Below are positions 1 through 64,000 of a DNA stretch of 64,000 nucleotides, one piece after another (the first letter of the stretch is position 1; every line of letters starts with the position of its first letter). A program made the translations under genes and the position numbers. The stretch covers positions 1 to 64,000 of the forward strand of contig CAIUOU010000122.1 of assembly GCA_903900845.1 (NCBI GenBank). The letters run 5' to 3'. Under the pieces are notes generated by a model. That model had not been told where the DNA came from. It searched no databases and was given only the letters and a program-made list of their open reading frames with translations. Origin of the DNA: an uncultured Opitutia bacterium (GTDB lineage: Bacteria > Verrucomicrobiota > Verrucomicrobiia > Opitutales > Opitutaceae).

Positions 1-3000
1 CACGACGATGTCGGGATCCACGCCCTGTCCCTCGATGATCCAATTGCGTCCGTCCTTGGAGTAGGGGGCGAACTCCGGCTTGCGCAGCTCGCCACCGTCG
101 ATGAACGGCAGGGAGTTGGTGATGCCGACCACGCCGCCCCATGAGCGTTTGCCGATGAGCTTGCCGAGGCCGTGTTCGCGGAAGCGGTAGGGGAAGAGGT
201 CGCCGTCGGAGGCGGAGTACTCGTTGAGGAGGGTGACCTTGGGGCCGAGCAGCATCTGCGACGGATTCGTGTTGGGAGTGCCGCCGCGGCGCACGCTCAC
301 CATGGCGAGCTCGCGGCGGAGACGCTCGATGATCTGCGGGGAGACGTTGCCGCCGCCGTTGCCGCGCACGTCGATGATGAGCGCCTGGCGGTTGAGCTGC
401 GGGTAGAAGCGGCGCACGAACTCGTTGAGGCCCTCCGGTCCCATGTCGGGGATGTGAAGGTAACCGACTTTCCCGCCGGTCTTGGTGGCCACGTGGTCGA
501 TGTTCCGCTGCACCCAGCTCTCGTAATAGAGCGGCGCCTCATCGGCGATCGGCACCACGGTGACGTCCCGCGCCCCTTCCTCGACGGGCCGCGAGTTCAC
601 CCGCAGCACCACCTGCTGGCCGGCGGTGCCGGCAATGGCGGCGTAAAGGTTCTCGAGGTCGGCGGTGCGCTTGCCGTCGACCGCGAGGATGTAGTCGCCG
701 GTGCTGACGTCCACGCCGAGTTCCGTGAGGGGGGAGCGGGTCTTCGTCTGCCAGTTCTCGCCTCGGAGGATGCGGTCGATCCGGTAGGCGCGGCTCGCCG
801 GGTCGCGCGACACCTGCGCCCCGAGGAGGCCGAGCTTGAGGCGCGGGGCGTTCTCGCGGTCGCCGCCGCCGACGTAGGCGTGGCCGGCATGAAGCTCGGA
901 TATCATCTCGCCGATGACGTAAGTGAGGTCGTTGCGGGTCGCCACGTGCGGGAGCATCGCGCGGTATTTTTCCCGCTGCGCCGGCCAGTCGACGCCGTGC
1001 AGGTTCGGGTCGTAGAAGAAGTCGCGCATCTGGCGCCAGCTCTCATCAAGCATCTGGGCCCATTCGGCCCGGCGATCCACGCGCGCGGAAAGATTGGCGA
1101 GATTCAGCCGCGTCTCGGGCTTCAGCTCCACCTTCGCGGAGGGCAGGTCGATGATGGAGTAGTCGCGCCCGGCGGAAACCAGCACTTTCTTCCCGTTGGC
1201 CGTGATCTCGAAGACCTCGAAGTTGCCTAGCTCGGTCTCGCGCTTCGCCTTCAGGTCGTAGGCGGCGATCACCGCCCGCGAACTGCTGGCGCCGCCGAAG
1301 CCTTCGCCTCCGCCTCCGCCACCCACGGCTCCGCTCGGTACCCTGCGGTAATAAACGCGGTCACCCACCAGTCGCAGGTTGCTGTAGTTCGACGGCGTGA
1401 TGGGCAGGCTGATCACGCGGCCGGACAAGCCTTCGGCGTCCACTTTCACCACGACCTTGGCTTCGGGCTTGCGGCTCTCGGCTTTGCCCGCCGGCGCCTC
1501 GTCGGCGGACTTCTTTTCCTCGCCGCCTTTTTTCTCGGCGTCGGCCTTGGCGGGTTCGTCCTTGGCGATCGCCACCTCGTCGCTCTTCGGTGCGAAAGGC
1601 GAGGGGGTGTCCTTGGCCAACGCCACGAGGTAAACGCGCTCCATGTCCTTGTAGGCGTGGTTCCACTCGGTGTCGGAGTAGATCGGGCGATAGTCGCGGG
1701 CCGAGGCGAACAGGAGCCACTTGCCGTCGTTGCTGAAGGCAGGTGCGGTGGCGTCGTACCAGCCGTCGGTCACCGCGATCGTTTTCTTCTCCGCGAGGCC
1801 GTGCAGCATGACCTTGGCGAGCGTGCCGCGCTCGTTGCGGGTCCAGGTCACCCATCGGGAGTCGGGTGACCACGCGGACTGCATGATCGGGCCGTCGGGA
1901 TTCTCGTCGATGGTCGTGACCTCCTTCGAGGCGACGTCGATGACCCGCAGCCGTTGGGCGCGGTCGGACCAGAGGAGCTTCTTCGAATCGGGTGACCAAG
2001 CCGGCGTGTAGTAGTAGGTGGCGGCGCCGGAAGTGAGTTTTTCGGCGGGGCTGCGGCCATCCTGGGCCTGGATGTAGAGCTCGTTCTCGCCCGAGGCGTC
2101 GGAGATGAAGGCGATCCAGCGGCCGTCGGGCGACCATGACGCGCCCCGGTCGTGCACGCCGGAGGTCTGGGTGAGGTTGCGGACCGGACCTTCCTTCGCC
2201 GGCAACGTGAACACGTCACCCCGGGCGACCACCACCGCGCGTTGGCCGTCAGGGGAGGGGCGGACCGAGTTGACGAACTTCGATACATTCTGGATCCCCG
2301 GCCGGAGGGAGGGCAGGTCCTCGCGCACCGAGATGGCGATCGCCTGGGTACGCTCCGTGGCGAGGTCGAGTTTCCAGATGCGGCCCGCTTGCTCGAAGAC
2401 GATCGAGCCCTTGCCGATCGACGGGAACTTCACGTCGTAGTCGGTGAACTCGGTCACCTGGCGGGTCTGCTTGGTGGCGAGGTCGTAGCTGAAGAGGTTG
2501 GCCCGCGGCGTGCGCTCAGAGACGAAGTAGATTTTTCCGTTGGGTGCCCACATTGGCAGGATGTCCTGCGCCGGGTGGTTGGTGATATTCTCGGTCGCGC
2601 CCGTGGCGGGATCGAAGATCCAGACGTCGTCGGCCATGCCTCCACGGTACTGTTTCCAAGTGCGGAATTCCCGGAAGATGCGGTTGTAGGCGAAGCGCTT
2701 GTCGTCGGGGGCGAAACTGATGAAGCCGCCTCGCGGCACGGGCAGCTGGGCGGGCACGTCGCCGTCGAGCCCCACGGAGTAAAGCTCGCCGATGAACGGG
2801 TTGAACGACCGCCAGCGGGAGCGGAAAACGACCTCCGGAGCCGTGTTACGCCACGTCATCACGATGTTGTTGGGCCCCATGCGGTCCGCCAGGTCGTCGC
2901 GTTCGAGGGTGGCCGAGGTGGTGAGTCTCTTTGGGACGCCACCGGTTGCCGGCATGACGTAGACCTCGGTGTTGCCGTCGTACTGGCCCGTGAAAGCCAG

Positions 3001-3238
3001 CTGGGAGCCGTCGGCCGAGAAACGCGGGAAGATCGCGTACCCCGGGCCGTCGGTGAGGCGCCGCGCAGTGCCGCCGGCTAGCGGCGCGGTGTACAGCTGC
3101 CCGGCGTAGCTGAAGACCACGGAGGTGCCGTCGGTCGCCGGGAAGCGGAGCAGCCGGGTCTCATCCGCGGCGGGTTGGGCGGCGAAGGCCGCGGTGAACA
3201 GGGTGATCGCGAGGGCGGGGAAATACCAGGGGCGCATC
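1..3238 (-). CDS. Tricorn-like S41 protease, 3' end cut by the window
   Basis: Secreted tricorn-type peptidase that would degrade peptides in the periplasm. The ATG at 3238 opens a signal peptide (MRPWYFPALAITLFTAAFAA). A TolB/WD-like beta-propeller follows (about residues 25-540) with repeated SPDGR/SPDSK motifs, then a Lys/Glu-rich linker (about 555-590). A core domain contains ELHAGHAYVGG (about 786), matching the tricorn catalytic His region, with Gly where tricorn has Ser before the His. A PDZ-like segment (about 800-880) and the S41 domain come next, with GNGGGNV (about 959) and NEYSASDGD (about 1008) holding the nucleophile Ser-Asp. At least 1079 residues are present; family members are about 1,080-1,110, so only the extreme C-terminus, probably including the last catalytic Glu, is missing. 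Monocistronic as far as visible. Confidence 0.9.
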
Positions 3239-3505
3239 GTGCCAACAAAGCCGGCCCTTCCGGGTCCGCAATCCGTTAGATGTCCGGTGCCCCATCCTCC
3301 CTTCGCCGGAATCCGGCCGGAAGTGGAGTTTGAGATTTCCCTTGCTTACCGTTCCGACCGGTGCAGTTTCCGGCCGTTCGATAGAGACAGCGTTAGATGA
3401 CAGTTTCTGGTGAGTCGTTGGCTGAGCGTTTGGCTTAAGTGATGATTTCGAAACCCAATGGTGGGAACGGACTGGCAGCGACGAGGGATCTACGAATCAT
3501 CATAA
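3239..3505. other. Divergent intergenic region, protease / RRM gene
   Basis: This 267-bp gap between divergent genes must hold promoters for both, including the long 5' leader of the RRM protein gene. I see no reading frame with coding character, no tRNA and no clear operator. The last 100 bases are less GC-rich than the surroundings. No clear Shine-Dalgarno precedes the ATG at 3506. Confidence 0.5.
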
Positions 3506-3892
3506 ATGAGTAACTCCAAACTGTACGTTGGAAACCTGTCGTTCAAGACGACCGAGGACGAGCTCCGCTCGACCTTCGGTCAGTTCGGCTCGGTCACCGA
3601 CGTTTACGTCGCCATGGACAAGATGACCGGCCGCCCCCGCGGTTTCGCGTTCGTCACCATGGGCACCGCGGAAGAGGCGAAGGTCGCCGCGGAGAAGATG
3701 AATGGCGTCGATCTCGGCGGCCGTCAGCTGACGGTCAATGAGGCCCGCCCGAAGGAAGATCGTCCGGCCGGCGGTTTCGGCGGCGGCGGTCGCGGCTTCG
3801 GTGGCGGCGGCGGCGGTCGCGGCTTCGGCGGCGGCGGCGGTGGTGGCTACGGTGGTGGCGGCGGCCGCGATCGCGGCGAGCGCCGTTACTGA
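3506..3892 (+). CDS. Glycine-rich RRM RNA-binding protein
   Basis: Small single-RRM RNA-binding protein of 128 residues, of the glycine-rich type common in cyanobacteria and Verrucomicrobia. RNP2 is KLYVGNL (residues 5-11) and RNP1 is RGFAFVTM (about 45-52), with the aromatic residues that stack on RNA. After about residue 85 the chain becomes a Gly/Arg/Phe low-complexity tail ([10 protein letters not shown] repeats), typical of RNA chaperones and phase-separating proteins. It is followed by a strong intrinsic terminator and then by an RNA helicase gene, so the pair may act together in RNA remodelling, for example in the cold. That last point is inference. Confidence 0.93.
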
Positions 3893-3924
3893 GCCGTTGC
3901 ATTCCACAGCACGGTAATTTCCAG

Positions 3925-3963
3925 GGACGAGGCTCCGCTCCGGGGCCTCGTCCTTTTCTTTTT
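3925..3963 (+). terminator. Rho-independent terminator after the RRM gene
   Basis: A perfect 9-bp stem, GGACGAGGC (3925-3933) with GCCTCGTCC (3945-3953), has an 11-nt loop and is followed by TTTTCTTTTT. It lies 32 bases after the RRM stop codon. The helicase ATG at 3979 is only 15 bases past the T-run, so the helicase must have a promoter within or upstream of the terminator, or depend on read-through. Confidence 0.85.
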
Positions 3964-3978
3964 CATCTGTAGACCTTC

Positions 3979-5211
3979 ATGCCTTTTCGCGCTCTCAACC
4001 TATCCGACCCCGTGTTCCGCGGCGTGCAGGCCGCCGGTTACACCGAGCCCACGCCGATCCAGCTGCGGGCCATTCCCGTCGTGCTTGGCGGCGGTGACCT
4101 CATCGGTTCCGCCCAGACCGGCACCGGCAAGACCGCGGCGTTCGCGCTGCCCATCCTTTCGCGCCTCGGCGCCCATGCCCGCGGCCGTCAGCCGCGCGTG
4201 CTGGTGCTGGAGCCCACCCGCGAACTCGCGGCGCAGGTCGAGACTGCCTTCCGCGATTTCGCGCGGTTCACGGACCTCCGAGCCTTGGCCGTTTTCGGCG
4301 GCGTCGGTTACGGCCACCAGCGCGCCGAGCTCAGCCGCGGGGTCGACATCATCGTCGCCACCCCGGGCCGGCTGATGGACTACCTCAAGGACGGCACGCT
4401 CTCGCTCCGCGACATCTCCGTGCTCGTGCTCGACGAGGTCGACCGGATGCTCGACATGGGATTCCTGCCGGTGGTGAAGGATATCATCGCCCGCTGCCCG
4501 AAGAACCGGCAGACGCTTTTCTTCTCCGCGACGGTTCCGCCCGAGATCCAGGCGATCGCCTCGTTCGCCCTGCGCAATCCCACCCGGATCGAGGTGGGGG
4601 TGAACCGCTCGGTCAACCAGTCGGTCAATCACGCGGTCTACCCGGTGTCGTTCGAGCAGAAGTTCGACCTGCTGGTCGCACTGCTCGCGCAGGCCAACTT
4701 CGACTCCGTACTCGTTTTCTCGCGCACGAAACACGGGGCCGACCGCATCGCGCGGCGGCTGAAGGCCGCCAACCACAGCGTCGCCGTGTTGCACGCCAAC
4801 CGTTCCCAGAACCAGCGCATCGAGGCGCTGGCGGGCTTCAAGAGCGGCAAGTACGAGATCATGGTGGCCACCGACATCGCCGCGCGCGGCATCGACGTCG
4901 CTGGCGTGACGCACGTGATCAACTACGACGTGCCCGAGAATCCCGAGGACTACGTGCACCGCATCGGCCGTACCGGTCGTGCGCAGGCGGTGGGCGACGC
5001 CTTCACGCTTGTGACCCCCGAGAACGCGCAGGATGTGCGCGACATCGAGCGCTTCATCGGCCAGAAAATCCCCGAACTGCGGCTCGAGGGCTTCGATTAC
5101 AAGCCGCTCGCCCCGCGGCCGCCGCAGTCGGCGCCGGAAAAAGTCCGCGGCATGCCGGCGGGCACGCTCCGTCCGCGCAGCGGCTTCCGCCGTTTCCGTA
5201 GCCGCCGCTGA
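3979..5211 (+). CDS. DEAD-box ATP-dependent RNA helicase, RhlE type
   Basis: Two-domain ATP-dependent RNA helicase of 410 residues. It shows a Q motif (TPIQLRAIP, about 25-33), Walker A AQTGTGKT (45-52), PTRELA (79-84), TPGR (128-131), motif II (152-155), SAT (183-185), the ARGIDV motif and HRIGRTGR near 330. The short basic C-terminal tail (SGFRRFRSRR) is typical of RhlE. Motif II reads DEVD rather than DEAD: the Mg/ATP-coordinating D-E and the final D are kept and only Ala is changed to Val, so activity is expected. RhlE-type helicases act in ribosome assembly and RNA turnover. It lies just downstream of the RRM protein and 9 bases before a DNA glycosylase gene. Confidence 0.95.
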   Translation: MPFRALNLSDPVFRGVQAAGYTEPTPIQLRAIPVVLGGGDLIGSAQTGTGKTAAFALPILSRLGAHARGRQPRVLVLEPTRELAAQVETAFRDFARFTDLRALAVFGGVGYGHQRAELSRGVDIIVATPGRLMDYLKDGTLSLRDISVLVLDEVDRMLDMGFLPVVKDIIARCPKNRQTLFFSATVPPEIQAIASFALRNPTRIEVGVNRSVNQSVNHAVYPVSFEQKFDLLVALLAQANFDSVLVFSRTKHGADRIARRLKAANHSVAVLHANRSQNQRIEALAGFKSGKYEIMVATDIAARGIDVAGVTHVINYDVPENPEDYVHRIGRTGRAQAVGDAFTLVTPENAQDVRDIERFIGQKIPELRLEGFDYKPLAPRPPQSAPEKVRGMPAGTLRPRSGFRRFRSRR

Positions 5212-5220
5212 GGCGCCGCC

Positions 5221-5832
5221 ATGGCCACCGCCGCCGTCGTCGAAAGACATCTGGCCGCGTTGCGGGCATGCGACCGTTGCCCGCGTATGCACAAACCGGT
5301 GGTGGTGGGTCGCCCGGCCGCCAGCCGCGTGCTGCTGGTGGGTCAGGCGCCGGGTGACAAGGAGCCGCGGATGGGCCGGCCCTTTGCCTGGACCGCCGGG
5401 CGCACGCTGTTCAAGTGGTTTCACGGCGCGCTCGGTTGGACCGAGGACGAAGTGCGCGACCGGATCTATTTCGCCGCCGTCTGCCGTTGTTTTCCGGGCA
5501 AGCGTCCGGAAGGTGGCGACCGCGTGCCCTCGCCGGAGGAGATCGAGAGATGCGCGGCTTGGCTGGAGCGTGAGGTGGAGCTGCTGCGGCCGGAACTCGT
5601 CCTGCCCGTGGGGAAACTCGCCATTTCGCGCTTCCTGGGCGAACGCCCGCTGGCGGGAACGATAGGTAAACTTTTCCCGATCACGTTCCACGGCCACGAC
5701 GTCGACTGCATTCCGCTGCCGCACCCGTCCGGCGCGTCCCCGTGGCACCGGATGGAGCCGGGGATGTCGCTGCTGAAGCAGGCGCTCGCGCAGGTGGCGC
5801 GGCACCCGGCGATTCGCGCCGCCGCGCGCTAG
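5221..5832 (+). CDS. Uracil-DNA glycosylase, family 4-like with [4Fe-4S] cysteines
   Basis: Base-excision repair enzyme expected to remove uracil from DNA. The 203-residue protein shows motif 1 GQAPGDKEPRMGRPF (41-55) and the HPS motif (168-170) of the UDG superfamily. It has an iron-sulfur arrangement like family 4: C17-x2-C20 near the N-terminus, then C88 (or C90) and C111, spaced like the KCRPPGNR...C block. Motif 1 has Gln where many family 4 enzymes have Glu (GEAPG), so its base specificity could differ. The ATG at 5221 lies 9 bases after the helicase stop, suggesting co-transcription. It is not UdgX: I see no KRRIH-type insertion. Confidence 0.82.
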   Translation: MATAAVVERHLAALRACDRCPRMHKPVVVGRPAASRVLLVGQAPGDKEPRMGRPFAWTAGRTLFKWFHGALGWTEDEVRDRIYFAAVCRCFPGKRPEGGDRVPSPEEIERCAAWLEREVELLRPELVLPVGKLAISRFLGERPLAGTIGKLFPITFHGHDVDCIPLPHPSGASPWHRMEPGMSLLKQALAQVARHPAIRAAAR

Positions 5833-5885
5833 GAAACGGGGTTGGCATCGCCGACCGGTGCGGCTCAATGGCGTTTGCTCACCCC

Positions 5886-6665
5886 ATGCGCTCGCCCCGC
5901 GTACGCCGACTCGCGTCTGTTTTCTCCCTGTTATCCGCCTGCCTCGCGGCCGCCGCCGACGCCCCGAAGGGCGCCGCACCGGATCCGGCCACGCTGCCGG
6001 CGCCGCGCCGCGCCGTCGTGCCAAAGCTGCAGGGTGCGCTCACCCTCGATGGCGACTTTAATGAGCCGGTCTGGGCCCGTGCCGCGGTCCTCGGGCCGTT
6101 TGTGCCCGCCGGCGGCCAGGGTGCCGCGCGTGAATCGACTGGGGTGCGGGTGTGGTACGACGATACCGCGCTGCACCTCGGCTGGACGTGCCTCGACACC
6201 GACATCCAGTCGACGTTCACCGCGCGCGACAGCAAGTTTTGGGAGGAGGAAGTCGTCGAGTTCTTCGTCACCCGCGGCGAGCTGACCCGCTATTACGAGC
6301 TGCAATGGAACCCGCTCGGCGGCGAGTTCGACGCCATCATCCGCAACACCCTCGACGACCGAGGGGTCTCGCGGAAGTTCGAGGGTGATTGGAGCTACAC
6401 CGCCAAGGGTATGCGCAGCGCGGTGAAGGTGCGCGGCACGGTCCAGAAATCCGAAGATCGCGACGAATCGTGGCACGTGGAGGTCTCCATTCCCTTCGCC
6501 GATCTCGGCGGGCCGGCGCCGAAGCCGGGTGAGGTCTGGCGCGCGAATTTCTACCGCTTCAATCGCGGCACGGGGAATCCCATCGAGATGCTCAGTTGGA
6601 GCGCACCCATCCTGAACGGCTTCCACCAGCCCGCCCGGTTCGGTTTCCTCGAGTTCGGCCGCTGA
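5886..6665 (+). CDS. Secreted CBM9-like (DOMON-type) carbohydrate-binding protein
   Basis: A 259-residue exported protein. The chosen ATG at 5886 gives a classical signal peptide (MRSPRVRRLASVFSLLSACLAAAA); an ATG at 5868 is the alternative. The mature part has the CBM9/DOMON-like pattern: LDGDFNEPVWARA, then VRVWYDDTALHLGWTCLD, then WEEEVVEFFV, ELQWNPLGGEFDA, and the closing IPFADLGG, WRANFYRFNR and FGFLEFG blocks. Proteins of this family bind saccharides and are common in Bacteroidetes and Verrucomicrobia polysaccharide-use regions. It precedes a Tat-exported sugar oxidoreductase by 75 bases, which fits a role in carbohydrate handling. The ligand is unknown. Confidence 0.8.
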   Translation: MRSPRVRRLASVFSLLSACLAAAADAPKGAAPDPATLPAPRRAVVPKLQGALTLDGDFNEPVWARAAVLGPFVPAGGQGAARESTGVRVWYDDTALHLGWTCLDTDIQSTFTARDSKFWEEEVVEFFVTRGELTRYYELQWNPLGGEFDAIIRNTLDDRGVSRKFEGDWSYTAKGMRSAVKVRGTVQKSEDRDESWHVEVSIPFADLGGPAPKPGEVWRANFYRFNRGTGNPIEMLSWSAPILNGFHQPARFGFLEFGR

Positions 6666-6740
6666 GTCCTTCCGTTTTCAGCGGCAACCCGCCGCGCCCT
6701 CGAACGTCTTTCCGGACACCCCGCAACCTTCCTCTTATCC

Positions 6741-8099
6741 ATGAAATCCCCCGACTTCTCCCGCCGTCGTTTCCTCCAAGGAGCCGCTCTGCTCTCCGCG
6801 CCGCTCATCCTGCCGGGCCGCGTGTGGTCCCAGGCGACTGCTCCCTCCAAGCGCCTCAACGTCGGCTGCATCGGCATGGGCAAGCAGATGCACGGCCACG
6901 TCGGTAACCTGCTGCCGCGCGACGACGTGCAGATCGTCGCCGTGTGCGACGTCGACACCACCCGCCGCGAGCACCAGCGCCGGCGCATCGAGGAGGCTTA
7001 CGCGAAGAAGACCGGCGAATCCTACAAGGGCTGCGCCGCCTACACTGATTTCCGCGAGCTGCTCGCACGGAAGGACATCGACATCGTGCTCATCGCGACG
7101 CCCGACCACTGGCACGCCTACATCGCGATCGCCGCGGTTCGGGCCGGCAAGGACGTCTATTGCGAGAAGCCGCTGACCTATAACGTCCGGGAGGCGGTCG
7201 AGCTCGTGAAGGCGGTGCGCGCCACGGGCCGCGTCTTCCAGGTGGGGTCACAGCAGCGTTCCTCGAAGGAGTTTCGCGTCGCCGCCGAACTGGTGCGCAA
7301 CGGTCTCATCGGGCGCGTCCACGCCGTCGGCGTCTCGTTCGGTGATCCCGCGCAGCCGTACGACAAGCCCGCGGAGCCGGTCGAGCCGGGCCTCGACTGG
7401 AACCTGTGGTGCGGCCCGGGCCCGCTGGTGAATTACAACCCGATGCTCTCGCCGCGCGGCGTCCACAATCACTTCCCGCACTGGCGCAACACCTGGGAGT
7501 TCGGCGGCGGCATGATCACCGACTGGGGCGCCCACCACATCGACATCGCCCAGTGGGCGCTCGACAAGGATGAGAACGGCCCCGTCGAGGTGCGCGCCCC
7601 GCGCGACTGGCAGACGGCGAAGCGCGGCGCGCAGCTGGTCTATGCCGACGGCACCGTGCTCACCCACGTCAAGGGCAAGGGCGTTTCCTTCTACGGCACC
7701 GAGGGCGAGATCCACGTGAACCGCGGCAAGTTCGAGTTCGTCCGCGACGCCAAGGTGGTCCACAAGTTCTGGGACAAGGAGGTCGACAAGGGCACCTCGC
7801 TGGAGCGCGAGGTCACCCTCACCGAGCGCGAGTTTCTCGCCGACGCCAAGGTGAAGCTCTACAACAGCAAGAGCCACTTCCAGGACTTCATGGACGCGGT
7901 CGTCTCGCGGAAGCGTCCGATCTGCGACGTCGCGATCGGCGCGAGCACGACCATCGCGTGCCACGTCATGAACTTCGCCTACCGGTACGGCGCCAACGCC
8001 AAGTGGGATCCGGTGCGCAACAAGTTCGCCGGGTTCAACAGCGGCGGCGACTCCCGCTGGCTCACTCGCGAGCGCTACCGCGACAATTGGGGTGTCTGA
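6741..8099 (+). CDS. Gfo/Idh/MocA family oxidoreductase, Tat-exported
   Basis: NAD(P)-dependent sugar or polyol oxidoreductase of 452 residues. The N-terminus has a twin-arginine signal (SRRRFLQGAALLSAP), so the folded enzyme is probably exported with its cofactor. A Rossmann fold follows (NVGCIGMGKQMHGHVG, about 40-55; VAVCDVD), then the family signature CEKPLTYN (about 140), and the C-terminal alpha/beta domain with FGGGMITDWGAHHIDIAQWA. These exported members are very numerous in Verrucomicrobiota and Planctomycetota. Their substrates are mostly unknown, and nothing here defines this one. The gene sits 75 bases after the CBM9-like gene on the same strand. Confidence 0.93.
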   Translation: MKSPDFSRRRFLQGAALLSAPLILPGRVWSQATAPSKRLNVGCIGMGKQMHGHVGNLLPRDDVQIVAVCDVDTTRREHQRRRIEEAYAKKTGESYKGCAAYTDFRELLARKDIDIVLIATPDHWHAYIAIAAVRAGKDVYCEKPLTYNVREAVELVKAVRATGRVFQVGSQQRSSKEFRVAAELVRNGLIGRVHAVGVSFGDPAQPYDKPAEPVEPGLDWNLWCGPGPLVNYNPMLSPRGVHNHFPHWRNTWEFGGGMITDWGAHHIDIAQWALDKDENGPVEVRAPRDWQTAKRGAQLVYADGTVLTHVKGKGVSFYGTEGEIHVNRGKFEFVRDAKVVHKFWDKEVDKGTSLEREVTLTEREFLADAKVKLYNSKSHFQDFMDAVVSRKRPICDVAIGASTTIACHVMNFAYRYGANAKWDPVRNKFAGFNSGGDSRWLTRERYRDNWGV

Positions 8100-8207
8100 A
8101 GTCCGCTGTCATCCGGTTTGCCAGAGCGCCCCGGGTGGTTTTCGTGAGGAGAGCGCCGGTCTTCGCCCCGCCGGCCGGCGCCTGAATCCAACCCACTGAT
8201 TCCCGCC

Positions 8208-9176
8208 ATGCACATCCGCGTACCGAAGGATTGGGAACTGCCCGAGTCTGCCGTCACCCCCGAGGGCGACTACGCGCTGCGACCGCGCCGAGACTTCCTG
8301 AAATCGGCCGCGGCGGCCGGCGGGGCGGCGCTTTTGCCCGGCGCGTTGCTCGGCACGACCGCGGGGTTTCCCTCGCGGGTGAACCCCGCATACCGCGACC
8401 CGGAGCTCAAGCCGACGGCCTACGAGCTCATCACCAGCTACTGCAATTTCTACGAGTTCGGCACGGCCAAGGATCAGCCGAAGGTGAACGCCAACCGTGG
8501 TTGGAAGACGGAGCCGTGGACGGTCGAGATCGCGGGCCTCTGCCGTAACCCGATGAAGATCGAGGCGAACGATCTGGTGACGAAGCTCGGTGGCGCGGAG
8601 CAGCGCGTCTACCGCTTCCGTTGCGTGGAGGCGTGGTCGATGGTGATCCCGTGGGATGGTTTCCCGCTCTCCAAGCTGATCGCGCTGGCGGATCCCAAGC
8701 CGGAGGCGAAGTTCGTTTCGTTCACCACGTTCAACGACCCGAAGAACGTGCCCGGCCAGCGCAGCGATGTGCTGGACTGGCCTTATCTCGAGGGTCTGCG
8801 GCTGGACGAGGCGAACCACGAGCTGTCGTTCATCGCCACCGGCATCTACGGCCGCCCGATTCCGAACCAGAACGGGGCGCCGCTCCGTCTCGTGGTTCCG
8901 TGGAAGTATGGGTTCAAGTACGGCAAATCGATCGTGAAGATCGAGTTCCTCTCCCGCCAGCCCGTGAACTCGTGGCAGGCGATGAATCCGCGCGAGTACG
9001 GGTTCTACGCCAACGTGAATCCCGCGGTGGATCATCCCCGCTGGTCGCAGGCCAGCGAGCGCGTGATCGGCGCGGGCGGCGCCTTGGGAATGCGGCAAAA
9101 GACCCTTCCCTTCAACGGCTACGGGAAACAGGTGGCCGCGCTCTACGCCGGGATGGATCCGCGAAAGTTGTTTTGA
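8208..9176 (+). CDS. msrP: Protein-methionine-sulfoxide reductase catalytic subunit MsrP
   Basis: Molybdopterin enzyme that reduces methionine sulfoxide in periplasmic proteins (formerly YedY). The 322-residue precursor has a Tat signal (RPRRDFLKSAAAAGG, 25-39). The sulfite-oxidase-like fold contains Cys139 in FRCVEAWSM, the expected molybdenum ligand, and the conserved LVVPWKYGFK and QPVNSWQAMNPREYGFYANVNP blocks. Its membrane haem partner MsrQ lies downstream on the same strand, but after a 330-bp gap rather than the usual close spacing. Electrons are expected to flow from the quinone pool through MsrQ to MsrP. Confidence 0.95.
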   Translation: MHIRVPKDWELPESAVTPEGDYALRPRRDFLKSAAAAGGAALLPGALLGTTAGFPSRVNPAYRDPELKPTAYELITSYCNFYEFGTAKDQPKVNANRGWKTEPWTVEIAGLCRNPMKIEANDLVTKLGGAEQRVYRFRCVEAWSMVIPWDGFPLSKLIALADPKPEAKFVSFTTFNDPKNVPGQRSDVLDWPYLEGLRLDEANHELSFIATGIYGRPIPNQNGAPLRLVVPWKYGFKYGKSIVKIEFLSRQPVNSWQAMNPREYGFYANVNPAVDHPRWSQASERVIGAGGALGMRQKTLPFNGYGKQVAALYAGMDPRKLF

Positions 9177-9506
9177 GCACCGGCGACCCGACGCGCGTGG
9201 CATGACCCCGGGCAACTCCCGCGGACCCGTAGGTGGAGCATGGGGCGCGGGTTTGTTGTGGGCGGATGACCCCCGGCGCTCGACACAGAGCATGCGGAGA
9301 TGCGATCCGACGGCGGGGAGTAAGGTGGGGGCGAATTTCAAAACCGGCCAACCGAGGAATCTGGAAAGCCGGAAGGCCGGAGCGGGGTTGGTGGGAATCT
9401 GGAAATCAGGAACGCGGGCACGGGTGATGGGCTGGCCGCGCCGGCGGATAACCTGGAATGTTGCGGGTCACGGTGAAACGGGCCGGTATCCGTCGGACTT
9501 AGCCCG
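9177..9506. other. 330-bp gap inside the msrPQ pair with degenerate repeats
   Basis: No credible reading frame is visible. The second half (9354-9420) carries two imperfect copies of a GGAATCTGGAAA-type unit, and similar sequence recurs at 49876-49913. I see no terminator. The gap raises the question of whether msrQ has its own promoter. Confidence 0.6.
9354..9420. repeat. Degenerate GGAATCTGGAAA intergenic repeat, two units
   Basis: Two imperfect units, each starting GGAATCTGGAAA and followed by a GGAA-rich stretch, lie about 38 bases apart. A related unit occurs upstream of the EamA transporter gene (49876-49913). Recurrence in non-coding DNA at two distant loci marks it as a dispersed repeat rather than chance. 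Confidence 0.55.
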
Positions 9507-10127
9507 ATGACTTCCTTCATCGAGAGAGTCGTGCGGTCGAAACTGACCGTCTGGGCGGCGATCGTTCTGCCCGGGCTTTGGCCGGCGTGGCCGTTCTTCG
9601 TGACCGACGATTCCGCCGCGCTGACCGACCCGCTCAAGTTCGTGCTGCATCACTGGGGATTGGTGGGCTGCGTGCTATTGGCGGCCGTTCTGACGTTTTC
9701 GCCCCTGCGGATCCTGTTTCCGCGATCGGCGGTCGCGCGGGCGCTGAACCGGCACCGCCGGCTCGTGGGCGTGGCGGCCTTCGCCTATGGCCTGCTCCAC
9801 TTCGTGGCGCACACGCGGCACGTCTACGATGGCACCTTCGAGACCTTCACCAAGGAGATCGGAAAACCGTTCCAACTCGCGGGGTTGGGCGCGCTCCTGA
9901 TCCTCCTCGTGCTGACCGTGACCAGCCTCAACGCGGTCGTGCGCCGGATGGGAGCGCGCGCGTGGAAGAACCTGCATCGTCTCGCCTATGTCGCGGCCGC
10001 CTTGGCGGCGTGGCATCAGGCGGACGCTCGCAAGGTGTTTCCGCTCCAGGTGGTCTGGATCTTCGGTCCGGTCGTCCTCCTGCAGATCGCCCGCCACTGG
10101 CGCGAGCGGCGGACGCCGGGCGGATGA
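9507..10127 (+). CDS. msrQ: Haem-binding membrane subunit MsrQ
   Basis: Inner-membrane b-haem protein that passes electrons to MsrP. The 206-residue chain has about six hydrophobic helices typical of the ferric-reductase-like transmembrane family. The conserved histidines are visible in FAYGLLHFVAHTRHVY, KNLHRLAYVAA and AAWHQADARKVFPLQ. The order msrP-msrQ is the standard one. The ATG at 9507 follows the repeat-bearing 330-bp gap, with no strong Shine-Dalgarno. It converges with pepT, whose stop is 10 bases away. Confidence 0.92.
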   Translation: MTSFIERVVRSKLTVWAAIVLPGLWPAWPFFVTDDSAALTDPLKFVLHHWGLVGCVLLAAVLTFSPLRILFPRSAVARALNRHRRLVGVAAFAYGLLHFVAHTRHVYDGTFETFTKEIGKPFQLAGLGALLILLVLTVTSLNAVVRRMGARAWKNLHRLAYVAAALAAWHQADARKVFPLQVVWIFGPVVLLQIARHWRERRTPGG

Positions 10128-10137
10128 GTTGTCCGGC

Positions 10138-11379
10138 TTAGCCCTGCTCTTCCCAGAGGCGAGCGAGGTGCAACAACGTCTCGACGCTCCGCGTCATGTC
10201 GTGGAGCGATACCCACTCGCGCTGGCTGTGCACTTCCTGCATGCCCGTGAAAATATTCGGCGCGGGCAGGCCCCGCGCGGTGAGGCGTGAGCCGTCGGTG
10301 CCGCCACGGATCGCGTTTACCACCGGCTCGATTCCCGCGCGCCGCACCGCGGCGAGGGCGAACTCGACCGGTCGCATGTCCTTCTCGAGCCAGTAGCGCA
10401 TGTTGCGGTACTGCTCGGAAAAATGAACGTCCACGCGGGCCCGCGGTTCGGCCGCCCGCACCACCGCGACGGCGTGCTCCACGAGCGCGCGTTTCGCCGC
10501 AAGCCCGTCCAACTCGAAGTCGCGCAGGATCAGCCGCACGGTCGCATGTTCGCTGTTGCCCGAGATCTCGACCGGATGGACGAACCCGTGGCGACCGGCG
10601 GTGCGCTCCGGCGACACTTCCGGTGGCAGCGCCGCCACGAAGCGCGCGGCCAGCCGGAGCGCATTGACCATCGTGTCCTTCGCCCAGCCCGGGTGGGCCG
10701 CGACACCGGTGAACTCCACCCGCGCGCCGTCGGCCGAAAAGGTCTCGTAGTTCACCTCGCCCCGCTCGCTGCCGTCGAGAGTGTAGGCCGCCGCGGCCCC
10801 GACGAGCGCGAGATCCAGCTGCTCCACGCCGCGCCCGATCTCCTCGTCGGGGTTGAAGCAAACCCGGATCGAACCATGCGGAATCTCCGGGTGGCGCAGC
10901 AGGTGGCGCGCGGCTGCCATCACGATGGCGACGCCCGCCTTGTCGTCCGCGCCAAGCAGCGTCGTGCCGCTGGCGGTGATGATGTCCTCGCCCTGAGCCC
11001 TCCGGAGGTATGTCAGCGCCGCTGGATCCAGCACCTGCGCGGGATCATCGGGCAACGTGATCGGCCGGCCGTCGTAGGCGCGGTGCACGATCGGACGCGC
11101 TCCACCCGGGAGCTCCGTGGCGGTGTCGACATGCGCAAACCAGGCGATCGTTGGGACGCTGGACCGCCGGGTGGTGGCAGGGATTGTGGCGAGCACGTAG
11201 CCGTGCTCCGTGATCGCGACGTCGGCCGCGCCGATTTCCCGCAGCTCGCGTTCCAGCAGTCGCAGCAGCGCCCACTGGCACGGAGTGCTGGGTGTGCCGG
11301 TGCCGTGCGCGTCGCTCCGCGTCTCGATGCGCACGTAGCGGCAGAAACGCTCCAGCAGGTCCTCGGAGTCGATCGTCAT
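10138..11379 (-). CDS. pepT: Peptidase T (M20 tripeptidase)
   Basis: Cytosolic zinc aminotripeptidase of 413 residues. Family motifs are FAHVDTA (first zinc His and the Asp), LLGADDKAG (bridging Asp), FNPDEEIGRG (catalytic Glu pair), then YTLDGSERGEVNYETFSA, the EISGNSEHA region of the dimerisation domain, and RGGTDGSRL and IFTGMQEVHSQREWV for the last zinc ligand. I chose the ATG at 11379 (MTIDSEDLLERFCRYVRIET), which matches the usual family N-terminus; an upstream start at 11436 adds 19 residues unlike the family. It converges with msrQ. Confidence 0.95.
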   Translation of the reverse strand: MTIDSEDLLERFCRYVRIETRSDAHGTGTPSTPCQWALLRLLERELREIGAADVAITEHGYVLATIPATTRRSSVPTIAWFAHVDTATELPGGARPIVHRAYDGRPITLPDDPAQVLDPAALTYLRRAQGEDIITASGTTLLGADDKAGVAIVMAAARHLLRHPEIPHGSIRVCFNPDEEIGRGVEQLDLALVGAAAAYTLDGSERGEVNYETFSADGARVEFTGVAAHPGWAKDTMVNALRLAARFVAALPPEVSPERTAGRHGFVHPVEISGNSEHATVRLILRDFELDGLAAKRALVEHAVAVVRAAEPRARVDVHFSEQYRNMRYWLEKDMRPVEFALAAVRRAGIEPVVNAIRGGTDGSRLTARGLPAPNIFTGMQEVHSQREWVSLHDMTRSVETLLHLARLWEEQG

Positions 11380-11445
11380 GCCCGCAGCCCAGCGCGGCGG
11401 CCAACGGCGGGCGAGGGCGAAAAGGTTAATAACCAACCTCGCGAA

Positions 11446-11688
11446 TCACGGCCTGCCTTGACGTTTGTAGCGGTCGATTTCCTGGGGCGTGACCACCACG
11501 GCGAAGCGCCGTCGGAATTGTCGGGACCCGGCAACGACGCCTCTTGCGTCGCCGCGGTGACTTTCCTCAAGGGCAACGGAAAGTATCGAAATCACTTCCT
11601 GCCCCAAGGTGCGCCCGTGACTTACGGCGCGGGCCTTGAGGCGCCGATGGAGTCGCGCGGGGACGTTTCTGATGGTGAGATCTGGCGT
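11446..11688 (-). pseudogene. Decayed FitA-type ribbon-helix-helix antitoxin, start codon reads ACG
   Basis: In the gap between pepT and the DUF6250 gene, the minus strand encodes about 80 residues. They begin TPDLTIRNVPARLHRRLKAR, continue AVSHGRTLGQEVISILSVAL, and end KRQGRP at the stop 11446-11448. This matches the start of FitA-like antitoxins (MP-LTIRNVP--LH--LKARA---GRS---E--AIL--AL). The position of the initiator Met is codon ACG at 11686-11688, and no ATG, GTG or TTG lies near in frame. The reading frame overlaps no neighbour except by a few bases upstream. No PIN toxin follows; pepT is next. I read it as an orphan antitoxin that lost its start and its partner. ACG initiation cannot be excluded. 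Confidence 0.6.
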
Positions 11689-11710
11689 GCGGTGACCGGA
11701 AAAAAGCGGC

Positions 11711-12373
11711 TCAGCGCCTTGAAAGACTGCTCTCCCGCACCTTGAAATTCCTGATCTCGAGACGGCTCCTCACCGTCCGCAGGCCGAACCAGCCGGAGAT
11801 GAGCGGGGCGGGGTCGCGGTGGGTGAAGATGAGTTCGTCGTCGCACCAGTACTCGGCGACGCCATCTCGGGCGACGAGGCGGAGGCGGTAGGTGTGGTTG
11901 GGGCGCAGGAGGAGTCGCGGGGTAGCGAGGTCGTGCTCCGGGCGCAGGGGGCGGGCGTCGCTACCGTCGTAGCGGCGGAACCGCACGGTCGTGTTGTTGT
12001 TACCGCCTTGGCCGACGTAGTAGGTGTGCAGGTTATTGTAGTCGGCGAAGCGACCCGTGCGACCGGCGGGTATCGCGCCGGGCAATTTCGGATCCAGCGC
12101 CATCCAGAAGCAGTTCAGGTCCGAGAGCCGGTCGAAGGGACCACCCGCCACGACGACCTTCGCCTCGTAGGTGATTTCAACCGGGGCGGTCAGCCGCTCG
12201 CGCCACCAGACCGTGCAGCCACCGGCGTCGCGGATCACGAGGGCGTCGCCCTCCACTTTCACGGAGCCGCCCGGCATCTGTTCCACCGACCATTGCGCGA
12301 GGTCGGCTGTCGGCGCCGCGATCAGAGCCGTGGCGGCGCACACCAGACCGAGGCTGAAGGAGATGATCCTCAT
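11711..12373 (-). CDS. Secreted DUF6250 domain protein
   Basis: A 220-residue exported protein with signal peptide MRIISFSLGLVCAATALIAA. The mature part matches DUF6250: WSVEQMPGGSVKVEGDALVI, DAGGCTVWWRERL, then SDLNCFWMALDP, and HTYYVGQGGNNNTTVRFRRY. The fold is expected to be a concanavalin-like beta-sandwich related to YesU-type carbohydrate proteins, so a role in polysaccharide use is likely but unproven. The start overlaps the stop of the ABC ATPase gene (ATG at 12373, or GTG at 12376), so translation is probably coupled. That pairing of a secreted lectin-like protein with an ATPase is unusual. Confidence 0.8.
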   Translation of the reverse strand: MRIISFSLGLVCAATALIAAPTADLAQWSVEQMPGGSVKVEGDALVIRDAGGCTVWWRERLTAPVEITYEAKVVVAGGPFDRLSDLNCFWMALDPKLPGAIPAGRTGRFADYNNLHTYYVGQGGNNNTTVRFRRYDGSDARPLRPEHDLATPRLLLRPNHTYRLRLVARDGVAEYWCDDELIFTHRDPAPLISGWFGLRTVRSRLEIRNFKVRESSLSRR

Positions 12374-13170
12374 CACCGGGTGGCCGCGCCGGCCAGTTGG
12401 AGTACGCCGCCCTTTTGACGCAGCCGCAGCGGGGCGCCGAAGGCTTTGGACAATACGGTCGAGGTCAGTACCTCCACGCGCGGCCCGGCGGCGAGTACAC
12501 GGCCGGATTTCAACACCAGGGTGTGCGTGAAGGCCGGGGTGATCTCCTCGACGTGGTGGGTCACCAGCACGAGCGAGGTGGCATGCGACCCGCGGTGGCG
12601 GGCGAGCCGTTCGACGCTCGCGAGGAAACGATGGCGCGCCACGGGGTCGAGGCCCGCGCAGGGCTCATCGAGGATGAGCAGCCGCGGGCGCGCCATCAGC
12701 GCGCGGGCGATCAGGACCCGTTGCCGCTCGCCTTGGGAAAGATAGGCCCACTCGCGGTCGGCGAGGCGGGCGATGCCGGCCAGGCGCATTAGGCGACGCG
12801 CCGCGGTGCGGTCGGCGCGGGTGCCGGCGTGCCAGAGGTCGAGCTGCGCGTATTTGCCGCTCATCACCGTTTCGAGGGCCACCTCCGACGGAGGGATCGA
12901 CTGCTGGAAGGCGCTCGTGACCACCCCGAGGTGCAGCCGCAGTTCCCGCCAATCACTCGCGCCGTAGCGGCGGCCGAGCACCGCGAAGCCGCCCGCGGTC
13001 GGGGAAAGAAAGCCCGTCAACGCCTTCAGCAGCGAGGTCTTGCCCGAGCCATTGGCTCCCAGGACGACCCAGTGTTCGCCCGCCGCTACCCGCCAGCTGA
13101 TGTCGCGGAGGATGACGGCCCGGCCCCGCGCGACGCGCAGGCGGCTTACCTCGAGTATGGGCTCCTTCAC
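12373..13170 (-). CDS. ABC transporter ATP-binding protein, ModF/YlmA-like
   Basis: Stand-alone ABC ATPase of 265 residues. Motifs are Walker A GANGSGKTS, Q-loop region TSAFQQSIP, signature LSQGERQRV, Walker B LLILDEP and the switch VTHHVEE. The chain resembles the single-domain proteins related to ModF/YlmA. No permease or binding protein is adjacent, so its partner is unknown. I chose GTG at 13170 (VKEPILEVSRLRVARG), where similarity to ABC proteins starts; a start at 13221 would add 17 unrelated residues. It is divergent from the nuclease gene at 13231, with about 60 bases between them for both promoters. Confidence 0.88.
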   Translation of the reverse strand: MKEPILEVSRLRVARGRAVILRDISWRVAAGEHWVVLGANGSGKTSLLKALTGFLSPTAGGFAVLGRRYGASDWRELRLHLGVVTSAFQQSIPPSEVALETVMSGKYAQLDLWHAGTRADRTAARRLMRLAGIARLADREWAYLSQGERQRVLIARALMARPRLLILDEPCAGLDPVARHRFLASVERLARHRGSHATSLVLVTHHVEEITPAFTHTLVLKSGRVLAAGPRVEVLTSTVLSKAFGAPLRLRQKGGVLQLAGAATR

Positions 13171-13230
13171 GGAGCGCGACAGTGCGGGCGGAGGGTTGCG
13201 TCGGTCAACCGCGCGCCTCAACTACGCCGA

Positions 13231-14736
13231 ATGCGCCCGTTCCTTCGTCTTTCAGCGATCCTCGTCGTGCTGCTCGCGCCGCAGCTGCCGGCGCGGACTT
13301 TCACGGTGGTCGCGTACAACGTGGAGAACCTCTTCGATCTCGACGGCGTCAGCGGCTACGAGGACTACCAGTCCGCGCGGTACACGCCGGCCCACGCCCT
13401 CACCAAGCTGCGCAACATCGCGGGCGTCGTGGCCAAGTTCGACGGCGGTCGCGGACCCGACGTCCTGCTCCTGAGCGAGATCGAGGTCGACGCCACGCCC
13501 GGAGCCGCCGCGCCTGATTACGACGCGATCCTCGCGCGGCTTCGCGGGAAGACTCTGGATCAGCTGCTGGCTGCCAAAACGCTGGACCCCGCGGTGGCCG
13601 ACCTGCCCGCCGAGGCGCTGCTGCTCAAGGCCTTGGCCGACGCCGGTATCACGGGCTACCGGGTCATCACCGGCGAGAACGTCACCGCACCAGGTTCCGA
13701 ACGCCGCCAGGAGATCCGGTGCGCGGTGTTGACGCGGCTGCCGGTGCGGAATGTGCGCTCCCATGCCACGCTGAACGCACGCGCGATCCTCGAGGTGCAG
13801 ACGGACGTCGACGGCGCGCCGCTGTATCTCTTCGCCAACCATTGGAAATCGGGTGCGAGCGACCCGGAGTCCGAGCCGGTGCGTGTCGCCAATGCCCGTA
13901 CCCTGCGGACCCGGCTCGACGAAATCCTCTCCTCCGATCCCAACGCCGACATCATCATCGGCGGCGACCTCAACTCGCAGTACAACCAGCGCCAGCGTTA
14001 CCCGCGCATGAAGGAGACCGGCATCAACGATGTGCTCGGCTCCCAGGGCAACGAGCTCGCGGTGCGGCAGCCGGGGCGTCCGCTCTACAACCTCTGGTTC
14101 GAGCTTCCGGCGGAGCAGCGCGGCAGCGACACCTACCGCGGCGAGTGGGGCACGTTGATGCACCTCATCATCTCGCGCGGGTTGTACGACCACCAGGGCG
14201 TCCAGTACGTCGACAATTCCTTTGCGGTGGGAAAATTCGCCGGCCTTAACGCCGATGCGGAAGGCCTGCCGGTGCGATGGACCTTCGACGGTCCGGCGGG
14301 GGCCGGTTTTTCGGATCACTTTCCGGTCGCCGCCACCTTCAAGGCCGTTCCGGACGGCCGTCGCGATCGCTGGCTCGCGCTGAAGAACGCCTCCGAAGGA
14401 GGCGTGACCGGCGACGCGGTGAAAACGATCGACTACGCCAAAATGGATCTCGCCGGCCGCGCGTTGCGTCCGGACGCCCTGCCAGCGGGCACGCGGTTGC
14501 AGCAGGACGAGTTCAAGGGCCGCCTGGTGCGCGTCGAAGGACGCGTGGCGGCAGGCTCACGGTTGGCGGTGGAGCTTCGCGGCGAAACCTTCGACGTGTG
14601 GGTGCCCGACGAGGCCCTCCGCGGCCGGCTGCGGTCCGAGTCCCGCGAGGGCGCCACGATGCGGTTCTTCGGGGAGTTGGGTCAGTACCGAGGACGCTGG
14701 CAGTTTGTCATCCAGCATGAATCATGGGTGAAGTGA
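13231..14736 (+). CDS. Secreted endonuclease/exonuclease/phosphatase family protein
   Basis: A 501-residue protein with a signal peptide (MRPFLRLSAILVVLLAPQLPA) followed by an EEP-fold domain: FTVVAYNVENLFDLDG (metal-binding Asn/Glu), LFANHWKSG, IIIGGDLNSQ (catalytic Asp and Asn) and GFSDHFPVAATF (catalytic His). After about residue 370 comes an OB-like C-terminal module (GRLVRVEGRVAA ... FGELGQYRGRWQFVI) resembling nucleic-acid-binding domains of secreted nucleases. The likely role is extracellular DNA or phosphoester hydrolysis. It is followed after 7 bases by an ArsC/Spx-like gene on the same strand. Confidence 0.88.
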   Translation: MRPFLRLSAILVVLLAPQLPARTFTVVAYNVENLFDLDGVSGYEDYQSARYTPAHALTKLRNIAGVVAKFDGGRGPDVLLLSEIEVDATPGAAAPDYDAILARLRGKTLDQLLAAKTLDPAVADLPAEALLLKALADAGITGYRVITGENVTAPGSERRQEIRCAVLTRLPVRNVRSHATLNARAILEVQTDVDGAPLYLFANHWKSGASDPESEPVRVANARTLRTRLDEILSSDPNADIIIGGDLNSQYNQRQRYPRMKETGINDVLGSQGNELAVRQPGRPLYNLWFELPAEQRGSDTYRGEWGTLMHLIISRGLYDHQGVQYVDNSFAVGKFAGLNADAEGLPVRWTFDGPAGAGFSDHFPVAATFKAVPDGRRDRWLALKNASEGGVTGDAVKTIDYAKMDLAGRALRPDALPAGTRLQQDEFKGRLVRVEGRVAAGSRLAVELRGETFDVWVPDEALRGRLRSESREGATMRFFGELGQYRGRWQFVIQHESWVK

Positions 14737-14743
14737 TCGCGCC

Positions 14744-15103
14744 ATGCTGACCGTCTACACCTACGCCAAGTGTTCCACCTGCCGCGCCGCCACGAAGTGG
14801 CTGCAGGAGCGGGGCGTGCCGTTTGAGGAACGCCCGATTCGGGAGACCCCGCCTTCGTTGGCGGAATTGCGCCGCATGCTGGCGGCGCGCGACGGCGAGA
14901 TCCGACGTCTCTTCAACACCTCCGGCGCGGATTACCGGGAGCAGGGGCTGGGCGAGAAACTGCCCGGCCTCTCCGAGGTTGCGGCATTGGCGCTCCTGGG
15001 CGGCAACGGCAACCTTGTGAAACGCCCCTTTGCGCTCGGCGACGGCGTGGCGCTAACAGGGTTCGACGCCGGGGCTTGGGAAGAGGCATTCTCCCGCCGA
15101 TGA
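14744..15103 (+). CDS. ArsC/Spx-like thioredoxin-fold protein
   Basis: A 119-residue thioredoxin-fold protein of the ArsC/Spx/YffB family. It has a redox-type CSTC motif at residues 10-13 (YTYAKCSTCRAATKWL), the RPIRETPPSLAELRRML block, and KRPFAL near the C-terminus. YffB-type members act in glutathione-linked reduction. Spx proteins bind RNA polymerase, but nothing shows that here. The arsenite carrier gene in this window is almost 50 kb away, so an arsenate reductase role is not supported by context. Its stop overlaps the ATG of the next small gene (ATGA). Confidence 0.85.
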   Translation: MLTVYTYAKCSTCRAATKWLQERGVPFEERPIRETPPSLAELRRMLAARDGEIRRLFNTSGADYREQGLGEKLPGLSEVAALALLGGNGNLVKRPFALGDGVALTGFDAGAWEEAFSRR

Positions 15104-15360
15104 GCACGTCTGCCCTGGATCCCTGCCTCGCGGCCTCGCTGCGCTGGCTCACCACGCACGCGGGATTTCCCGCCCGCCGGCTGCCGGACGATGCCGTGGG
15201 CATGATTTGCGTGGCCGCGCTGGCGGCGGCCGAGGAGGAGGCGGAGCGCGAGCGTTTCCTGATCGAGCGCCGCAATCCGGCGCAGACGTCCGCGCTCAAG
15301 GCCCTCGGGCTTCGGCGGTCACAGGTCCACTTCAAGTGCGACAACAGCGCGAAGGTCTGA
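15100..15360 (+). CDS. Small unknown protein
   Basis: An 86-residue protein that I do not recognise. The ATG at 15100 overlaps the stop of the ArsC/Spx-like gene (ATGA), which supports real, coupled translation. The sequence is Ala/Glu-rich in the middle (VAALAAAEEEAERERFLIE), predicted helical, with two or three cysteines and a basic C-terminal half (GLRRSQVHFKCDNSAK). It has no signal peptide or membrane segment. It lies 39 bases upstream of tatD in an apparent four-gene plus-strand run. Confidence 0.65.
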   Translation: MSTSALDPCLAASLRWLTTHAGFPARRLPDDAVGMICVAALAAAEEEAERERFLIERRNPAQTSALKALGLRRSQVHFKCDNSAKV

Positions 15361-15399
15361 CCGCTGCGACGGGCTCTGCGCCACGCGCCTGATCCCGCG

Positions 15400-16200
15400 A
15401 TGGAGCTCTTCGACACGCACACCCACCTGGAGTCGTTCGCGCGACGGGGTGACCTGCCGGCGGTGCTGGAGCGTGCGCGTCAGGCGGGCGTTGCGACGAT
15501 GGTCACCATCGGCACGGGTCCGGATGATTGGGAGCTTTACCGCGGACTCGCGGCGAAGCATTCCGCCGACGGACTCGTGCGCCACACCGTCGGGTTGCAT
15601 CCGTGTTCAGTCGACGCCGGCTGGGAGGTGGCGGTGGCGGGAATCGAGGCGCGCTGGAAGATTGAACCGCGGCCGGTGGCGCTCGGCGAGTGCGGCCTCG
15701 ACCGTTTCCATCTGCCCAAGGATCCCGACGAGGCGGCGCGTATCTTCGGTTGGCAGCAGGCGGCCTTCGCGGGGCAGTTGGCGATCGCGCGACGTCTGGA
15801 CGCGCCGCTGGTGGTGCATTCGCGCGGGGCCTTCGCGGAGTGTGTCGCGATGATTGAGGCCAGCGGTGTCGACTGGCGCCGGGTGGTGTTTCACTGCTTC
15901 ACCGAGGGCGCGGCGGAGATCGGCGAACTTAACCGGCGCGGCGGTCTCGGTTCGTTCACCGGCATTATCACCTACAAGACGGCCGAGGCCGTGCGGGCGG
16001 CGGCCCTCGCGCAGGGCCTCGCGCGGTTCATGCTCGAGACCGACGCGCCCTATCTCACACCGATGCCGCACCGCGGAAAACCGAACGAACCCGCGTTCGT
16101 GCGGCACACGGCGGAGTTCGCGGCGGGGTTGTTCGGCGTCCCACCGGTGGAGCTGGCGCGGATCTCTACGGAAAACGCGCGGAGTTTCCTCGGGCTTTGA
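15400..16200 (+). CDS. TatD family metal-dependent hydrolase
   Basis: TIM-barrel metal-dependent DNase of 266 residues. Metal ligands are visible in FDTHTHLES (His7 and His9), ALGECGLDRF (Glu), VVHSRGAF, VFHCFTEGA and LETDAPYLTPMPHRG (Asp). TatD proteins are 3'-5' exonucleases implicated in DNA repair and fragmentation; despite the name they are not part of the Tat translocon. Full length. It ends the plus-strand run and faces the prolyl oligopeptidase gene across a repeat-bearing gap. Confidence 0.92.
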   Translation: MELFDTHTHLESFARRGDLPAVLERARQAGVATMVTIGTGPDDWELYRGLAAKHSADGLVRHTVGLHPCSVDAGWEVAVAGIEARWKIEPRPVALGECGLDRFHLPKDPDEAARIFGWQQAAFAGQLAIARRLDAPLVVHSRGAFAECVAMIEASGVDWRRVVFHCFTEGAAEIGELNRRGGLGSFTGIITYKTAEAVRAAALAQGLARFMLETDAPYLTPMPHRGKPNEPAFVRHTAEFAAGLFGVPPVELARISTENARSFLGL

Positions 16201-16561
16201 TGCCGGCGCGGCTCCGCCGCAACCGAAGGGGAGTTAAGTAGGAACATGGAGGTCACCGAGGCCCGATCCGAGTTCGCAGAGTCCTATCCACAGGCCTAGG
16301 CAGTAGGTCGGATCAAGCTCCCGAATCGCTCCGCGCGTGAGTAACCACGGATGGACACCGATCGACACGGATGAGCTGGGCTCGATGTAGCCGCGGCTGC
16401 TAGCTGCGGATAATTTTACCGGCCAGACGGTTGAAGGCCATTCCGATGGCAGCCGACTTAATTCGCAGGCCGCGCAGATGAATGCGAAGCCAGTGCGACC
16501 GAGGTAAATCTTCGCAAGAAAACACGTTTCCGGGCTACGGTAGTACGTAGCCCGCCGCGGC
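16201..16561. other. Convergent intergenic region with composite repeat
   Basis: This 361-bp gap lies between convergent tatD and prolyl oligopeptidase genes. It contains one copy of the composite repeat (16321-16410). A short ORF at 16246-16299 (MEVTEARSEF..., 17 codons) has a GGAG-like sequence upstream but is too short to call. No classic terminator with a T-run is visible for either gene. Confidence 0.6.
16321..16410 (+). repeat. Composite intergenic repeat, copy 1
   Basis: The unit runs CCGAATCGCTCCGCG, GTAACCACGGATGG, ATCGACACGG, then TGTAGCCGCGGCTGC hairpin. It aligns without gaps, over about its first 60 bases, to 54501-54560; by eye 46 of 60 positions match. After the hairpin both copies also run into a CGCAGAT-type stretch. 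Both loci lie just past the 3' end of a gene. Confidence 0.7.
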
Positions 16562-18646
16562 TCAGCGGAGCTGCTTCAGCAGAAACGCGTAGGCGAGGGC
16601 GTTCATGTAGGCGGACTGGCGGTTGTTGGCCGCGCCGCCGTGGCCGCCCTCGATGTTCTCATAATAGAGCACATCGTGACCCTGCTCGAGCATCCGCGCG
16701 ACCATCTTGCGCGCGTGGGCCGGATGCACGCGGTCGTCGCGCGTCGAGGTGGTGAACAACACGCGGGGATATTTCACGCCAGCCTTGACGTTCTGATAGG
16801 GCGAGTAGCGCGAGATATAGTCCCACTCCGCGGGGACGTCGGGATTGCCGTACTCGCCCATCCACGAGGCGCCCGCGAGGAGCGTGTGGAAACGGCGCAT
16901 ATCGAGCAGCGGCACCTGACAGACCACCGCGTTAAACAGATCGGGCCGCTGGGTGAACACCGCGCCGACAAGCAGGCCGCCGTTGCTGCCGCCCTGGATA
17001 CCCAGATGGCGCGACGCGGTCACTTTGCGTCGGACGAGATCCTCGCCGACCGCGATGAAGTCGTCGTAGGCGCGCTGGCGTTTGGCCTTGAGGGCGGCCT
17101 GGTGCCACTGGGGACCGAACTCCCCGCCACCGCGGATGTTGGCGAGGACGTAGACACCTCCGCGCTCGAGCCACGCCGCGCCCATCGCGGCCCGGTAGCC
17201 GGGCGTCTGCGACAGCTGGAATCCGCCGTAGCCGTAGAGGAGCGTCGGGTTCCTGCCGTCGAGCTTCAGTCCGCGCCGGGCGACCTGGAAATACGGGATG
17301 CGGGTGCCGTCCTTCGACACCGCCTCGTGCTGCGTGACCTCGTGCCCGTCTGCGGCGAAGAACGCCGGCAGCTGCTTCAGCAGCTCGCGTCCGGGCTGCC
17401 CCACTGTGCCCCGGTAGAGGCTCGGCGGAGTGAGGAAGTCGTCGACGGTTAGCCAGAAGTCGTCGGTTTCATCGTCGATCCCGCTCGCGGAGACGCTGCC
17501 GAACTCCGGTGCTGCGAGCGGCTCGCGGCTCCATTTCCCGGCCGCTCCCGGCGTAAGCAGGAACAGGCGGTTCCGCACGTTATCGAGCTCGTTGACGATC
17601 AGGTGGTGGCGCGTGCGGCTGTAGCCCGCGAGGGACTTCCGCGAGCCGGGTTCGAAGAGGATCGCGAAGTCGCGTTTGCCGGCATGAAAACTCTCCCACG
17701 GCAGCGCGAGGAGCGCGCCGGCCGGAAAGGTGCGGCCGCCCGTCTTCCAGTCATCGCGGAGCGTCACCAGCAGGTACTCGCGCCACGTGCCCATCCGCGC
17801 ATCGGCCGGAAGGTCCAGTTTCCGGAAACCGTCCCCGTCACGGACGAAGTGCTCCGCGGTGAAGAAGGTCACCGCGCGCCGCGCGAAATCGCGCCGGAAG
17901 CCAGGCTCGACCGTCGTGTAGGCGCTGACGCTCACGTCCGTCTTGGTGCCCTCGAAGACGACCTTCGCGGAGGCGAGCGGTGTGCCACGCCGCCATTCCT
18001 TCACGACCCGCGGGTAACCGGAGTCGGTGAGGCTGCCCGCACCAAAGTCGGTGCCGACGTACAAGGTGTCGCGGTCGCGCCACGAGGTGCCGCTCTTGGC
18101 CTCCGGGAGGGTGAAGCCGCCGGCGACGAACGTCTTCGCGATCGGATCGAATTCCCGGGTGACGGTGGCGTCGGCGCCGCCGCGCGAGAGACTGAGCAGC
18201 ACGCGGTCGAGGTCGGGCTCCAGCCAGTCGGCGCCCTTCCATACCCAATTCTCCTTTTCCGCGGTGGAAAGGACGTCGAGGTCGAGGACCGTTTCCCACT
18301 TCGGCTCGGGTTTCCTGAATTCCTCGAGCGACGTGCGACGCCAGACCCCGCGGGGGTTCCGCGCGTCGCGCCAGAAGTTGTAATAGTGCGCGCCCTGTTT
18401 GGAGACGTACGGGATGCGCTCCTTTGAATCGAGGATCGCGAGCAGCCGCTCCTGGATCGGCTTGAAGTCGGGCTGGGCTTCCAGTTCGCGCTGCGAGACC
18501 GCGTTGCGATCGCGGGCCCACGCGAGCGAGCGCTCGGCGGTCACTTCCTCAAGCCAGACATACGGATCGGCGGGCGGAGGAGTCTGCGCGTTCAAGGATG
18601 GCAGGACGGCAAGCGCCGCGAGGGCGAGACGGGGTCTGGTGGGCAT
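16562..18646 (-). CDS. Prolyl oligopeptidase family serine peptidase (S9A)
   Basis: Secreted S9A peptidase of 694 residues with a signal peptide (MPTRPRLALAALAVLPSLNA) from the ATG at 18646; an upstream start at 18763 would add 39 non-family residues. A seven-bladed propeller precedes the alpha/beta-hydrolase domain. The catalytic triad is Ser in IQGGSNGGLLVG (about 552), Asp in TSTRDDRVHP (about 637) and His in IEGGHGGAANN (about 666). The AYDDFIAVGEDLVRR motif is also typical. It cleaves after proline in short peptides, here in the periplasm. It is last in a long minus-strand run, 55 bases after ftcD. Confidence 0.93.
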   Translation of the reverse strand: MPTRPRLALAALAVLPSLNAQTPPPADPYVWLEEVTAERSLAWARDRNAVSQRELEAQPDFKPIQERLLAILDSKERIPYVSKQGAHYYNFWRDARNPRGVWRRTSLEEFRKPEPKWETVLDLDVLSTAEKENWVWKGADWLEPDLDRVLLSLSRGGADATVTREFDPIAKTFVAGGFTLPEAKSGTSWRDRDTLYVGTDFGAGSLTDSGYPRVVKEWRRGTPLASAKVVFEGTKTDVSVSAYTTVEPGFRRDFARRAVTFFTAEHFVRDGDGFRKLDLPADARMGTWREYLLVTLRDDWKTGGRTFPAGALLALPWESFHAGKRDFAILFEPGSRKSLAGYSRTRHHLIVNELDNVRNRLFLLTPGAAGKWSREPLAAPEFGSVSASGIDDETDDFWLTVDDFLTPPSLYRGTVGQPGRELLKQLPAFFAADGHEVTQHEAVSKDGTRIPYFQVARRGLKLDGRNPTLLYGYGGFQLSQTPGYRAAMGAAWLERGGVYVLANIRGGGEFGPQWHQAALKAKRQRAYDDFIAVGEDLVRRKVTASRHLGIQGGSNGGLLVGAVFTQRPDLFNAVVCQVPLLDMRRFHTLLAGASWMGEYGNPDVPAEWDYISRYSPYQNVKAGVKYPRVLFTTSTRDDRVHPAHARKMVARMLEQGHDVLYYENIEGGHGGAANNRQSAYMNALAYAFLLKQLR

Positions 18647-18701
18647 GGCCGTACGGTGCGCGACGCGGCCGCTTTGCCAAACCGTGTTTTCACCTTTGCC
18701 G

Positions 18702-19712
18702 TCAGGTTTTACCCAGCAGCCTTTCAATGACCCGCGCCTTGGGATCGAAGGGACGGAGATCATCCAGGCCCAGACCGCGCACGGCCTTGTCGAGCAAGCG
18801 GTCCTCTTCGGCTCCGACCGCCGCCCCCGCGAAGTGCCGGCCCGCTGCCAGCAGGGAACCCAGCGGCAGGAGGCCGATCAGTTCGGATCCGGTCACGCGG
18901 ACGCCGCGCGCCGCCGCGGCGTGGCGCACCGCCTCGAACGCGGCGTGGACCGGTGTCACCGCGAGGTCGGGGAGATTCATGGAGACCTGCGCCCGGCCGT
19001 ACTCGGGGATGTACCACCCCATCGCCTTTGCGGCGCGCAGCGTGCCGGGAACGTGTTTCTCCGCACCGCCGGGGAATCGGATCACCCGGCCCGAGGTTCG
19101 GACGTCGCACGCGATCTCATGCGCGAGGTCGCGGGAGGTCGTGTCGAGGTTGACGTTGTACGCGGCAAGAAAATCGCGCGCGCCGATGACGGTCGCGCCG
19201 CGCCGGGCGTCGAAGGCGGCGGGCCCGAAGTCGGGTCGCCATTCCGGACGAGAAAGCTTCGCCGCGATCCCCTCGTACTCGCCGGCGCGGATGTCAGCGA
19301 GGTTGCGGCGCGCAGGGTCCGGCTGGGCGTGCTCGTAGAGGTAGACGGGCAGGTTGAGCTCGCGTCCGACGCGCTCGGCCAGCGCGCGGGCGAGGACCGC
19401 GGCTTCGTCGAGCGTGATCCCGCTGACCGGCACCAGCGGGCAGACATCGGTCGCGCCGAGGCGCGGGTGCTCGCCGTGGTGGCGAGTCATGTCGATCAAT
19501 TCCCCGGCGCGGCGGATGGCGCGGAACGCGGCTTCAGTCACCGAGGCCGGTGCGCCGGCGAACGTGACGACCGTGCGGTTAGCGCTGTGGCCCGGGTCGA
19601 TGTGCAGCACTTTCGCGCCCGGTACGGAACCGATCGTCTCGGCAATGGCACGGATGACCGCGGGGTCGCGGCCCTCGCTGAAGTTGGGGACGCACTCGAG
19701 GACCGGCGTCAT
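18702..19712 (-). CDS. ftcD: Glutamate formimidoyltransferase
   Basis: Transfers the formimino group of N-formimino-L-glutamate to tetrahydrofolate, the last step of one histidine degradation route. The 336-residue chain matches the transferase domain alone: LECVPNFSEGRD at the start, LHIDPGHSANRTVVTFAG, HHGEHPRLGATDVCPLVP (catalytic His region), LPVYLYEHA, and the GWYIPEYGRAQVSMNL block. The cyclodeaminase domain found in the animal enzyme is absent. No hut genes are nearby. Its ATG overlaps the stop of the Tm-1-like gene, so the two are co-translated; this hints at a role in one-carbon metabolism with that unknown family. Confidence 0.9.
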   Translation of the reverse strand: MTPVLECVPNFSEGRDPAVIRAIAETIGSVPGAKVLHIDPGHSANRTVVTFAGAPASVTEAAFRAIRRAGELIDMTRHHGEHPRLGATDVCPLVPVSGITLDEAAVLARALAERVGRELNLPVYLYEHAQPDPARRNLADIRAGEYEGIAAKLSRPEWRPDFGPAAFDARRGATVIGARDFLAAYNVNLDTTSRDLAHEIACDVRTSGRVIRFPGGAEKHVPGTLRAAKAMGWYIPEYGRAQVSMNLPDLAVTPVHAAFEAVRHAAAARGVRVTGSELIGLLPLGSLLAAGRHFAGAAVGAEEDRLLDKAVRGLGLDDLRPFDPKARVIERLLGKT

Positions 19713-20926
19713 GCGCGGCCGAGGGAATGCAGCAAGGTTTCAGCGCAGGCGCGCGCGAACGCGCGGTCGTTGATCTCGACGTCGAGTTCGACCACCGGGA
19801 TGTCGGACCGCAGCCCAGCCTTCACGGCGGAGAAAAGCGCGGCATCGGCCGCCGGGTCATGGAATGGCTTTCCGGCGGCGCTGATCACGCTGATCGCGCG
19901 GCGAGGGATGAGGAAGGTGACCGGCGCCGGGTAGCGGTTGAGCTTTTCCGCCAAAATCCGTCCGAGCTCGGCGCATTCCGCGGGCGTGGTGCGCATGAGC
20001 GTCACCTGCGCGTTGTGTTGGTAGAAATTCCGTCCGGCGAACCTCGCCGGCACGGTGGACGGCTCGCCGAAGTTCACCATGTCGAGGCAGCCGGGAGTGA
20101 CGATGGCGGGGATTTTCGCGCGCGCGGTGGCGTCGAGGCGCTCCGGCCCGGCGGTCAGCACGCCGCCGACAAGTTCGTCGGCCCATTCCGTGGTGGTGAT
20201 GTCGAGCACGCCGGCGACGAGCCCGCTGCCGATGAGGGATTCCATCGCTCGGCCGCCGTTGCCGGTGGCGGCGAAGACCAGCACCTCGTAGCCGGCCTCC
20301 TCGAGGATCCGCTTGGCCTCGGTGACGCACGACGTCGTGTTGCCGAACATGCTGGCGACGATGAGCGGCCGATCGGCGGTGGCGGAAGGGGAGGCTTGGC
20401 GGGACTCGACCATGCCGCAGACCGCACCGGCGGCGTTGGCGAAGATGGCTCGCGAGACGCGGTTGATGCCGGCGACGTCCACGACGGCGGGCATCATCGT
20501 GATGTCGGTGGTGCCGACGTAGTGCGCGGTCTGGCCGCTCGCGAGGGTCGACACCATCAGCTTGGGGAGGCCGATGGGCAGGGCGCGCATGCCGGAGGTG
20601 GCGATGGCGGTGCCGCCGCCGCCGCCGAGCGAGATCACTCCCTGGATCCTTCCGGTGACGGCCATTTCTGAGAGAATCGCGGCCGCCCCGCGGCCCATGA
20701 GCGAGACGGATTCGCCGCGGTCCTTGCGCGCGAGGATCTCCCGCCAGTTTTCGCCGCCGCGCGCGGCGACTTCCTCGGCGGTGACGTCGGGTTTGATCGT
20801 CGGCGCGCCGAGGCACCCCACGTTGATCAGCAGCGGGATATGTCCGCGGGCGCGGATGCGGTCGGCGACGAACGCGTGTTCCGGGCCCTTGGTGTCGAAG
20901 GTGCCGAGGACGGCGATGGTGGGCAT
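19709..20926 (-). CDS. Tm-1-like ATP-binding protein (UPF0261)
   Basis: A 405-residue member of UPF0261, the family of the N-terminal domain of plant Tm-1. Conserved blocks are IAVLGTFDTKGPEHAFVADR at the N-terminus, ISLGGGGGTAIATSGMRALP (nucleotide-binding Gly-rich loop), GTTDITMMPAVVDVAGIN, FGNTTSCVTEAKRILE, VFAATGNGGRAMESLI and the C-terminal FLIPRRAISVISAAGKPFHD. In plants this domain is fused to a TIM barrel like the one encoded at 26848-27714; here the two halves are separate genes. Its biochemical role in bacteria is not settled. Its stop overlaps ftcD by 4 bases. Confidence 0.9.
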   Translation of the reverse strand: MPTIAVLGTFDTKGPEHAFVADRIRARGHIPLLINVGCLGAPTIKPDVTAEEVAARGGENWREILARKDRGESVSLMGRGAAAILSEMAVTGRIQGVISLGGGGGTAIATSGMRALPIGLPKLMVSTLASGQTAHYVGTTDITMMPAVVDVAGINRVSRAIFANAAGAVCGMVESRQASPSATADRPLIVASMFGNTTSCVTEAKRILEEAGYEVLVFAATGNGGRAMESLIGSGLVAGVLDITTTEWADELVGGVLTAGPERLDATARAKIPAIVTPGCLDMVNFGEPSTVPARFAGRNFYQHNAQVTLMRTTPAECAELGRILAEKLNRYPAPVTFLIPRRAISVISAAGKPFHDPAADAALFSAVKAGLRSDIPVVELDVEINDRAFARACAETLLHSLGRA

Positions 20927-20966
20927 GGGGTGGCGGGGAAGCGGACGTGCGTTCGCCGCGAGGGTT

Positions 20967-21422
20967 TCAGCGCGGCGGCGCGAGGAAGCGCGTCCGCAGG
21001 CCTTCCGGTGAGTAAACCTGGAAATCGCGATCCAAGGTCACGAGTTCGAGGTCGGCCGCGATGGCGAAAGCCGCGAGGTAGGCGTCCATCCAAACTTTCG
21101 GGGAAGCGGTTTCGCGGGAGGCGAGGCGATGCCAGAGCGCGGAGAGGCCGCGTGGTTCTTCCCGCACCCGCACGGAAGGAAGCCGTTCCAGCGCGGCCAG
21201 GGCGGCGAGGGCGTGGCGGTTGGTCATACCCTCGGCTCCGTAGCGCGCGAGCATCCGCGGGGAAGTCACCAGCCGCAGGTAGCTCTGTTGCGTCGCGCGG
21301 CAGAAAACGGCCGGATTCGCCGGAGTGGCCGCTTCGAGACTCGCGAGACTGGTCGCGTGGAACTCGTGGGTGGAAAAGGTCGCCGCGACCCAGACGTTGG
21401 AGTCAATGAGCGAGCCCGCCAC
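20967..21422 (-). CDS. PIN-domain toxin, VapC type
   Basis: A 151-residue PIN-domain ribonuclease, the toxin of a type II pair. The three acidic clusters are LIDSNVWVAA (Asp near residue 7), WMDAYLAAFA (Asp near 113) and LVTLDRDF (Asp near 130), the metal site of PIN nucleases. Translation appears to start at GTG 21422, inside the end of the antitoxin gene, with a 20-bp overlap that implies coupling. It is embedded in the long minus-strand metabolic run, 40 bases before the Tm-1-like gene. Confidence 0.88.
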   Translation of the reverse strand: MAGSLIDSNVWVAATFSTHEFHATSLASLEAATPANPAVFCRATQQSYLRLVTSPRMLARYGAEGMTNRHALAALAALERLPSVRVREEPRGLSALWHRLASRETASPKVWMDAYLAAFAIAADLELVTLDRDFQVYSPEGLRTRFLAPPR

Positions 21423-21708
21423 GGTTCAGATCCTCTTCGGCGATGATTTCCTGTTCCAGGGCGACGATTTCCCGGGCGCTCATCCTCTTCCCCGGGGTGC
21501 CGGCGCGGCAGTTGAACACTGGGAAGCCCTGCGGGCTCACCCCGAGGCCCTTGGGCAATTGCTCGGGTTTGGCGACCGCGGAGCTTTCGAGGCCCAAGCC
21601 ACGCCGCAGTGCACTGGCGGCGACGTCCTTGAGCTTCAGGCGATCGTGCACGCTCCGGAGCTTGAGCTCCCGCACGAGGTCATCGGGCAGGTCGAGCGTG
21701 GTCTTCAT
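21403..21708 (-). CDS. VapB-type antitoxin
   Basis: A 101-residue antitoxin for the overlapping PIN toxin. The N-terminus MKTTLDLPDDLVRELKLRSV followed by KLKDVAASALRRGL is the ribbon-helix-helix arrangement that binds operator DNA. The C-terminal part (MSAREIVALEQEIIAEEDL) is acidic and would bind the toxin. The ATG at 21708 is chosen because the upstream extension to 21759 has no family similarity. Such pairs usually repress their own promoter, expected in the 85-bp gap 21709-21793, but I cannot see a clear palindrome there. Confidence 0.82.
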   Translation of the reverse strand: MKTTLDLPDDLVRELKLRSVHDRLKLKDVAASALRRGLGLESSAVAKPEQLPKGLGVSPQGFPVFNCRAGTPGKRMSAREIVALEQEIIAEEDLNRGGLAH

Positions 21709-21793
21709 GAGGCCAGAAAACCAGCAAACCAGCTTGCCGTCAAGCTGGGTGCCGACCAAGCGACCGGTCCTGCCCGTTCGATCTTTGGGCGAC

Positions 21794-24700
21794 CTACTTT
21801 CCCCCGACCCACTTCACGGCGTTCACCAGCAGGGTCTTGAACGCGGGGTGGTCATGCGTGCGCTCGTCGTGGCCGAGAGTGAAGCCGACGACCTTCGCGG
21901 TATCGTGGCGGGTGATCCAAGCCACCGGGTGTGGCTGGCCGAACTTGATGCTGGGTGAGCTCGCCGCGAGCACCTCGATCGCGGAGGTGCCGGCCGGGAT
22001 TTTTTCCGGCTCCGCGTTCACGTAATAAAGTTCATCGATCACCTCGAACTTCGCTGGCACGCCGCGCATGATGGGGTGTTCGGCCTTGAGCACGTTCACC
22101 GAGTACGGTCCGAGCTTGTCGTGACCGCGGGAGCCGCCGCCCACAAGTTTGGCGTTCAGCTCCGGCCAGTTCTGGAAGGCGTACCAGGTGCCCGGGTGCA
22201 GCATCACGATGCCTTTGCCCGCGGCCGCGAAGGCGAACAGCGCCTTCCGGTAGGCCGGGGTGTCGAAAAACATCCGGTTCACGCTCACGACTGCGACGTC
22301 GGCCGCGGCCAACTCGGCCGCCGCTTGATCGCGGTCCTCGGTGTAGGCGACGCTGAAGCCGGCCGCGCGGAGCGTGGCGCTATCGGTCGCGCCGAAGAAC
22401 TCCGTGAACTTGTGCGAGCTGCCGCCGCCGATGATGAGCACGCGGGTCTTGCCCGTCTCCCACTGCACCTTTTCCACGGGGGGCAGCGGGCGGTCGTTCT
22501 TCCCGCCTTCCTTCGGGCCCTCGGTCGCCGTCTTGCCGGCGACGGCAGCCGCGGCGGGTTGCGGCGTTCCGGTGGTTTTGGCGGCGGCTTTGCCCTTGCC
22601 GGCTTTCTTGGCCGGAGCCGGAGCGCTGCCGGCGGAGGCCGGCGTGCTGGTCGAGGCGAGGAACGCGATGACATCCCTGAGGCCGTCCGCCCCCAGGCCC
22701 TCAAGGCCCTCCGGCATCAACGAACGACGCGTGTTCTCGCGGCCCGTGATGTCTTCCCGGCGCACCTCGGTGTCGCCGCCCTGATTGCGGATCGTGACGG
22801 TGTTGGCGTTCTCGTTCACGATGACGCCGACGAGCGTCTCACCCTTCCTGGTCGTGAGGTTCCACTGCCAGTAGTTCGGCTCCACCTGGCGGTTTGGATC
22901 CACGATGTGCGTGAGCAGCTCCAAGGTGCTCTTCGAGCCGATTCCGGCGAGCGGCGGACCGACGTCGCGCAGGCCGATGTCGCCGTACTTGTGGCAGATC
23001 GCGCACGCGGCGGTGAACACCATGCGGCCGTTGGCCACGTTCCCGGCCTTGGTGACCTCGGGCATGAGCTTGGCGATGAGTTCGTCCTTCTGACCGGCCT
23101 CGGGGCTGAGTTTCTCGAGCACGTTGGCGGCGGCGTTGGCGACCGCGCGGTTCGGGTGGGTGCGGAGGCGGGCGAGGTTGCCGGGGCCGACTTCCTTGGT
23201 GGCGATCGCGCCGGAGCGCAGCGCCTCCAGCAAGGCCTGGGAAGTCTCGGGCCGGCGGATGATCTGCTCGAAGACGGTAGGCGATTGCGTGGCCTTGAAC
23301 GCTTCGATCAGCACGGCATCGGCATCCTTGCCGGGCGCGGCTCCGAGGGCGGCGGTGAGCGCGCCGCGAAGGGAGGAGGAGGTGCCCGGCTCCTTGAGCA
23401 GTTCGGCGACGGCGGCGAGCGCGGGCGGGCGGGACTGTTTCAGGCTGAGGAGGCTGGCGGCGATTTCGGCGCGCCGGGCGTCGGGCTGCGCGCGGTCGAC
23501 GAGGTCGCGCTGCATCTGGCGCACCACCGGCTCGGCGGCTGCGGCGAGCTGGCCGGTGCGGTCCCACTTCGCCACGAGCTGCAGGGCGGCGGCCACGGTG
23601 GCCGAGTCGCCGAGCAGGCGCTGCAGAAGGCGGCCGGTGGCGGCGTCGACGACCGCCGGAGTGTTCTCCTGCTGGGCGAGACCGCGGAGCAGCGCCACCT
23701 TCACCGGCGCGTTCGCGGCCGGCGCGTTGGCCGCGACTTGGACGAGCGCGGCGGCGCGATCAGCCGGGACGGCGGGCGCGAGGGCGGAGACAAGGGAGGC
23801 GAGGGCGGCGGAGTTGGGGGCGTTAAGCGCCAAGGTAAGATACTCCGCGGCGTGGTCCGCCGCGGCGGCGATCAGCGCCGAACGCGTCCAGTCATCGTTG
23901 GCGCGCGCGTACTCGGCCAGAACCGCTTCGCGTTGCGCGGGCGTGGTGGCGGTGCGGGCGGCGGCGTGACGCTGCTCGGCGAGGCTGCCGATCGGCGGGC
24001 GGGAGACGGCGGCGAGGGCCTTGGCGCCGGCGGCGCCGTGGTTTTCCAGCGCGAGGCGCCACGCCAGCTTCTTCACATGGGCGTTGGGGCTGGTCTCGAT
24101 CGCGCGCACGAGGCCCGGCAGGTCGCGGCGGTCGAGCGCCGGCGCCGCGAGTTTCCGCGCCTCCTTGTGCTGCACGCGCCAGATGCGCGAGAAATAGTGG
24201 TCACGATCCGGGCGGACCGCGGCGTTGGCGGGACCGTGGACCGGGCCGCGGGTATCGTTGTGGATCACCGCCTGGTTGTAGAAATCGATCACATAGAGCG
24301 CGCCGTCGGGTCCGACGCGGGTCTCGATCGGCCGGAACCAAAGGTCGCGGCTGCGCATGAACTCCGTCTGCTCGCGGCCTGTTTCACGGGAAACCTCGTA
24401 GCTCACGCCCTCGCGGCGCACGAACTGATGGTGGACGATGTTGAGCGTCGGCTCGCCGGTGAAGTAACTGTAATTCCAGCGTTCCGGCCAGGCGCCGCCC
24501 TCGTAGAGAGCACATCCGGCGGCGGCGGTGAAGCGCCCCACTTGGTCGATCTGCGCGTAGGCCTGCTCCGGCCAGGTCAGGAGCGGGAACGTCGGTTGGT
24601 TCACGATCAGGCCCTTCCACGAGGTCGTGCCGGGGATCTTGCCTTTCGCCAGCACGCTTTCGGGCAGCAGGGTGTGGAAAAACACCGTGCCGCTCGTGGG

Positions 24701-26248
24701 CTGCGTCCAGAAAATCTGACCGTCCCACGTGGTCTCGAGGCCCCAGGTGTTGCCATTGCGACTGCTGTATTGCTCGAACGCGGAGCCGTCGGGCTTGAAG
24801 CGCACGACGCCGCTGCCGCCGGTGGCGAAGGTACGCAGGCCGTCACCCGACTTCACCTCGCCCGAGGAGTAGCCGTGCGTCGCGTAGATCCAGCCGTCGA
24901 GGCCCCAGCGCAGGTTGTTGATGACCGCGTGCGTGTCGCGGATGCCGAGTCCGGTGTAGAGCTTCACGCGGCGGTCGGCCACGCCGTCGCCGTCGGTATC
25001 TTCCAGGAACCAGATGTCGGGCGCCGCCGCGGTAATCACGCCGTTGCGGTGCAAAACAAAGCTGGTGACGAGCTCGAGCTGGTCGGCGAACACCTGCTTG
25101 CGGTCCATCACGCCATCACCGTCGGTGTCGGAAAGGATGGAGATGCGGTCCTCGGGTGCGCGGTCGGCGCGGGCGCCGCGCAGGTAGCCGCTGTCCTTCC
25201 ACGGCTCGACGTTGGGAGTGCGGCGGCCGTTGGGGTATTCGGGGGTCTCGGCGACCCACAAACGGCCGCGTTCGTCCCAGTCCAGGTTCATGACCTTGTT
25301 CACCAGCGGTTCGGCGGCAACGAGGGACAGGTTGAACTCGGGGTGGACTTCGATCTTGGCGGCGGCTTTCGACGGGTGCGTGGGGCCGTCGGCCGGATAA
25401 CGTAGCGTGTCGCCCAGCTCCTCGGGGCGGCAGAGCTCGTCGACGTTGGCGCGCTGGCCGGCCCAGGCGATGCCGCGGAGGATGATGGCGCGGTAGTTCG
25501 CGCGGTTGAAGTTCTCGTGGAGGTGGCCGGGGATGGAGACGAAGGCGCGGTACGGCTTTGCGGCGCCCTCGAGGCGTCGCTCGTAGGTCCACATCTGCGG
25601 CTGGACGTCGTAAATGTTGACGCCCTTGCGCAGAGCGACCGCCTCGGCGGCACGGGCCTGGGCCTCGCGGTTGCCGCGCCCGCCGGTGTCGATCGCCTTC
25701 GGGGTGTAGGCGGTGGCGAGGACGCGGGCCTCGGGCAGGAGGTCGAGATCGTAGTAGATCTCGTCGTTCATGGCCCAGTTGGAGACCCCGTTGGTGATCG
25801 GGTGGTCGCGATCGGTGAAATAGAGATGCATGGGCGCCTCGAGCCACTTGGTGACGCCCTGCCGCCACGTTCCGCCCATGATTGGTTTGAACCAATCGGG
25901 ATCGCGCGTGACCAGGCCGGCATGGATGGCGACGACGCCGCCGCCGCGCCGGAGAAACTCCATCAGGTTGGCGCGGTCCTCGGCGGCGGGGATGTTGCCG
26001 GCCTCCTGCGCGTGGAGGACCAGCACGTCGGTCTGCGCGAGCTGCTCGCGCGTCGGGAAAGCGTCGGCGGCGGTGACCTGCGCGCCGCGCGCCTGCAGCA
26101 TCGGGACCCACTCCGCCTTGAAGCGCGGGTAGTCGTGGGCGCCGGGGCCGTGCGACTTGGGGCCCGAGCGCAGAAAGACGCGAAGAGGGGGCTCGGCCGC
26201 TAACGCGGCGGAGGCGAAGGCGAGGGCGAGGAGCAAGAGGCGTTTCAT
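21794..26248 (-). CDS. Giant ThuA / PVC dehydrogenase / HEAT / cytochrome c / ThuA protein
   Basis: A 1,484-residue secreted multidomain protein with signal peptide MKRLLLLALAFASAALA. Domains in order: ThuA-like domain 1 (about 24-266, with VLVLHAQEAGNIP, VVAIHAGL); PVC-type membrane-bound dehydrogenase beta-propeller (about 290-690, with MNLDWDERGRLWVAETPEYP and SDTDGDGVMDRK); HEAT-type helical repeats (about 700-1060); a haem c domain with ACAICHKYGD (about 1083) and DVGPPLAGIG; a Lys/Ala/Pro linker (about 1200-1256); and a second ThuA-like domain (about 1266-1484, RVLIIGGGSSHKF to HPAFKTLLVNAVKWVGG). The middle is a standard PVC architecture. ThuA domains at both ends are unusual. It probably oxidises a sugar-like substrate in the periplasm. 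The cupin gene is 50 bases upstream. Confidence 0.9.
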   Translation of the reverse strand: MKRLLLLALAFASAALAAEPPLRVFLRSGPKSHGPGAHDYPRFKAEWVPMLQARGAQVTAADAFPTREQLAQTDVLVLHAQEAGNIPAAEDRANLMEFLRRGGGVVAIHAGLVTRDPDWFKPIMGGTWRQGVTKWLEAPMHLYFTDRDHPITNGVSNWAMNDEIYYDLDLLPEARVLATAYTPKAIDTGGRGNREAQARAAEAVALRKGVNIYDVQPQMWTYERRLEGAAKPYRAFVSIPGHLHENFNRANYRAIILRGIAWAGQRANVDELCRPEELGDTLRYPADGPTHPSKAAAKIEVHPEFNLSLVAAEPLVNKVMNLDWDERGRLWVAETPEYPNGRRTPNVEPWKDSGYLRGARADRAPEDRISILSDTDGDGVMDRKQVFADQLELVTSFVLHRNGVITAAAPDIWFLEDTDGDGVADRRVKLYTGLGIRDTHAVINNLRWGLDGWIYATHGYSSGEVKSGDGLRTFATGGSGVVRFKPDGSAFEQYSSRNGNTWGLETTWDGQIFWTQPTSGTVFFHTLLPESVLAKGKIPGTTSWKGLIVNQPTFPLLTWPEQAYAQIDQVGRFTAAAGCALYEGGAWPERWNYSYFTGEPTLNIVHHQFVRREGVSYEVSRETGREQTEFMRSRDLWFRPIETRVGPDGALYVIDFYNQAVIHNDTRGPVHGPANAAVRPDRDHYFSRIWRVQHKEARKLAAPALDRRDLPGLVRAIETSPNAHVKKLAWRLALENHGAAGAKALAAVSRPPIGSLAEQRHAAARTATTPAQREAVLAEYARANDDWTRSALIAAAADHAAEYLTLALNAPNSAALASLVSALAPAVPADRAAALVQVAANAPAANAPVKVALLRGLAQQENTPAVVDAATGRLLQRLLGDSATVAAALQLVAKWDRTGQLAAAAEPVVRQMQRDLVDRAQPDARRAEIAASLLSLKQSRPPALAAVAELLKEPGTSSSLRGALTAALGAAPGKDADAVLIEAFKATQSPTVFEQIIRRPETSQALLEALRSGAIATKEVGPGNLARLRTHPNRAVANAAANVLEKLSPEAGQKDELIAKLMPEVTKAGNVANGRMVFTAACAICHKYGDIGLRDVGPPLAGIGSKSTLELLTHIVDPNRQVEPNYWQWNLTTRKGETLVGVIVNENANTVTIRNQGGDTEVRREDITGRENTRRSLMPEGLEGLGADGLRDVIAFLASTSTPASAGSAPAPAKKAGKGKAAAKTTGTPQPAAAAVAGKTATEGPKEGGKNDRPLPPVEKVQWETGKTRVLIIGGGSSHKFTEFFGATDSATLRAAGFSVAYTEDRDQAAAELAAADVAVVSVNRMFFDTPAYRKALFAFAAAGKGIVMLHPGTWYAFQNWPELNAKLVGGGSRGHDKLGPYSVNVLKAEHPIMRGVPAKFEVIDELYYVNAEPEKIPAGTSAIEVLAASSPSIKFGQPHPVAWITRHDTAKVVGFTLGHDERTHDHPAFKTLLVNAVKWVGGK

Positions 26249-26298
26249 GGGGAGAGCTTTTCCAGGGGTTTCAGGGGGTCGGTGGAGCGGGGAATTTT

Positions 26299-26748
26299 TC
26301 AGGCGCGGGTGCGGCAGACCGGTAGACCGCGGCGGAGCGAGGCCCACGGTTCCTGCGTGGACACGTCGCAGGGATCGGGCACCTCGGCCTGGCCGGCGGG
26401 CAGCTTGGCCGGTGACAGGATGGCGAGGAACACGAGTGGTTCCGCGTGGGGATTGTAGGTGGCGTGCACGGTGCCGGCGGGGATGTGGGCGATCTCGCCC
26501 GGACCGAGGATGCGGCGTTCGTTACCCACCCATTGCTCGGCTCGGCCGTAGACCACATGGATGATCTCCTCGCGGTGCGGGTGGTAATGGAACGGATGGC
26601 AATGCATCGGATCCATGTTGGCGCGGACGAGCAGGAGCTTCTCTGCCGCGACCAAGTCGGGGCGGCACAGCCACTCGTTGTTGGTCCAGGCGTTGGACTC
26701 GCGCAGGGCGTCGGCGATCTGCACGAAGCGGCGGTCGGCGGGGTTCAT
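26299..26748 (-). CDS. Cupin domain protein
   Basis: A 149-residue single-cupin protein. The first cupin motif is CHPFHYHPHREEIIHVVYGRAE, with the HxH and Glu metal ligands; the second is AHIPAGTVHATYNPHAEPLVFLA, with the late His. No signal peptide is seen, so it is cytosolic. Cupins of this kind act as sugar isomerases, dioxygenases or binding proteins, and nothing fixes the substrate here. It lies between the PEP-hydrolase-like gene (99 bases upstream) and the giant ThuA/dehydrogenase gene (50 bases downstream), all on the minus strand, which suggests one pathway. Confidence 0.85.
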   Translation of the reverse strand: MNPADRRFVQIADALRESNAWTNNEWLCRPDLVAAEKLLLVRANMDPMHCHPFHYHPHREEIIHVVYGRAEQWVGNERRILGPGEIAHIPAGTVHATYNPHAEPLVFLAILSPAKLPAGQAEVPDPCDVSTQEPWASLRRGLPVCRTRA

Positions 26749-26847
26749 GAGGAGGCGGGGCGAGACGCGGCGGGGGAGGGCGCGGATACGCGGCGGGAGG
26801 GGAAACGTGCCGCGGAGGCGTCGCCGCCCGCCGCCGCGGCGCGCCGC

Positions 26848-27714
26848 TCAGCGGCGCGGCACCGTGAGGGACTTGAACTTGCGGGTGAGGCCGGTGAGCG
26901 ACTCCTCGACGCCCATGCGCTCGAGACTGCTCGCACCGACGAAGCCGACGGCCGAGGTCTGGCGGATCACGCGGTCGGCGTCCTCGGGCGTGTTGATCGG
27001 CCCGCCGTGGGCGAGGAAGAAGATGTCCTTCCGCACCTGGGTGGCGGCGTTGATGATGTCCTGCGTGACCTTGAGGGTGTGCTCCCAGCTGACGACGGCG
27101 CTGCGGACGCCGATACTGCCGCCGACGGTGGTGCCCACGTGGGCGATGATGGCGTCGGCGCCGGCCTTGGCCATCTCGGCGGCCTCTTCGGGAGAGCCGA
27201 CGTAGACGATGGAGAACAGGTCCATCTTTCGCGCGAGCGCGACCATCTCGTATTCCTTGCGCACGCTCATGCCGGTTTCCTCGAGCACACCGCGAAAATG
27301 CCCGTCGACGATCGTGTGGGTGGGGAAGTTGTTCACCCCGGAAAAACCCATCTCCTTCACCTTCCCGAGCCAGTGCCACATCCGGCGGCGTGGATCCGTG
27401 GCGTGCACGCCGCAGATCACGGGGACCTCCTCGACGACAGGCAGCACCTCGAATTCGCCGATCTCCATGGCGATGGCGTTGGCGTCGCCGTAGGCCATCA
27501 TGCCGGCAGTGGAGCCGTGTCCCATCATGCGGAAGCGGCCGCTGTTATAGATGATGATGAGGTCGGCGCCGCCCTTCTCGATGAATTTGGCGCTGATGCC
27601 GGTGCCTGCGCCGGCGGCGATGATGGCCTTGCCCTGATCGAGCGTGGCCTGGAGGCGCGCGCGCACCTCCTCACGGGTGTAGGGGTTTCCTTTTCCAGTC
27701 CAGGGATTGGGCAT
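26848..27714 (-). CDS. Phosphoenolpyruvate hydrolase-like TIM-barrel protein (Tm-1 C-terminal type)
   Basis: A 288-residue TIM barrel of the PEP-hydrolase-like family (PF09370), equal to the C-terminal half of plant Tm-1. Conserved blocks are GAGTGISAKFIEKGGADLII, IYNSGRFRMMGHGSTAGMMA, PVICGVHATDP, GFSGVNNFPTHTIVDG, GADAIIAHVGTTVGG and FFLAHGGPINTPEDA. The ATG at 27714 (MPNPWTGKGNPYTREEV) fits the family start. It would be the first gene of the long minus-strand run. Its usual partner, the UPF0261 protein, is encoded 6 kb downstream at 19709-20926, with five genes' worth of DNA between them. Confidence 0.9.
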   Translation of the reverse strand: MPNPWTGKGNPYTREEVRARLQATLDQGKAIIAAGAGTGISAKFIEKGGADLIIIYNSGRFRMMGHGSTAGMMAYGDANAIAMEIGEFEVLPVVEEVPVICGVHATDPRRRMWHWLGKVKEMGFSGVNNFPTHTIVDGHFRGVLEETGMSVRKEYEMVALARKMDLFSIVYVGSPEEAAEMAKAGADAIIAHVGTTVGGSIGVRSAVVSWEHTLKVTQDIINAATQVRKDIFFLAHGGPINTPEDADRVIRQTSAVGFVGASSLERMGVEESLTGLTRKFKSLTVPRR

Positions 27715-27937
27715 GAGATTTTGGTTAAAAGGGGGCGGAAGGGCGCGCAACGCACCGCTGGGACCCATCAAAGAAGGCGCGCGCGGCCGTTCAACTGGCA
27801 ATTTCCCGCGCGCGGCCGAGGCGGTTCCCCGCGGATTGTGCCGAGGTCGCCACCGAAGGCGTCGTCCGGCGCCGCGGGTGGCCCAGGTGGCAATTCCCTT
27901 TTGACGATCCGGCGCCGCCGCCTACGGTCCGGCCATC

Positions 27938-28489
27938 ATGCGAGCGCGCTCCCTCCTCGTCCCATTCCTTTTCGCGGTCGTCTCTCTTTCGGCGCAGCCT
28001 GCTCCCGATCCATCCCTGATCCCGGCTCCCTATCCGGCGCCGCCCGTCACGCAGGATCCGCCATCGGAGAACGGCTACCTCAAGCTCGGGTTCGATCAGT
28101 TGTCATCCTACGTTTTCACGCCGCCGCCGTTCGATCCCGCGGCCGATCCCAATGCCAAGCCGCCTTCGGGCGAGGAGCAGATCCCGCCGATCGTCAAGGG
28201 CTGGAACGGCAAGAAGGCCGTGGTGACCGGCTACATGGTGCCGGTAAAGATGGAGAAGGGGCTCGTGGTCGAGTTCCTGCTGATGCGCAACACGCTCGCC
28301 TGCTGCTTCGGCACGGTCCCCAACATGAACGAGTGGGTGATCGTCAAGATGAAGAAGGGCGTGGCGCCGATGATGGACGTCCCGGTGGCCTTCTACGGTC
28401 AGCTCAAGGTGGGGGCGATGTTCGAGAGCGGCTACATGACCGGCCTCTACGAGCTCGAGGCCGATAAGATGGGCGAGGTTCAGGGTTGA
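27938..28489 (+). CDS. Secreted DUF3299 domain protein
   Basis: A 183-residue exported protein (signal MRARSLLVPFLFAVVSLSAQ), Pro-rich just after the signal. The core matches DUF3299: KAVVTGYMVPVKMEKGLVVE, FLLMRNTLACCFGTVPNMNE and GYMTGLYELEADKM. The paired cysteines in ACCFG are family-typical and suggest metal or haem handling, but no function is established. It stands alone on the plus strand; the next plus gene is a cation efflux protein. A role in envelope metal handling would be speculation. Confidence 0.8.
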   Translation: MRARSLLVPFLFAVVSLSAQPAPDPSLIPAPYPAPPVTQDPPSENGYLKLGFDQLSSYVFTPPPFDPAADPNAKPPSGEEQIPPIVKGWNGKKAVVTGYMVPVKMEKGLVVEFLLMRNTLACCFGTVPNMNEWVIVKMKKGVAPMMDVPVAFYGQLKVGAMFESGYMTGLYELEADKMGEVQG

Positions 28490-28517
28490 TCGCCCGCGGC
28501 GCCCGGAGGCGGCGCCT

Positions 28518-28973
28518 TCAGCGCGAGATCTCGCCTTGCGTGAGCACGCGGAAGCCGCGTCGCGACAGCGATTGCGCCGCCACGTCCGTGTCCTCGGCAT
28601 TGATCGCCAGCGCGCTCCGGCCTTCGGGGCGTTTGATGAAGCTGTAGACGTAGTGAACGTTGATTTCGGCCTCGAAGAGCGCCGCCAGCACGCCGGTGAG
28701 TTGGGATTCGTCGGTGATCTCCACCGCGAGCACCTCGCCCTCCGTGTAGGGAAAATCGTTGTTCACCATCAGCTCGCGCGCCTTATCGGGATCGTCGACC
28801 ACCATCCGCACGATCGCGCTGTCGGTGGTGTCGAGCACCGTCAATGCCATCAGGTGCACGTCGTGCTGCTTGAGCAGCGCGGCGAGGTCGTGCAGGCGGC
28901 CCACGCGATTCTCCGCGAAAACGGAAAATTGTTTCACCGGATCCTGGGCTGACATCGTGGTCGGCGCCGTCAT
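28518..28973 (-). CDS. Tandem ACT-domain protein
   Basis: A 151-residue protein made of two ACT domains: VKQFSVFAENRVGRLHDLAA starts the first, and VLAVEITDESQLTGVLAALF the second. ACT domains bind amino acids and regulate enzymes; proteins of only ACT domains are common in Verrucomicrobia and Planctomycetes. The ligand is unknown. I chose the ATG at 28973 (MTAPTTMSAQ); ATG 28955 is possible. It is divergent from the cation efflux gene. Confidence 0.85.
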   Translation of the reverse strand: MTAPTTMSAQDPVKQFSVFAENRVGRLHDLAALLKQHDVHLMALTVLDTTDSAIVRMVVDDPDKARELMVNNDFPYTEGEVLAVEITDESQLTGVLAALFEAEINVHYVYSFIKRPEGRSALAINAEDTDVAAQSLSRRGFRVLTQGEISR

Positions 28974-29086
28974 GGGGCGAACTTTGCCCGATGGACCATT
29001 GCTGGTCAACGATGCGCTCAGTCGGCGGCGCTCCCGCAAAGCGCCGGGTTGCCCCGGGCGCCCGGCGGGCGCAGACTGCCGTCGGA

Positions 29087-29992
29087 ATGCCTGGGGAGAT
29101 CCCATCTTCTGGTCGCGCCTCCTGCCCCGTTGAATCCGGCGCGCGGCTGGTCTTGCGCGGCGTCGCGTTGAATCTGGGGCTCGCCGCGGTGAAGCTGGCC
29201 GGCGGTCTTTTGGGCAACACCTACGCGCTCGTGGCCGACGCTGCTGAATCGATACTCGATGTCGTTTCCTCCCTTCTGATCTGGACCGGGTTCCGGGTCG
29301 CGGCTCGTCCGCCCGACGCCGATCATCCCTACGGCCACGGCAAGGCGGAGGCCCTGGCGGCCCTTGGCGTCGCAGCCTTTGTTTTCGTGATGGCCGGGGT
29401 TGTGGGTTACCACGCCGTCCGCGAGATCGTCACGCCGCATGCGGCGCCCGCATGGTGGACCCTCCTGGTGCTGGCTCTCGTGGTGGGGTTGAAGCTCTGG
29501 TTCTCCGGTCGCCTCCGCGCGGCGGGCGAGGCTTCCGGCAGCACGGCCCTCGGGGTGGAGGCCTTGCACCATTGGTCAGACGCGATGACCTCGGCCGCCG
29601 CGTTCCTGGGAATCGCCCTGGCCCTGTGGGGTGGTCCGGGCTGGGAGGTCGCTGACGATTGGGCGGCGCTGTTCGCCTGCATCGTGATCGCCTTCAACGG
29701 CGCCATCATGGTGCTCAAGGCCCAGGGTGATGTGATGGACGCGGCGGTGCCCGCCGGTTTCGAACAGGAAGTGCGGGCGCTGGCGCTCGCGGTTCCCGGG
29801 GTGCTCGCGCTCGACAAGGTGCGGATGCGCAAGAGCGGGCTCACGCACTTGGTCGATATTCAGGTGCGGGTGGACGGAAACCTCACGGTCACCGCCGGGC
29901 ACGCCATCGCGCACGCGGTGAAGGATGCGCTTTTAGCCTCGGCCGCGCACCGGATTAGCGACGTTTCTGTGCATGTGGAGCCGATGAAATGA
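29087..29992 (+). CDS. Cation diffusion facilitator family transporter
   Basis: Inner-membrane metal/proton antiporter of 301 residues exporting divalent cations such as zinc, manganese or iron. Transmembrane helices start at GVALNLGLAAVKLAGGLLGN. The second helix carries LVADAAESILDVVSSLL, then DHPYGHGKAEALAALG (conserved His-rich loop), and helix V carries HHWSDAMTSAAAF, the second half of the metal site. The C-terminal cytoplasmic domain includes HLVDIQVRVDGNLTVTAGHAIAH. The metal-site helix II reads AESILD rather than the commonest HSLSD pattern. The ATG at 29087 gives a normal-length N-terminus; 28991 is an upstream alternative. Confidence 0.9.
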   Translation: MPGEIPSSGRASCPVESGARLVLRGVALNLGLAAVKLAGGLLGNTYALVADAAESILDVVSSLLIWTGFRVAARPPDADHPYGHGKAEALAALGVAAFVFVMAGVVGYHAVREIVTPHAAPAWWTLLVLALVVGLKLWFSGRLRAAGEASGSTALGVEALHHWSDAMTSAAAFLGIALALWGGPGWEVADDWAALFACIVIAFNGAIMVLKAQGDVMDAAVPAGFEQEVRALALAVPGVLALDKVRMRKSGLTHLVDIQVRVDGNLTVTAGHAIAHAVKDALLASAAHRISDVSVHVEPMK

Positions 29993-30130
29993 CGCTCCGT
30001 CCCCGGCGGGGTGGTTTGCGCGAGGTCCGAAGGCGCACATAGTAATCCTTTTGTCTTTAGTCCGGACTCGCGTCACCGACTCCTCGTCCCTGCGTCCATC
30101 CCGATGGTCCTTTCGTACCTTTTTCAAACC

Positions 30131-33100
30131 ATGAACCGCACCGTCCCCCCCCGTCGCCTTTCCGTGGCGTTGGCCCTCTCCCTGGTCTCGTTTGCCGGGG
30201 CCCAAACCGCGCCCACTTCGCCGCGCGCCGGCGAAGAGACCGTCAAGCTGGAGGCCTTCACGGTCACGGGCTCCAACATCAAGCGTCTGGAGGTGGAGAA
30301 GGTCCTGCCCGTGACCGTGATCGACGCGGGCGCGATCGAGGTGCGCGACGCGGCCCAGCCTTCCGACCTGATCACCGCGATGCCGCAGGTGACGGGCCTT
30401 CCCGGCAACGAGACGGCCACCCTCGGGGCCACCGCGCGCGGTGATAACGCGAGCGTCTCGCTCCGCGGCATCGCTTCCAGCAACACGCTCATCCTCCTCA
30501 ACGGCCGGCGCCTCGTGCCGCATGCCATCAGCCAGGGAGAGGCGGGTGTTCCCACGCTTTCGACCAATATCAACCAGCTTCCCAATCGCGGCCTCGAGCG
30601 CGTCGAGGTGCTGCGCGACGGCGCGTCATCGGTCTACGGCACCGACGCCGTCGCGGGTGTCGTGAACTACGTCATGCAGCGCAGTTTCCGCGGCACGGAG
30701 CTGTCGCTGCGCTACGCGCAGACCGACCAGAGCGACGGGCAGGAGTTCCGCGCGACGTTCACGCACGGCCTTGGTTTCGCCAAGGGCAAGGGCCGAGCGA
30801 TGATCACGGCCGACTATTACCGCCGCGCGCCGATCTACACCCGCGATCGCGCCTTCTCGGCCGACGCCGATCACTCCAATCTGGCGCCGGCTCCCTGGGA
30901 CGCCCCCACCACCACCACCTTCAACGCCCGGTCCGCTACCACCGAGTACGGCAACTTCCTGCTCGGCACGGTCACCGCGACGGCCCCGACCGGATTCGTC
31001 ACCGGCTTCACCGGGGGCCGCCCCGCTGGCATTCCCGCGGCCCTTGCCGCCACCTCCGGTCTGTTCGTGCTCCAGCCCAACGGCTCCGGTGGCGTCACCT
31101 TCGGGACCGCCACGCCTTCCCGCGCCGGAGTCACGCGCGATTTCTACTGGAATAACAACGCCTACCGCGTGATCCAGCCCAAGGTCCGCCGCACGAGTGT
31201 CTTCGCCGCGGCGGAATATGATCTCTCCGACCGACTCACCGCTTTCGTCGACGCCTCGCTCTACCAGTCGCAGGGCGTCACTTACCGCGAGCCCGACGGC
31301 ATCACGCAGAGCACGGACGGTTTCATCATCGTTCCGGTCACCAACCCCTGGAATCCCTTCGGCAACCGCTTCTGGTCCCCGACCGGGGCGCCCAACACCG
31401 ACGGCTCCCCGCGCCTTACCGGCACCCCCGCCGCTGTCTCCATCACCAACAAGCGTCTCACCGACATCGCGACACGCACCGACTACGTCGACAACGCCGT
31501 TTACCGCGGCGTCGCCGGTCTGCGGGGCAAGCTCGCCGGTTCGTGGACCTGGGAGGCCGCGGGCCTCTGGTCTGTTTCCCGCGTGATCGAGAACGAGGAG
31601 GGGCCCTCGCGGAAGAGCCTGCTCGTCGCCGCCATCAACCAGAGCGATCCCGCCAAGGCCTTCAACCCGTTCACCCGCACGTTCGCGGTGCAGAACGGCC
31701 AGCTCGTCGTCACGGGGCCGTACGTGAATCCCGAAAGCGTGCAGTCCACCTTCCGCTCCAGCTTCATCCGCAACGGCATCACGCGTCTGCTCAGCGGTGA
31801 TTTCCGCGCCAGCGGCGACCTCCTCAGCCTGTGGGCCGGCCAGAAGATGAGCGGCGCCTTCGGCGGCGAGTACCGCTTCGAGGGCTACAGCGACTACCGG
31901 CCGCCCTACGCCGGGCTCAATCCGGCCGACTCCGGCTTGGATCCGTCCACGAACGACTTCCTGGGCTTCTCTCCCAACTCCGACACCCATGGCCGACGTC
32001 AGGTCGCCGCGCTCTACGCGGAGACCGTGCTGCCGGTGATCGGCCGCTCCAACCGCCTGCCGCTGGTCGAGGCGCTCGAGTTCAGCGCCTCCGCCCGCTA
32101 CGAGAGCTACACCGACTTCGGTGACACCACGAAGCCGAAGTACGGCATCAACTGGAAGCCCGTGTCGTGGATCATGGTGCGTGGTTCCTACAATGAGGGC
32201 TTCCGCGCGCCTAATCTCGCGCAGCTCTTCACCGGCACACTCATCCGTACCGTCACCGGCAGCACCGACACCTACCGCAGCGCCGTCACCGGTCTCATCA
32301 CCGACGGCCCCTCGAACCGGCGCAGCGTCGCCTCGGGTAATCGTCAGCTGAAGCCCGAGGAAGCCACTGGAAAATCGGCGGGCTTCGTCGTCGAGGTCCC
32401 CGGCATCAAGGGGCTCTCCGTCTCGGTCGATTATTACGAGATCCGCCAGAAGAGCATCATCGCCTCGGGCGGCGGCATCGCCGACGACACCGCGGCGCTT
32501 CTCGCCGCCACCCAGGCCGAGCTCGCTGCCGGCAAGAGTATCGGCCAGATCGACCTCGGTAGCGGGACCGGAGCCTACAAGGGCGATCCTTCCGTTGTGC
32601 GTCTCGCCCCGACGCAGGCCGACCGGGATTTCTTCGCGGCCTACAACGCCACCCGCGCCCCGGGCAACCAGCGCGCGGTGGTCGGCGGGATCGATATCCT
32701 GCGCACGAGCTACTTCAACAAGGCCGAGCAGTTCACCAACGGCTTCGACTTCGATGTGAACTACCGCTTCCCGCGTTTCGCGGTCGGCCAGTTCAACCTC
32801 GGGACCAACTGGACCTACCTCAACGACTACCATTCGTACTCCTCGCCGGGCGCGCCGCGCACCGAATACCGCAACGGCAACAGCGCGAACGTGGGCGGCG
32901 CGACGCCGATCTGGCGCGGCGCCACCACGCTCACCTGGCGTAAGGACCGCTGGGGCGCCGGCCTCGGCATGTACCACGTCGGCCGGTTCACCGACGTCAA
33001 CGCCACCACCACCAAGGCCACTTGGGACTCCCTCGGCAATCCCGGCTATATCATGCCGGTCTTCAACAACGGGGCCTACTCGTACCGCTTCATCGTGAAG

Positions 33101-33307
33101 CAGACCACGAGCTACAATCTCCACGTCTCCTATCGCTTCGCCGGCGGCAGCCGCTGGTTGAACGACACCAGCGTGCGCTTCGGGGTGAACAATCTGTTCA
33201 ACCTCGAGCCGCCGCTCTCCGCCGACTCCCGCGGCTACGAGCCTTCCGTGCACAACACGCTCGCCCGCGGCCGCAGCTTCTCGCTGCAGCTCACGAAGAA
33301 GCTCTGA
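30131..33307 (+). CDS. TonB-dependent outer-membrane receptor
   Basis: A 1,058-residue TonB-dependent receptor. The ATG at 30131 opens a signal peptide (MNRTVPPRRLSVALALSLVS...). The mature N-terminus VKLEAFTVTGSNIKR contains the TonB-box-like segment typical of Opitutaceae. The plug (about 45-200) shows PVTVIDAGAIEVRDA, DNASVSLRGIASSNTLILLN and RVEVLRDGASSVYGTDAVAG. The rest is the beta-barrel, ending FNLEPPLSADSRGY and LARGRSFSLQLTKKL; the last residue is Leu, not the usual aromatic. The substrate is unknown; related proteins import oligosaccharides or metal complexes. A strong terminator follows. Confidence 0.95.
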   Translation: MNRTVPPRRLSVALALSLVSFAGAQTAPTSPRAGEETVKLEAFTVTGSNIKRLEVEKVLPVTVIDAGAIEVRDAAQPSDLITAMPQVTGLPGNETATLGATARGDNASVSLRGIASSNTLILLNGRRLVPHAISQGEAGVPTLSTNINQLPNRGLERVEVLRDGASSVYGTDAVAGVVNYVMQRSFRGTELSLRYAQTDQSDGQEFRATFTHGLGFAKGKGRAMITADYYRRAPIYTRDRAFSADADHSNLAPAPWDAPTTTTFNARSATTEYGNFLLGTVTATAPTGFVTGFTGGRPAGIPAALAATSGLFVLQPNGSGGVTFGTATPSRAGVTRDFYWNNNAYRVIQPKVRRTSVFAAAEYDLSDRLTAFVDASLYQSQGVTYREPDGITQSTDGFIIVPVTNPWNPFGNRFWSPTGAPNTDGSPRLTGTPAAVSITNKRLTDIATRTDYVDNAVYRGVAGLRGKLAGSWTWEAAGLWSVSRVIENEEGPSRKSLLVAAINQSDPAKAFNPFTRTFAVQNGQLVVTGPYVNPESVQSTFRSSFIRNGITRLLSGDFRASGDLLSLWAGQKMSGAFGGEYRFEGYSDYRPPYAGLNPADSGLDPSTNDFLGFSPNSDTHGRRQVAALYAETVLPVIGRSNRLPLVEALEFSASARYESYTDFGDTTKPKYGINWKPVSWIMVRGSYNEGFRAPNLAQLFTGTLIRTVTGSTDTYRSAVTGLITDGPSNRRSVASGNRQLKPEEATGKSAGFVVEVPGIKGLSVSVDYYEIRQKSIIASGGGIADDTAALLAATQAELAAGKSIGQIDLGSGTGAYKGDPSVVRLAPTQADRDFFAAYNATRAPGNQRAVVGGIDILRTSYFNKAEQFTNGFDFDVNYRFPRFAVGQFNLGTNWTYLNDYHSYSSPGAPRTEYRNGNSANVGGATPIWRGATTLTWRKDRWGAGLGMYHVGRFTDVNATTTKATWDSLGNPGYIMPVFNNGAYSYRFIVKQTTSYNLHVSYRFAGGSRWLNDTSVRFGVNNLFNLEPPLSADSRGYEPSVHNTLARGRSFSLQLTKKL

Positions 33308-33329
33308 GGCGAGGGGAATTTACCTGAGC

Positions 33330-33365
33330 AACGCCGGCCCTGAGCGGGGCCGGCGTTTTGTTTTT
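33330..33365 (+). terminator. Rho-independent terminator after the TonB receptor
   Basis: A perfect 11-bp stem, AACGCCGGCCC (33330-33340) with GGGCCGGCGTT (33347-33357), closes a 6-nt loop and runs into TTTTGTTTTT. It begins 23 bases after the receptor stop. It is probably the strongest terminator in the window. Confidence 0.9.
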
Positions 33366-33568
33366 CCACGGGCGACGAACAATCGCCCGCGCGTGACGGA
33401 CTTCATGGCCGTCGCGCTTGCCGATTGGCCGCGGGTGAACACGCGGACCTTCCGGAAGCCCTTCCGCCGTTTCCTTTTCCTGAATCGGCCGGGGTCAACT
33501 GACCCCAGCCACCGGGAGCAGCATGCGGTCTGATGGACGGAAGGAACCTGCTTGCGAAGCGTGTGCCA

Positions 33569-33593
33569 TGTAGCCGCGGTTGAAACCGCGGAG
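33569..33593 (+). repeat. TGTAGCC hairpin repeat, CCGCGG stem
   Basis: TGTAGCCGCGGTTGAAACCGCGGAG: the stem CCGCGG/CCGCGG is extended by TT/AA pairing. It shares the flanks TGTAGCC and GGAG with 56371-56394, where the stem is CCGGGG/CCCCGG. It lies past the 3' ends of two convergent genes. Confidence 0.7.
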
Positions 33594-33634
33594 TCTTCGG
33601 AACCGCCGTCGGACGCGAGGCGATTCGGAATCAT

Positions 33635-33652
33635 CCGCGGCTTAAGCCGCGG
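33635..33652. repeat. 18-bp perfect palindrome CCGCGGCTTAAGCCGCGG
   Basis: Perfect palindrome 42 bases after the TGTAGCC hairpin. Its stem CCGCGGCTT is related to the same repeat family, so this is probably a second, partial family member. It could extrude as a hairpin or act as a transcript end, though no T-run follows. Confidence 0.65.
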
Positions 33653-33781
33653 CTGCACGGAACGCGTTTCGGAACGAAGGATACGTTCCGTTTCACGCGA
33701 GAATGAGTGTGGTGCCTCGGGTCGCGCCGGCGTTCCTCGCGGGGCTTTTCCCCTCGCAGGTGTCCGGAGCCGCCCCGGCTG

Positions 33782-34981
33782 TCAGCGCGTGAACTCGATT
33801 TGGAACCAGAGTTTGCGCACGTTGGAAAACGCCACGGCGTCCCGCCGGAAACCGGCGTATTTCAACATCACCGTCCAGGCCGCGCCGAATTTCCGGATCA
33901 GTTGCGCGTTCCACTCGTCGCCCGCGCGGGCGCCGGCGCGATCCAGCGTGAACCGGTGGAAGATGATGTTGAGCGCCACCGAAGCCGGCAGATTAAAGCC
34001 GGTGCGCGCGTAGTCGTCACGGATCCCCGCGGCCGGCGTGGTGGTGAAGACGTCGGCCCAGCCGTTGAACGCGTGCAGCGTGGCGATTGGCGTGCGGAAC
34101 GCCGCGGTGCGGTCCGCGCCCAACCGCTCCTGGCCGAGGGCGAGGCTGCCTGCCGGAACGCTGATCCCGAGCTCAAGCGAATGGTAGCTGGCGGAGTAGG
34201 AGAGCGGGCTGGAACCGTGGTCGGTCTGCCGCGCGAACTCCGCGCGATGGATCAGGCGGACGCCCCCCGAAATCACAGCCGAGCCGCTGAAACTCGCGCC
34301 GAAGGTCGCGCAGGAGTTGGCGCGCGAACCGGGCAGATCGAGGAGATAGCCGTAGCCGGCGAGCGTGCCGCCCGGCAGCCCGGCGTACGCGGCGTTGAAA
34401 ATATGGGACGAGGAAGCCCAATTCCCCTGCGGATGCCGGTCGCCGACGGTGCGGTGGATGCGATTGAGGTACGCGTAGGTGAGCGTCGTCCGCGGGAGGC
34501 TGCGGTCCTGCGCGGTGAGCGCGTCGAACGTCTGCTGGTTCTGACGCCAGGCTCCTTCGCCGACGAACCGGGCGTTATCCAGCACAAGCCTTTGTCGTCC
34601 GGCGGAGAGGATGGTCTCGCCGCCCCGGAAGGAAAGGTACGCCTGGTTCAGCTCCGTCGTTTCCGGATCACCCACGGAAGCCCGGCCGGCTCCGCCGGCG
34701 TTGAGGCCCGCTTGGCTGTAGGCGTCACCGTCGGCGGCGGTCACGTTCTCCACCTCGGCCAGCGCCCGCCAGCCGCGGAAGGCCGCCGTCGTGTAGCCGA
34801 GGCGCGTGCGCAACGTGAGGGCGTTGGCGTCGCGCAGGCCGGCCTGCGTGACCCCCTCGTGACGCAGGCGGGCGTTGACCGAGAATTTGCCCGCCGCCAC
34901 CGCCTCCTCGAGTGAGACCGGCTCGGCGGCGCAGGCCGCGACCGTGAGAATGATGACGGGAAGCAGTCGGGTGGCGCGCAT
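33782..34981 (-). CDS. Outer-membrane beta-barrel protein, alginate-export-like
   Basis: A 399-residue exported protein. The ATG at 34981 gives signal peptide MRATRLLPVIILTVAACAA; upstream frame to 35362 is not coding-like. The mature protein has alternating hydrophobic/polar strands and resembles the alginate-export porin family: ARLRHEGVTQ, ALTLRTRLGYTTAAFRGWRA, LSFRGGETILSAGRQRLVLD, RFVGEGAWRQNQQTFDALTA and KLWFQIEFTR at the end. It probably forms an outer-membrane pore; the substrate is unknown. It converges with the TonB receptor. A 391-bp gap upstream separates it from the AraC-type regulator, so it probably has its own promoter. Confidence 0.8.
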   Translation of the reverse strand: MRATRLLPVIILTVAACAAEPVSLEEAVAAGKFSVNARLRHEGVTQAGLRDANALTLRTRLGYTTAAFRGWRALAEVENVTAADGDAYSQAGLNAGGAGRASVGDPETTELNQAYLSFRGGETILSAGRQRLVLDNARFVGEGAWRQNQQTFDALTAQDRSLPRTTLTYAYLNRIHRTVGDRHPQGNWASSSHIFNAAYAGLPGGTLAGYGYLLDLPGSRANSCATFGASFSGSAVISGGVRLIHRAEFARQTDHGSSPLSYSASYHSLELGISVPAGSLALGQERLGADRTAAFRTPIATLHAFNGWADVFTTTPAAGIRDDYARTGFNLPASVALNIIFHRFTLDRAGARAGDEWNAQLIRKFGAAWTVMLKYAGFRRDAVAFSNVRKLWFQIEFTR

Positions 34982-35372
34982 CGGGTGGAGGACTCGTCGG
35001 CGGAGCGCAGCGACTATCCGCGTGGCGGGCGAGACATCTCCCGACCTCTGGCCGAAGCGTGCCAGGCCGCCTCGCCGCCGTCCGCGGTCTCGCGCGCCGC
35101 GGGCTTTCGTTCCGTCAGGAAGCTTCTCGCGGCGGCTTGGCTGTAGTCCGCCGGGCGGGGTCGTAGCACCCGACCGCGCGCGAGTTCGGCCGGGGAGCGT
35201 ACCACGGTGTGTGCTGTTTGCGGGTGGTGCTTGAGGACAAGCAGGGCGATCACATCGCTGTTGTGAGCCGAGCGGGACCAGTCGGGTGTATCCTTCTGAG
35301 CAAGCCGGATGACGCTCCTGCCTTTGCCGCGTCGGCGTGGGTCGCTCCCTGGAGGCCGTCAAGGCCGGCGTT
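34982..35372. other. 391-bp gap upstream of the outer-membrane barrel
   Basis: This region must hold the promoter of the barrel gene and the 3' end of the regulator transcript. One minus-strand frame (about 35014-35330, containing HNSDVIALLVLKHHPQTAHT) has fairly GC-rich third positions and could be a decayed coding fragment, but I do not recognise it and no good start precedes it. No terminator is seen. Confidence 0.45.
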
Positions 35373-36329
35373 TCACCGGCCGTTCCCGTGCAACCGAACG
35401 CGGTAGGCGGTCGGGGTCTCGCCCGCGATGCGCCGGAAGACGCGGTTGAACTGGCTGAGCGATTGGAAGCCCGCCTCGTAGGCCGCCTCGCTGATCCGCT
35501 TGTGCGGATTCAGGAGCAGGTTGCGCACCTTCTCGACGCGCACGCGCGCGAGGTAGTCGGTGAAAGTCATGCCGGTGGCCCGGCGAAAGCTCTTGCAGAA
35601 GTAGAACGCGCTCATGTTCACGGCGCGCGCCATCTCGCCGAGGGAAAGCTCCTCGGTGTGGCGCTCCGCGATCAGGCGCTTGGCCCGCGTGATCGCGGGC
35701 GGTTCCGCGGCGACGCTCTGCACCATGAGCTGGTTGCTCAGCGAGGCGAGGTGCTGCGCGAAGATCGCGAGCAGGCGGAGAATCGAGTCGTAGTGCCGCT
35801 TCGGCACGACTCGGGTCTGGAAGTATGCCTCCTCCAGACGCTTCAGGTCCGCCTCGGCCCCATACCGCAGCAACTCCCGCGCGGCGCGATTGAACCCCGC
35901 GCGGGTCGGCGCCTGCGGCAGCACCTGGCCGGTTTGAAGGAACGCCACGACATTCTCGCCGACGCGCACAGGCACCGCCGAGTCGCACAATCCGGCGAAG
36001 CAGCGCAGGGTCTTCGGTGCGAGGCGGGCTTCCTCCTCCACCCGCCGCTGCAGCTGCAGGCAGGCCGCGCAGGAATGGTTGGATCGCGCCAACAGCGCGC
36101 AGAACGGCGCCTCACGCGGATCGCCGTGGTGCGGGAGGTCCATCCCTTCGACCGGCCGCAGCGCGATCGGTAGCCCCGTCGTCTCGCGGAAAGCCGCCGC
36201 GTAGTCCCGGTAGATCTCCGCGCGCCGCAGCTGGGCGACCAGCGCGCGACTTTGGGCCACGGAGAAGGTGTCGTTGCCGCCCGTGGGCGAAACGGGCTTC
36301 GGATCCTGGGCCGGCGATACGGGGTCCAT
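35373..36329 (-). CDS. PocR-domain AraC-family transcriptional regulator
   Basis: A 318-residue regulator. The N-terminal half is a PocR-type sensory domain (about 35-190) with a conserved cysteine set: CALLARSNHSCAACLQLQRR, then TLRCFAGLCDSAVP. Such domains bind small hydrocarbon or polyol derivatives. The C-terminal half is an AraC DNA-binding domain with two helix-turn-helix units: LSLGEMARAVNMSAFYFCKS, and ISEAAYEAGFQSLSQFNRVF followed by RIAGETPTAYR. The ATG at 36329 lies 1 base after the stop of the CoA-transferase gene, so the two are co-transcribed and the regulator may respond to that pathway's substrate. An upstream start at 36395 would overlap the neighbour. Confidence 0.9.
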   Translation of the reverse strand: MDPVSPAQDPKPVSPTGGNDTFSVAQSRALVAQLRRAEIYRDYAAAFRETTGLPIALRPVEGMDLPHHGDPREAPFCALLARSNHSCAACLQLQRRVEEEARLAPKTLRCFAGLCDSAVPVRVGENVVAFLQTGQVLPQAPTRAGFNRAARELLRYGAEADLKRLEEAYFQTRVVPKRHYDSILRLLAIFAQHLASLSNQLMVQSVAAEPPAITRAKRLIAERHTEELSLGEMARAVNMSAFYFCKSFRRATGMTFTDYLARVRVEKVRNLLLNPHKRISEAAYEAGFQSLSQFNRVFRRIAGETPTAYRVRLHGNGR

Positions 36330-36330
36330 C

Positions 36331-37638
36331 TCAGGCGGCGGTGGAAAGCGCGGGAAAGCGCCGCACGGCCGCGGCTTCGCCTTGCAGTCCCGCACGGAAA
36401 TCCGGATGCGCGATCGAGATCAGCGCCTCAGTCCTTTCCCGGAGCGTGAGGCCGTGAAGGTTGACGGCACCGAACTCCGTCACGACCCAGTGGACGTGGC
36501 CGCGCGTGGTCACCACGCCGGCGCCGGGGTCAAGCTGGGCGACAATCCGCGAGACGCGTCCGCCCGCGGCGGTCGAGGGCAGCGCGATCACGGGTTTTCC
36601 GCCCGGTGAGAGCGCCGCACCCCGGATGAAGTCGAGCTGGCCGCCGATTCCGGAGAAGATCCGGTGCCCGAGCGAGTCCGCGCAGACCTGCCCGGTGAGG
36701 TCGACCTGGAGGGCGGAGTTGATGGCGACGACGCGGGGATTCCGGCGGATCACCGCTGTGTCGTTGGTCCAGTCGCACGGGTGGAATGACACCAGCGGGT
36801 TGTCGTGCACGAAGTCGAACAGACGGCGCGTGCCGGTGACGAAACTCGTCACCAGCCGGCCCTGGCCCACCGTTTTCGCGCGGTTGGTCACGACGCCGGC
36901 CTCGACCAGATCGACAACGCGATCCGAGAACATCTCCGTGTGGATGCCCAGGTCGCGTTTGTGGTGTAGCCGGGCCAGTACGGCGTCGGGAATCCCGCCG
37001 ATACCCATCTGGAGGGTGGAGCCGTCCTCCACCAGTCCGGCGACAAGCTCCCCGATCCGGGCCTCGATCGCGGTCTCAGGCTCGGGGTGGTGCTCCGCCA
37101 GCGGCCGGTCCGTTGCGATGAAGGCATGGATGCGCTCGAAGGGGAGCACGTTGTTGCCGTGCGTGCGCGGCATCTGCTCGTTGATTTCGGCAATCACGAT
37201 CCGGGCTGTTTCCGCCGCGGCCTTGGCGGCGTCGCACGAGGTGCCGAGCGAGCACATCCCATGACGATCGGGCGGCGAAACCTGCAGCACCGCGACGTCG
37301 AGCGGCACGCGGCCCGACATGAAGAGGGCGGGGATGTCGGAGAGGAAGATCGGCACGAAGTCGGCCCGGCCCTCATTCACGGCCCGCCGCAGGGGGGCGC
37401 CGGTGAACAGCGAGATGGACCGGAATTCGCGCTCCCGTCCCGGTTCCGCGAAAGGAGCCGGCCCCGCGGTGTGGAGATGGTAGAGCCGGACGCCCTCCAG
37501 GTCGCGACGCGCGCATAGCGCCTCGACTATCGGCAACGGGGTGGCGCACGCACCGTGCAGAAAAAGCTTTGATCCGCTCTCCACCGCCGACACCACATCG
37601 GCGGCGGAGACGGCGCGGGATTTCCAGTTCTCGCTCAT
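36331..37638 (-). CDS. Acetyl-CoA hydrolase/transferase family protein
   Basis: A 435-residue class I CoA-transferase, probably a propionate/acetate/4-hydroxybutyrate CoA-transferase or acetyl-CoA hydrolase. Characteristic parts are LFLHGACATPLPIVEAL, VSPPDRHGMCSLGTSCDA, LQMGIGGIPDAVLA, LGIHTEMFSDRVVDLVEAG (Glu of the active-site region), GQVCADSLGHRIFSGIGGQLDF and TEFGAVNLHGLTLRERTEAL. The ATG at 37638 (MSENWKSRAV) is chosen; 37710 is an upstream alternative with poor similarity. It is cotranscribed with the PocR/AraC regulator. It would let the cell activate or release short-chain acids. Specificity cannot be read from sequence alone. Confidence 0.9.
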   Translation of the reverse strand: MSENWKSRAVSAADVVSAVESGSKLFLHGACATPLPIVEALCARRDLEGVRLYHLHTAGPAPFAEPGREREFRSISLFTGAPLRRAVNEGRADFVPIFLSDIPALFMSGRVPLDVAVLQVSPPDRHGMCSLGTSCDAAKAAAETARIVIAEINEQMPRTHGNNVLPFERIHAFIATDRPLAEHHPEPETAIEARIGELVAGLVEDGSTLQMGIGGIPDAVLARLHHKRDLGIHTEMFSDRVVDLVEAGVVTNRAKTVGQGRLVTSFVTGTRRLFDFVHDNPLVSFHPCDWTNDTAVIRRNPRVVAINSALQVDLTGQVCADSLGHRIFSGIGGQLDFIRGAALSPGGKPVIALPSTAAGGRVSRIVAQLDPGAGVVTTRGHVHWVVTEFGAVNLHGLTLRERTEALISIAHPDFRAGLQGEAAAVRRFPALSTAA

Positions 37639-37913
37639 GGGGACGGAGTTGACGGGAGGATCCTTGATCCGACCTCGCGGCCGCGGAAGCGCCGATGGTA
37701 TGCGCGACATGTGAAGAGCTGTGCATTTCTTGCCCCGGCCGCCTAAAAGGGGTCAGGGCGTTGAATGTTTTTTACCCGCTCCATAAACGCCCAACGCCCT
37801 GACCCCTTCGGGGGAGGCTGCAGGCGCGGCGCCGTGGCTGGTTCGGCAAGTGGCGCGCAGTGCGAGCCAAACGGCGCGGTGCCCGGCACGCCCGGGCGGC
37901 GTAGAGTCGGCGT
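37639..37913. other. Divergent spacer with long inverted repeat
   Basis: This 275-bp gap between the CoA-transferase (-) and the TonB-like gene (+) holds the 17-bp inverted repeat at 37747-37808 and a T-rich stretch in its loop. Promoters for both genes should lie here, but I cannot place them with confidence. Confidence 0.5.
37747..37815. repeat. 17-bp perfect inverted repeat; right arm is a 31-bp direct-repeat copy
   Basis: Arms AAGGGGTCAGGGCGTTG (37747-37763) and CAACGCCCTGACCCCTT (37792-37808) are perfectly complementary, with a 28-nt loop. The 31 bases 37785-37815 recur at 38772-38802 with one mismatch, on the far side of the TonB-like gene. The ends resemble the GGGGTCAGG-type termini often found with REP-associated transposase elements, but no transposase is present. 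Confidence 0.75.
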
Positions 37914-38714
37914 ATGGCACGAGGTTACCCTATACCTGCCGGGACGCTTTACTCGGCGGGACCTTCCGCTTCCGGTTCGTCTCCGGTCCCGCCTGCCACG
38001 TGTGACAGTGTGCGTTACCAGACCGGAGATAGGATCCGTGGTCGGCTGGCGCTCGCGCTGTCGCTGTCGCTTTCGCTCCATCTCGCCCTCCTTCTGGGTG
38101 TGCGGCGCCCGGCGCCAAATACGGCCCCGGCTGCTCCGGCGGAAAAGATCGCAGTGATGCTGGCGCCCCCGCAGGTGAAGGAGCTGGAGGAGGAGCCGGA
38201 GCCGGCTTCGAACCACGGCGACGAGGCGCCGCCCGATCTCGCGTTGCCGGTGCCGATGCAGTCAGACGTGCCGGGCATACCGCGGCCGGACGATTTCGTG
38301 CAGGCGCTTGATTTCTCTTCGCTGCTCGAGAAGCCGGACTTGGGTGACGCGCGCATTTCCGTTGTTCCGGAGAATATCCGACGCGGGTTGGAGCTACGTT
38401 CGCGCATCGGCGCCATCTTCAGCATCGCGGAGCTCGATCGGCACCCCGAAGCGGTCGTTCAGGTGGCGCCGGTATTCCCCTTCGCCCTCAAGCGCGATCG
38501 GGTCGAGGGGCGCGTGGTGGTTGAGTTCGTGGTCGACACCGACGGTCGCGTAGTCGGCGCGGCGGCGGTCGAGAGTTCGCATCCGGGGTTCGAGGAGGCG
38601 GCCGTCACGGGTGTGGGACGCTGGAAGTTTCGTCCCGGGCAGAAGAACGGTCGTCCGGTCAACACGCGGATGCGCGTGCCGATCCTCTTCCGGCTGGCGA
38701 ACACGGAGCTGTGA
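37914..38714 (+). CDS. TonB family energy transducer-like protein
   Basis: A 266-residue TonB-like protein. A single hydrophobic segment (LALALSLSLSLHLALLLGV, about residues 45-63) would anchor it in the inner membrane. A Pro/Glu-rich periplasmic stretch follows, then a TonB C-terminal domain: PVFPFALKRDRVEGRVVVEF, VDTDGRVVGAAAVESSHPGF, AAVTGVGRWKFRPGQKNGRP, VNTRMRVPILF. The cytoplasmic N-terminus is longer than usual and its start is uncertain; a GTG further in is possible. No exbB/exbD genes are adjacent. The gene is bracketed by the two copies of a 31-bp repeat. It may energise TonB receptors such as the one at 30131. Confidence 0.85.
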   Translation: MARGYPIPAGTLYSAGPSASGSSPVPPATCDSVRYQTGDRIRGRLALALSLSLSLHLALLLGVRRPAPNTAPAAPAEKIAVMLAPPQVKELEEEPEPASNHGDEAPPDLALPVPMQSDVPGIPRPDDFVQALDFSSLLEKPDLGDARISVVPENIRRGLELRSRIGAIFSIAELDRHPEAVVQVAPVFPFALKRDRVEGRVVVEFVVDTDGRVVGAAAVESSHPGFEEAAVTGVGRWKFRPGQKNGRPVNTRMRVPILFRLANTEL

Positions 38715-38771
38715 TCCTCCACCCCAGGTGCGCGGTTTCCAGCGTTTCGTTCCAAGACCGGGCGGCTCGTA

Positions 38772-38802
38772 AAACGCCCAACGCCCTGACCCCTTTGGGG
38801 GA
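38772..38802 (+). repeat. 31-bp direct repeat, second copy
   Basis: AAACGCCCAACGCCCTGACC... matches 37785-37815 at 30 of 31 positions; the single difference is T for C just before the run of five G. The copy lies between the TonB-like stop and the rsmD stop. The CCCCTTYGGGG part can also form a short hairpin. Confidence 0.8.
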
Positions 38803-38804
38803 TT

Positions 38805-39377
38805 TCAGGATTTCGGACGGAAGAACGCCGCCGTGGGTTGGCGGGCGCCCTTACCGAGGCGTTTCACGAGGCTCCAGCCCGCGGGCGCGAGATCGAGTTC
38901 GCCCGGCAGCTCAAAGACGACAATCGCCGAGGGCCGGCCGGCGAATAGAGAGGTCAGTCGCTCGAAGAGCATCGGCGCGACCTCCGGGATGATCTCGTAG
39001 GGCGGATCAATGAACACCAGATCGGGCACAGGCCCGGGCGGGGCGGCGGCGATCTGGAGGGCATCGGCCTGCGTGACGCTGAGATCCGCGGCGCCAATCG
39101 CGCCGACGCTGCGGGCGACCGCTTCGATGTTCTGTCGGATGCAGGCGGCGGCGCGGGCGTCGCGCTCCACGAACAAACCTCCGGTGGCGCCACGACTGAA
39201 GGCTTCCAACCCATAGGCGCCGCTGCCCGCGAAAAGATCGAGGAAACGCGCTCCAGAAATCGCGGCAGCGAGGCTGGAGAAAACCGCTTGGCGCAGGCCG
39301 TCGGTCGCCGGGCGCACACGGTCGCCCTTGGGCACCTTCAGCTCGATCCCACGGGCCTTCCCTCCGCTGATTCTCAT
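38805..39377 (-). CDS. rsmD: 16S rRNA (guanine-N2) methyltransferase RsmD family
   Basis: SAM-dependent methyltransferase of 190 residues expected to methylate G966 (E. coli numbering) of 16S rRNA. It shows the family start MRISGGKARGIELKVP, VRPATDGLRQAVFSSL, motif I FLDLFAGSGAYGLEAFSRGA, and motif IV LVFIDPPYE. Length and domain order are normal. It faces the TonB-like gene across the repeat copy. Coding runs to within a few bases of that repeat. Confidence 0.92.
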   Translation of the reverse strand: MRISGGKARGIELKVPKGDRVRPATDGLRQAVFSSLAAAISGARFLDLFAGSGAYGLEAFSRGATGGLFVERDARAAACIRQNIEAVARSVGAIGAADLSVTQADALQIAAAPPGPVPDLVFIDPPYEIIPEVAPMLFERLTSLFAGRPSAIVVFELPGELDLAPAGWSLVKRLGKGARQPTAAFFRPKS

Positions 39378-39657
39378 CGGGCGGGGAAGGCGCGTAGGCG
39401 CGAACGGAAGTTGGCGGGATGCGACGTCATTCGGTTGCCCCTACCTCGCGCGTGGGCGGCTATTTCTTCAATCCCGTTTCCCGAATCGCTCGAATCGGGA
39501 ATCGGCGCTCTCGGTGAAACATAGCGTTTGCGCGGCGGTCAGGAATGGCCAACGTTCTTCCATTCGGCGCCTCACAGTGCACCGCATCACGCGTGTATGG
39601 GTGTGCGGGCGTCGGCGTATATTTTAAACCTTTCTGAAAAAGGGCTTTACGATTTTT
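39378..39657. other. Leader region of the MCE operon
   Basis: This 280-bp divergent spacer includes a hairpin with TTCCCGA/TCGGGAA arms (39478-39501). An unusually AT-rich TATATTTTAAA at 39618-39628 could be a -10 region for the MCE operon. No convincing -35 is visible at the right distance. It also contains the AAAAAGG stretch upstream of the first gene. Confidence 0.45.
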
Positions 39658-41166
39658 ATGCTCGCCGCCGGCATTCCCTTTGCCGGCACGGAGGTGCGTG
39701 CACAGATCGCGATCCCTGCCACGGGCACCACGACGCGGGAGGTCAACGCATGGCCCTTGTCCGTGTCTCGTCCGGGAAACGCGGCTGCGGCGCAGGCCGA
39801 TGCGCGCCGGGGTGGCCTTGGTCCGTTTGTTTTCTCTGGTCCGGCCGGTGGCGAGGCGGGCGGAACGGCCAGGGGTATCCGTCCTTTTTGGGTCGAGTTC
39901 CGCGATCCGGCGGGCGGCTTCCGGTCTGCGCACATCCTCTATCCGTTGTTCAATTATGCGGAGGATGGCGGCAACTACCGCTGGAGCCTCCTGGAGCTCG
40001 TCCGTCGCGAGGGCCGGCTTGCGGGTGCGGGGGCGCCCGAAGTTTTCGATGCCCGGCATCGCTTCGAGGTCACGCCTTTCTGGTTCGAGCGGGAGTTTGA
40101 AGATCCGGCTTTGAACTATCGCGCGCTCTTCCCGGTTTTTGGAACGGTTCGGCAAAAGTTCGGCTTGGAGCGCGCCTCCTGGGTCTTTTTCCCGTTCTTT
40201 GCCGAGGTGGAGCAGCGGGGTGCCGTCACGACTTACGCGCCGTGGCCGTTGGTGCGCACCACCAGTGGTGCCGCTCGCGGCTGGGGTGTCTGGCCGCTCT
40301 ACAGCACCGTGGAACGCCCGGGTGAAATGTCCGCCACGCATGTGCTCTGGCCACTCGGCCACGACGTGGTCCGGCAACCCGGTCCCGATGATCCGCCCGG
40401 CACCGCGCCGCGGCACGACACCGCTTTCCTGCCGTTCTACAGCCGGAGCATCGGGCCGGGGTATGTGAACGAGACCTTTTTCTGGCCGTTTTTCGGCTAC
40501 ACGGAGCGCACCGCGCCCGTCCGCTATTCCGAGCAGCGTTACCTCTGGCCGCTGCTCGTGCAGGGCCGGGGCGACGAGGCGCAGGTCAATCGCTGGGCGC
40601 CGGTCTACAGCCACTCGGTCATCAAGGGTCAGGCGAAGTGGTGGTACCTCTGGCCGCTCGTTCGACACATGGAATGGGAGGAAGAGGGCGTGGACCGTGC
40701 GCGCAGCCAGCTGCTTTATTTTCTCTACTGGCACGAGTCGCAGCGCGCGGCGGGCCGCGCCGATGGTCCGGCCGCCACGCTCACCCATGTCTGGCCGCTC
40801 TTGAGCCACTGGGAGGATGGCCGCGGCCGGCGCCAATGGCAGTTGCTGAGTCCGCTCGAGGTCTTCCTGCCGGGCAACGTGAAGGTGCGGCAGGCGTGGT
40901 CGCCGTTGTTCGCCCTCGCGCGTCACGAGGATAACGCCGCCGGGGGCGCGCGGACCTCATTGCTCTGGGATGCGGTCACGTGGGAGCACCTCCCCGCCGA
41001 GAACCGGACTGAATTCCACCTCGGGCCGCTGTTCTCCAGCGTGCGTGCGGGGGATTTCCGCCGGCTGGCGTTCGGCAACGGTCTGCTGGGCCTCGAGCGG
41101 TACGCCCGGGGCGGCTGGAAATTTTTCGCGCTCCGCTTTTCATCCCCGCCTTCCGATGGCCGCTGA
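39658..41166 (+). CDS. WPL-repeat protein, first gene of the MCE operon
   Basis: A 502-residue protein that I do not recognise as a named family. It contains many spaced repeats of about 20-35 residues centred on aromatic-WP(L/F) motifs: ILYPLFNY, ALFPVFG, VFFPFFAEV, APWPLVR, GVWPLYSTVE, HVLWPLGHD, TFFWPFFGY, RYLWPLLV, WWYLWPLVRH, HVWPLLSH, AWSPLFALA, HLGPLFSSV. Alternating aromatic strands suggest a beta-propeller or barrel. The annotated ATG follows an in-frame hydrophobic-compatible stretch (KKGFTIFMLAAGIPFAG, ending VRAQ), so a start a few codons upstream would complete a signal peptide. Its end overlaps the MlaE permease gene by 11 bases, which strongly ties it to lipid transport. Confidence 0.75.
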   Translation: MLAAGIPFAGTEVRAQIAIPATGTTTREVNAWPLSVSRPGNAAAAQADARRGGLGPFVFSGPAGGEAGGTARGIRPFWVEFRDPAGGFRSAHILYPLFNYAEDGGNYRWSLLELVRREGRLAGAGAPEVFDARHRFEVTPFWFEREFEDPALNYRALFPVFGTVRQKFGLERASWVFFPFFAEVEQRGAVTTYAPWPLVRTTSGAARGWGVWPLYSTVERPGEMSATHVLWPLGHDVVRQPGPDDPPGTAPRHDTAFLPFYSRSIGPGYVNETFFWPFFGYTERTAPVRYSEQRYLWPLLVQGRGDEAQVNRWAPVYSHSVIKGQAKWWYLWPLVRHMEWEEEGVDRARSQLLYFLYWHESQRAAGRADGPAATLTHVWPLLSHWEDGRGRRQWQLLSPLEVFLPGNVKVRQAWSPLFALARHEDNAAGGARTSLLWDAVTWEHLPAENRTEFHLGPLFSSVRAGDFRRLAFGNGLLGLERYARGGWKFFALRFSSPPSDGR

Positions 41167-41977
41167 AACCTCCAACCCTCCCGAGGAGAACGAATCGATC
41201 CTCACCTCCGCTCCCAGGCAGGCGGTGCGGCCGTTCTTGCGCGTGCTCGAGGGGATCGGCAGCTGCCTTAGGCTCCTTCTCGAGGCTGCACGCCACATCC
41301 CCACGCTGCCGCGGCAATTCGGCCGGTTCATCGAGCAATGCTATCTGATCGGCTACACCACGCTCCCGATCGTCGCTATCCTCAGCTTCTTCATCGGCAG
41401 CGTGCTCGCGCTGCAGTCGGGCTACGCGGCCGCCAACATCGGCCCGAAGCAGTTCATCGGCCTACTCGTCGGGCTCTCCATGGCGCGCGAGCTCGGGCCG
41501 GTCATGGCGGCCGTGCTTCTCGCCGGCCGCGTGGGCTCGGCCATCGCCGCGGAGCTCGCCTCCATGAAGGTCTACCAGGAAATCGACGCGCTCGAGACGA
41601 TGAATATCCCGCCCGCGCGCATGCTCGTGCTGCCGCGTCTGGCGGCCGTGCTCGCGATGATGCCCGTGCTCACGATCATGTCCGACCTCGTGGGCTGGTT
41701 CGGCGGCGCGATCGTCGCGAAATACACCCACTTCATCTCCATCGAGCCCGCGTCGTACTTCGCGACCATGCGGCAGTACATGGATTTCGGTGACGTCCTC
41801 AACGGCCTCGTGAAGGCGGAGATCTTCGGCTTCGCCGTAGTGCTGGTCTGCTGCAACATCGGTCTGAACACGCGCGGCGGTCCGCGGGAGATCGGCGCCT
41901 CCGTGACGCGCGCGGTCGTCACCTCCCTCATCCTCATCCTCGTGCTGGATTACTTCGTCACGAAGGCGCTGATGTGA
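41156..41977 (+). CDS. mlaE: MlaE-type ABC permease of the MCE lipid transporter
   Basis: Integral inner-membrane permease of 273 residues for lipid transport between inner and outer membranes. Conserved features are FIEQCYLIGYTTLPIVAILS, FIGSVLALQSGYAAANIG, GLSMARELGPVMAAVLLAGR, AAELASMKVYQEIDALETMN (the coupling region) and the terminal LDYFVTKAL. The ATG at 41156 lies inside the WPL-repeat gene, and the stop overlaps the GTG of the ATPase gene (GTGA), so three genes are translationally coupled. The order permease, ATPase, MCE protein matches mlaE-mlaF-mlaD, in a different order from E. coli mlaFED. No mlaB, mlaC or mlaA is seen here. Confidence 0.92.
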   Translation: MAAETSNPPEENESILTSAPRQAVRPFLRVLEGIGSCLRLLLEAARHIPTLPRQFGRFIEQCYLIGYTTLPIVAILSFFIGSVLALQSGYAAANIGPKQFIGLLVGLSMARELGPVMAAVLLAGRVGSAIAAELASMKVYQEIDALETMNIPPARMLVLPRLAAVLAMMPVLTIMSDLVGWFGGAIVAKYTHFISIEPASYFATMRQYMDFGDVLNGLVKAEIFGFAVVLVCCNIGLNTRGGPREIGASVTRAVVTSLILILVLDYFVTKALM

Positions 41978-42786
41978 GCCCCGCCATGAACCCCTCCGCC
42001 TCCGTCACCTCCCCCCGCCAGGGTTCCGCCGCCGTGGGGGTTTCCGTCGAGGGTCTCTCGAAGGACTTCAGCGGTTTTCCGGTCCTGCGCGGCATCTCGC
42101 TGACGGTTAACCCGGGCGAGATCTTTGTCCTCATGGGGCCCAGCGGGTCCGGCAAAAGCGTGCTGCTCAAGCACGTCGTCGGGCTGGAGCGGCCGAGCGC
42201 CGGCCGCGTCCTCGTCGACGGTCACGACGCCGCCGACCCCGCCACCCGCGGGCGCGTGCGCATGGCGCTCGTTTTCCAGGCCGGGGCTTTGTTCAACTCG
42301 ATGACGGTGTACGACAACCTCGCGCTGTACCCGCGCGAGCACCGGCTCGGCACCGAGGCCGCGATCCGCGACAAGGTCATGCGGTCGCTGCAAATGCTCT
42401 CCTTGGAGAACGCCGCGGGGAAGGTCCCCGCCGAGCTTTCCGGCGGCATGCGCAAGCGCGTCGCCATCGCCCGCGCGCTCGTGATGGAGCCGCAGCTCAT
42501 GCTCTACGACGAGCCCACCAGCGAGCTCGACCCGGTGATGTCGGCCACCATCTCCGAGGTCATCGCCACCCTGCGCGAGCAGTACCATGTGACTTCGATC
42601 GTGGTTTCGCACGATCGCGACCTCGCCCTCGGGATCGCCGACCGCGTCGGCATCCTCATGGGCGGCCGGCTGGTATCGCTCGGCCCGCCCGCCGACCTGC
42701 GCGCACCGTCCGACCCCCGCGTCGCCGATTTTCTCAATCCCAGCATCGACCTGCGGAACCCCCGCTTCCGCCGGCTCGCGGGTTGA
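41974..42786 (+). CDS. mlaF: MlaF-type ABC ATPase of the MCE lipid transporter
   Basis: ATPase of 270 residues that powers the MlaE permease. Motifs: Walker A GPSGSGKSVL, Q-loop VFQAGALFNSMTV (characteristic of MlaF), signature LSGGMRKRVAIARAL, Walker B LMLYDEPTSELDPV and H-loop VVSHDRD. The GTG at 41974 has GAAGG seven bases upstream and overlaps the permease stop; ATG 41986 lacks such a site. No C-terminal MlaB-binding extension is obvious. It is followed by mlaD after 37 bases. Confidence 0.93.
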   Translation: MSPAMNPSASVTSPRQGSAAVGVSVEGLSKDFSGFPVLRGISLTVNPGEIFVLMGPSGSGKSVLLKHVVGLERPSAGRVLVDGHDAADPATRGRVRMALVFQAGALFNSMTVYDNLALYPREHRLGTEAAIRDKVMRSLQMLSLENAAGKVPAELSGGMRKRVAIARALVMEPQLMLYDEPTSELDPVMSATISEVIATLREQYHVTSIVVSHDRDLALGIADRVGILMGGRLVSLGPPADLRAPSDPRVADFLNPSIDLRNPRFRRLAG

Positions 42787-42810
42787 TCCGCGCCGGAAAC
42801 TTTTAAAACC

Positions 42811-42816
42811 AAGGAG
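42811..42816 (+). promoter_or_regulatory. Ribosome binding site of mlaD
   Basis: AAGGAG lies 7 bases before the mlaD ATG at 42824. It fixes that start and is one of the few canonical sites in the window. Confidence 0.85.
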
Positions 42817-42823
42817 AACTCCC

Positions 42824-43816
42824 ATGCAAAACGCACAGCAGACCGCCCGTGTCGGGCTTTTCTTCCTCCTCGGGATGGCGCTCATCTGGGTGACTTTCGA
42901 GACCCTCAGCGGCGGGAAGATCCTCCGCGACAAGGGCTACCAGATCGTGGCCGGCTTCGATACGCTCAAGGAGCTCAAGGAGGGTGACGACGTCCGCATG
43001 GCCGGCGTGAAGATCGGCGAGGTCGCCGCCACCCGGTTGGCCGGACGCCGCGCCGAGGCCTTGCTGCGCATCGACACCCATCAGGTCATCAAAGAGGACG
43101 CCTCGGCGGTGATCATCACCAACGGGCTCATCGGCACGGCTTACGTCAGCATCGACCTCGGTTCGGATCGCGCCGGCTCCCTGAAGCCGGGCGCCGAGAT
43201 CCGTACGCGGAACACGCCCGACATCAACGAGGTCATGGCGCAGATCGGCGACCTCGGGAAGAAGCTCGAGGGCGCGCTGCAGGGCATCAGCGGCGCCTTC
43301 GCGGGCGACAGCAAGTCGCCCGGCCTCGTGCAGCGCATCGACCAGCTCGTCACCGACAACCGCGAGAACCTGAGCCGCACGACCGCCAATCTTCAGCTCA
43401 TCACCGACAAGGTGAACCGGGGCGAAGGCACGCTCGGCCGCCTGATCAACGACCCCAAGCTGCACGACGAATTGGTCGCGGGTGTCGCCGACCTGCGGAG
43501 CGGCGCCGCCCAGGCGAAGAGCTTCCTGGCGAGCGCGCAGAGCCTGGTGGACGAGGTCAAGTCCGGTCGCGGTACTCTGGGCACGCTCGTCTTCGACCAG
43601 AAGGCCGGGGACGACCTGAAGGCGTCGCTGGCTAGCCTGCGGTCGGTCTCGGACAAGATTTCCCGCGGGGAAGGCACGCTCGGGAAGCTGCTGGGTGACG
43701 AGACCCTGCTGCGTGACATGCGTTCGCTGCTGCGCAAAGCCGACCGCGCCCTCGACGGCATGGGTGACAGCGGCCCGCTCACGGCGGTCGGCGTGGTCGC
43801 CAACGGGCTGTTCTGA
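42824..43816 (+). CDS. mlaD: MlaD-type MCE domain lipid-transport protein
   Basis: Membrane-anchored substrate-binding subunit of 330 residues. One N-terminal transmembrane helix (ARVGLFFLLGMALIWVTF) is followed by a single MCE domain (about 38-120: YQIVAGFDTLKELKEGDDVR, VKIGEVAATRL, IITNGLIGTAYVSIDLG). A long periplasmic helical tail has repeated GEGTLGRLINDP, SGRGTLGTLVFDQ and GEGTLGKLLGDE motifs. E. coli MlaD is about 180 residues, so this tail is much longer; such tails in other MCE proteins build a tunnel or contact outer-membrane partners. It is last in the operon, so the WPL-repeat protein is the only candidate outer partner encoded here. Confidence 0.92.
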   Translation: MQNAQQTARVGLFFLLGMALIWVTFETLSGGKILRDKGYQIVAGFDTLKELKEGDDVRMAGVKIGEVAATRLAGRRAEALLRIDTHQVIKEDASAVIITNGLIGTAYVSIDLGSDRAGSLKPGAEIRTRNTPDINEVMAQIGDLGKKLEGALQGISGAFAGDSKSPGLVQRIDQLVTDNRENLSRTTANLQLITDKVNRGEGTLGRLINDPKLHDELVAGVADLRSGAAQAKSFLASAQSLVDEVKSGRGTLGTLVFDQKAGDDLKASLASLRSVSDKISRGEGTLGKLLGDETLLRDMRSLLRKADRALDGMGDSGPLTAVGVVANGLF

Positions 43817-43962
43817 GCCGTCCGCGTCCGGCTCGAGCGGGATTTTAGACCCAGGGTGCAGGGAGAGCCGGGCCGAGGGCACGGAGGCGGGGATGCGCTC
43901 GAACGTGCGGCCGTTTCCATGCGCGTCCTTTGGGGAGAAGCGTGGCGCGACCCGGCCCTCGC

Positions 43963-44430
43963 TCACTTCGCGGCTGCGGCGAGCATGGGTTCCGGCGGAG
44001 ATCCGCGGCCGCGCAGCTGACAGAGCGCGCAGAATGAGCCGATTTCGCGTCCGGCGATGTGGTGCAGGGCGAGGTTGAGCTCGTGCAATTCCGCGTCGCG
44101 CTGCATCGTGGTCAGCCCGCATCGGGCGGCTTGAGCGAGGACGAGAGATTCCTGCAGGGCCTGTTCGCCGGCGGCGAAGTAGACCAGGAGCGGGTTTTGT
44201 CCGCAGGAACAGTCGAGATCGGTGCGGGAGAGCGGACGCAGGGGACGCCGGCGCGTCGGCAGGCCGCGCAGGGTGCGTTGAAACTCGGAGAGGGTCCAAT
44301 CGATGAGGTGGACGAGGGCATCGGGGTCGGCGAGGGGGCTGCAGGCACGGTCGGTGCGCAGGATCGCCTCCCAGCGCTTCCGGATCTGGGGACGGCGGTC
44401 GTCAAGGGCGGCGATCAGATCGACCTGCAC
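43963..44430 (-). CDS. Unknown cysteine-containing protein
   Basis: A 155-residue protein that I do not recognise. It is mostly helical with two cysteine motifs: CSCGQNPLLVYFAAGEQALQ in the middle and GSFCALCQLRG near the C-terminus, a CxC and a CxxC that could bind a metal or haem. The N-terminus (LIAALDDRRPQIRKRWEAIL) resembles the helical-bundle start of RsbRD-type sensory domains, but that is a weak resemblance. No signal peptide or membrane segment is seen. It converges with mlaD and stands 86 bases after the end of the pilin-like gene at 44517 on the same strand. Confidence 0.7.
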   Translation of the reverse strand: MQVDLIAALDDRRPQIRKRWEAILRTDRACSPLADPDALVHLIDWTLSEFQRTLRGLPTRRRPLRPLSRTDLDCSCGQNPLLVYFAAGEQALQESLVLAQAARCGLTTMQRDAELHELNLALHHIAGREIGSFCALCQLRGRGSPPEPMLAAAAK

Positions 44431-44516
44431 CCGCCAACCCTGCCACGTCCGGCGGGACGGTGCTCCGCGCCGCTTGCCTCACGCTGCGCGCCCGTTGGCG
44501 CCGGCCGTCCGGAGCC

Positions 44517-45938
44517 TCACCACGTCATGGAGGCGCTGAGCGCCGCGCGGTCCGCCGCGGAGGTAATCTCGTTCCACTCGCTCACGCGGAACGGGTTGCC
44601 GCTGGAGAAGTTCACGAGGGATTCGTCGTAGTGGAAGGCGGCGTTGCCGGTCACGGTGATGTCATTCGCCACGACTGAGCCCATCATGCTTCCGTTACCG
44701 TTCAATCTCACCGAGGCGTTCGGGGCGTAGACAAGTCCGGATAGGACTCCGTTGCCGGCTAGACCGATGCTTTGCTTGGTGGCGCTCGTGCTGGTCCCCC
44801 AAAGCTGGAACTTGGTCGGGCTATTCGCCGTGGCATCGGTGGAGCCGCCCGAAAGCACACCTTTGCCGGCGAGGCTGACGTCACCGGCCGTGTAAATGAT
44901 GAGCGAGGCGCCCGAACCGATCTCGATGCTCGCGTTGCCGGTCACAGTGATCGCCGAGGCACCGGCGGAGGCCGTGAGATACAGGGTAACGTCGCCCTGG
45001 ATCACCAGCTTGTTGGTCGAGGCTCCGCTCAGGGATATCGCGGAACCGCTGTAGGTCGTGGTGGAGCCGGTGGCTCCCAGGGTCGTCGAGCCGATGGCTC
45101 CCACCCAGGTGCCGCCGGTCGGTTGCGCGACCGGATCGAAATTCGCCGAGAAATCCGTCGATACGCGCGACATGTCCATGGTCCCGAGCGCCGTGGTAAA
45201 AGTGCCGACGCGGCCGTTCGGTCCGACCTTGGGCAGGGCGCCACCGGTCGCGGCGTAGCCGAAGATGTCGGCGTTCTGCACGGCGACGGCGCTCACCGAT
45301 ACGGAGACACTGCCGACGCTGCCGCGGTCGCGTTTGACGCTGGAGGAATATTTCACGTCGGACGTAGGGTAGCCCGATTCCCAGCTGTCCACGGTGGCGT
45401 TCGAGCCGGAGAAAGTGATGGTGTCCTTGGCCACGAGTCCGTTGGCGAATTTGGATGTCCGGATCAGGGACACCTTGATCCATTTTTCGATGGCCGTGCC
45501 GGCCGCCGCGCCCCCGCCCAGCGTCACGAGGGAGCGCGCGTACATGACCGGCGCGCTCGCGCCGGAGTAGTTGTCGACGCGCACGCGCACCTCGCCGGTG
45601 GCGTTCTGGTCGAACTGGGTCCCGGTCCATTTCCGCCGTGCGGTCGTGCCGCTCGTTGTCCACCCGTCGGAGCTCCACGAGTAGGATGATGTCGTGGCGT
45701 CCTGGTTGATGGAATACATCGCCTCCTCGAGGCCGTTTTCGGCGAGGTTCATGGCGCCGTTGTTGTAGAGGGCGCGGTTGGAGACGGTCAGGCTCGTGCG
45801 TCCGAGCTGGATGTAGCTCGTGATCGAGATGCCGATGACCGCGCAGATGAGCAGGGCGACGATGAGCAGGGCGCCCCGTTTCCCGCGGCGGGTCCGTGGA
45901 AGGAGCGGCAGGCGGAACTGGCGGGCCCGGCCGTTCAT
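44517..45938 (-). CDS. PilX-like protein with polymer-forming C-terminal domain
   Basis: A 473-residue protein, third of a pilin-like trio. After a basic N-terminus comes one hydrophobic helix (GALLIVALLICAVIGISITS), then AENGLEEAMYSINQD as in PilX-type N-terminal domains, which lack the usual GFTLIE site. The second half has beta-helix-like steps rich in Gly/Asn/Ser: LVIQGDVTLYLTASAGASAI, ASIEIGSGASLIIYTAGDVS, GVLSGLVYAPNASVRLNGNG, GSVVANDITVTGNAAFHYDE, similar to polymer-forming or DUF7305 domains. The ATG at 45938 overlaps the stop of the previous gene (ATGA). It is likely a minor component of a type IV pilus or type II-like system. Confidence 0.82.
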   Translation of the reverse strand: MNGRARQFRLPLLPRTRRGKRGALLIVALLICAVIGISITSYIQLGRTSLTVSNRALYNNGAMNLAENGLEEAMYSINQDATTSSYSWSSDGWTTSGTTARRKWTGTQFDQNATGEVRVRVDNYSGASAPVMYARSLVTLGGGAAAGTAIEKWIKVSLIRTSKFANGLVAKDTITFSGSNATVDSWESGYPTSDVKYSSSVKRDRGSVGSVSVSVSAVAVQNADIFGYAATGGALPKVGPNGRVGTFTTALGTMDMSRVSTDFSANFDPVAQPTGGTWVGAIGSTTLGATGSTTTYSGSAISLSGASTNKLVIQGDVTLYLTASAGASAITVTGNASIEIGSGASLIIYTAGDVSLAGKGVLSGGSTDATANSPTKFQLWGTSTSATKQSIGLAGNGVLSGLVYAPNASVRLNGNGSMMGSVVANDITVTGNAAFHYDESLVNFSSGNPFRVSEWNEITSAADRAALSASMTW

Positions 45939-46510
45939 GCGGTGACGCGCTTGTTGCGCAGGATGAAGCGGGCCGAGAGCACGGTGTTGGTGGCAGTGGC
46001 GACGGTCGTGCTGGTGCGCGCCGCCTCGAGCGAGATCTGGAGCTGCTTGGTGTTGAGGTTCGCCGAGGCCAACGTGGTGGTCGTGCCGATGCCGGTGATC
46101 TCCGCGCCGGTGATGCTGTACGCCTTGAAGGCGAACGTGGTGATGCCGCTCAGGAGGGTGGACGTGCCGGCGGCCGTGGCGCGGGTGAATGCCCCGGAGG
46201 CATAGGCGTAGGTCACGCTGGCGCTGTCGACAGTCAGCACGATGGTGGTGTCGTTGGTCCAGCTCACCGCGCTCGCCTGCCGCACGTCCTGCGCGAATTG
46301 CTCGAGCGCGCGGCGAGCTTGTGATTCCATGTCGCTGTAGTTGCGGATGTTCGCCCCCGTGCGGCCCATGAAGAGGAAGGTCGAAAGCACACCGGCGAGA
46401 ATGAAGCCCGAGAGGGTGGCGCCGACCATCATCTCCACCAGCGTGAAGCCCGAGCGGCGCGGGGCTCTCCAGAAAGAAGAGGGAGGAAAGGTTGAACCAC
46501 GCAGGGCCAT
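45935..46510 (-). CDS. Prepilin-type protein, PilW-like
   Basis: A 191-residue prepilin-like protein. The processing site is SG/FTLVEMMVGATLSGFILA, with the conserved Glu at +5 and the N-methylation helix. QARRALEQFAQDVRQASAVS follows, typical of PilW-like minor pilins. The ATG at 46510 gives a 21-residue leader, long for a class III signal; this ATG lies inside a dispersed repeat copy (46495-46530), so part of the leader is repeat-derived. Its stop overlaps the start of the PilX-like gene. Confidence 0.85.
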   Translation of the reverse strand: MALRGSTFPPSSFWRAPRRSGFTLVEMMVGATLSGFILAGVLSTFLFMGRTGANIRNYSDMESQARRALEQFAQDVRQASAVSWTNDTTIVLTVDSASVTYAYASGAFTRATAAGTSTLLSGITTFAFKAYSITGAEITGIGTTTTLASANLNTKQLQISLEAARTSTTVATATNTVLSARFILRNKRVTA

Positions 46511-46530
46511 GGATGGACGCGGATGCCGGG
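46495..46530 (+). repeat. ACCACGGATGGACACGGATG-type repeat, plus orientation
   Basis: AACCACGCAGGGCCATGGAT-GGACGCGGATG resembles the repeat core seen at 16341-16372 and 54521-54552. It overlaps the start codon of the PilW-like gene. An inverted copy lies at 46618-46648, about 90 bases away. Confidence 0.6.
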
Positions 46531-46617
46531 CAACGTCGTCCGGCGACGCGAGCGAGGGGCCTCGCCATACGCTGCCGCTCGCGGAGGTCACCGCGGCCGC
46601 TTCTTCGTCGCGGCTCG

Positions 46618-46648
46618 ATCCGTGTCCATCCGTGTTCATCCGTGGTTT
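46618..46648 (-). repeat. ACCACGGATG-type repeat, minus orientation
   Basis: On the minus strand it reads AACCACGGATGAACACGGAT followed by GGACACGGAT, three 10-bp steps of the same unit. With 46495-46530 it forms an inverted pair in the spacer between the two prepilin genes, able to fold into a long imperfect hairpin. Confidence 0.65.
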
Positions 46649-46667
46649 TTCCTCCGTTCAATGCGCG

Positions 46668-47165
46668 CTAGGAAGAGCGCGCGATGGTGTAGAAATAATC
46701 GTACAGGCCGTTGCGGATGTACTTCGCCTGGAAGCTGCGCGTTTGCGTCCGCCCGTCGACGGCCCGCCAGGTGACGGAGAGCGTGATCAGCCTGACGTCG
46801 GCAGGGCGCGCCGAGTCCGACTCGACCGTGCGGGTCACGGTGAAACGGCGCGCCAGCGTCGCCGACGAGGAGAACATGTCCGACAGGTTGACCGACGCCG
46901 TCGAGGGCAGCGCGGAGACGGAGGACCAGCTCATCATGCGGATACGCTCGATCTCGCTCTGCAGGATCTGGGAAGCGAGGGTGGTGTCCCGCGCCACGTC
47001 GATGAATTTCAGCCCCGATTGGATGGCGATGATCGAGGTCGCGATTCCAAGGGCGAGGACGAAGGTCGCCATCGTCACTTCGAGTATCGTGAAGCCGCGC
47101 GAAAGCATCCTCCGCGCGCGGGTGGCGATGTTCCGGTTCGTTGGCTGGTCGTTGGTCACGCGCAC
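46668..47165 (-). CDS. Prepilin-type protein, PilV-like
   Basis: A 165-residue prepilin-like protein. The cleavage site is SRG/FTILEVTMATFVLALGIA with Glu at +5; SQILQSEIERIRMMSWSS follows, typical of PilV/GspI-like minor pilins. Translation may start at 47165 (MRVTNDQPTN) or at ATG 47108 (MLSRGFTILEV), which gives a normal short leader. It is first of three pilin-like genes, with a 157-bp repeat-bearing gap to the second. No pilus ATPase, platform protein, secretin or prepilin peptidase is in the window. Confidence 0.85.
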   Translation of the reverse strand: MRVTNDQPTNRNIATRARRMLSRGFTILEVTMATFVLALGIATSIIAIQSGLKFIDVARDTTLASQILQSEIERIRMMSWSSVSALPSTASVNLSDMFSSSATLARRFTVTRTVESDSARPADVRLITLSVTWRAVDGRTQTRSFQAKYIRNGLYDYFYTIARSS

Positions 47166-47248
47166 GCGGCGGTCCTTCTTTCCTGGAGCGCAGCATACCG
47201 TCGCGCCGGGGGAGAGACAAGGCGTGATTGGCCGTGCCGCCCGCCAGC

Positions 47249-48883
47249 TCAGGGCTCCAGCCAGACGTCCTTGTAGTTACGGAAGCCCAGCGGGGAAGGT
47301 TTCCAGCCCCGCACCCGGGGAGCGACGAGCGTGGCGCGTGATCCCCAGTAGATCGGGGCGACCGGCACCTGCTCCATCAGGTGGGACTCGGCGCGGCGCA
47401 GGACCTCGAACCGGGCGGCGGCCGAGGGGGCGCGGGCCGCGGAGGCGACGAGCTCGTCGTAGACCGGATCGGAGAAACCGGTGCCGTTCACCCCGTTGCC
47501 GGTCGTGAAGATGGAGAGGTAGGTGAGCGGATCGGGGTACTCGGCGATCCAGCGCCCGCGGGCCAGCGCGTAGTCGAGCGTGTCGAGGGAATTGAGCAGC
47601 ACCTTGAACTCCTTCCGGGTGATCCGCACTTCGAGGCCGAGTTCGCGCCGCCACATCGCCTGGAGCGTCTCGGCGATGCTCTGGTTGATCTCGGAGGAGA
47701 TCGTGGAGAGTTCGAGCGGGCCGAGTCCCTGGCCGCCCGGAAAACCGGCCGCGGCCAGCAGGCTTCGCGCCGCGGCGGGATCATGCGGCACCGCCGCCGG
47801 CGGCGTGTAGCCGCCCAGACCGGGCGGGGTGAGCGATGCGGCCGCGGCTTGCCCGCCGCGGAGCACATCGCGGGTGATCGCGACGCGGTCGACCGCCAGC
47901 GCCAGCGCCCGCCGCACGCGGGCGTCGCGCAACACGGGGTGCCGGGTGTTGAAGCGGATGAAGTAGCTTTCGAAGTAAGGCTCCACCCTGAGCAACTCCG
48001 GGGAGTCGCGGCGGTAGGCCGCGACCTTCGCGAGGGGCACGTCCCACGTGGTGTGCAGCTGGCCCGCGCGGAACGCCAGTTCCTGCGCCTGTGTGGACTC
48101 CGCGGGATGGAAGCGGATCCCCTTCAGCCGCACCCGGTCGGCGTCCCAGTAATGGGGATTACGCTCCACCTCGAGGTGGCGCTGCTCCCGCCACTCGACG
48201 AGGCGGAACGGGCCGTTGCCAACGAACGGTCGCATGTCGGTCCAGCGGCCGGTGCGGTCCTCGAGAGCCGCGCCGCCGCGCAGCACGGAGGGGGAGTGCA
48301 CCGGAAAGCAGACGTTGGCGCGCAGCACGGTCGGGAAGTACGCGGCGGGCTGCGCGAGCGTGATGACCAGCGTGTGGTCGTCCGGCGCGGCGAAACCGGT
48401 TTCGGCGAAGTCGGCGACGCGCCCCTTGGCGAACGCCTCCGCGCCGCGCACCGGGTAGAGCGCGTCGCGGTACTCCGACGCGAATCCGGGCGACAGCGCC
48501 CGGCGGAAGCTGAGCAGGAAATCCCGTGCCGTGAGCGGATCACCGTTGGACCATCGACCGTTGCGCCGCAGGTGAAAGGTGTAGGTCAGGCCGTCGGCCG
48601 ATACCTCCCATCGCTCGGCCGCGCCCGGTCGCGGCGCCAGGGTTTCCTCGTCCAAAGTGAGCAGCCCCTCGAACAGCGTGCTCAGCACGTTGTGGTCGAC
48701 GCTGCCGCCGGCGAGGTGGGGATCGAGGGACTGGATCTCCGCGCCGTTGCCCACGTGCAGGATGCCGGCGCGTGCGCCGGTCGCGGCCGTCGGATCCCGA
48801 CGCGCGCATCCGCCTGCGAGCAGGAGCAGCCCGGCGAGGCAGGTTAGCCGGAGCATGAGCGGGGCGGGTCGCGGGGAAGGCAT
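47249..48883 (-). CDS. Peptide ABC transporter substrate-binding lipoprotein
   Basis: A 544-residue OppA/DppA-type binding lipoprotein. The signal ends in the lipobox LAGGC, with Cys26 as the lipid-modified residue. SBP_bac_5 features include GNGAEIQSLDPHLAGG, LTYTFHLRRNGRWSNGDPLT, FVGNGPFRLVEW, VERNPHYWD and VPVAPIYWGSRATLV. It binds oligopeptides, or similar solutes, outside the inner membrane. No permease or ATPase genes are adjacent; instead its start is only 3 bases after the stop of an EamA transporter gene, so the two share a transcript. Confidence 0.92.
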   Translation of the reverse strand: MPSPRPAPLMLRLTCLAGLLLLAGGCARRDPTAATGARAGILHVGNGAEIQSLDPHLAGGSVDHNVLSTLFEGLLTLDEETLAPRPGAAERWEVSADGLTYTFHLRRNGRWSNGDPLTARDFLLSFRRALSPGFASEYRDALYPVRGAEAFAKGRVADFAETGFAAPDDHTLVITLAQPAAYFPTVLRANVCFPVHSPSVLRGGAALEDRTGRWTDMRPFVGNGPFRLVEWREQRHLEVERNPHYWDADRVRLKGIRFHPAESTQAQELAFRAGQLHTTWDVPLAKVAAYRRDSPELLRVEPYFESYFIRFNTRHPVLRDARVRRALALAVDRVAITRDVLRGGQAAAASLTPPGLGGYTPPAAVPHDPAAARSLLAAAGFPGGQGLGPLELSTISSEINQSIAETLQAMWRRELGLEVRITRKEFKVLLNSLDTLDYALARGRWIAEYPDPLTYLSIFTTGNGVNGTGFSDPVYDELVASAARAPSAAARFEVLRRAESHLMEQVPVAPIYWGSRATLVAPRVRGWKPSPLGFRNYKDVWLEP

Positions 48884-48886
48884 CGA

Positions 48887-49774
48887 TCAGGCGGCGACAA
48901 GCGCGACGGCGGACATCATGAGCGCGGCTCCCGCCAGGCGCCAGACGAGGAGGCGGCCGGCGGCCTGCTCTCGGCTGGCGAGCCAGCCGCCCGCGAGCCA
49001 GACCAGCACGATGGTCCAGAGTCCGCGCGAACTGTAGATCACATTGCTCGTCGCCGCCTGCCCCCAGCGGGCGATCGTGGAGACGAAGATCACCGCCTGC
49101 ACGCCGATCAGCAGCGCGCCGGCGAGCAGCCACGGCCACGCGCGGCGATCAATGGCCGAGAGCGGGGCGCGGAAGCGCGGCACCAAGGCGAACGACAGCA
49201 CCCCGGCGCAACCAAGGGCGAGCGGCAGGAAGCGGCCGGTTCCCCAGCGCGGAGCCCAGAGCTGCACGAGGACGTCGAAGACGGCGAAGACGGTTGCCGC
49301 CGCGCCGGCCGTGAGAACGGTCCGGCCAATGTGGTGGGGCACGCCCGCCGCGGGCCGGCGGTTGAGGAGGGCGATTCCGAGTGTGGCAAGGCCCGCGGCC
49401 GCCCAGATCCGCGGGGGAAGCCGTTCGCCGCCGATCGCGGTGGCCAGCACGGCGACGAGCAGGATCTTGATGCCGAGCACGGGCGTGGCCACCGAGACAT
49501 CGCCGCGTTCAAACGCGATGAAGGTCAGCCACTGGCCCGCCACGAAACAGGCCCCCGTCACCACCGGCTGCCACCAGAGGTCGACGTGGATCTCGCCGCC
49601 AAGCGCCAGTAGGGGCAGAAAGAGCAACGCACAGATCAGATTGGCGACGAAGGCCGTGCGCCACACCCCCACGCCCAGTTCCGCGGAGCGTTTGATGATG
49701 AGCGCCCCTGCTGCATAGAGGAAGGCCGCGAGAAGGCTCAGCTGGATGGGCGGCGATTGCAGCAGGACGGGCAT
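48887..49774 (-). CDS. EamA/DMT family transporter
   Basis: Inner-membrane transporter of 295 residues with about ten hydrophobic helices arranged as two EamA repeats (LLAAFLYAAGALIIKRSAEL start; VLTAGAAATVFAVFDVLVQL second half). Motifs GDVSVATPVLGIKILLVAVL and SNVIYSSRGLWTIVLVWLAG are typical. Such proteins export amino acids or other metabolites, or import nucleotide sugars. It is the first gene of a unit with the peptide-binding lipoprotein. Confidence 0.9.
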   Translation of the reverse strand: MPVLLQSPPIQLSLLAAFLYAAGALIIKRSAELGVGVWRTAFVANLICALLFLPLLALGGEIHVDLWWQPVVTGACFVAGQWLTFIAFERGDVSVATPVLGIKILLVAVLATAIGGERLPPRIWAAAGLATLGIALLNRRPAAGVPHHIGRTVLTAGAAATVFAVFDVLVQLWAPRWGTGRFLPLALGCAGVLSFALVPRFRAPLSAIDRRAWPWLLAGALLIGVQAVIFVSTIARWGQAATSNVIYSSRGLWTIVLVWLAGGWLASREQAAGRLLVWRLAGAALMMSAVALVAA

Positions 49775-50097
49775 GGGGCCCGGACCCTAGCCGCACCGCC
49801 GCGGCCGACCAGTCCCAATGAGAAGAAGGACCATGACCGGCGCGGTTCCGCTCAAACCGACGGGGTTTCCGATTCGGAGGGAATGTGGAAAGCCGGAAAG
49901 CGGGAAACGGAGGCCCAGACCTTTGGTCGGTACCGCGGATGATGAAATGCGGCCGATGCCCTCCCGAACTTTCCGGCCTTGCGGTTCAAGCTCCACCTCT
50001 GCGCGTTTTGAGCCTTTTCGCGGCCAATCCGCCCGATGGCCGCAACAACGCGCAAAACGCGCAGAGACAGGAGGCCCGCTCGCGAGCCTCGCGCCGG
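49775..50097. other. 323-bp intergenic region with degenerate repeats
   Basis: It lies upstream of the EamA gene and downstream of the dehydrogenase/cytochrome gene (both minus). It contains a GGAATGTGGAAAGCCGGAAA unit (49876-49913), similar to 9354-9420, and a CGCGCAAAACGCGCAGAG unit (50044-50067). I see no reading frame of note and no terminator. Confidence 0.6.
49876..49913 (+). repeat. Degenerate GGAA-type intergenic repeat
   Basis: GGAGGGAATGTGGAAAGCCG followed by GAAAGCGGGAAACGGAGG. The first 16-18 bases of the core match the unit at 9356-9375 closely. It lies in the spacer upstream of the EamA gene. Confidence 0.55.
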
Positions 50098-53019
50098 TCA
50101 TCGGCCGGCGGCGAGGAAGGCCACGAGGTCGGCCATCGCCTGTTCGTCCACCGCGGCCTCGAGGCCTTCGGGCATAAGTGAACGGCCCGAACTCATCAGC
50201 GAGCGGAGCTCGCCGCGGAGGATGGTCTGTTCGGTGCCGTCGAGGCCGAGGAGCGTCAGGCTGCCTCCGGTTTCGCCGGCCACGAGGCCGGCCGGGGTGC
50301 GGCCGTCCTGCAGCGTCGCCGTGTAAAATTGATAGCGGTCCTCCACCGCCCGATTCGGGTCGAGGATGTGCGTGACCAGATAGCCCGCGCTGCGGTCCTT
50401 CACAACTGCGAGGTCGGGTCCCACGGGTCTTCCCGGCGTCGTGCCGAAACTGTGGCAGGCGCTGCACGCGTTCACGAAGACGCCCGCGCCGCGCTGCGCG
50501 TCAGCTTTCAGGCCCGGTAGGGCGGCGAGGTAACGGTCGACCACTTTCTGCCGGCCGGCGTCGACTCCGGTGCCAAAGATCGCCGCGGCGCGATTCGCCA
50601 GTTTGGCCTGTGGATGTTGGGACAGGACCGTGCGCCGGCCCGGGTCGATCTGCGCCCGGAAGTTCTCGTCGGTCTCCGCGCGATCCAGCAGCACGTGGGC
50701 CCACGCGGGACGCGCGGAGACCAGGTCGAGCACTGTGGTGCGAACCGCCGGACCATAGCCGGACCAGCCGGCGAGAAGGCGTTCGGGGGTGGCGGTGCGG
50801 TTCATGCGGCCGAGCGCCCGCACGGCCGCGAGTTGCACTTCCGCCGGCTGGCCGGCCGCCAGTAGGCCGCCGAGCCGGTTGAAATCATCGTCCTGCCCCT
50901 TGCGCCCGCGACCCAGCAACCCGATCGCCGCGGTTCTGTCCGACGTGGGCGCCGAAACTTCGGCTACGATCGCCCGGGCGCGCGCCAGTACTGTATCCGT
51001 GCCCTCCAGGGCAAGGCGCATGGGTTCGCCGCCCTTGGCCGAAAGTTGCGCCAGCGTCTGGTTGTTGCGCTGCAAGCGGTCCAACAGCGCCCCGAGGGAG
51101 TCGAACACCGGCCTGGGGTCCGCCGCCGAAGCCGCGGCCGTGATGCGCGCGAGCAGACCGGCGATCGCCAGGGCGTTATCGGTCGCCGTCGCGATCTCCG
51201 CCACCAGCGGTTCCAGCGCGGGTCCGCCACCCGACAATTCCGCGAGGAGTTTTTCGGCGTGCGGCAACGCCGAGCTCATCGCCGCGGCGCGGATGTAGCG
51301 GTCGGCGTCGGCCCGCAGCAACGCGGCGAGGGCGGCGCCGGCCTCGGGACCAGGCCATTCGCCGAGGGTGTAGGCGGCCTGTTGACGAACGTTCGCGTCC
51401 GGATCGGCCGCCCGTGCCGCCACGGCCGCGCCGAGGCTGGCGTCCTGGCCGGCGAAACGTTCGCTCAACCGCAGCGCCTGGCGGCGCACGCCGGGGTGGG
51501 GGTCGCCCAGCGCCCGGCGCAGGAGGTCCGGCGTCAGCGCGCTGAGGCCCTGCAGCGTCCACAGCGCCTGTCCCCGTGCGGCCGGCAAGGCGGCTGATTC
51601 GGCGATGCGAACGAGGCTCGGTGCAAGGTCGCGGTCGCCGCGGCGCACGATGAGTTGCTGCGCGAGGTCGCGAGTCACACCCGCGGGCTTCTCGAGGGCC
51701 GCGATCAGCCCGGCGGGATCGGCGCGGTCCAGCCGGGGTACCGGGCGCAGGCCGCGACCACGGGGTTTGATTCGGTAGATGCGGCCCTGGGTTTCCCCTT
51801 TTCGTAGGTCGCCGAGCTCGCGTTGCCAGGCGGCGGGGATCCATTGCGGATGCTCGATCACCAGGCGGTACATGTCCGCGACGTAGAGGGCGCCGTCCGG
51901 GCCCGCGCGCGCTGCCACGAACCGGGACCAGGAGTCGGTCGAGGCGAGAAACTCCCCCGCGGCATCTTCCGGCGCACGCTCGCTGCGGAAGGTCGGGCCC
52001 GCCGGTCGCAGGGTTGCGCGGTGCACGAGGTTGTGGACCGGCTCGCAGATGAAGGCGTTGCCGGCGTAGGCCGGTCCGAGCAGGTCGTCCCGGTAGATCA
52101 TCGTGCCGCAGGCCGAGGTGAAGTGGTTCGCGGCGAAGCCGTCGTTGAATCGCGCGAGGGTTTGGCTGCGGGGATACACCCGTGCGGCGCCCGGGGTGGC
52201 GGCGATGATCGACACCGGATTGGGCGGGACGAAATGCGGGTTGCGCCGCAGGTAGTGCTCCTCAAGCGCGAAGTGCCAGATCGGGTTGGAGTTATTGCCG
52301 CCGAACCAGTTTCCCCAGTCGTCGCGGTTGCGCCCCGTCTGCGTCTGCCCGGTCACCAGCTCGACCTCGCCGGTCTCGGGCCGCACGCGGAAATCGCGCT
52401 GTCCGAGCTCGACCACGCGGCCGAGGGTAGGCGACGTGACCTTGCCCCCGCTGTTGCCGTTTCCGAGGTGCAGCCAGCCGTCGAGGCTCCATTGCAGGCC
52501 GTTTGCGAGGTGCTGCTCGTTGCCCTCCGCCAGTCCGGAGAAAAGCGTCTCGCGCCGGTCGGCGCGGCCGTCGCCATCGGTGTCGGCGAGATACAGGATG
52601 TGAGGCACCGCCACGACCAGCACGCCGTCGCGCCAGGGCACGGCCGTGGTGGGCGAGCGCAGGCCGTCGGCGAACAGCGTGGATTTGTCGTAGCGGCCGT
52701 CGCCGCGGGTCGACTCGAGCACCCGCACGCGTCCGCCGGGTTTGCCCTTGCCGTCCATTCCCTGCGGGTAGTCGGCCATCTCCACGACCCAGAGACGGCC
52801 GTCGGGTCCCCAGGCTAGGTCCACCGGATCAAGCACCGCCGGCTCCGCGGCGACCAATTCCACTTCGAGATCGGCGGGCACTTGGATCGCGGCGAGCGAT
52901 GCCGCGGGGGAAAGGGGCGCCGGCAGCACGACCTTCGGTGGCGGGGGGACTTCCTTGTAGCCGCTCCCGAGCAGGGCGGCGGCTAGCAGCAGTGTGGCCG
53001 GCAGGGGGCGGTGCTTCAT
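50098..53019 (-). CDS. PVC-type membrane-bound dehydrogenase / HEAT / cytochrome c protein
   Basis: A 973-residue secreted protein with an N-terminal signal (MKHRPLPATLLLAAALLGSG). A dehydrogenase beta-propeller covers about 45-430 (VDLAWGPDGRLWVVEMADYP, YLADTDGDGRADRRETLFSG, FVPPNPVSII). HEAT repeats cover about 460-820 (DPHPGVRRQALRLSERFAG). A haem c domain follows with NACSACHSFG (about 865), then HILDPNRAVEDRYQFYTATL and GRSLMPEGLEAAVDEQAMAD. This is a hallmark PVC architecture (TIGR02604/TIGR02603 types). Unlike the larger paralogue at 21794 it has no ThuA domain. Its start overlaps the stop of the ceramidase-like gene (ATGA), so the two are co-translated and may act on the same substrate. 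Confidence 0.92.
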   Translation of the reverse strand: MKHRPLPATLLLAAALLGSGYKEVPPPPKVVLPAPLSPAASLAAIQVPADLEVELVAAEPAVLDPVDLAWGPDGRLWVVEMADYPQGMDGKGKPGGRVRVLESTRGDGRYDKSTLFADGLRSPTTAVPWRDGVLVVAVPHILYLADTDGDGRADRRETLFSGLAEGNEQHLANGLQWSLDGWLHLGNGNSGGKVTSPTLGRVVELGQRDFRVRPETGEVELVTGQTQTGRNRDDWGNWFGGNNSNPIWHFALEEHYLRRNPHFVPPNPVSIIAATPGAARVYPRSQTLARFNDGFAANHFTSACGTMIYRDDLLGPAYAGNAFICEPVHNLVHRATLRPAGPTFRSERAPEDAAGEFLASTDSWSRFVAARAGPDGALYVADMYRLVIEHPQWIPAAWQRELGDLRKGETQGRIYRIKPRGRGLRPVPRLDRADPAGLIAALEKPAGVTRDLAQQLIVRRGDRDLAPSLVRIAESAALPAARGQALWTLQGLSALTPDLLRRALGDPHPGVRRQALRLSERFAGQDASLGAAVAARAADPDANVRQQAAYTLGEWPGPEAGAALAALLRADADRYIRAAAMSSALPHAEKLLAELSGGGPALEPLVAEIATATDNALAIAGLLARITAAASAADPRPVFDSLGALLDRLQRNNQTLAQLSAKGGEPMRLALEGTDTVLARARAIVAEVSAPTSDRTAAIGLLGRGRKGQDDDFNRLGGLLAAGQPAEVQLAAVRALGRMNRTATPERLLAGWSGYGPAVRTTVLDLVSARPAWAHVLLDRAETDENFRAQIDPGRRTVLSQHPQAKLANRAAAIFGTGVDAGRQKVVDRYLAALPGLKADAQRGAGVFVNACSACHSFGTTPGRPVGPDLAVVKDRSAGYLVTHILDPNRAVEDRYQFYTATLQDGRTPAGLVAGETGGSLTLLGLDGTEQTILRGELRSLMSSGRSLMPEGLEAAVDEQAMADLVAFLAAGR

Positions 53020-54398
53020 GGGCGGTGCGGGGCGGAGCCCAGCATGGATTTCACGGCTGCGACGATAACGTCTTCGGTGCTTTCCGCCAGTCGCACGGGC
53101 CAGCCGTAGTAATCCATCGAGCCGTCGACCTCGTAGCCACCTTCGGGAAACATCCGGCGCGACGGGATGTAGCTCGGGGTGGCGTTGGCGTAGGCGGTGA
53201 ACCACAGCTGTGCTCCAGGTAGCTCGCGCCGTAAGCGCAGCGAATACTCCGAGACCACCTCGCCCGCGAGGAACACCATCTGGAGATCACGGCCGAAGCT
53301 CCACGCCTGCACGACATACGGCAGCGCCGCCGGCAAGGGACGTCCCGCATCCAGTTCCGCGAGAAAACGCCGGGCGGCGTAGGCGGTCTGCACCCTGCTC
53401 CCCGGCGCCGCCCGGGCCTCCAGCTCGGCCCTGGTCACCGTGCGCTCCAAGGGAAGTTCCATCCGCCGCAGGGTCGCCGCGGTCACCGGTCCCAGCGGGC
53501 GCAGCGGGCCCGCCAGCACCCGGGCGACCTCGGCGGCGACTTTCGCGCCGTGCACGGGCACGCCGGGGAGGCCGCGCGGCATTCCCGGATTGGCGTCGGC
53601 GCCGCAGCCGATCGTCACCAGCGCGGGCGCACCGCCGTGGGCGGCCTCGATGCGCGCGGCGGCGTCGCCGGCCCAGTCGGGGTGAACAAGGTTGTCGGAC
53701 CCCGCGAGCGTCGTGCAATGGCACGCGTAGCCAAGCAGCACGCCCCGTACCGCGCCGGCCGTGTCGGTCACGCGCAGCACGGGCAGCGCATGGTCGACCG
53801 GACCGCCCGGGACGATGCCGAATCCTTTCCACTTGCCGTCGACGACGGTGCGCCGGTGCGCGGCGAAGTCGACGCGCCCCTCGGCCCAGTCGAGCCGTGC
53901 CGGCCGGCGGGCGGCGATGGCTTCGGCGGCCACCGCGACGAGTTTCTCGCGAAACACGCGGGTGTGGCGGGTGATTCGCTCGCGTTCCTCGTCGGGCAGG
54001 TCGCGCGAGAACATGAACGGGATCGTGTCCGCCAGCGCCGGGCCGGCGTGCGTGTGCGTGGCGGTGACGGCAAGGCGGGCGCGCGCGACGCCGAATCGGC
54101 GCGCCAGCTCCGTCGCGACGTGCGCGGCGGTGTCCTCGCCGATGGCGATCACCTCGGCGGCGATCAGTACCGTGAGCCCAGGTCCATCCTCGCCGAGGGC
54201 GAGCGCGCGGGCGTGCAGGCGCATCTCGACCTTGTCCGCCGCGGTGGTGCGCGACTGGTAGCCCGAAAGCAAAATCGGGGTCTCCGGGGTGATGTCGACG
54301 CGGGCGAGGCCGACGGCCACGAGCGGGCCTGCGGCCGCTGAAAAGGGGGCGGTCGTCGCGAGCACGGCCGCGGCGGCGAGGGCGCGGAGGGGTTTCAT
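53016..54398 (-). CDS. Neutral/alkaline ceramidase-like secreted hydrolase
   Basis: A 460-residue exported protein (signal MKPLRALAAAAVLATTAPFSAAA) of the neutral/alkaline non-lysosomal ceramidase N-terminal family. Features: VGLARVDITPETPILLSGYQ, LAVTATHTHAGPALADTIPF (metal His pair), LGYACHCTTLAGSDNLVHPDW, VTIGCGADANPGMPRG, FLAGEVVSEYSLRLRREL and WFTAYANATPSYIPSRRMFP. These short versions lack the C-terminal domain of true ceramidases; their substrate in PVC bacteria is unknown. It is co-translated with the dehydrogenase/cytochrome gene. Confidence 0.88.
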   Translation of the reverse strand: MKPLRALAAAAVLATTAPFSAAAGPLVAVGLARVDITPETPILLSGYQSRTTAADKVEMRLHARALALGEDGPGLTVLIAAEVIAIGEDTAAHVATELARRFGVARARLAVTATHTHAGPALADTIPFMFSRDLPDEERERITRHTRVFREKLVAVAAEAIAARRPARLDWAEGRVDFAAHRRTVVDGKWKGFGIVPGGPVDHALPVLRVTDTAGAVRGVLLGYACHCTTLAGSDNLVHPDWAGDAAARIEAAHGGAPALVTIGCGADANPGMPRGLPGVPVHGAKVAAEVARVLAGPLRPLGPVTAATLRRMELPLERTVTRAELEARAAPGSRVQTAYAARRFLAELDAGRPLPAALPYVVQAWSFGRDLQMVFLAGEVVSEYSLRLRRELPGAQLWFTAYANATPSYIPSRRMFPEGGYEVDGSMDYYGWPVRLAESTEDVIVAAVKSMLGSAPHRP

Positions 54399-54735
54399 GG
54401 CGGCAGGTTGGTGGCCGTGCCCCGCGGAGGAAAGCGCGCAGACGCGCGCGGGCGGCTCAGCGTGGCTCCGCCGCAGCCGGAGCGTCTTTCAGCATGGCTT
54501 CCGAATAGCTCCGCGAGGGGGTAACCAAGGATGGATACGAATCGACCCGGATAAATGCGGGTCGTTTGTAGCCGGGGTCCGGCGACCCCGGACTATGCCG
54601 GCGACCTTGCGGCCGAAGGCTGTCCCGAAGGCGGCAAACGTGAACCGCAGATTTCGCGGACGGCGCAGATCAGGGAAAATGCGTCCTGCCCGAAGGAAAT
54701 CGCTCCGGCAAAACACCACTTCGAGGGGCGAGAAC
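54399..54735. other. Intergenic region with composite repeat copy 2
   Basis: This 337-bp gap lies between asnS (3' end) and the ceramidase-like gene (5' end), both minus. It holds the composite repeat 54501-54597 and a CGCAGATTTCGCGGACGGCG unit at about 54646-54668. The promoter for the ceramidase/dehydrogenase pair should be within 54399-54500. Confidence 0.6.
54501..54597 (+). repeat. Composite intergenic repeat, copy 2
   Basis: CCGAATAGCTCCGCG, GTAACCAAGGATGG, ATCGACCCGG, then TTGTAGCCGGGGTCCGGCG-ACCCCGGACTA hairpin (stem CCGGGGTC/GACCCCGG at 54572-54591). Order and spacing match copy 1 at 16321-16410; only one base is inserted before TGTAGCC. Confidence 0.7.
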
Positions 54736-56130
<1,395 letters not shown>

Positions 56131-56231
56131 CGGCGGGTGTTTTGGTCGAACGAAGCGAGCCCGCCCCGCGCTGGCAAACGGTGAATCTGCTTCGATGAGG
56201 CGAGGACCGCCTGAACCAGACCGGGGAGGAG

Positions 56232-56264
56232 CCACGAAAGGTGCGAAAAGCGCGAAAAAGCGCC
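56232..56264 (+). repeat. CGAAA-step degenerate repeat
   Basis: CCACGAAAGGTGCGAAAAGC followed by GCGAAAAAGCGCC repeats a (G/C)CGAAA unit about every 8-9 bases. A related CGCGCAAAACGCGCAG unit lies at 50044-50067. It is non-coding and lies 100 bases upstream of asnS. Confidence 0.5.
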
Positions 56265-56370
56265 TCGGGGTATCGCGATCGGACCAGGTTGAATGAGGAA
56301 GGCCTGAACGCGGGGAACGGGGGGAAAGCCTGTCAGGCGGAATCGTTACCGCAGACTGAAGACCGTACGT

Positions 56371-56394
56371 TGTAGCCGGGGCTGAAGCCCCGGA
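56371..56394 (+). repeat. TGTAGCC hairpin repeat, CCGGGG stem
   Basis: TGTAGCCGGGGCTGAAGCCC followed by CGGAG. The stem CCGGGGCT/AGCCCCGG is perfect with a two-base loop. Compared with 33569-33593, both stem sides differ at matching positions, so pairing is kept. Confidence 0.7.
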
Positions 56395-56471
56395 GATTAC
56401 GGATCTTCGTTCGCAGGGGGGCGGCGCCTGCGGACCACCCGCGGGCGGTGGACCTTTACCCTGTCTCCTGC

Positions 56472-57419
56472 TCAGCCGATCAGCGCCATCGCGGCGTGCA
56501 TGGCCTTGCTCACGGCGGCGCAGGCAGGGTCGTTGTCGAGGGCGTTGAGGGGCTTGTTGAACGGCTCGCAGCGCACGGGTCCGTCGAAACCGGTGGCCTG
56601 CAGCGCGCGCATGAACGCGCGGGTGTCGATCACGCCAGTCGCCAGGGGCAGCTCCCGTTCCCCGTCCTTCTGCTGGGGTTTCGGGATGTCGCGCGGAGCG
56701 TCGTTGAGGTCGACGCTCACGATGTCCGACGCCTGCAGCGCGCGGATCTCCTCCACAGTGTCGCCGGCGGTCCACCAATGCCAGGTGTCGAGCACCAGGC
56801 CCACATTGGGCCGGCCGATCTCGGCGATGAGGTCGCGGGCCTCGGCCATTGTGTGGACGAAAGGGTAGCGCTTCGCGACGAGGTTGAGCTGCGTGCCCAC
56901 GTACTCGAGGCCGAGGCGGATGCCGTGGTCGCCCAGGATCACCGCGACCTCGCGCAACCGCGACGCGTGGAGCACTAAATTGGGCCGGTAGGTGAGGGTG
57001 TCGTGGCTCGGCGGGATCCAGGTTCCGATGCGATCAGCGCCGGCGCGGCGAAGCCCGGCGGCCAAGCGGGGCAGTTCGGCGAGCCCGGAGCGAAACGTCG
57101 CGTCGTCCTTGCGGAAATCGACGCTCAGCGAGGTGGCCGCCCAGATGAGTTTCGCGTCCGCCAGTCCTGAGCGGATCGCCGCGATCTCGCCCGGGCCCGC
57201 GGCCGCGAGCTCGGTGGCGCGCGGCTCGACGGCCTCGAAACCATGCCGCCGGGCGAGCCCGATCAGCTCCCGCTGGCTGGCGGCGGTGACCCCGATGCTG
57301 CCCGGAACGAGCGCGACGCGCATGCGTCGAACCTGGGTCGGCGTGGTGGTGTCCGCGGCGGAAGCGAGCGCGGCGGCGGTCAGGGCGGTCGAGGACTGCA
57401 GGAAGGCGCGGCGTTTCAT
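56472..57419 (-). CDS. Sugar phosphate isomerase/epimerase-type TIM barrel, Tat-like signal
   Basis: A 315-residue member of the xylose-isomerase-like TIM-barrel family. The N-terminus [20 protein letters not shown] has RR-x-FLQ, a probable twin-arginine signal. Family motifs: [40 protein letters not shown] (metal Glu), [20 protein letters not shown] (metal Asp and His), [13 protein letters not shown] and [15 protein letters not shown] (last Glu). It probably isomerises a keto-sugar in the periplasm. ATG 57419 is chosen because the upstream frame to 57494 is poor. It is divergent from the PQQ-repeat gene. Confidence 0.9.
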
Positions 57420-57555
57420 CGGTGAGGGGGGGGCGCCAGATGAAGCGGCAGCCCGGGGCATGGCAAGCGGCGGGGTGGCCGGTGCCGCGGCCATCCGCGT
57501 GGATTACCCGCGGCCCGCGCTGGACGACCGGCGGGAGGCGAGCAACGTCCATCCC

Positions 57556-58884
57556 ATGCACCCCCTGAAGTCCCCGGTTTTCGCGCTGGCGGGCGCGGCG
57601 TTGCTGGCCGGCGCTTTCCCGGAAGTTCCGAATCCATCCGGGCTGCGCGCGGCGGGCGCGGAGCTGATCGCCTCGGCCGAACCCGGCTGGCCGCAATTTC
57701 GCGGACCCCGACGCGACGGCATTAGCGACGAGCGTGGTCTGCTCGAGGCCTGGCCGGAGACAGGGCCGCGCCTCCTCTGGAAGACCGGCGGACTGGGCAA
57801 GGGATTCTCGTCGCCGGTCATCGCCGGCGGGCGGCTCTTCATCACCGGGGACTTCGGCGAAGAGGTGCGGGTGCTGGCTTTTGACCTGGAGGGTAAGCCG
57901 CTGTGGTCGGTCCGCAACGGCGACGCCTGGCTCAACCAGTATCAGGGCGCCCGCTCGTCGGTCGCGGTGCGGGATGGGCGGGTTTATCACCAAAACGCCC
58001 ACGGACGCGTGGTCTGCCTGGATGCGGCGACCGGTGCCGAGCGTTGGGCCGTGGATCTGCTCAAGCGTTATGGCGGCGACAACATCACGTGGGGATTGAG
58101 CGAGTGTGTGCTGGTTGATGATCGCGCCGTCTACGCGACCGCGGGTGGACGCGACGCCCTGCTGGTGGCCTTTGATCGGCTGACCGGATCCGAGCTCTGG
58201 CGAAGCGAGCCGTTGCCCGTGGCCGGGGCGGAGGGCGGGGTGGATCACGCGGCCTACGCCTCGCCGATTCTGGTGCGGTTCGCCGGCCGGCGGTTGCTCA
58301 TCGGCACGTCGCTGCGGAATCTTTACTGTGCCGACGCCGACACGGGAAAACTGCAATGGACGCGCCCGCGCCCGACCTCCTACTCGGTGCTCGCGATGAT
58401 GCCCGTGCTTGTGGGCGACGCGGTCTTCATGTCGGCCCCGCATGGACCGCCCGGACGACTCCACCGGCTCATCGCTCCGCGTGCGGCCGGCGAACCGGTA
58501 GGAGTGGAGGACCTTTGGACCAATCCGCTCGATCCCTGCCAGGGCGGGGTCGTGCACGTGGCCGGCCGGCTTTACGGTGCCTACTACCCCGCGCGGCGCG
58601 GTTGGGCCGCGCTCGATGCCGCGACGGGCCAAACCCTTTTCGAGGCCCCCGACCTCATCAAAGGCGCACCGCTTTTCGCGGATGGCCGCATTCATGCGCT
58701 GAGCGAGGATGGGACGATGCTGTTGCTGGAGCCGACGGATTCAAAGTTCGAGATCCGGGGCCGCTTCCGCATCCCCAACACACGCGGGCGTGACGCTTGG
58801 GCGCACCCGGTGATTTTGGACGGCCGGCTGTATCTGCGGTATCACGATACGCTTTACTGCCACGACGTGCGGGCCGCGCGATGA
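57556..58884 (+). CDS. Secreted PQQ-repeat beta-propeller protein
   Basis: A 442-residue exported protein with PQQ/BamB-like propeller repeats: WPQFRGPRRDGISDERGLLE, LLWKTGGLGKGFSSPVIAGG, VVCLDAATGAERWAVDLLKR, LVAFDRLTGSELWRSEPLPV, YCADADTGKLQW, WAALDAATGQTLFEAPDLIK. The opening WPQFRGP motif is typical of PVC proteins of this type. Signal peptide from MHPLKSPVFALAGAALLAG. It may be a PQQ-dependent dehydrogenase or a scaffold; no PQQ ligand set can be proven by eye. Its stop overlaps the ATG of the methyltransferase gene. Confidence 0.9.
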   Translation: MHPLKSPVFALAGAALLAGAFPEVPNPSGLRAAGAELIASAEPGWPQFRGPRRDGISDERGLLEAWPETGPRLLWKTGGLGKGFSSPVIAGGRLFITGDFGEEVRVLAFDLEGKPLWSVRNGDAWLNQYQGARSSVAVRDGRVYHQNAHGRVVCLDAATGAERWAVDLLKRYGGDNITWGLSECVLVDDRAVYATAGGRDALLVAFDRLTGSELWRSEPLPVAGAEGGVDHAAYASPILVRFAGRRLLIGTSLRNLYCADADTGKLQWTRPRPTSYSVLAMMPVLVGDAVFMSAPHGPPGRLHRLIAPRAAGEPVGVEDLWTNPLDPCQGGVVHVAGRLYGAYYPARRGWAALDAATGQTLFEAPDLIKGAPLFADGRIHALSEDGTMLLLEPTDSKFEIRGRFRIPNTRGRDAWAHPVILDGRLYLRYHDTLYCHDVRAAR

Positions 58885-59555
58885 GCGGATCAGGTATGCC
58901 GGCATCCCTGCCGTCCCGCGAGGTGCATTGCGCCGAGGCGTTGGCTTGGCTGCGCGAACGCGGATGCGTCGCCGGAGCCTGCGCGGTCACGTCCTTGCCC
59001 GACGTCTCCGAGGTCAACCTCGGGTTGGAAGCATGGCGGTCATGGTTCCTTGGCGCGGTGGGGGCGGTGGTCGAGGCGGTGCCGGCCAACCAAGCGGCGG
59101 TCTTCTTCCAGTCGGACATTCGTCATGGCGGTCGCTGGGTCGATAAAGGGGCCCTCGTGGTGCGGGCGGCGGAGGACGCGGGCGCCGGCGTGCTGTTTCA
59201 CAAGATCGTGAGCCGGCGGCCTCCCGGGATGGTGACCACCGGCCGACCGGGCTTCACGCATTTGATCGCCGTCTCGCGCGATTTGCGCTGCACCGGGCCG
59301 CTGGCGATCCCCGACATCATTGTCGACCCCGGCCGGCAGCCGTGGGTGCGGGCGATGGGTGTGAAGGCCGCCGCGTATGCGGTGAGGTTTGCGCGCGATC
59401 AGGCGGCCGCGCGGGTGATCCTCGATCCCTTTTGCGGCGTTGGCACCGTGTTGGCGGTCGCGAACCGGCTCGGGGTTCCTGCGATCGGGGTGGAGCGTTC
59501 GGCCAAACGTTGTGACCGGGCGCGGGAGCTGACGGTGGGTGCGGATGAGGTGTGA
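58881..59555 (+). CDS. SAM-dependent methyltransferase-like protein
   Basis: A 224-residue protein. The C-terminal region holds a SAM-binding motif VILDPFCGVGTVLAVANRLG, then VPAIGVERSAKRCDRARELT, as in DNA and TRM11-type RNA methyltransferases. No DPPY catalytic motif is visible in the N-terminal two thirds, which contain AVFFQSDIRHGGRWVDKGAL, and HKIVSRRPPGMVTTGRPGFTH. That order (SAM motif last) suits permuted beta-class enzymes. The substrate is unknown. The ATG at 58881 overlaps the stop of the PQQ-repeat gene (ATGA), an unexpected coupling of an exported propeller with a cytosolic methyltransferase. Confidence 0.8.
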   Translation: MSGSGMPASLPSREVHCAEALAWLRERGCVAGACAVTSLPDVSEVNLGLEAWRSWFLGAVGAVVEAVPANQAAVFFQSDIRHGGRWVDKGALVVRAAEDAGAGVLFHKIVSRRPPGMVTTGRPGFTHLIAVSRDLRCTGPLAIPDIIVDPGRQPWVRAMGVKAAAYAVRFARDQAAARVILDPFCGVGTVLAVANRLGVPAIGVERSAKRCDRARELTVGADEV

Positions 59556-59559
59556 GCGG

Positions 59560-59735
59560 CCGAGTCACTTATGCGGCCTAAGTGTCACGCTACTGCCCAC
59601 CCCAGGAGGCACCATTCGAGTTGCGGAGAGGGAGACCCGTTGGTTTTTTCTCCCTTCTTCCGCTTAGCGGAAGATTTGGGGTAACATAGAAAGCAATGCC
59701 CGCCGTGTAGGGGTACACGGCGGGCTCTTTATTTC
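59560..59735 (+). ncRNA. Candidate structured RNA or 3' UTR
   Basis: Four successive hairpins are visible: CACTTA/TAAGTG (59566-59584), GGGAGA/TCTCCC (59630-59654), CTTCCGC/GCGGAAG with a TTA loop (59657-59673), and the terminator stem 59698-59725. No open frame fills the region. It follows the methyltransferase stop, so it may be that gene's 3' UTR or a separate small RNA. I cannot match it to a known RNA family. Confidence 0.35.
59698..59735 (+). terminator. Rho-independent terminator
   Basis: A perfect 12-bp stem, GCCCGCCGTGTA (59698-59709) with TACACGGCGGGC (59714-59725), has a GGGG loop and is followed by TCTTTATTT. It ends the transcript that includes the PQQ-repeat and methyltransferase genes. 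Confidence 0.9.
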
Positions 59736-59935
59736 CGAGGGCGAAAAAAGGCGGTGGCGATCATTCCGCCAACCGCAGCACGAGGAAATCGGCGTCCCGC
59801 AGCAGGAGGAGCGGCGAAACCGCGGGTTGCCTGAGCGTGCGGGCAAATTCGCGGTCGCCTAGCGGCGCGTAAGGAAGGTTTCCGGCGGTTGCGGCGAAAC
59901 TTGCGAAATAACCCGGGCCTGGGACAGTCGGCGCG

Positions 59936-60781
59936 GTGAAAACGGTCCACGCCCTGCTCCTCTTCGTCCTCGCGGTCGCCCCGGTCGGGCTGGCCGCGGC
60001 CGAGGCGGAGCCCGCGCCGGCGGAGGTCGAGGATCCCGCCGCGCCTCCTTTGCCGCCCGGGGCCAGGCGTGCGACGTGGGGTGAGGTGGCGATCATCAAT
60101 GACTCGCTCCACAAGGTCGCCGAGAGTCTCAGCCGCTGGGCCTACACGGAGCACCGGGTGGTGCGTGACGGTAAAGGCCGGGTGAAATCGGAGCAGGTCA
60201 TCCGCTTCGATCCTTCGAAAACGTTTTCCGAGCAGTGGGCCCCGGTGCAGATCAACGGCAAGCCGCCGTCGTCACGCGACGAGGCCAAGTACCGGCGGCG
60301 CGGCGAGGAATCCGATCCCGAGCGGCCGGTGACCTCCTCCCGGCGAACCCAGCCCAGCCTCGGCGAGGTGCTGGATGTGGGCCGGTCTTTCATCGCCTCG
60401 GAGACGGAGACCCACTGGGTCTTTGAGATCCCCCTGTTGAAGTTCGGCAACGAGCGGTTCCCGCCGGAGAAATTCCAGGTTCAGGCGCGTGTGCGGAAGG
60501 AAGGCACCCTGTTGGAAAACCTCTCGGTCCTGCTGCGGGAGTCGTTCCGCGCCAAACTCGTCGTGAAGGTGAAGTCCGGCGACGCTTCCCTCGACTTCGC
60601 GCAGATCGACCCTAAGCACCCGCCGACGCTCGTCAGCATCACCGGCGACGCCGACTGGTCCATTCTGTTCATCGGGGGCGGGGGCTCCATGGAATTGAAG
60701 CGGACCGATCTCCGGCGGGTGAAGCCCTACGCGGAGCGTTTCGAGGTGAAGATCGGCAACCTGAAGTCGATCGACTTCTGA
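59936..60781 (+). CDS. Secreted protein of unknown function
   Basis: A 281-residue protein starting at GTG 59936, with signal peptide VKTVHALLLFVLAVAPVGLA followed by an Ala/Pro/Glu-rich stretch. I do not recognise a domain. The middle has SLSRWAYTEHRVVRDGKGRV and IRFDPSKTFSEQWAPVQING, and the C-terminal half has HWVFEIPLLKFGNERFPPEK and ASLDFAQIDPKHPPTLVSIT. The alternating pattern suggests a beta-sandwich, perhaps lipoprotein-carrier-like, but no motif proves it. It converges with the Ig-domain gene (6 bases between the stops). Confidence 0.75.
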   Translation: MKTVHALLLFVLAVAPVGLAAAEAEPAPAEVEDPAAPPLPPGARRATWGEVAIINDSLHKVAESLSRWAYTEHRVVRDGKGRVKSEQVIRFDPSKTFSEQWAPVQINGKPPSSRDEAKYRRRGEESDPERPVTSSRRTQPSLGEVLDVGRSFIASETETHWVFEIPLLKFGNERFPPEKFQVQARVRKEGTLLENLSVLLRESFRAKLVVKVKSGDASLDFAQIDPKHPPTLVSITGDADWSILFIGGGGSMELKRTDLRRVKPYAERFEVKIGNLKSIDF

Positions 60782-60787
60782 GGCGGC

Positions 60788-63301
60788 TCAGGGCGAGGCG
60801 TCGTAGATTTCGACCAGAGCGAGCCCGGTCTGCTGGGCGGCCGGGGCGGATGCCGGCGGGCCGACCACGGCGGTGTAGGCGCCGGGTTCGAGGAAGAGCA
60901 GCAGGGCGGCATCGAGGCTTTGCGCGCCGAAGCTGAAGGCGCGGGCGCGGGTGGCAGCCTCGCGGATCGCCGGCGACTCGGGATCGCGGAACCAGTCGTC
61001 GTTCGCCCTCAGCTGCGTCCCGTCGCGGAAGAGCAGCAGCTGGGGATTGGGCAGAGCCGAGGCGAGGTTGAAAGGCGCGGCTGCTAGGGCCGGACCCGCC
61101 GCGCGGAGGAGAACGCGCTGCGGCCCGGGACCATCGATGACAAAACCGGCGATCAGGGGCAGCGCGGGCGCGACGGCGCCGAGCGTCGAGACGTTCACCA
61201 AGCGGCGCGAGCCCGGCGTCTCATCAGCCGCGGGCACGCCGTAGATCTCGGCGAGCACGATCCCGGTGCCGCCGGCGGAATGCACCGAGTAGACGCCGGG
61301 CTGCAGGCTGCTCAGGAGGGCGGCGTCGGCGCCGCCGGCCGCGAACGGGAACGCCCCGACGCGCCCCGCCGCGGTCGTGAGGGCGGCGGCGCCCGAGGCC
61401 GGAGAGCCCCAGTCGTTGTTCTGGCCGATCACGGTGCCCACGCGGTACAGCTGCAGCGACGGATCCGCGAGGGCGCCGGCGAGGTTGAACGGAGTGCGGG
61501 CAAGGCTCGGGCCCGCCACGCGGAGTAGTACCTGCTTGGCGGCCGTGCCCCCGATCGCGAAGCCGGTGATCATCGGGGCTTCCGGAGCCGTCGCCCCTCG
61601 GACCGACAGGTTGATCAGTTGCTGCCGGCCGGTGAGCACGTCGGTCACGCCCGCCACCAGGGCGGATGTCCCGTTGGCCGGGCGGTAGGTGCCGCGGACG
61701 CCCGTCGCGTTGAAGCCGAGTTCAATCGCGGCTCCACCCGCGGTGGTGAACGCCAGCTTGCCCTCGGTACCCAGGGAACCGGTGCCGGAATCGGCCGCGG
61801 GACCGTTGAGGAGCAGCGTGAAGGCGCGGCCGTCCGGACCGACGAGCACCTGCAGGGAGGTGCCGCTGCCGATCACCCCGGCGGAATAAAGGCCGGCGCT
61901 CGCCGGCGCCGGCGTGGCCGGTTCGACGCGTGCGGCGGTGAAGGTGAGGTTCAGTTCCGGGATCGATCCCGAGGCGGTGCCCGCGACCTCGTCGACCGCC
62001 CCGCGCAGCGTGATGTTCCGACTGGTGGCGGCGATGAGCGGCACGGTGGCGGAGAAGTTGCCGTTGAGGTCCACCGCGACCGCCGGGGCGGTGAGCGCGG
62101 AGGCGGCGCCGGGCAGGTGCGCGAGAAACGTCGCCGCACCCTGGCGGCGCACGAAGACGGCGATTTCACCCGATCCGGAACCGATTGTGCCTCGGTAGGT
62201 GCCCGAGTAATCGCGCAGCACCACCGTCAGCACCGCGGGCGCACTTGTGGAGACGCCGAGGGCGTTGGTCGCCTCGACATCGTAGCTGCCCGCCCCGGCG
62301 GCCGTCACGCCGGCGAGTGTGAGCTCCGCGCGCGTGGCGCCCGCGATCGCGCGGCCGTCCTTCCGCCATTGGAACGTGGGCGCAGGCACACCGGTGACTG
62401 TCGCGCTCAGGGTCACCGACGAGCCGCCGGCGACCGACTGGGAAGCGGGCGCGGTCACGAAGGCGGGGGCGGCGCGCACGACGAGGTCCGCGGCGGCGGA
62501 GGAGACTCCCGCGAGATTGGTGGCGGCGACCGTGTAGCGGCCGGCGTCCGCGAGCGAGACCGCGGACAGGGAGAGCGTGGTTCCCGTGGCTCCGGCGATG
62601 GCCGAGCCGTCGCGGGACCATTGCAGGGAAGGCGTCGGGCTGCCGACCGCGGCGGCGCGCAGGGTGACATTCGTTCCGGCGTTCACCGTCTGGCTGGTTG
62701 GCGTGGTGGTGAGGAAGGGACTGAGTGCTCCGGAGAGGAATGTGATGGTGCGTTCGACCGGCTCCGCCGCAGCCCAGCTGCCGTCGCCCGCCTGCGTCGC
62801 GCGAACAACCACGGGCCCGCCGTTGCCGGTGAGCAGCCGGCCGGCGAGGGAACCTGCGCCGGACACGATGGCGAAGCTGACCGGCAGGCCGGATTCCGCG
62901 GTCGCCTCCAAGGTGAGGCTTGATGCCGCGGGTGCGGTGGCGGCCAGGCTGAACCGGACTGTTTGGGGCCGCCGTGTCACGAAAACCGCCGCGGGCAGAG
63001 TGGTCACGGTCGCGGTTCCATCGCTGATCTCCAACGTGTACAGCGCGGCGCTGAACGTCGCGGGTGGAGTCAGGGCGGCCGTGACGGTGAGTGAAGGTTG
63101 GACCGCGCCGGGAATCACGGCTCCGTCCTTCCGCCACTTGTAGGTGAGCGTAAGGGTGCTGCTCGCGCTGGCCTGCAAGGTCACCGTGTCTCCCGGGTAG
63201 GCGGAAACGCCGGCCGGGTGGCTCAGGATCAGGGGCTGCGCCGCGAGCGAGGCGGCGAACGCGCCGGCGAGGAGAAGCGGGGTGAGGAACCGGGGTAACA
63301 T
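60788..63301 (-). CDS. Secreted Ig-domain protein with duplicated verrucomicrobial module
   Basis: An 837-residue exported protein (signal MLPRFLTPLLLAGAFAASLA). It has Ig-like domains (VTLQASASSTLTLTYKWRKD; VTLRAAAVGSPTPSLQWSRD; VTLSATVTGVPAPTFQWRKD), each ending AGRYTVAATNLAG or similar. Beyond about residue 390 comes a region with YSGTYRGTIGSGSGEIAVFV. Then two tandem modules of about 110-120 residues share APxxPxIxGFxIxG, VLLRxAGPxLAxxPFNLAxA, LxNPxLxLxRxGT, NDxW and LALVEIYD. This C-terminal module is common in Opitutaceae surface proteins. It probably mediates adhesion or substrate binding. ATG 63301 is chosen over 63367. Confidence 0.88.
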   Translation of the reverse strand: MLPRFLTPLLLAGAFAASLAAQPLILSHPAGVSAYPGDTVTLQASASSTLTLTYKWRKDGAVIPGAVQPSLTVTAALTPPATFSAALYTLEISDGTATVTTLPAAVFVTRRPQTVRFSLAATAPAASSLTLEATAESGLPVSFAIVSGAGSLAGRLLTGNGGPVVVRATQAGDGSWAAAEPVERTITFLSGALSPFLTTTPTSQTVNAGTNVTLRAAAVGSPTPSLQWSRDGSAIAGATGTTLSLSAVSLADAGRYTVAATNLAGVSSAAADLVVRAAPAFVTAPASQSVAGGSSVTLSATVTGVPAPTFQWRKDGRAIAGATRAELTLAGVTAAGAGSYDVEATNALGVSTSAPAVLTVVLRDYSGTYRGTIGSGSGEIAVFVRRQGAATFLAHLPGAASALTAPAVAVDLNGNFSATVPLIAATSRNITLRGAVDEVAGTASGSIPELNLTFTAARVEPATPAPASAGLYSAGVIGSGTSLQVLVGPDGRAFTLLLNGPAADSGTGSLGTEGKLAFTTAGGAAIELGFNATGVRGTYRPANGTSALVAGVTDVLTGRQQLINLSVRGATAPEAPMITGFAIGGTAAKQVLLRVAGPSLARTPFNLAGALADPSLQLYRVGTVIGQNNDWGSPASGAAALTTAAGRVGAFPFAAGGADAALLSSLQPGVYSVHSAGGTGIVLAEIYGVPAADETPGSRRLVNVSTLGAVAPALPLIAGFVIDGPGPQRVLLRAAGPALAAAPFNLASALPNPQLLLFRDGTQLRANDDWFRDPESPAIREAATRARAFSFGAQSLDAALLLFLEPGAYTAVVGPPASAPAAQQTGLALVEIYDASP

Positions 63302-63374
63302 CGCCGCGATGCAAAAGCGCCGGAAGCGCCGTGTCCATGACACGGTTGCGGGTTTCGCCCCGGGCATGCCCCGC

Positions 63375-64000
63375 CTATTTCCCCCCGGGGCGGCGCAGGC
63401 GCAGCGCCACCCCCACGAGGAGGATGAGCGCGGGAACCTCGATGAGCGGGCCGACGACGGCCGCGAAGGCCACGCCGGATTCCAGGCCGAAAACCCCGAT
63501 GGCCACGGCGATCGCGAGTTCGAAGTTGTTGCCGGCCGAGGTGAAGGCGATCGCCGTCGTGCGCCCGTGCTCGGCGCCGAGGCGCCGAGCGAGGAAAAAG
63601 CTCACGAGGAACATCACCGTGAAGTAGATGACGAGCGGGAGCGCGATGCGCAGGACATCAAGGGGCAGACTCACGATCGTGCGGCCCTTGAACATGAACA
63701 TCACCGTGATCGTGAAGAGCAGCGCTCCGAGCGTGAGAGGCGACACCCGCGGTAGAAATTTGCCCTCGAACCACTCGCTTCCCTTCCACGGGATCAGGAT
63801 GACGCGGCTCAGCACGCCCGCGGCGAATGGTATTCCGAGGTAGGTCATGACGCTGCGGAAAATGTCGCCCATCGATATCTCGACCACGCGGCTCTCGAGC
63901 CCGAACCACGGCGGCAGCACCGCGAGGAAGATCCAGGCCAGCCCGCTGTAGGTCAGGATCTGCGCCACGCTGTTCAGCGCCACCAGCCCGGCCGCATACT
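63375..64000 (-). CDS. ACR3-family arsenite efflux carrier, 5' end cut by the window
   Basis: C-terminal 208 residues of an ACR3-type arsenite/H+ antiporter; the N-terminal part lies beyond base 64000. Transmembrane helices are clear: [80 protein letters not shown] and [20 protein letters not shown], with the conserved [11 protein letters not shown] motif and [18 protein letters not shown] near the end. It exports arsenite. No arsR or arsC gene is visible next to it within the window; such genes could lie upstream, outside. It precedes the Ig-domain gene on the same strand by 73 bases. Confidence 0.92.

What the first reader, a model, noticed from the sequence alone, without database searches (positions are those of the whole stretch)
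39658..43816. A WPL-repeat protein is the first gene of an Mla/MCE lipid-transport operon
The WPL-repeat gene overlaps mlaE by 11 bases, and mlaE overlaps mlaF, so the four genes form a tightly coupled unit. The WPL protein has a dozen aromatic-WPL motifs about 20-35 residues apart, with alternating strands, and no family that I recognise. The operon has no MlaA, MlaB or MlaC, and its MlaD has a long periplasmic tail with repeated GEGTLG motifs. The WPL protein could be the outer-membrane or periplasmic partner that replaces MlaA/MlaC. The gene order is seen directly; the role is inference.
Basis: partly seen in the sequence, partly recalled or inferred. Interest (0 to 1): 0.65.

Follow-up and report, generated by a model that had tools for sequence, protein, structure and literature searches.

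The report
New partner of bacterial lipid transporter
A previously unnamed exported repeat protein sits in front of a lipid-transport (MlaEFD) gene set in many Verrucomicrobiota and is found almost only where the usual outer-membrane partners MlaA and MlaC are missing, so it is probably the missing outer half of that transporter.

Summary
The WPL gene overlaps mlaE by 11 nt and opens a WPL-mlaE-mlaF-mlaD operon; no Pfam or NCBIfam model covers the protein. Of 100 family genomes (own included) 72 have WPL, practically one copy, 67 with a listed mlaE 118-303 nt downstream. MlaC and MlaA occur together in 25 of 28 WPL-less genomes but in 2 of 72 with WPL. In 286 class genomes WPL (78) and MlaC (51) share one genome. 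In the phylum sample 131 of 288 match; of 80 tested beyond the class, 72 have mlaE 68-663 nt downstream. WPL-type MlaE groups apart (support 94/80), and its MlaD is long (about 330 aa, conserved C-terminus) while MlaC-type MlaD is short (152-168 aa). AlphaFold gives WPL 45 short strands (pLDDT 91.5) with WPL motifs in hairpin turns, resembling open single-layer sheets (CPAP G-box, MORN, OspA) rather than a membrane barrel. Most likely WPL is the exported, outer-membrane-side partner of long-tailed MlaD, doing the work of MlaC plus MlaA. The pairing is shown; location, lipid binding and docking are inferred; a tree-corrected exclusion test was underpowered (p 0.125).

The parts
39634..41166 (+). 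WPL-repeat protein gene (ATG at 39658, 502 aa; a CTG at 39634 would give a fuller signal peptide, 510 aa)
   Evidence: matches in 72 of 100 family genomes, own included
39634..39702 (+). probable Sec signal peptide, LKKGFTIFMLAAGIPFAGTEVRA before Q (cleavage site judged by eye)
41156..41977 (+). mlaE, lipid ABC transporter permease
   Evidence: PF02405 5.9e-75; TIGR00056 above its cut-off
41974..42786 (+). mlaF, ATPase (GTG start; overlaps mlaE by 4 nt)
   Evidence: PF00005 1.5e-34; NCBIfam's MlaF model PRK11831 matches below its cut-off; overlap
42824..43816 (+). mlaD, MCE protein with long tail (330 aa)
   Evidence: PF02470 1.8e-16, residues 37-112
43223..43813 (+). MlaD tail (residues 134-330), helical in the model, with three G[ER]GTLG motifs
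   Evidence: (low pLDDT in the tail)
43760..43813 (+). conserved C-terminus of MlaD (...GDSGPLTAVGVVANGLF); G317 P318 A321 G323 L329 F330 invariant in 69 sequences
   Evidence: similar ends in 10 of 11 class-level relatives listed (all 11 end in LF)

Best explanation
The WPL protein is a dedicated, exported partner of one clade of long-tailed MlaEFD transporters in Verrucomicrobiota. It folds as a chain of about 20 beta-hairpins (an open single-layer sheet) with the aromatic W-P-L turns along one edge. It most likely sits in the periplasm or at the inner face of the outer membrane, meets the conserved C-terminus of the long helical MlaD tail, and hands glycerophospholipids between the outer membrane and the MlaD tunnel. 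One extended beta protein would thus do what MlaC (shuttle) plus MlaA (outer-membrane lipoprotein) do for the short-MlaD system. Shown: operon, co-occurrence, mutual exclusion, long MlaD, export signal by sequence. Predicted: the fold. Inferred: location, docking to MlaD, lipid handling, direction of transport.
For: Linkage: family, 67 of 72 WPL genomes have a listed mlaE match 118-303 nt downstream on the same strand; 80 of 80 named loci (partly the same genomes); class outside the family 47 of 57, 43 of them within 389 nt; phylum outside the class 72 of 80 tested out of 104. Junctions TGA-N-ATG or ATGA in 64 of 75 measured by a simple rule. Exclusion: MlaC+MlaA in 25 of 28 WPL-less against 2 of 72 WPL genomes; class, 1 genome shared by 78 WPL and 51 MlaC genomes of 286. 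Estimated MlaD length 316-332 at 20 of 21 WPL loci measured (the other is cut by its contig end) against 152-168 at 11 of 11 MlaC loci. MlaE of WPL operons and of six genomes where WPL lies elsewhere group together (94/80) apart from the MlaC type. The own genome's other MCE operon has a PF03886 lipoprotein, and the third type has MlaC+MlaA, so WPL fills the open place (one locus of each). Export signal, no consistent lipobox. All-beta model, pLDDT 91.5; MlaD model has no barrel.
Against: No localisation, binding or phenotype data; no complex prediction. Exclusion is partly shared ancestry: on an rpoB tree of 87 of the 100 genomes the two states need 7 changes (at least 4 on well-supported branches), and of 7 independent pairs the traits go opposite ways in 3.7, the same way in 0, undecided in 3.3 on average, median p 0.125: not significant. 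Eight strong WPL genomes of the class and eight of the phylum sample have no mlaE found downstream; some (G506, perhaps G166) end at a contig edge, others look like real separations. Four of the 47 linked class genomes have 849-1626 nt between, two of them with another ORF there. G024 and G072 have both systems, G064 MlaA and G093 a weak MlaC beside WPL. 158 of 286 class genomes have neither WPL nor MlaC, so other solutions may exist. Coordinates of the model could not be inspected, so no lipid site is shown.
Confidence: 0.6

Rival explanations
1. WPL-MlaEFD moves another envelope lipid (for example hopanoids or other neutral lipids) and WPL is a substrate-specific periplasmic carrier or scaffold, not a stand-in for MlaA/MlaC.
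For: In 23 of 55 class-level WPL genomes outside the family the gene directly upstream of WPL is an MMPL (lipid/RND-type) transporter, also in 3 of the 8 genomes where WPL is not next to mlaE. Most family genomes have two mlaE genes, so another system could serve phospholipids.
Against: Near-perfect exclusion with MlaC/MlaA suggests the same job. The MMPL ortholog was not found in the 9 order genomes outside the family and in only 1 of 23 phylum genomes, weakly; the window's own family was not searched for it.
Confidence: 0.22
2. WPL is a structural or assembly factor: it clamps or guides the long MlaD tails across the periplasm or to peptidoglycan, without touching lipid.
For: MORN-like ribbons, among its nearest folds, are described as protein-protein interaction modules (PMC7725318, abstract).
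Against: The same abstract reports that TbMORN1 interacts with individual phospholipids; the residues next to the WPL turns are strongly hydrophobic. Neither excludes this rival.
Confidence: 0.13
3. WPL is unrelated cargo that happens to be co-transcribed.
For: Sixteen strong WPL genes in the genomes tested outside the family have no mlaE found downstream.
Against: Linkage over many families, single copy in the family, and three genomes without WPL and MlaC/A (G022, G091, G099) that hold one mlaE each, of the long-frame kind of the other system.
Confidence: 0.03

Closest known systems
Canonical Mla system (E. coli MlaFEDB, MlaC, MlaA)
   Same: MlaE, MlaF-like ATPase and MCE-domain MlaD
   Different: No MlaC or MlaA in the genome; MlaD about twice as long as the MlaC type; WPL as first gene. 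Related genomes also carry the MlaC/MlaA type, with a separate MlaE clade.
Minimal MlaEFD of Veillonella parvula (PMC10665443; passages read)
   Same: Long MlaD, no MlaA/MlaC, proposed trans-envelope bridge
   Different: There MlaD itself ends in an outer-membrane beta-barrel; the paper says that barrel is completely absent from PVC MlaD. Here the MlaD tail is helical in the model and a separate beta protein, WPL, is encoded.
PqiABC / Mpc type MCE systems with a PqiC-like lipoprotein (PF03886; relation recalled, papers seen as listings)
   Same: MCE transporter with its own outer-membrane-side protein; the own genome's second MCE operon has a PF03886 gene
   Different: WPL has no PF03886 match and no consistent lipobox.
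TGD1-2-3 with TGD4 of chloroplasts (recalled; only a search listing seen)
   Same: MCE transporter with a separate beta protein on the outer-envelope side
   Different: TGD4 is recalled as a membrane barrel; WPL strands are mostly 5-6 residues. No sequence link tested.
CPAP G-box, MORN repeats, OspA central sheet
   Same: Open single-layer antiparallel hairpin sheet (VIA Z 13.5 for 4ld1, 11.4 for 6t68, 9.7 for 2fkj; 4ld1 also in Foldseek at E 0.031, TM 0.65 to the target)
   Different: No Pfam match in 24 family members; other motif; exported bacterial protein; match covers only about residues 250-500.

Membership tests
Mla/MCE ABC transporter (core MlaEFD) | MlaE permease, ATPase and MCE-domain MlaD encoded together | tested here: met
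Canonical six-part Mla system | MlaC (PF05494) | tested here: not met
   0 matches in G000 (genome 96% complete; E. coli control rings)
Canonical six-part Mla system | MlaA (PF04333) | tested here: not met
   0 matches in G000 (E. coli control rings)
Canonical six-part Mla system | MlaB (STAS) | not tested
   no gene lies between the operon genes; whole genome not searched
Veillonella-type trans-envelope MlaD | elongated MlaD | tested here: met
   330 aa; 329-342 aa in 70 complete relatives
Veillonella-type trans-envelope MlaD | C-terminal beta-barrel in MlaD | tested here: not met
   no strand of 3 or more residues after residue 129, helices to 329; tail pLDDT is low, so with caution
Outer-membrane beta-barrel | membrane-spanning strands of about 8 or more residues in a closed barrel | tested here: not met
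   45 strands of 3-8 residues, mostly 5-6; closure itself could not be inspected
Lipoprotein (MlaA- or PqiC-like) | lipobox with cysteine after the signal peptide | tested here: not met
   none in the window protein; lipobox-like string in 5 of 80 relatives
MORN repeat | match to a Pfam profile | tested here: not met
   Pfam, 0 families in 24 members at E 0.1
MORN-like / CPAP G-box-like sheet fold | open single-layer hairpin sheet | tested here: inconclusive
   VIA Z 11-13.5 over residues about 290-490 only
LA_1737 family (NF047486) | match over the curated cut-off | tested here: not met
   14.6 bits against 60 in 1 of 24 members

The most novel reading that the evidence does not exclude
WPL is a new kind of lipid conduit: a ribbon of about 45 short strands, some 200 angstrom long if fully extended (45 x 4.8, inference), which lies along or beyond the MlaD tail and carries single phospholipids along its aromatic-proline edge. 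That would be a periplasm-spanning bridge unlike the LptA jelly-roll, the TamB groove and the MCE tunnel, and a third solution for connecting MlaEFD to the outer membrane.
Probability: 0.2. Interest if true: 0.88.

Novelty: new variant of a known kind. Interest (0 to 1): 0.72.

Why it matters
How MlaEFD systems without MlaA/MlaC reach the outer membrane is open. The Veillonella work explains it by a barrel on MlaD, but states that this barrel is completely absent from PVC bacteria (PMC10665443, passages; it mentions unidentified proteins only as possible helpers of barrel folding). A widespread, operon-linked candidate that swaps with MlaC+MlaA makes the question directly testable, defines a protein family that no Pfam or NCBIfam model covers, and gives two comparable systems inside one family of bacteria.

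Tried and rejected
Rejected: cytosolic role (export signals); chance neighbour; membrane barrel (strand length; OprP, OmpC and OpdK appear in the VIA list only at Z about 6.6); MORN membership by sequence. The nine Foldseek hits with E under 0.001 have TM under 0.2 and rmsd over 20 and say nothing. Sequence searches of solved structures found no relative (none; one chance match, E 0.53). A weak LA_1737 match (31 residues, E 0.023) was not followed beyond. Papers: 'WPL repeat', 'WPL motif', 'WPLF repeat' in no held paper; among the papers listed none bears such a protein in title or abstract start; only passages of PMC10665443 and the abstract of PMC7725318 were read.

Errors of mine: the first rpoB tree had about ten rows in a wrong frame and is not used; one search replaces it. 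G070 still has a very long branch there and may add one false change. Thirteen of the 100 family genomes are not in that tree: seven had no rpoB match, six had short pieces that I did not fetch. The first junction listing did not turn minus-strand loci; one search replaces it. In the MlaC count one sub-cut-off match (G047, 22.6 bits against 26) was not counted. The MlaE tree warned of long branches meeting.

Not done: MlaA in the class sample; mlaE in the 158 class genomes with neither WPL nor MlaC; the N-terminal half of WPL folded alone; any search outside the phylum except the one scan, whose 80 kept loci are all titled Verrucomicrobiota or its subgroups but for one titled Rubrivivax.
Full report
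What is there. MlaE, the ATPase and the MCE domain are recognised by Pfam; the WPL protein by nothing in Pfam or NCBIfam. Of 24 diverse family members none matches a Pfam model at E 0.1, and the four NCBIfam matches (E 0.023-0.041, one member each) are weak; the two seen again lie far below their curated cut-offs. The start codon is uncertain: with the ATG the signal peptide lacks its charged part, which lies in frame from a CTG at 39634.

Distribution in the family. Of 100 genomes of the window's family (own included) 72 have a WPL match, one each but for G028, where two fragments lie on two contigs. Of these 72, 67 have a listed mlaE match 118-303 nt downstream on the same strand. The other five are G024, G087, G077, G051 and G046: for G024 and G087 the locus reads into an mlaE-like start after the WPL stop (L010, L031); three were not checked, as the list was cut. 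A scan of named genome contigs found 152 relatives and kept 80; all 80 have mlaE on the same strand directly after WPL, and 76 also mlaF and mlaD, the other four loci ending first. These loci overlap with the genomes above and are not independent.

Mutual exclusion. MlaC (PF05494) and MlaA (PF04333) were sought in the same 100 genomes. Both are present over the cut-off in 25 of 28 WPL-less genomes and in 2 of 72 WPL genomes (G024, G072); 68 WPL genomes have neither; G064 has MlaA alone and G093 a weak MlaC alone; one further sub-cut-off MlaC match (G047) was not counted. Three WPL-less genomes (G022, G091, G099) have neither and only one mlaE each, in frames of 378-405 codons like the second MCE system (G099's copy falls in that clade). 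Fisher p is 4e-18 but ignores ancestry. On an rpoB tree of 87 of the 100 genomes the two states need 7 changes, at least 4 of them on well-supported branches, against 19 when shuffled; among 7 independent pairs the traits never go the same way, but median p is 0.125. In the class sample (which includes family members) 78 of 286 genomes have WPL, two of them (G235, G265) by weak partial matches, and 51 have MlaC; the overlap is G093 alone, and 158 have neither. MlaA was not sought there. In the phylum sample 131 of 288 genomes match a wider profile at E 1e-5.

Linkage beyond the family. In the class outside the family, 47 of 57 WPL genomes have mlaE downstream on the same strand: 43 at 106-389 nt and four at 849-1626 nt, two of these with another ORF between. 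The mlaE list was cut at 150 rows, and two of the ten misses are the weak matches. In the phylum outside the class 80 of 104 WPL genomes were tested with a profile of WPL-type MlaE; 72 have it 68-663 nt downstream. The 24 left out were the weakest or most fragmented. In 23 of 55 class genomes an MMPL transporter gene lies 51-422 nt upstream of WPL, in three of them without mlaE nearby. That is a second link to lipid transport, but this MMPL was not found in the nine order genomes tested and in one of 23 phylum genomes only weakly; the window's family was not searched for it, and in the window the neighbours upstream are a TonB-like and an RsmD-like gene.

Three MCE systems. Ten WPL-less loci show an MlaEFD core with a short MlaD; the MlaC and MlaA matches of these genomes lie on the same contig, within about 8 kb, and were named by Pfam in L066. 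Most family genomes have two mlaE genes. The second one of the own genome (L072) has a longer MlaE frame, then mlaF, mlaD and a PF03886 lipoprotein; the lipoprotein was tested in this locus only. In a tree of 52 MlaE proteins the MlaC type (11) and the second system (6) are each one clade (100/100); WPL-type MlaE (29), with six MlaE of genomes where WPL lies elsewhere, forms the third (94/80, just below the star; the program warned of long branches). Estimated MlaD length is 316-332 aa at 20 of 21 WPL loci (one is cut by its contig end), 317-344 at the 4 of 6 unlinked loci where mlaD was found, and 152-168 at 11 of 11 MlaC loci. WPL-type MlaD ends in a conserved GP...G...LF stretch, in 69 of 69 aligned sequences and, as GP[LI][ST]xxGxxxxxLF, in 10 of 11 class-level examples (L210 keeps only LF); none of the nine MlaC-type ends listed has it.

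Structure. AlphaFold with 76 sequences gives WPL pLDDT 91.5 and pTM 0.82: 45 strands of 3-8, mostly 5-6 residues, two short helices, about 22 low-confidence residues at the start. The W-P-L motif sits in the tight turn between two strands; positions near it are hydrophobic, far ends of strands polar, so one edge of the ribbon is aromatic and proline-rich. VIA-align ranks CPAP G-box first (4ld1, Z 13.5, 154 aligned, rmsd 5.2), then MORN1 (Z 11.4) and OspA (Z 9.7), all open single-layer sheets (their architecture recalled), but only over about residues 250-500; Foldseek lists 4ld1 too (E 0.031, TM 0.65 to the target), while its top rows are meaningless. MORN1 of a trypanosome is reported to interact with individual phospholipids but not with vesicles, and to be a protein-interaction module (PMC7725318, abstract): a lead, not evidence for WPL. 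The MlaD model has a membrane helix, the MCE strands and a helical tail of low confidence, with no strand of three or more residues after residue 129.

Reading. The pairing of WPL with one kind of MlaEFD is as well supported as gene order and co-occurrence can make it. The other two MCE systems seen here have their own outer-membrane-side protein, so WPL most likely fills that place: exported, extended, hydrophobic along one edge, and swapped for MlaC+MlaA together with a doubling of MlaD. The Veillonella study (PMC10665443, passages) describes long MlaD as a bridge and states that its barrel is completely absent from PVC bacteria; WPL is a candidate for what takes its place. Membership: core MlaEFD yes; canonical six-part Mla no; Veillonella type no (no barrel seen); MORN by sequence no. 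Works like: MlaC/MlaA or PqiC, by inference.

Noticed in passing
L072 (own genome C110:1-9000), 1255-4887: Second MCE operon: mlaE in a 378-codon frame, mlaF, mlaD (361-codon frame), PF03886 auxiliary lipoprotein; five other genomes sampled have an mlaE of the same clade.
   Followed up: partly
L205 853-3615, L206 465-3221, L196 710-3607, L195 5879-8413, L192 5632-8400: A roughly 840-965-codon MMPL transporter gene directly upstream of WPL in many class-level relatives, sometimes without mlaE nearby.
   Followed up: partly
G024 and G072 (loci L299, L300): Two genomes with both WPL and MlaC+MlaA; they would show whether the two systems can work side by side.
   Followed up: no
window 39595-39660: The ATG that starts the relative L082 has a possible counterpart in the window, but out of frame with WPL; either a CTG start or an indel in the assembly.
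   Followed up: partly
L104 (record titled Rubrivivax sp.): A WPL-mlaEFD locus with the same frame length and match range as the Opitutaceae locus L102, in a bin named as a betaproteobacterium; probably a binning error.
   Followed up: no
L189 residues 102-132: Sub-threshold match to the NCBIfam LA_1737 C-terminal domain, a possible distant relative.
   Followed up: no
window 37914-38714 and 38805-39377: TonB C-terminal protein upstream and a divergent Cons_hypoth95 (RsmD-like) methyltransferase next to the operon (Pfam).
   Followed up: no
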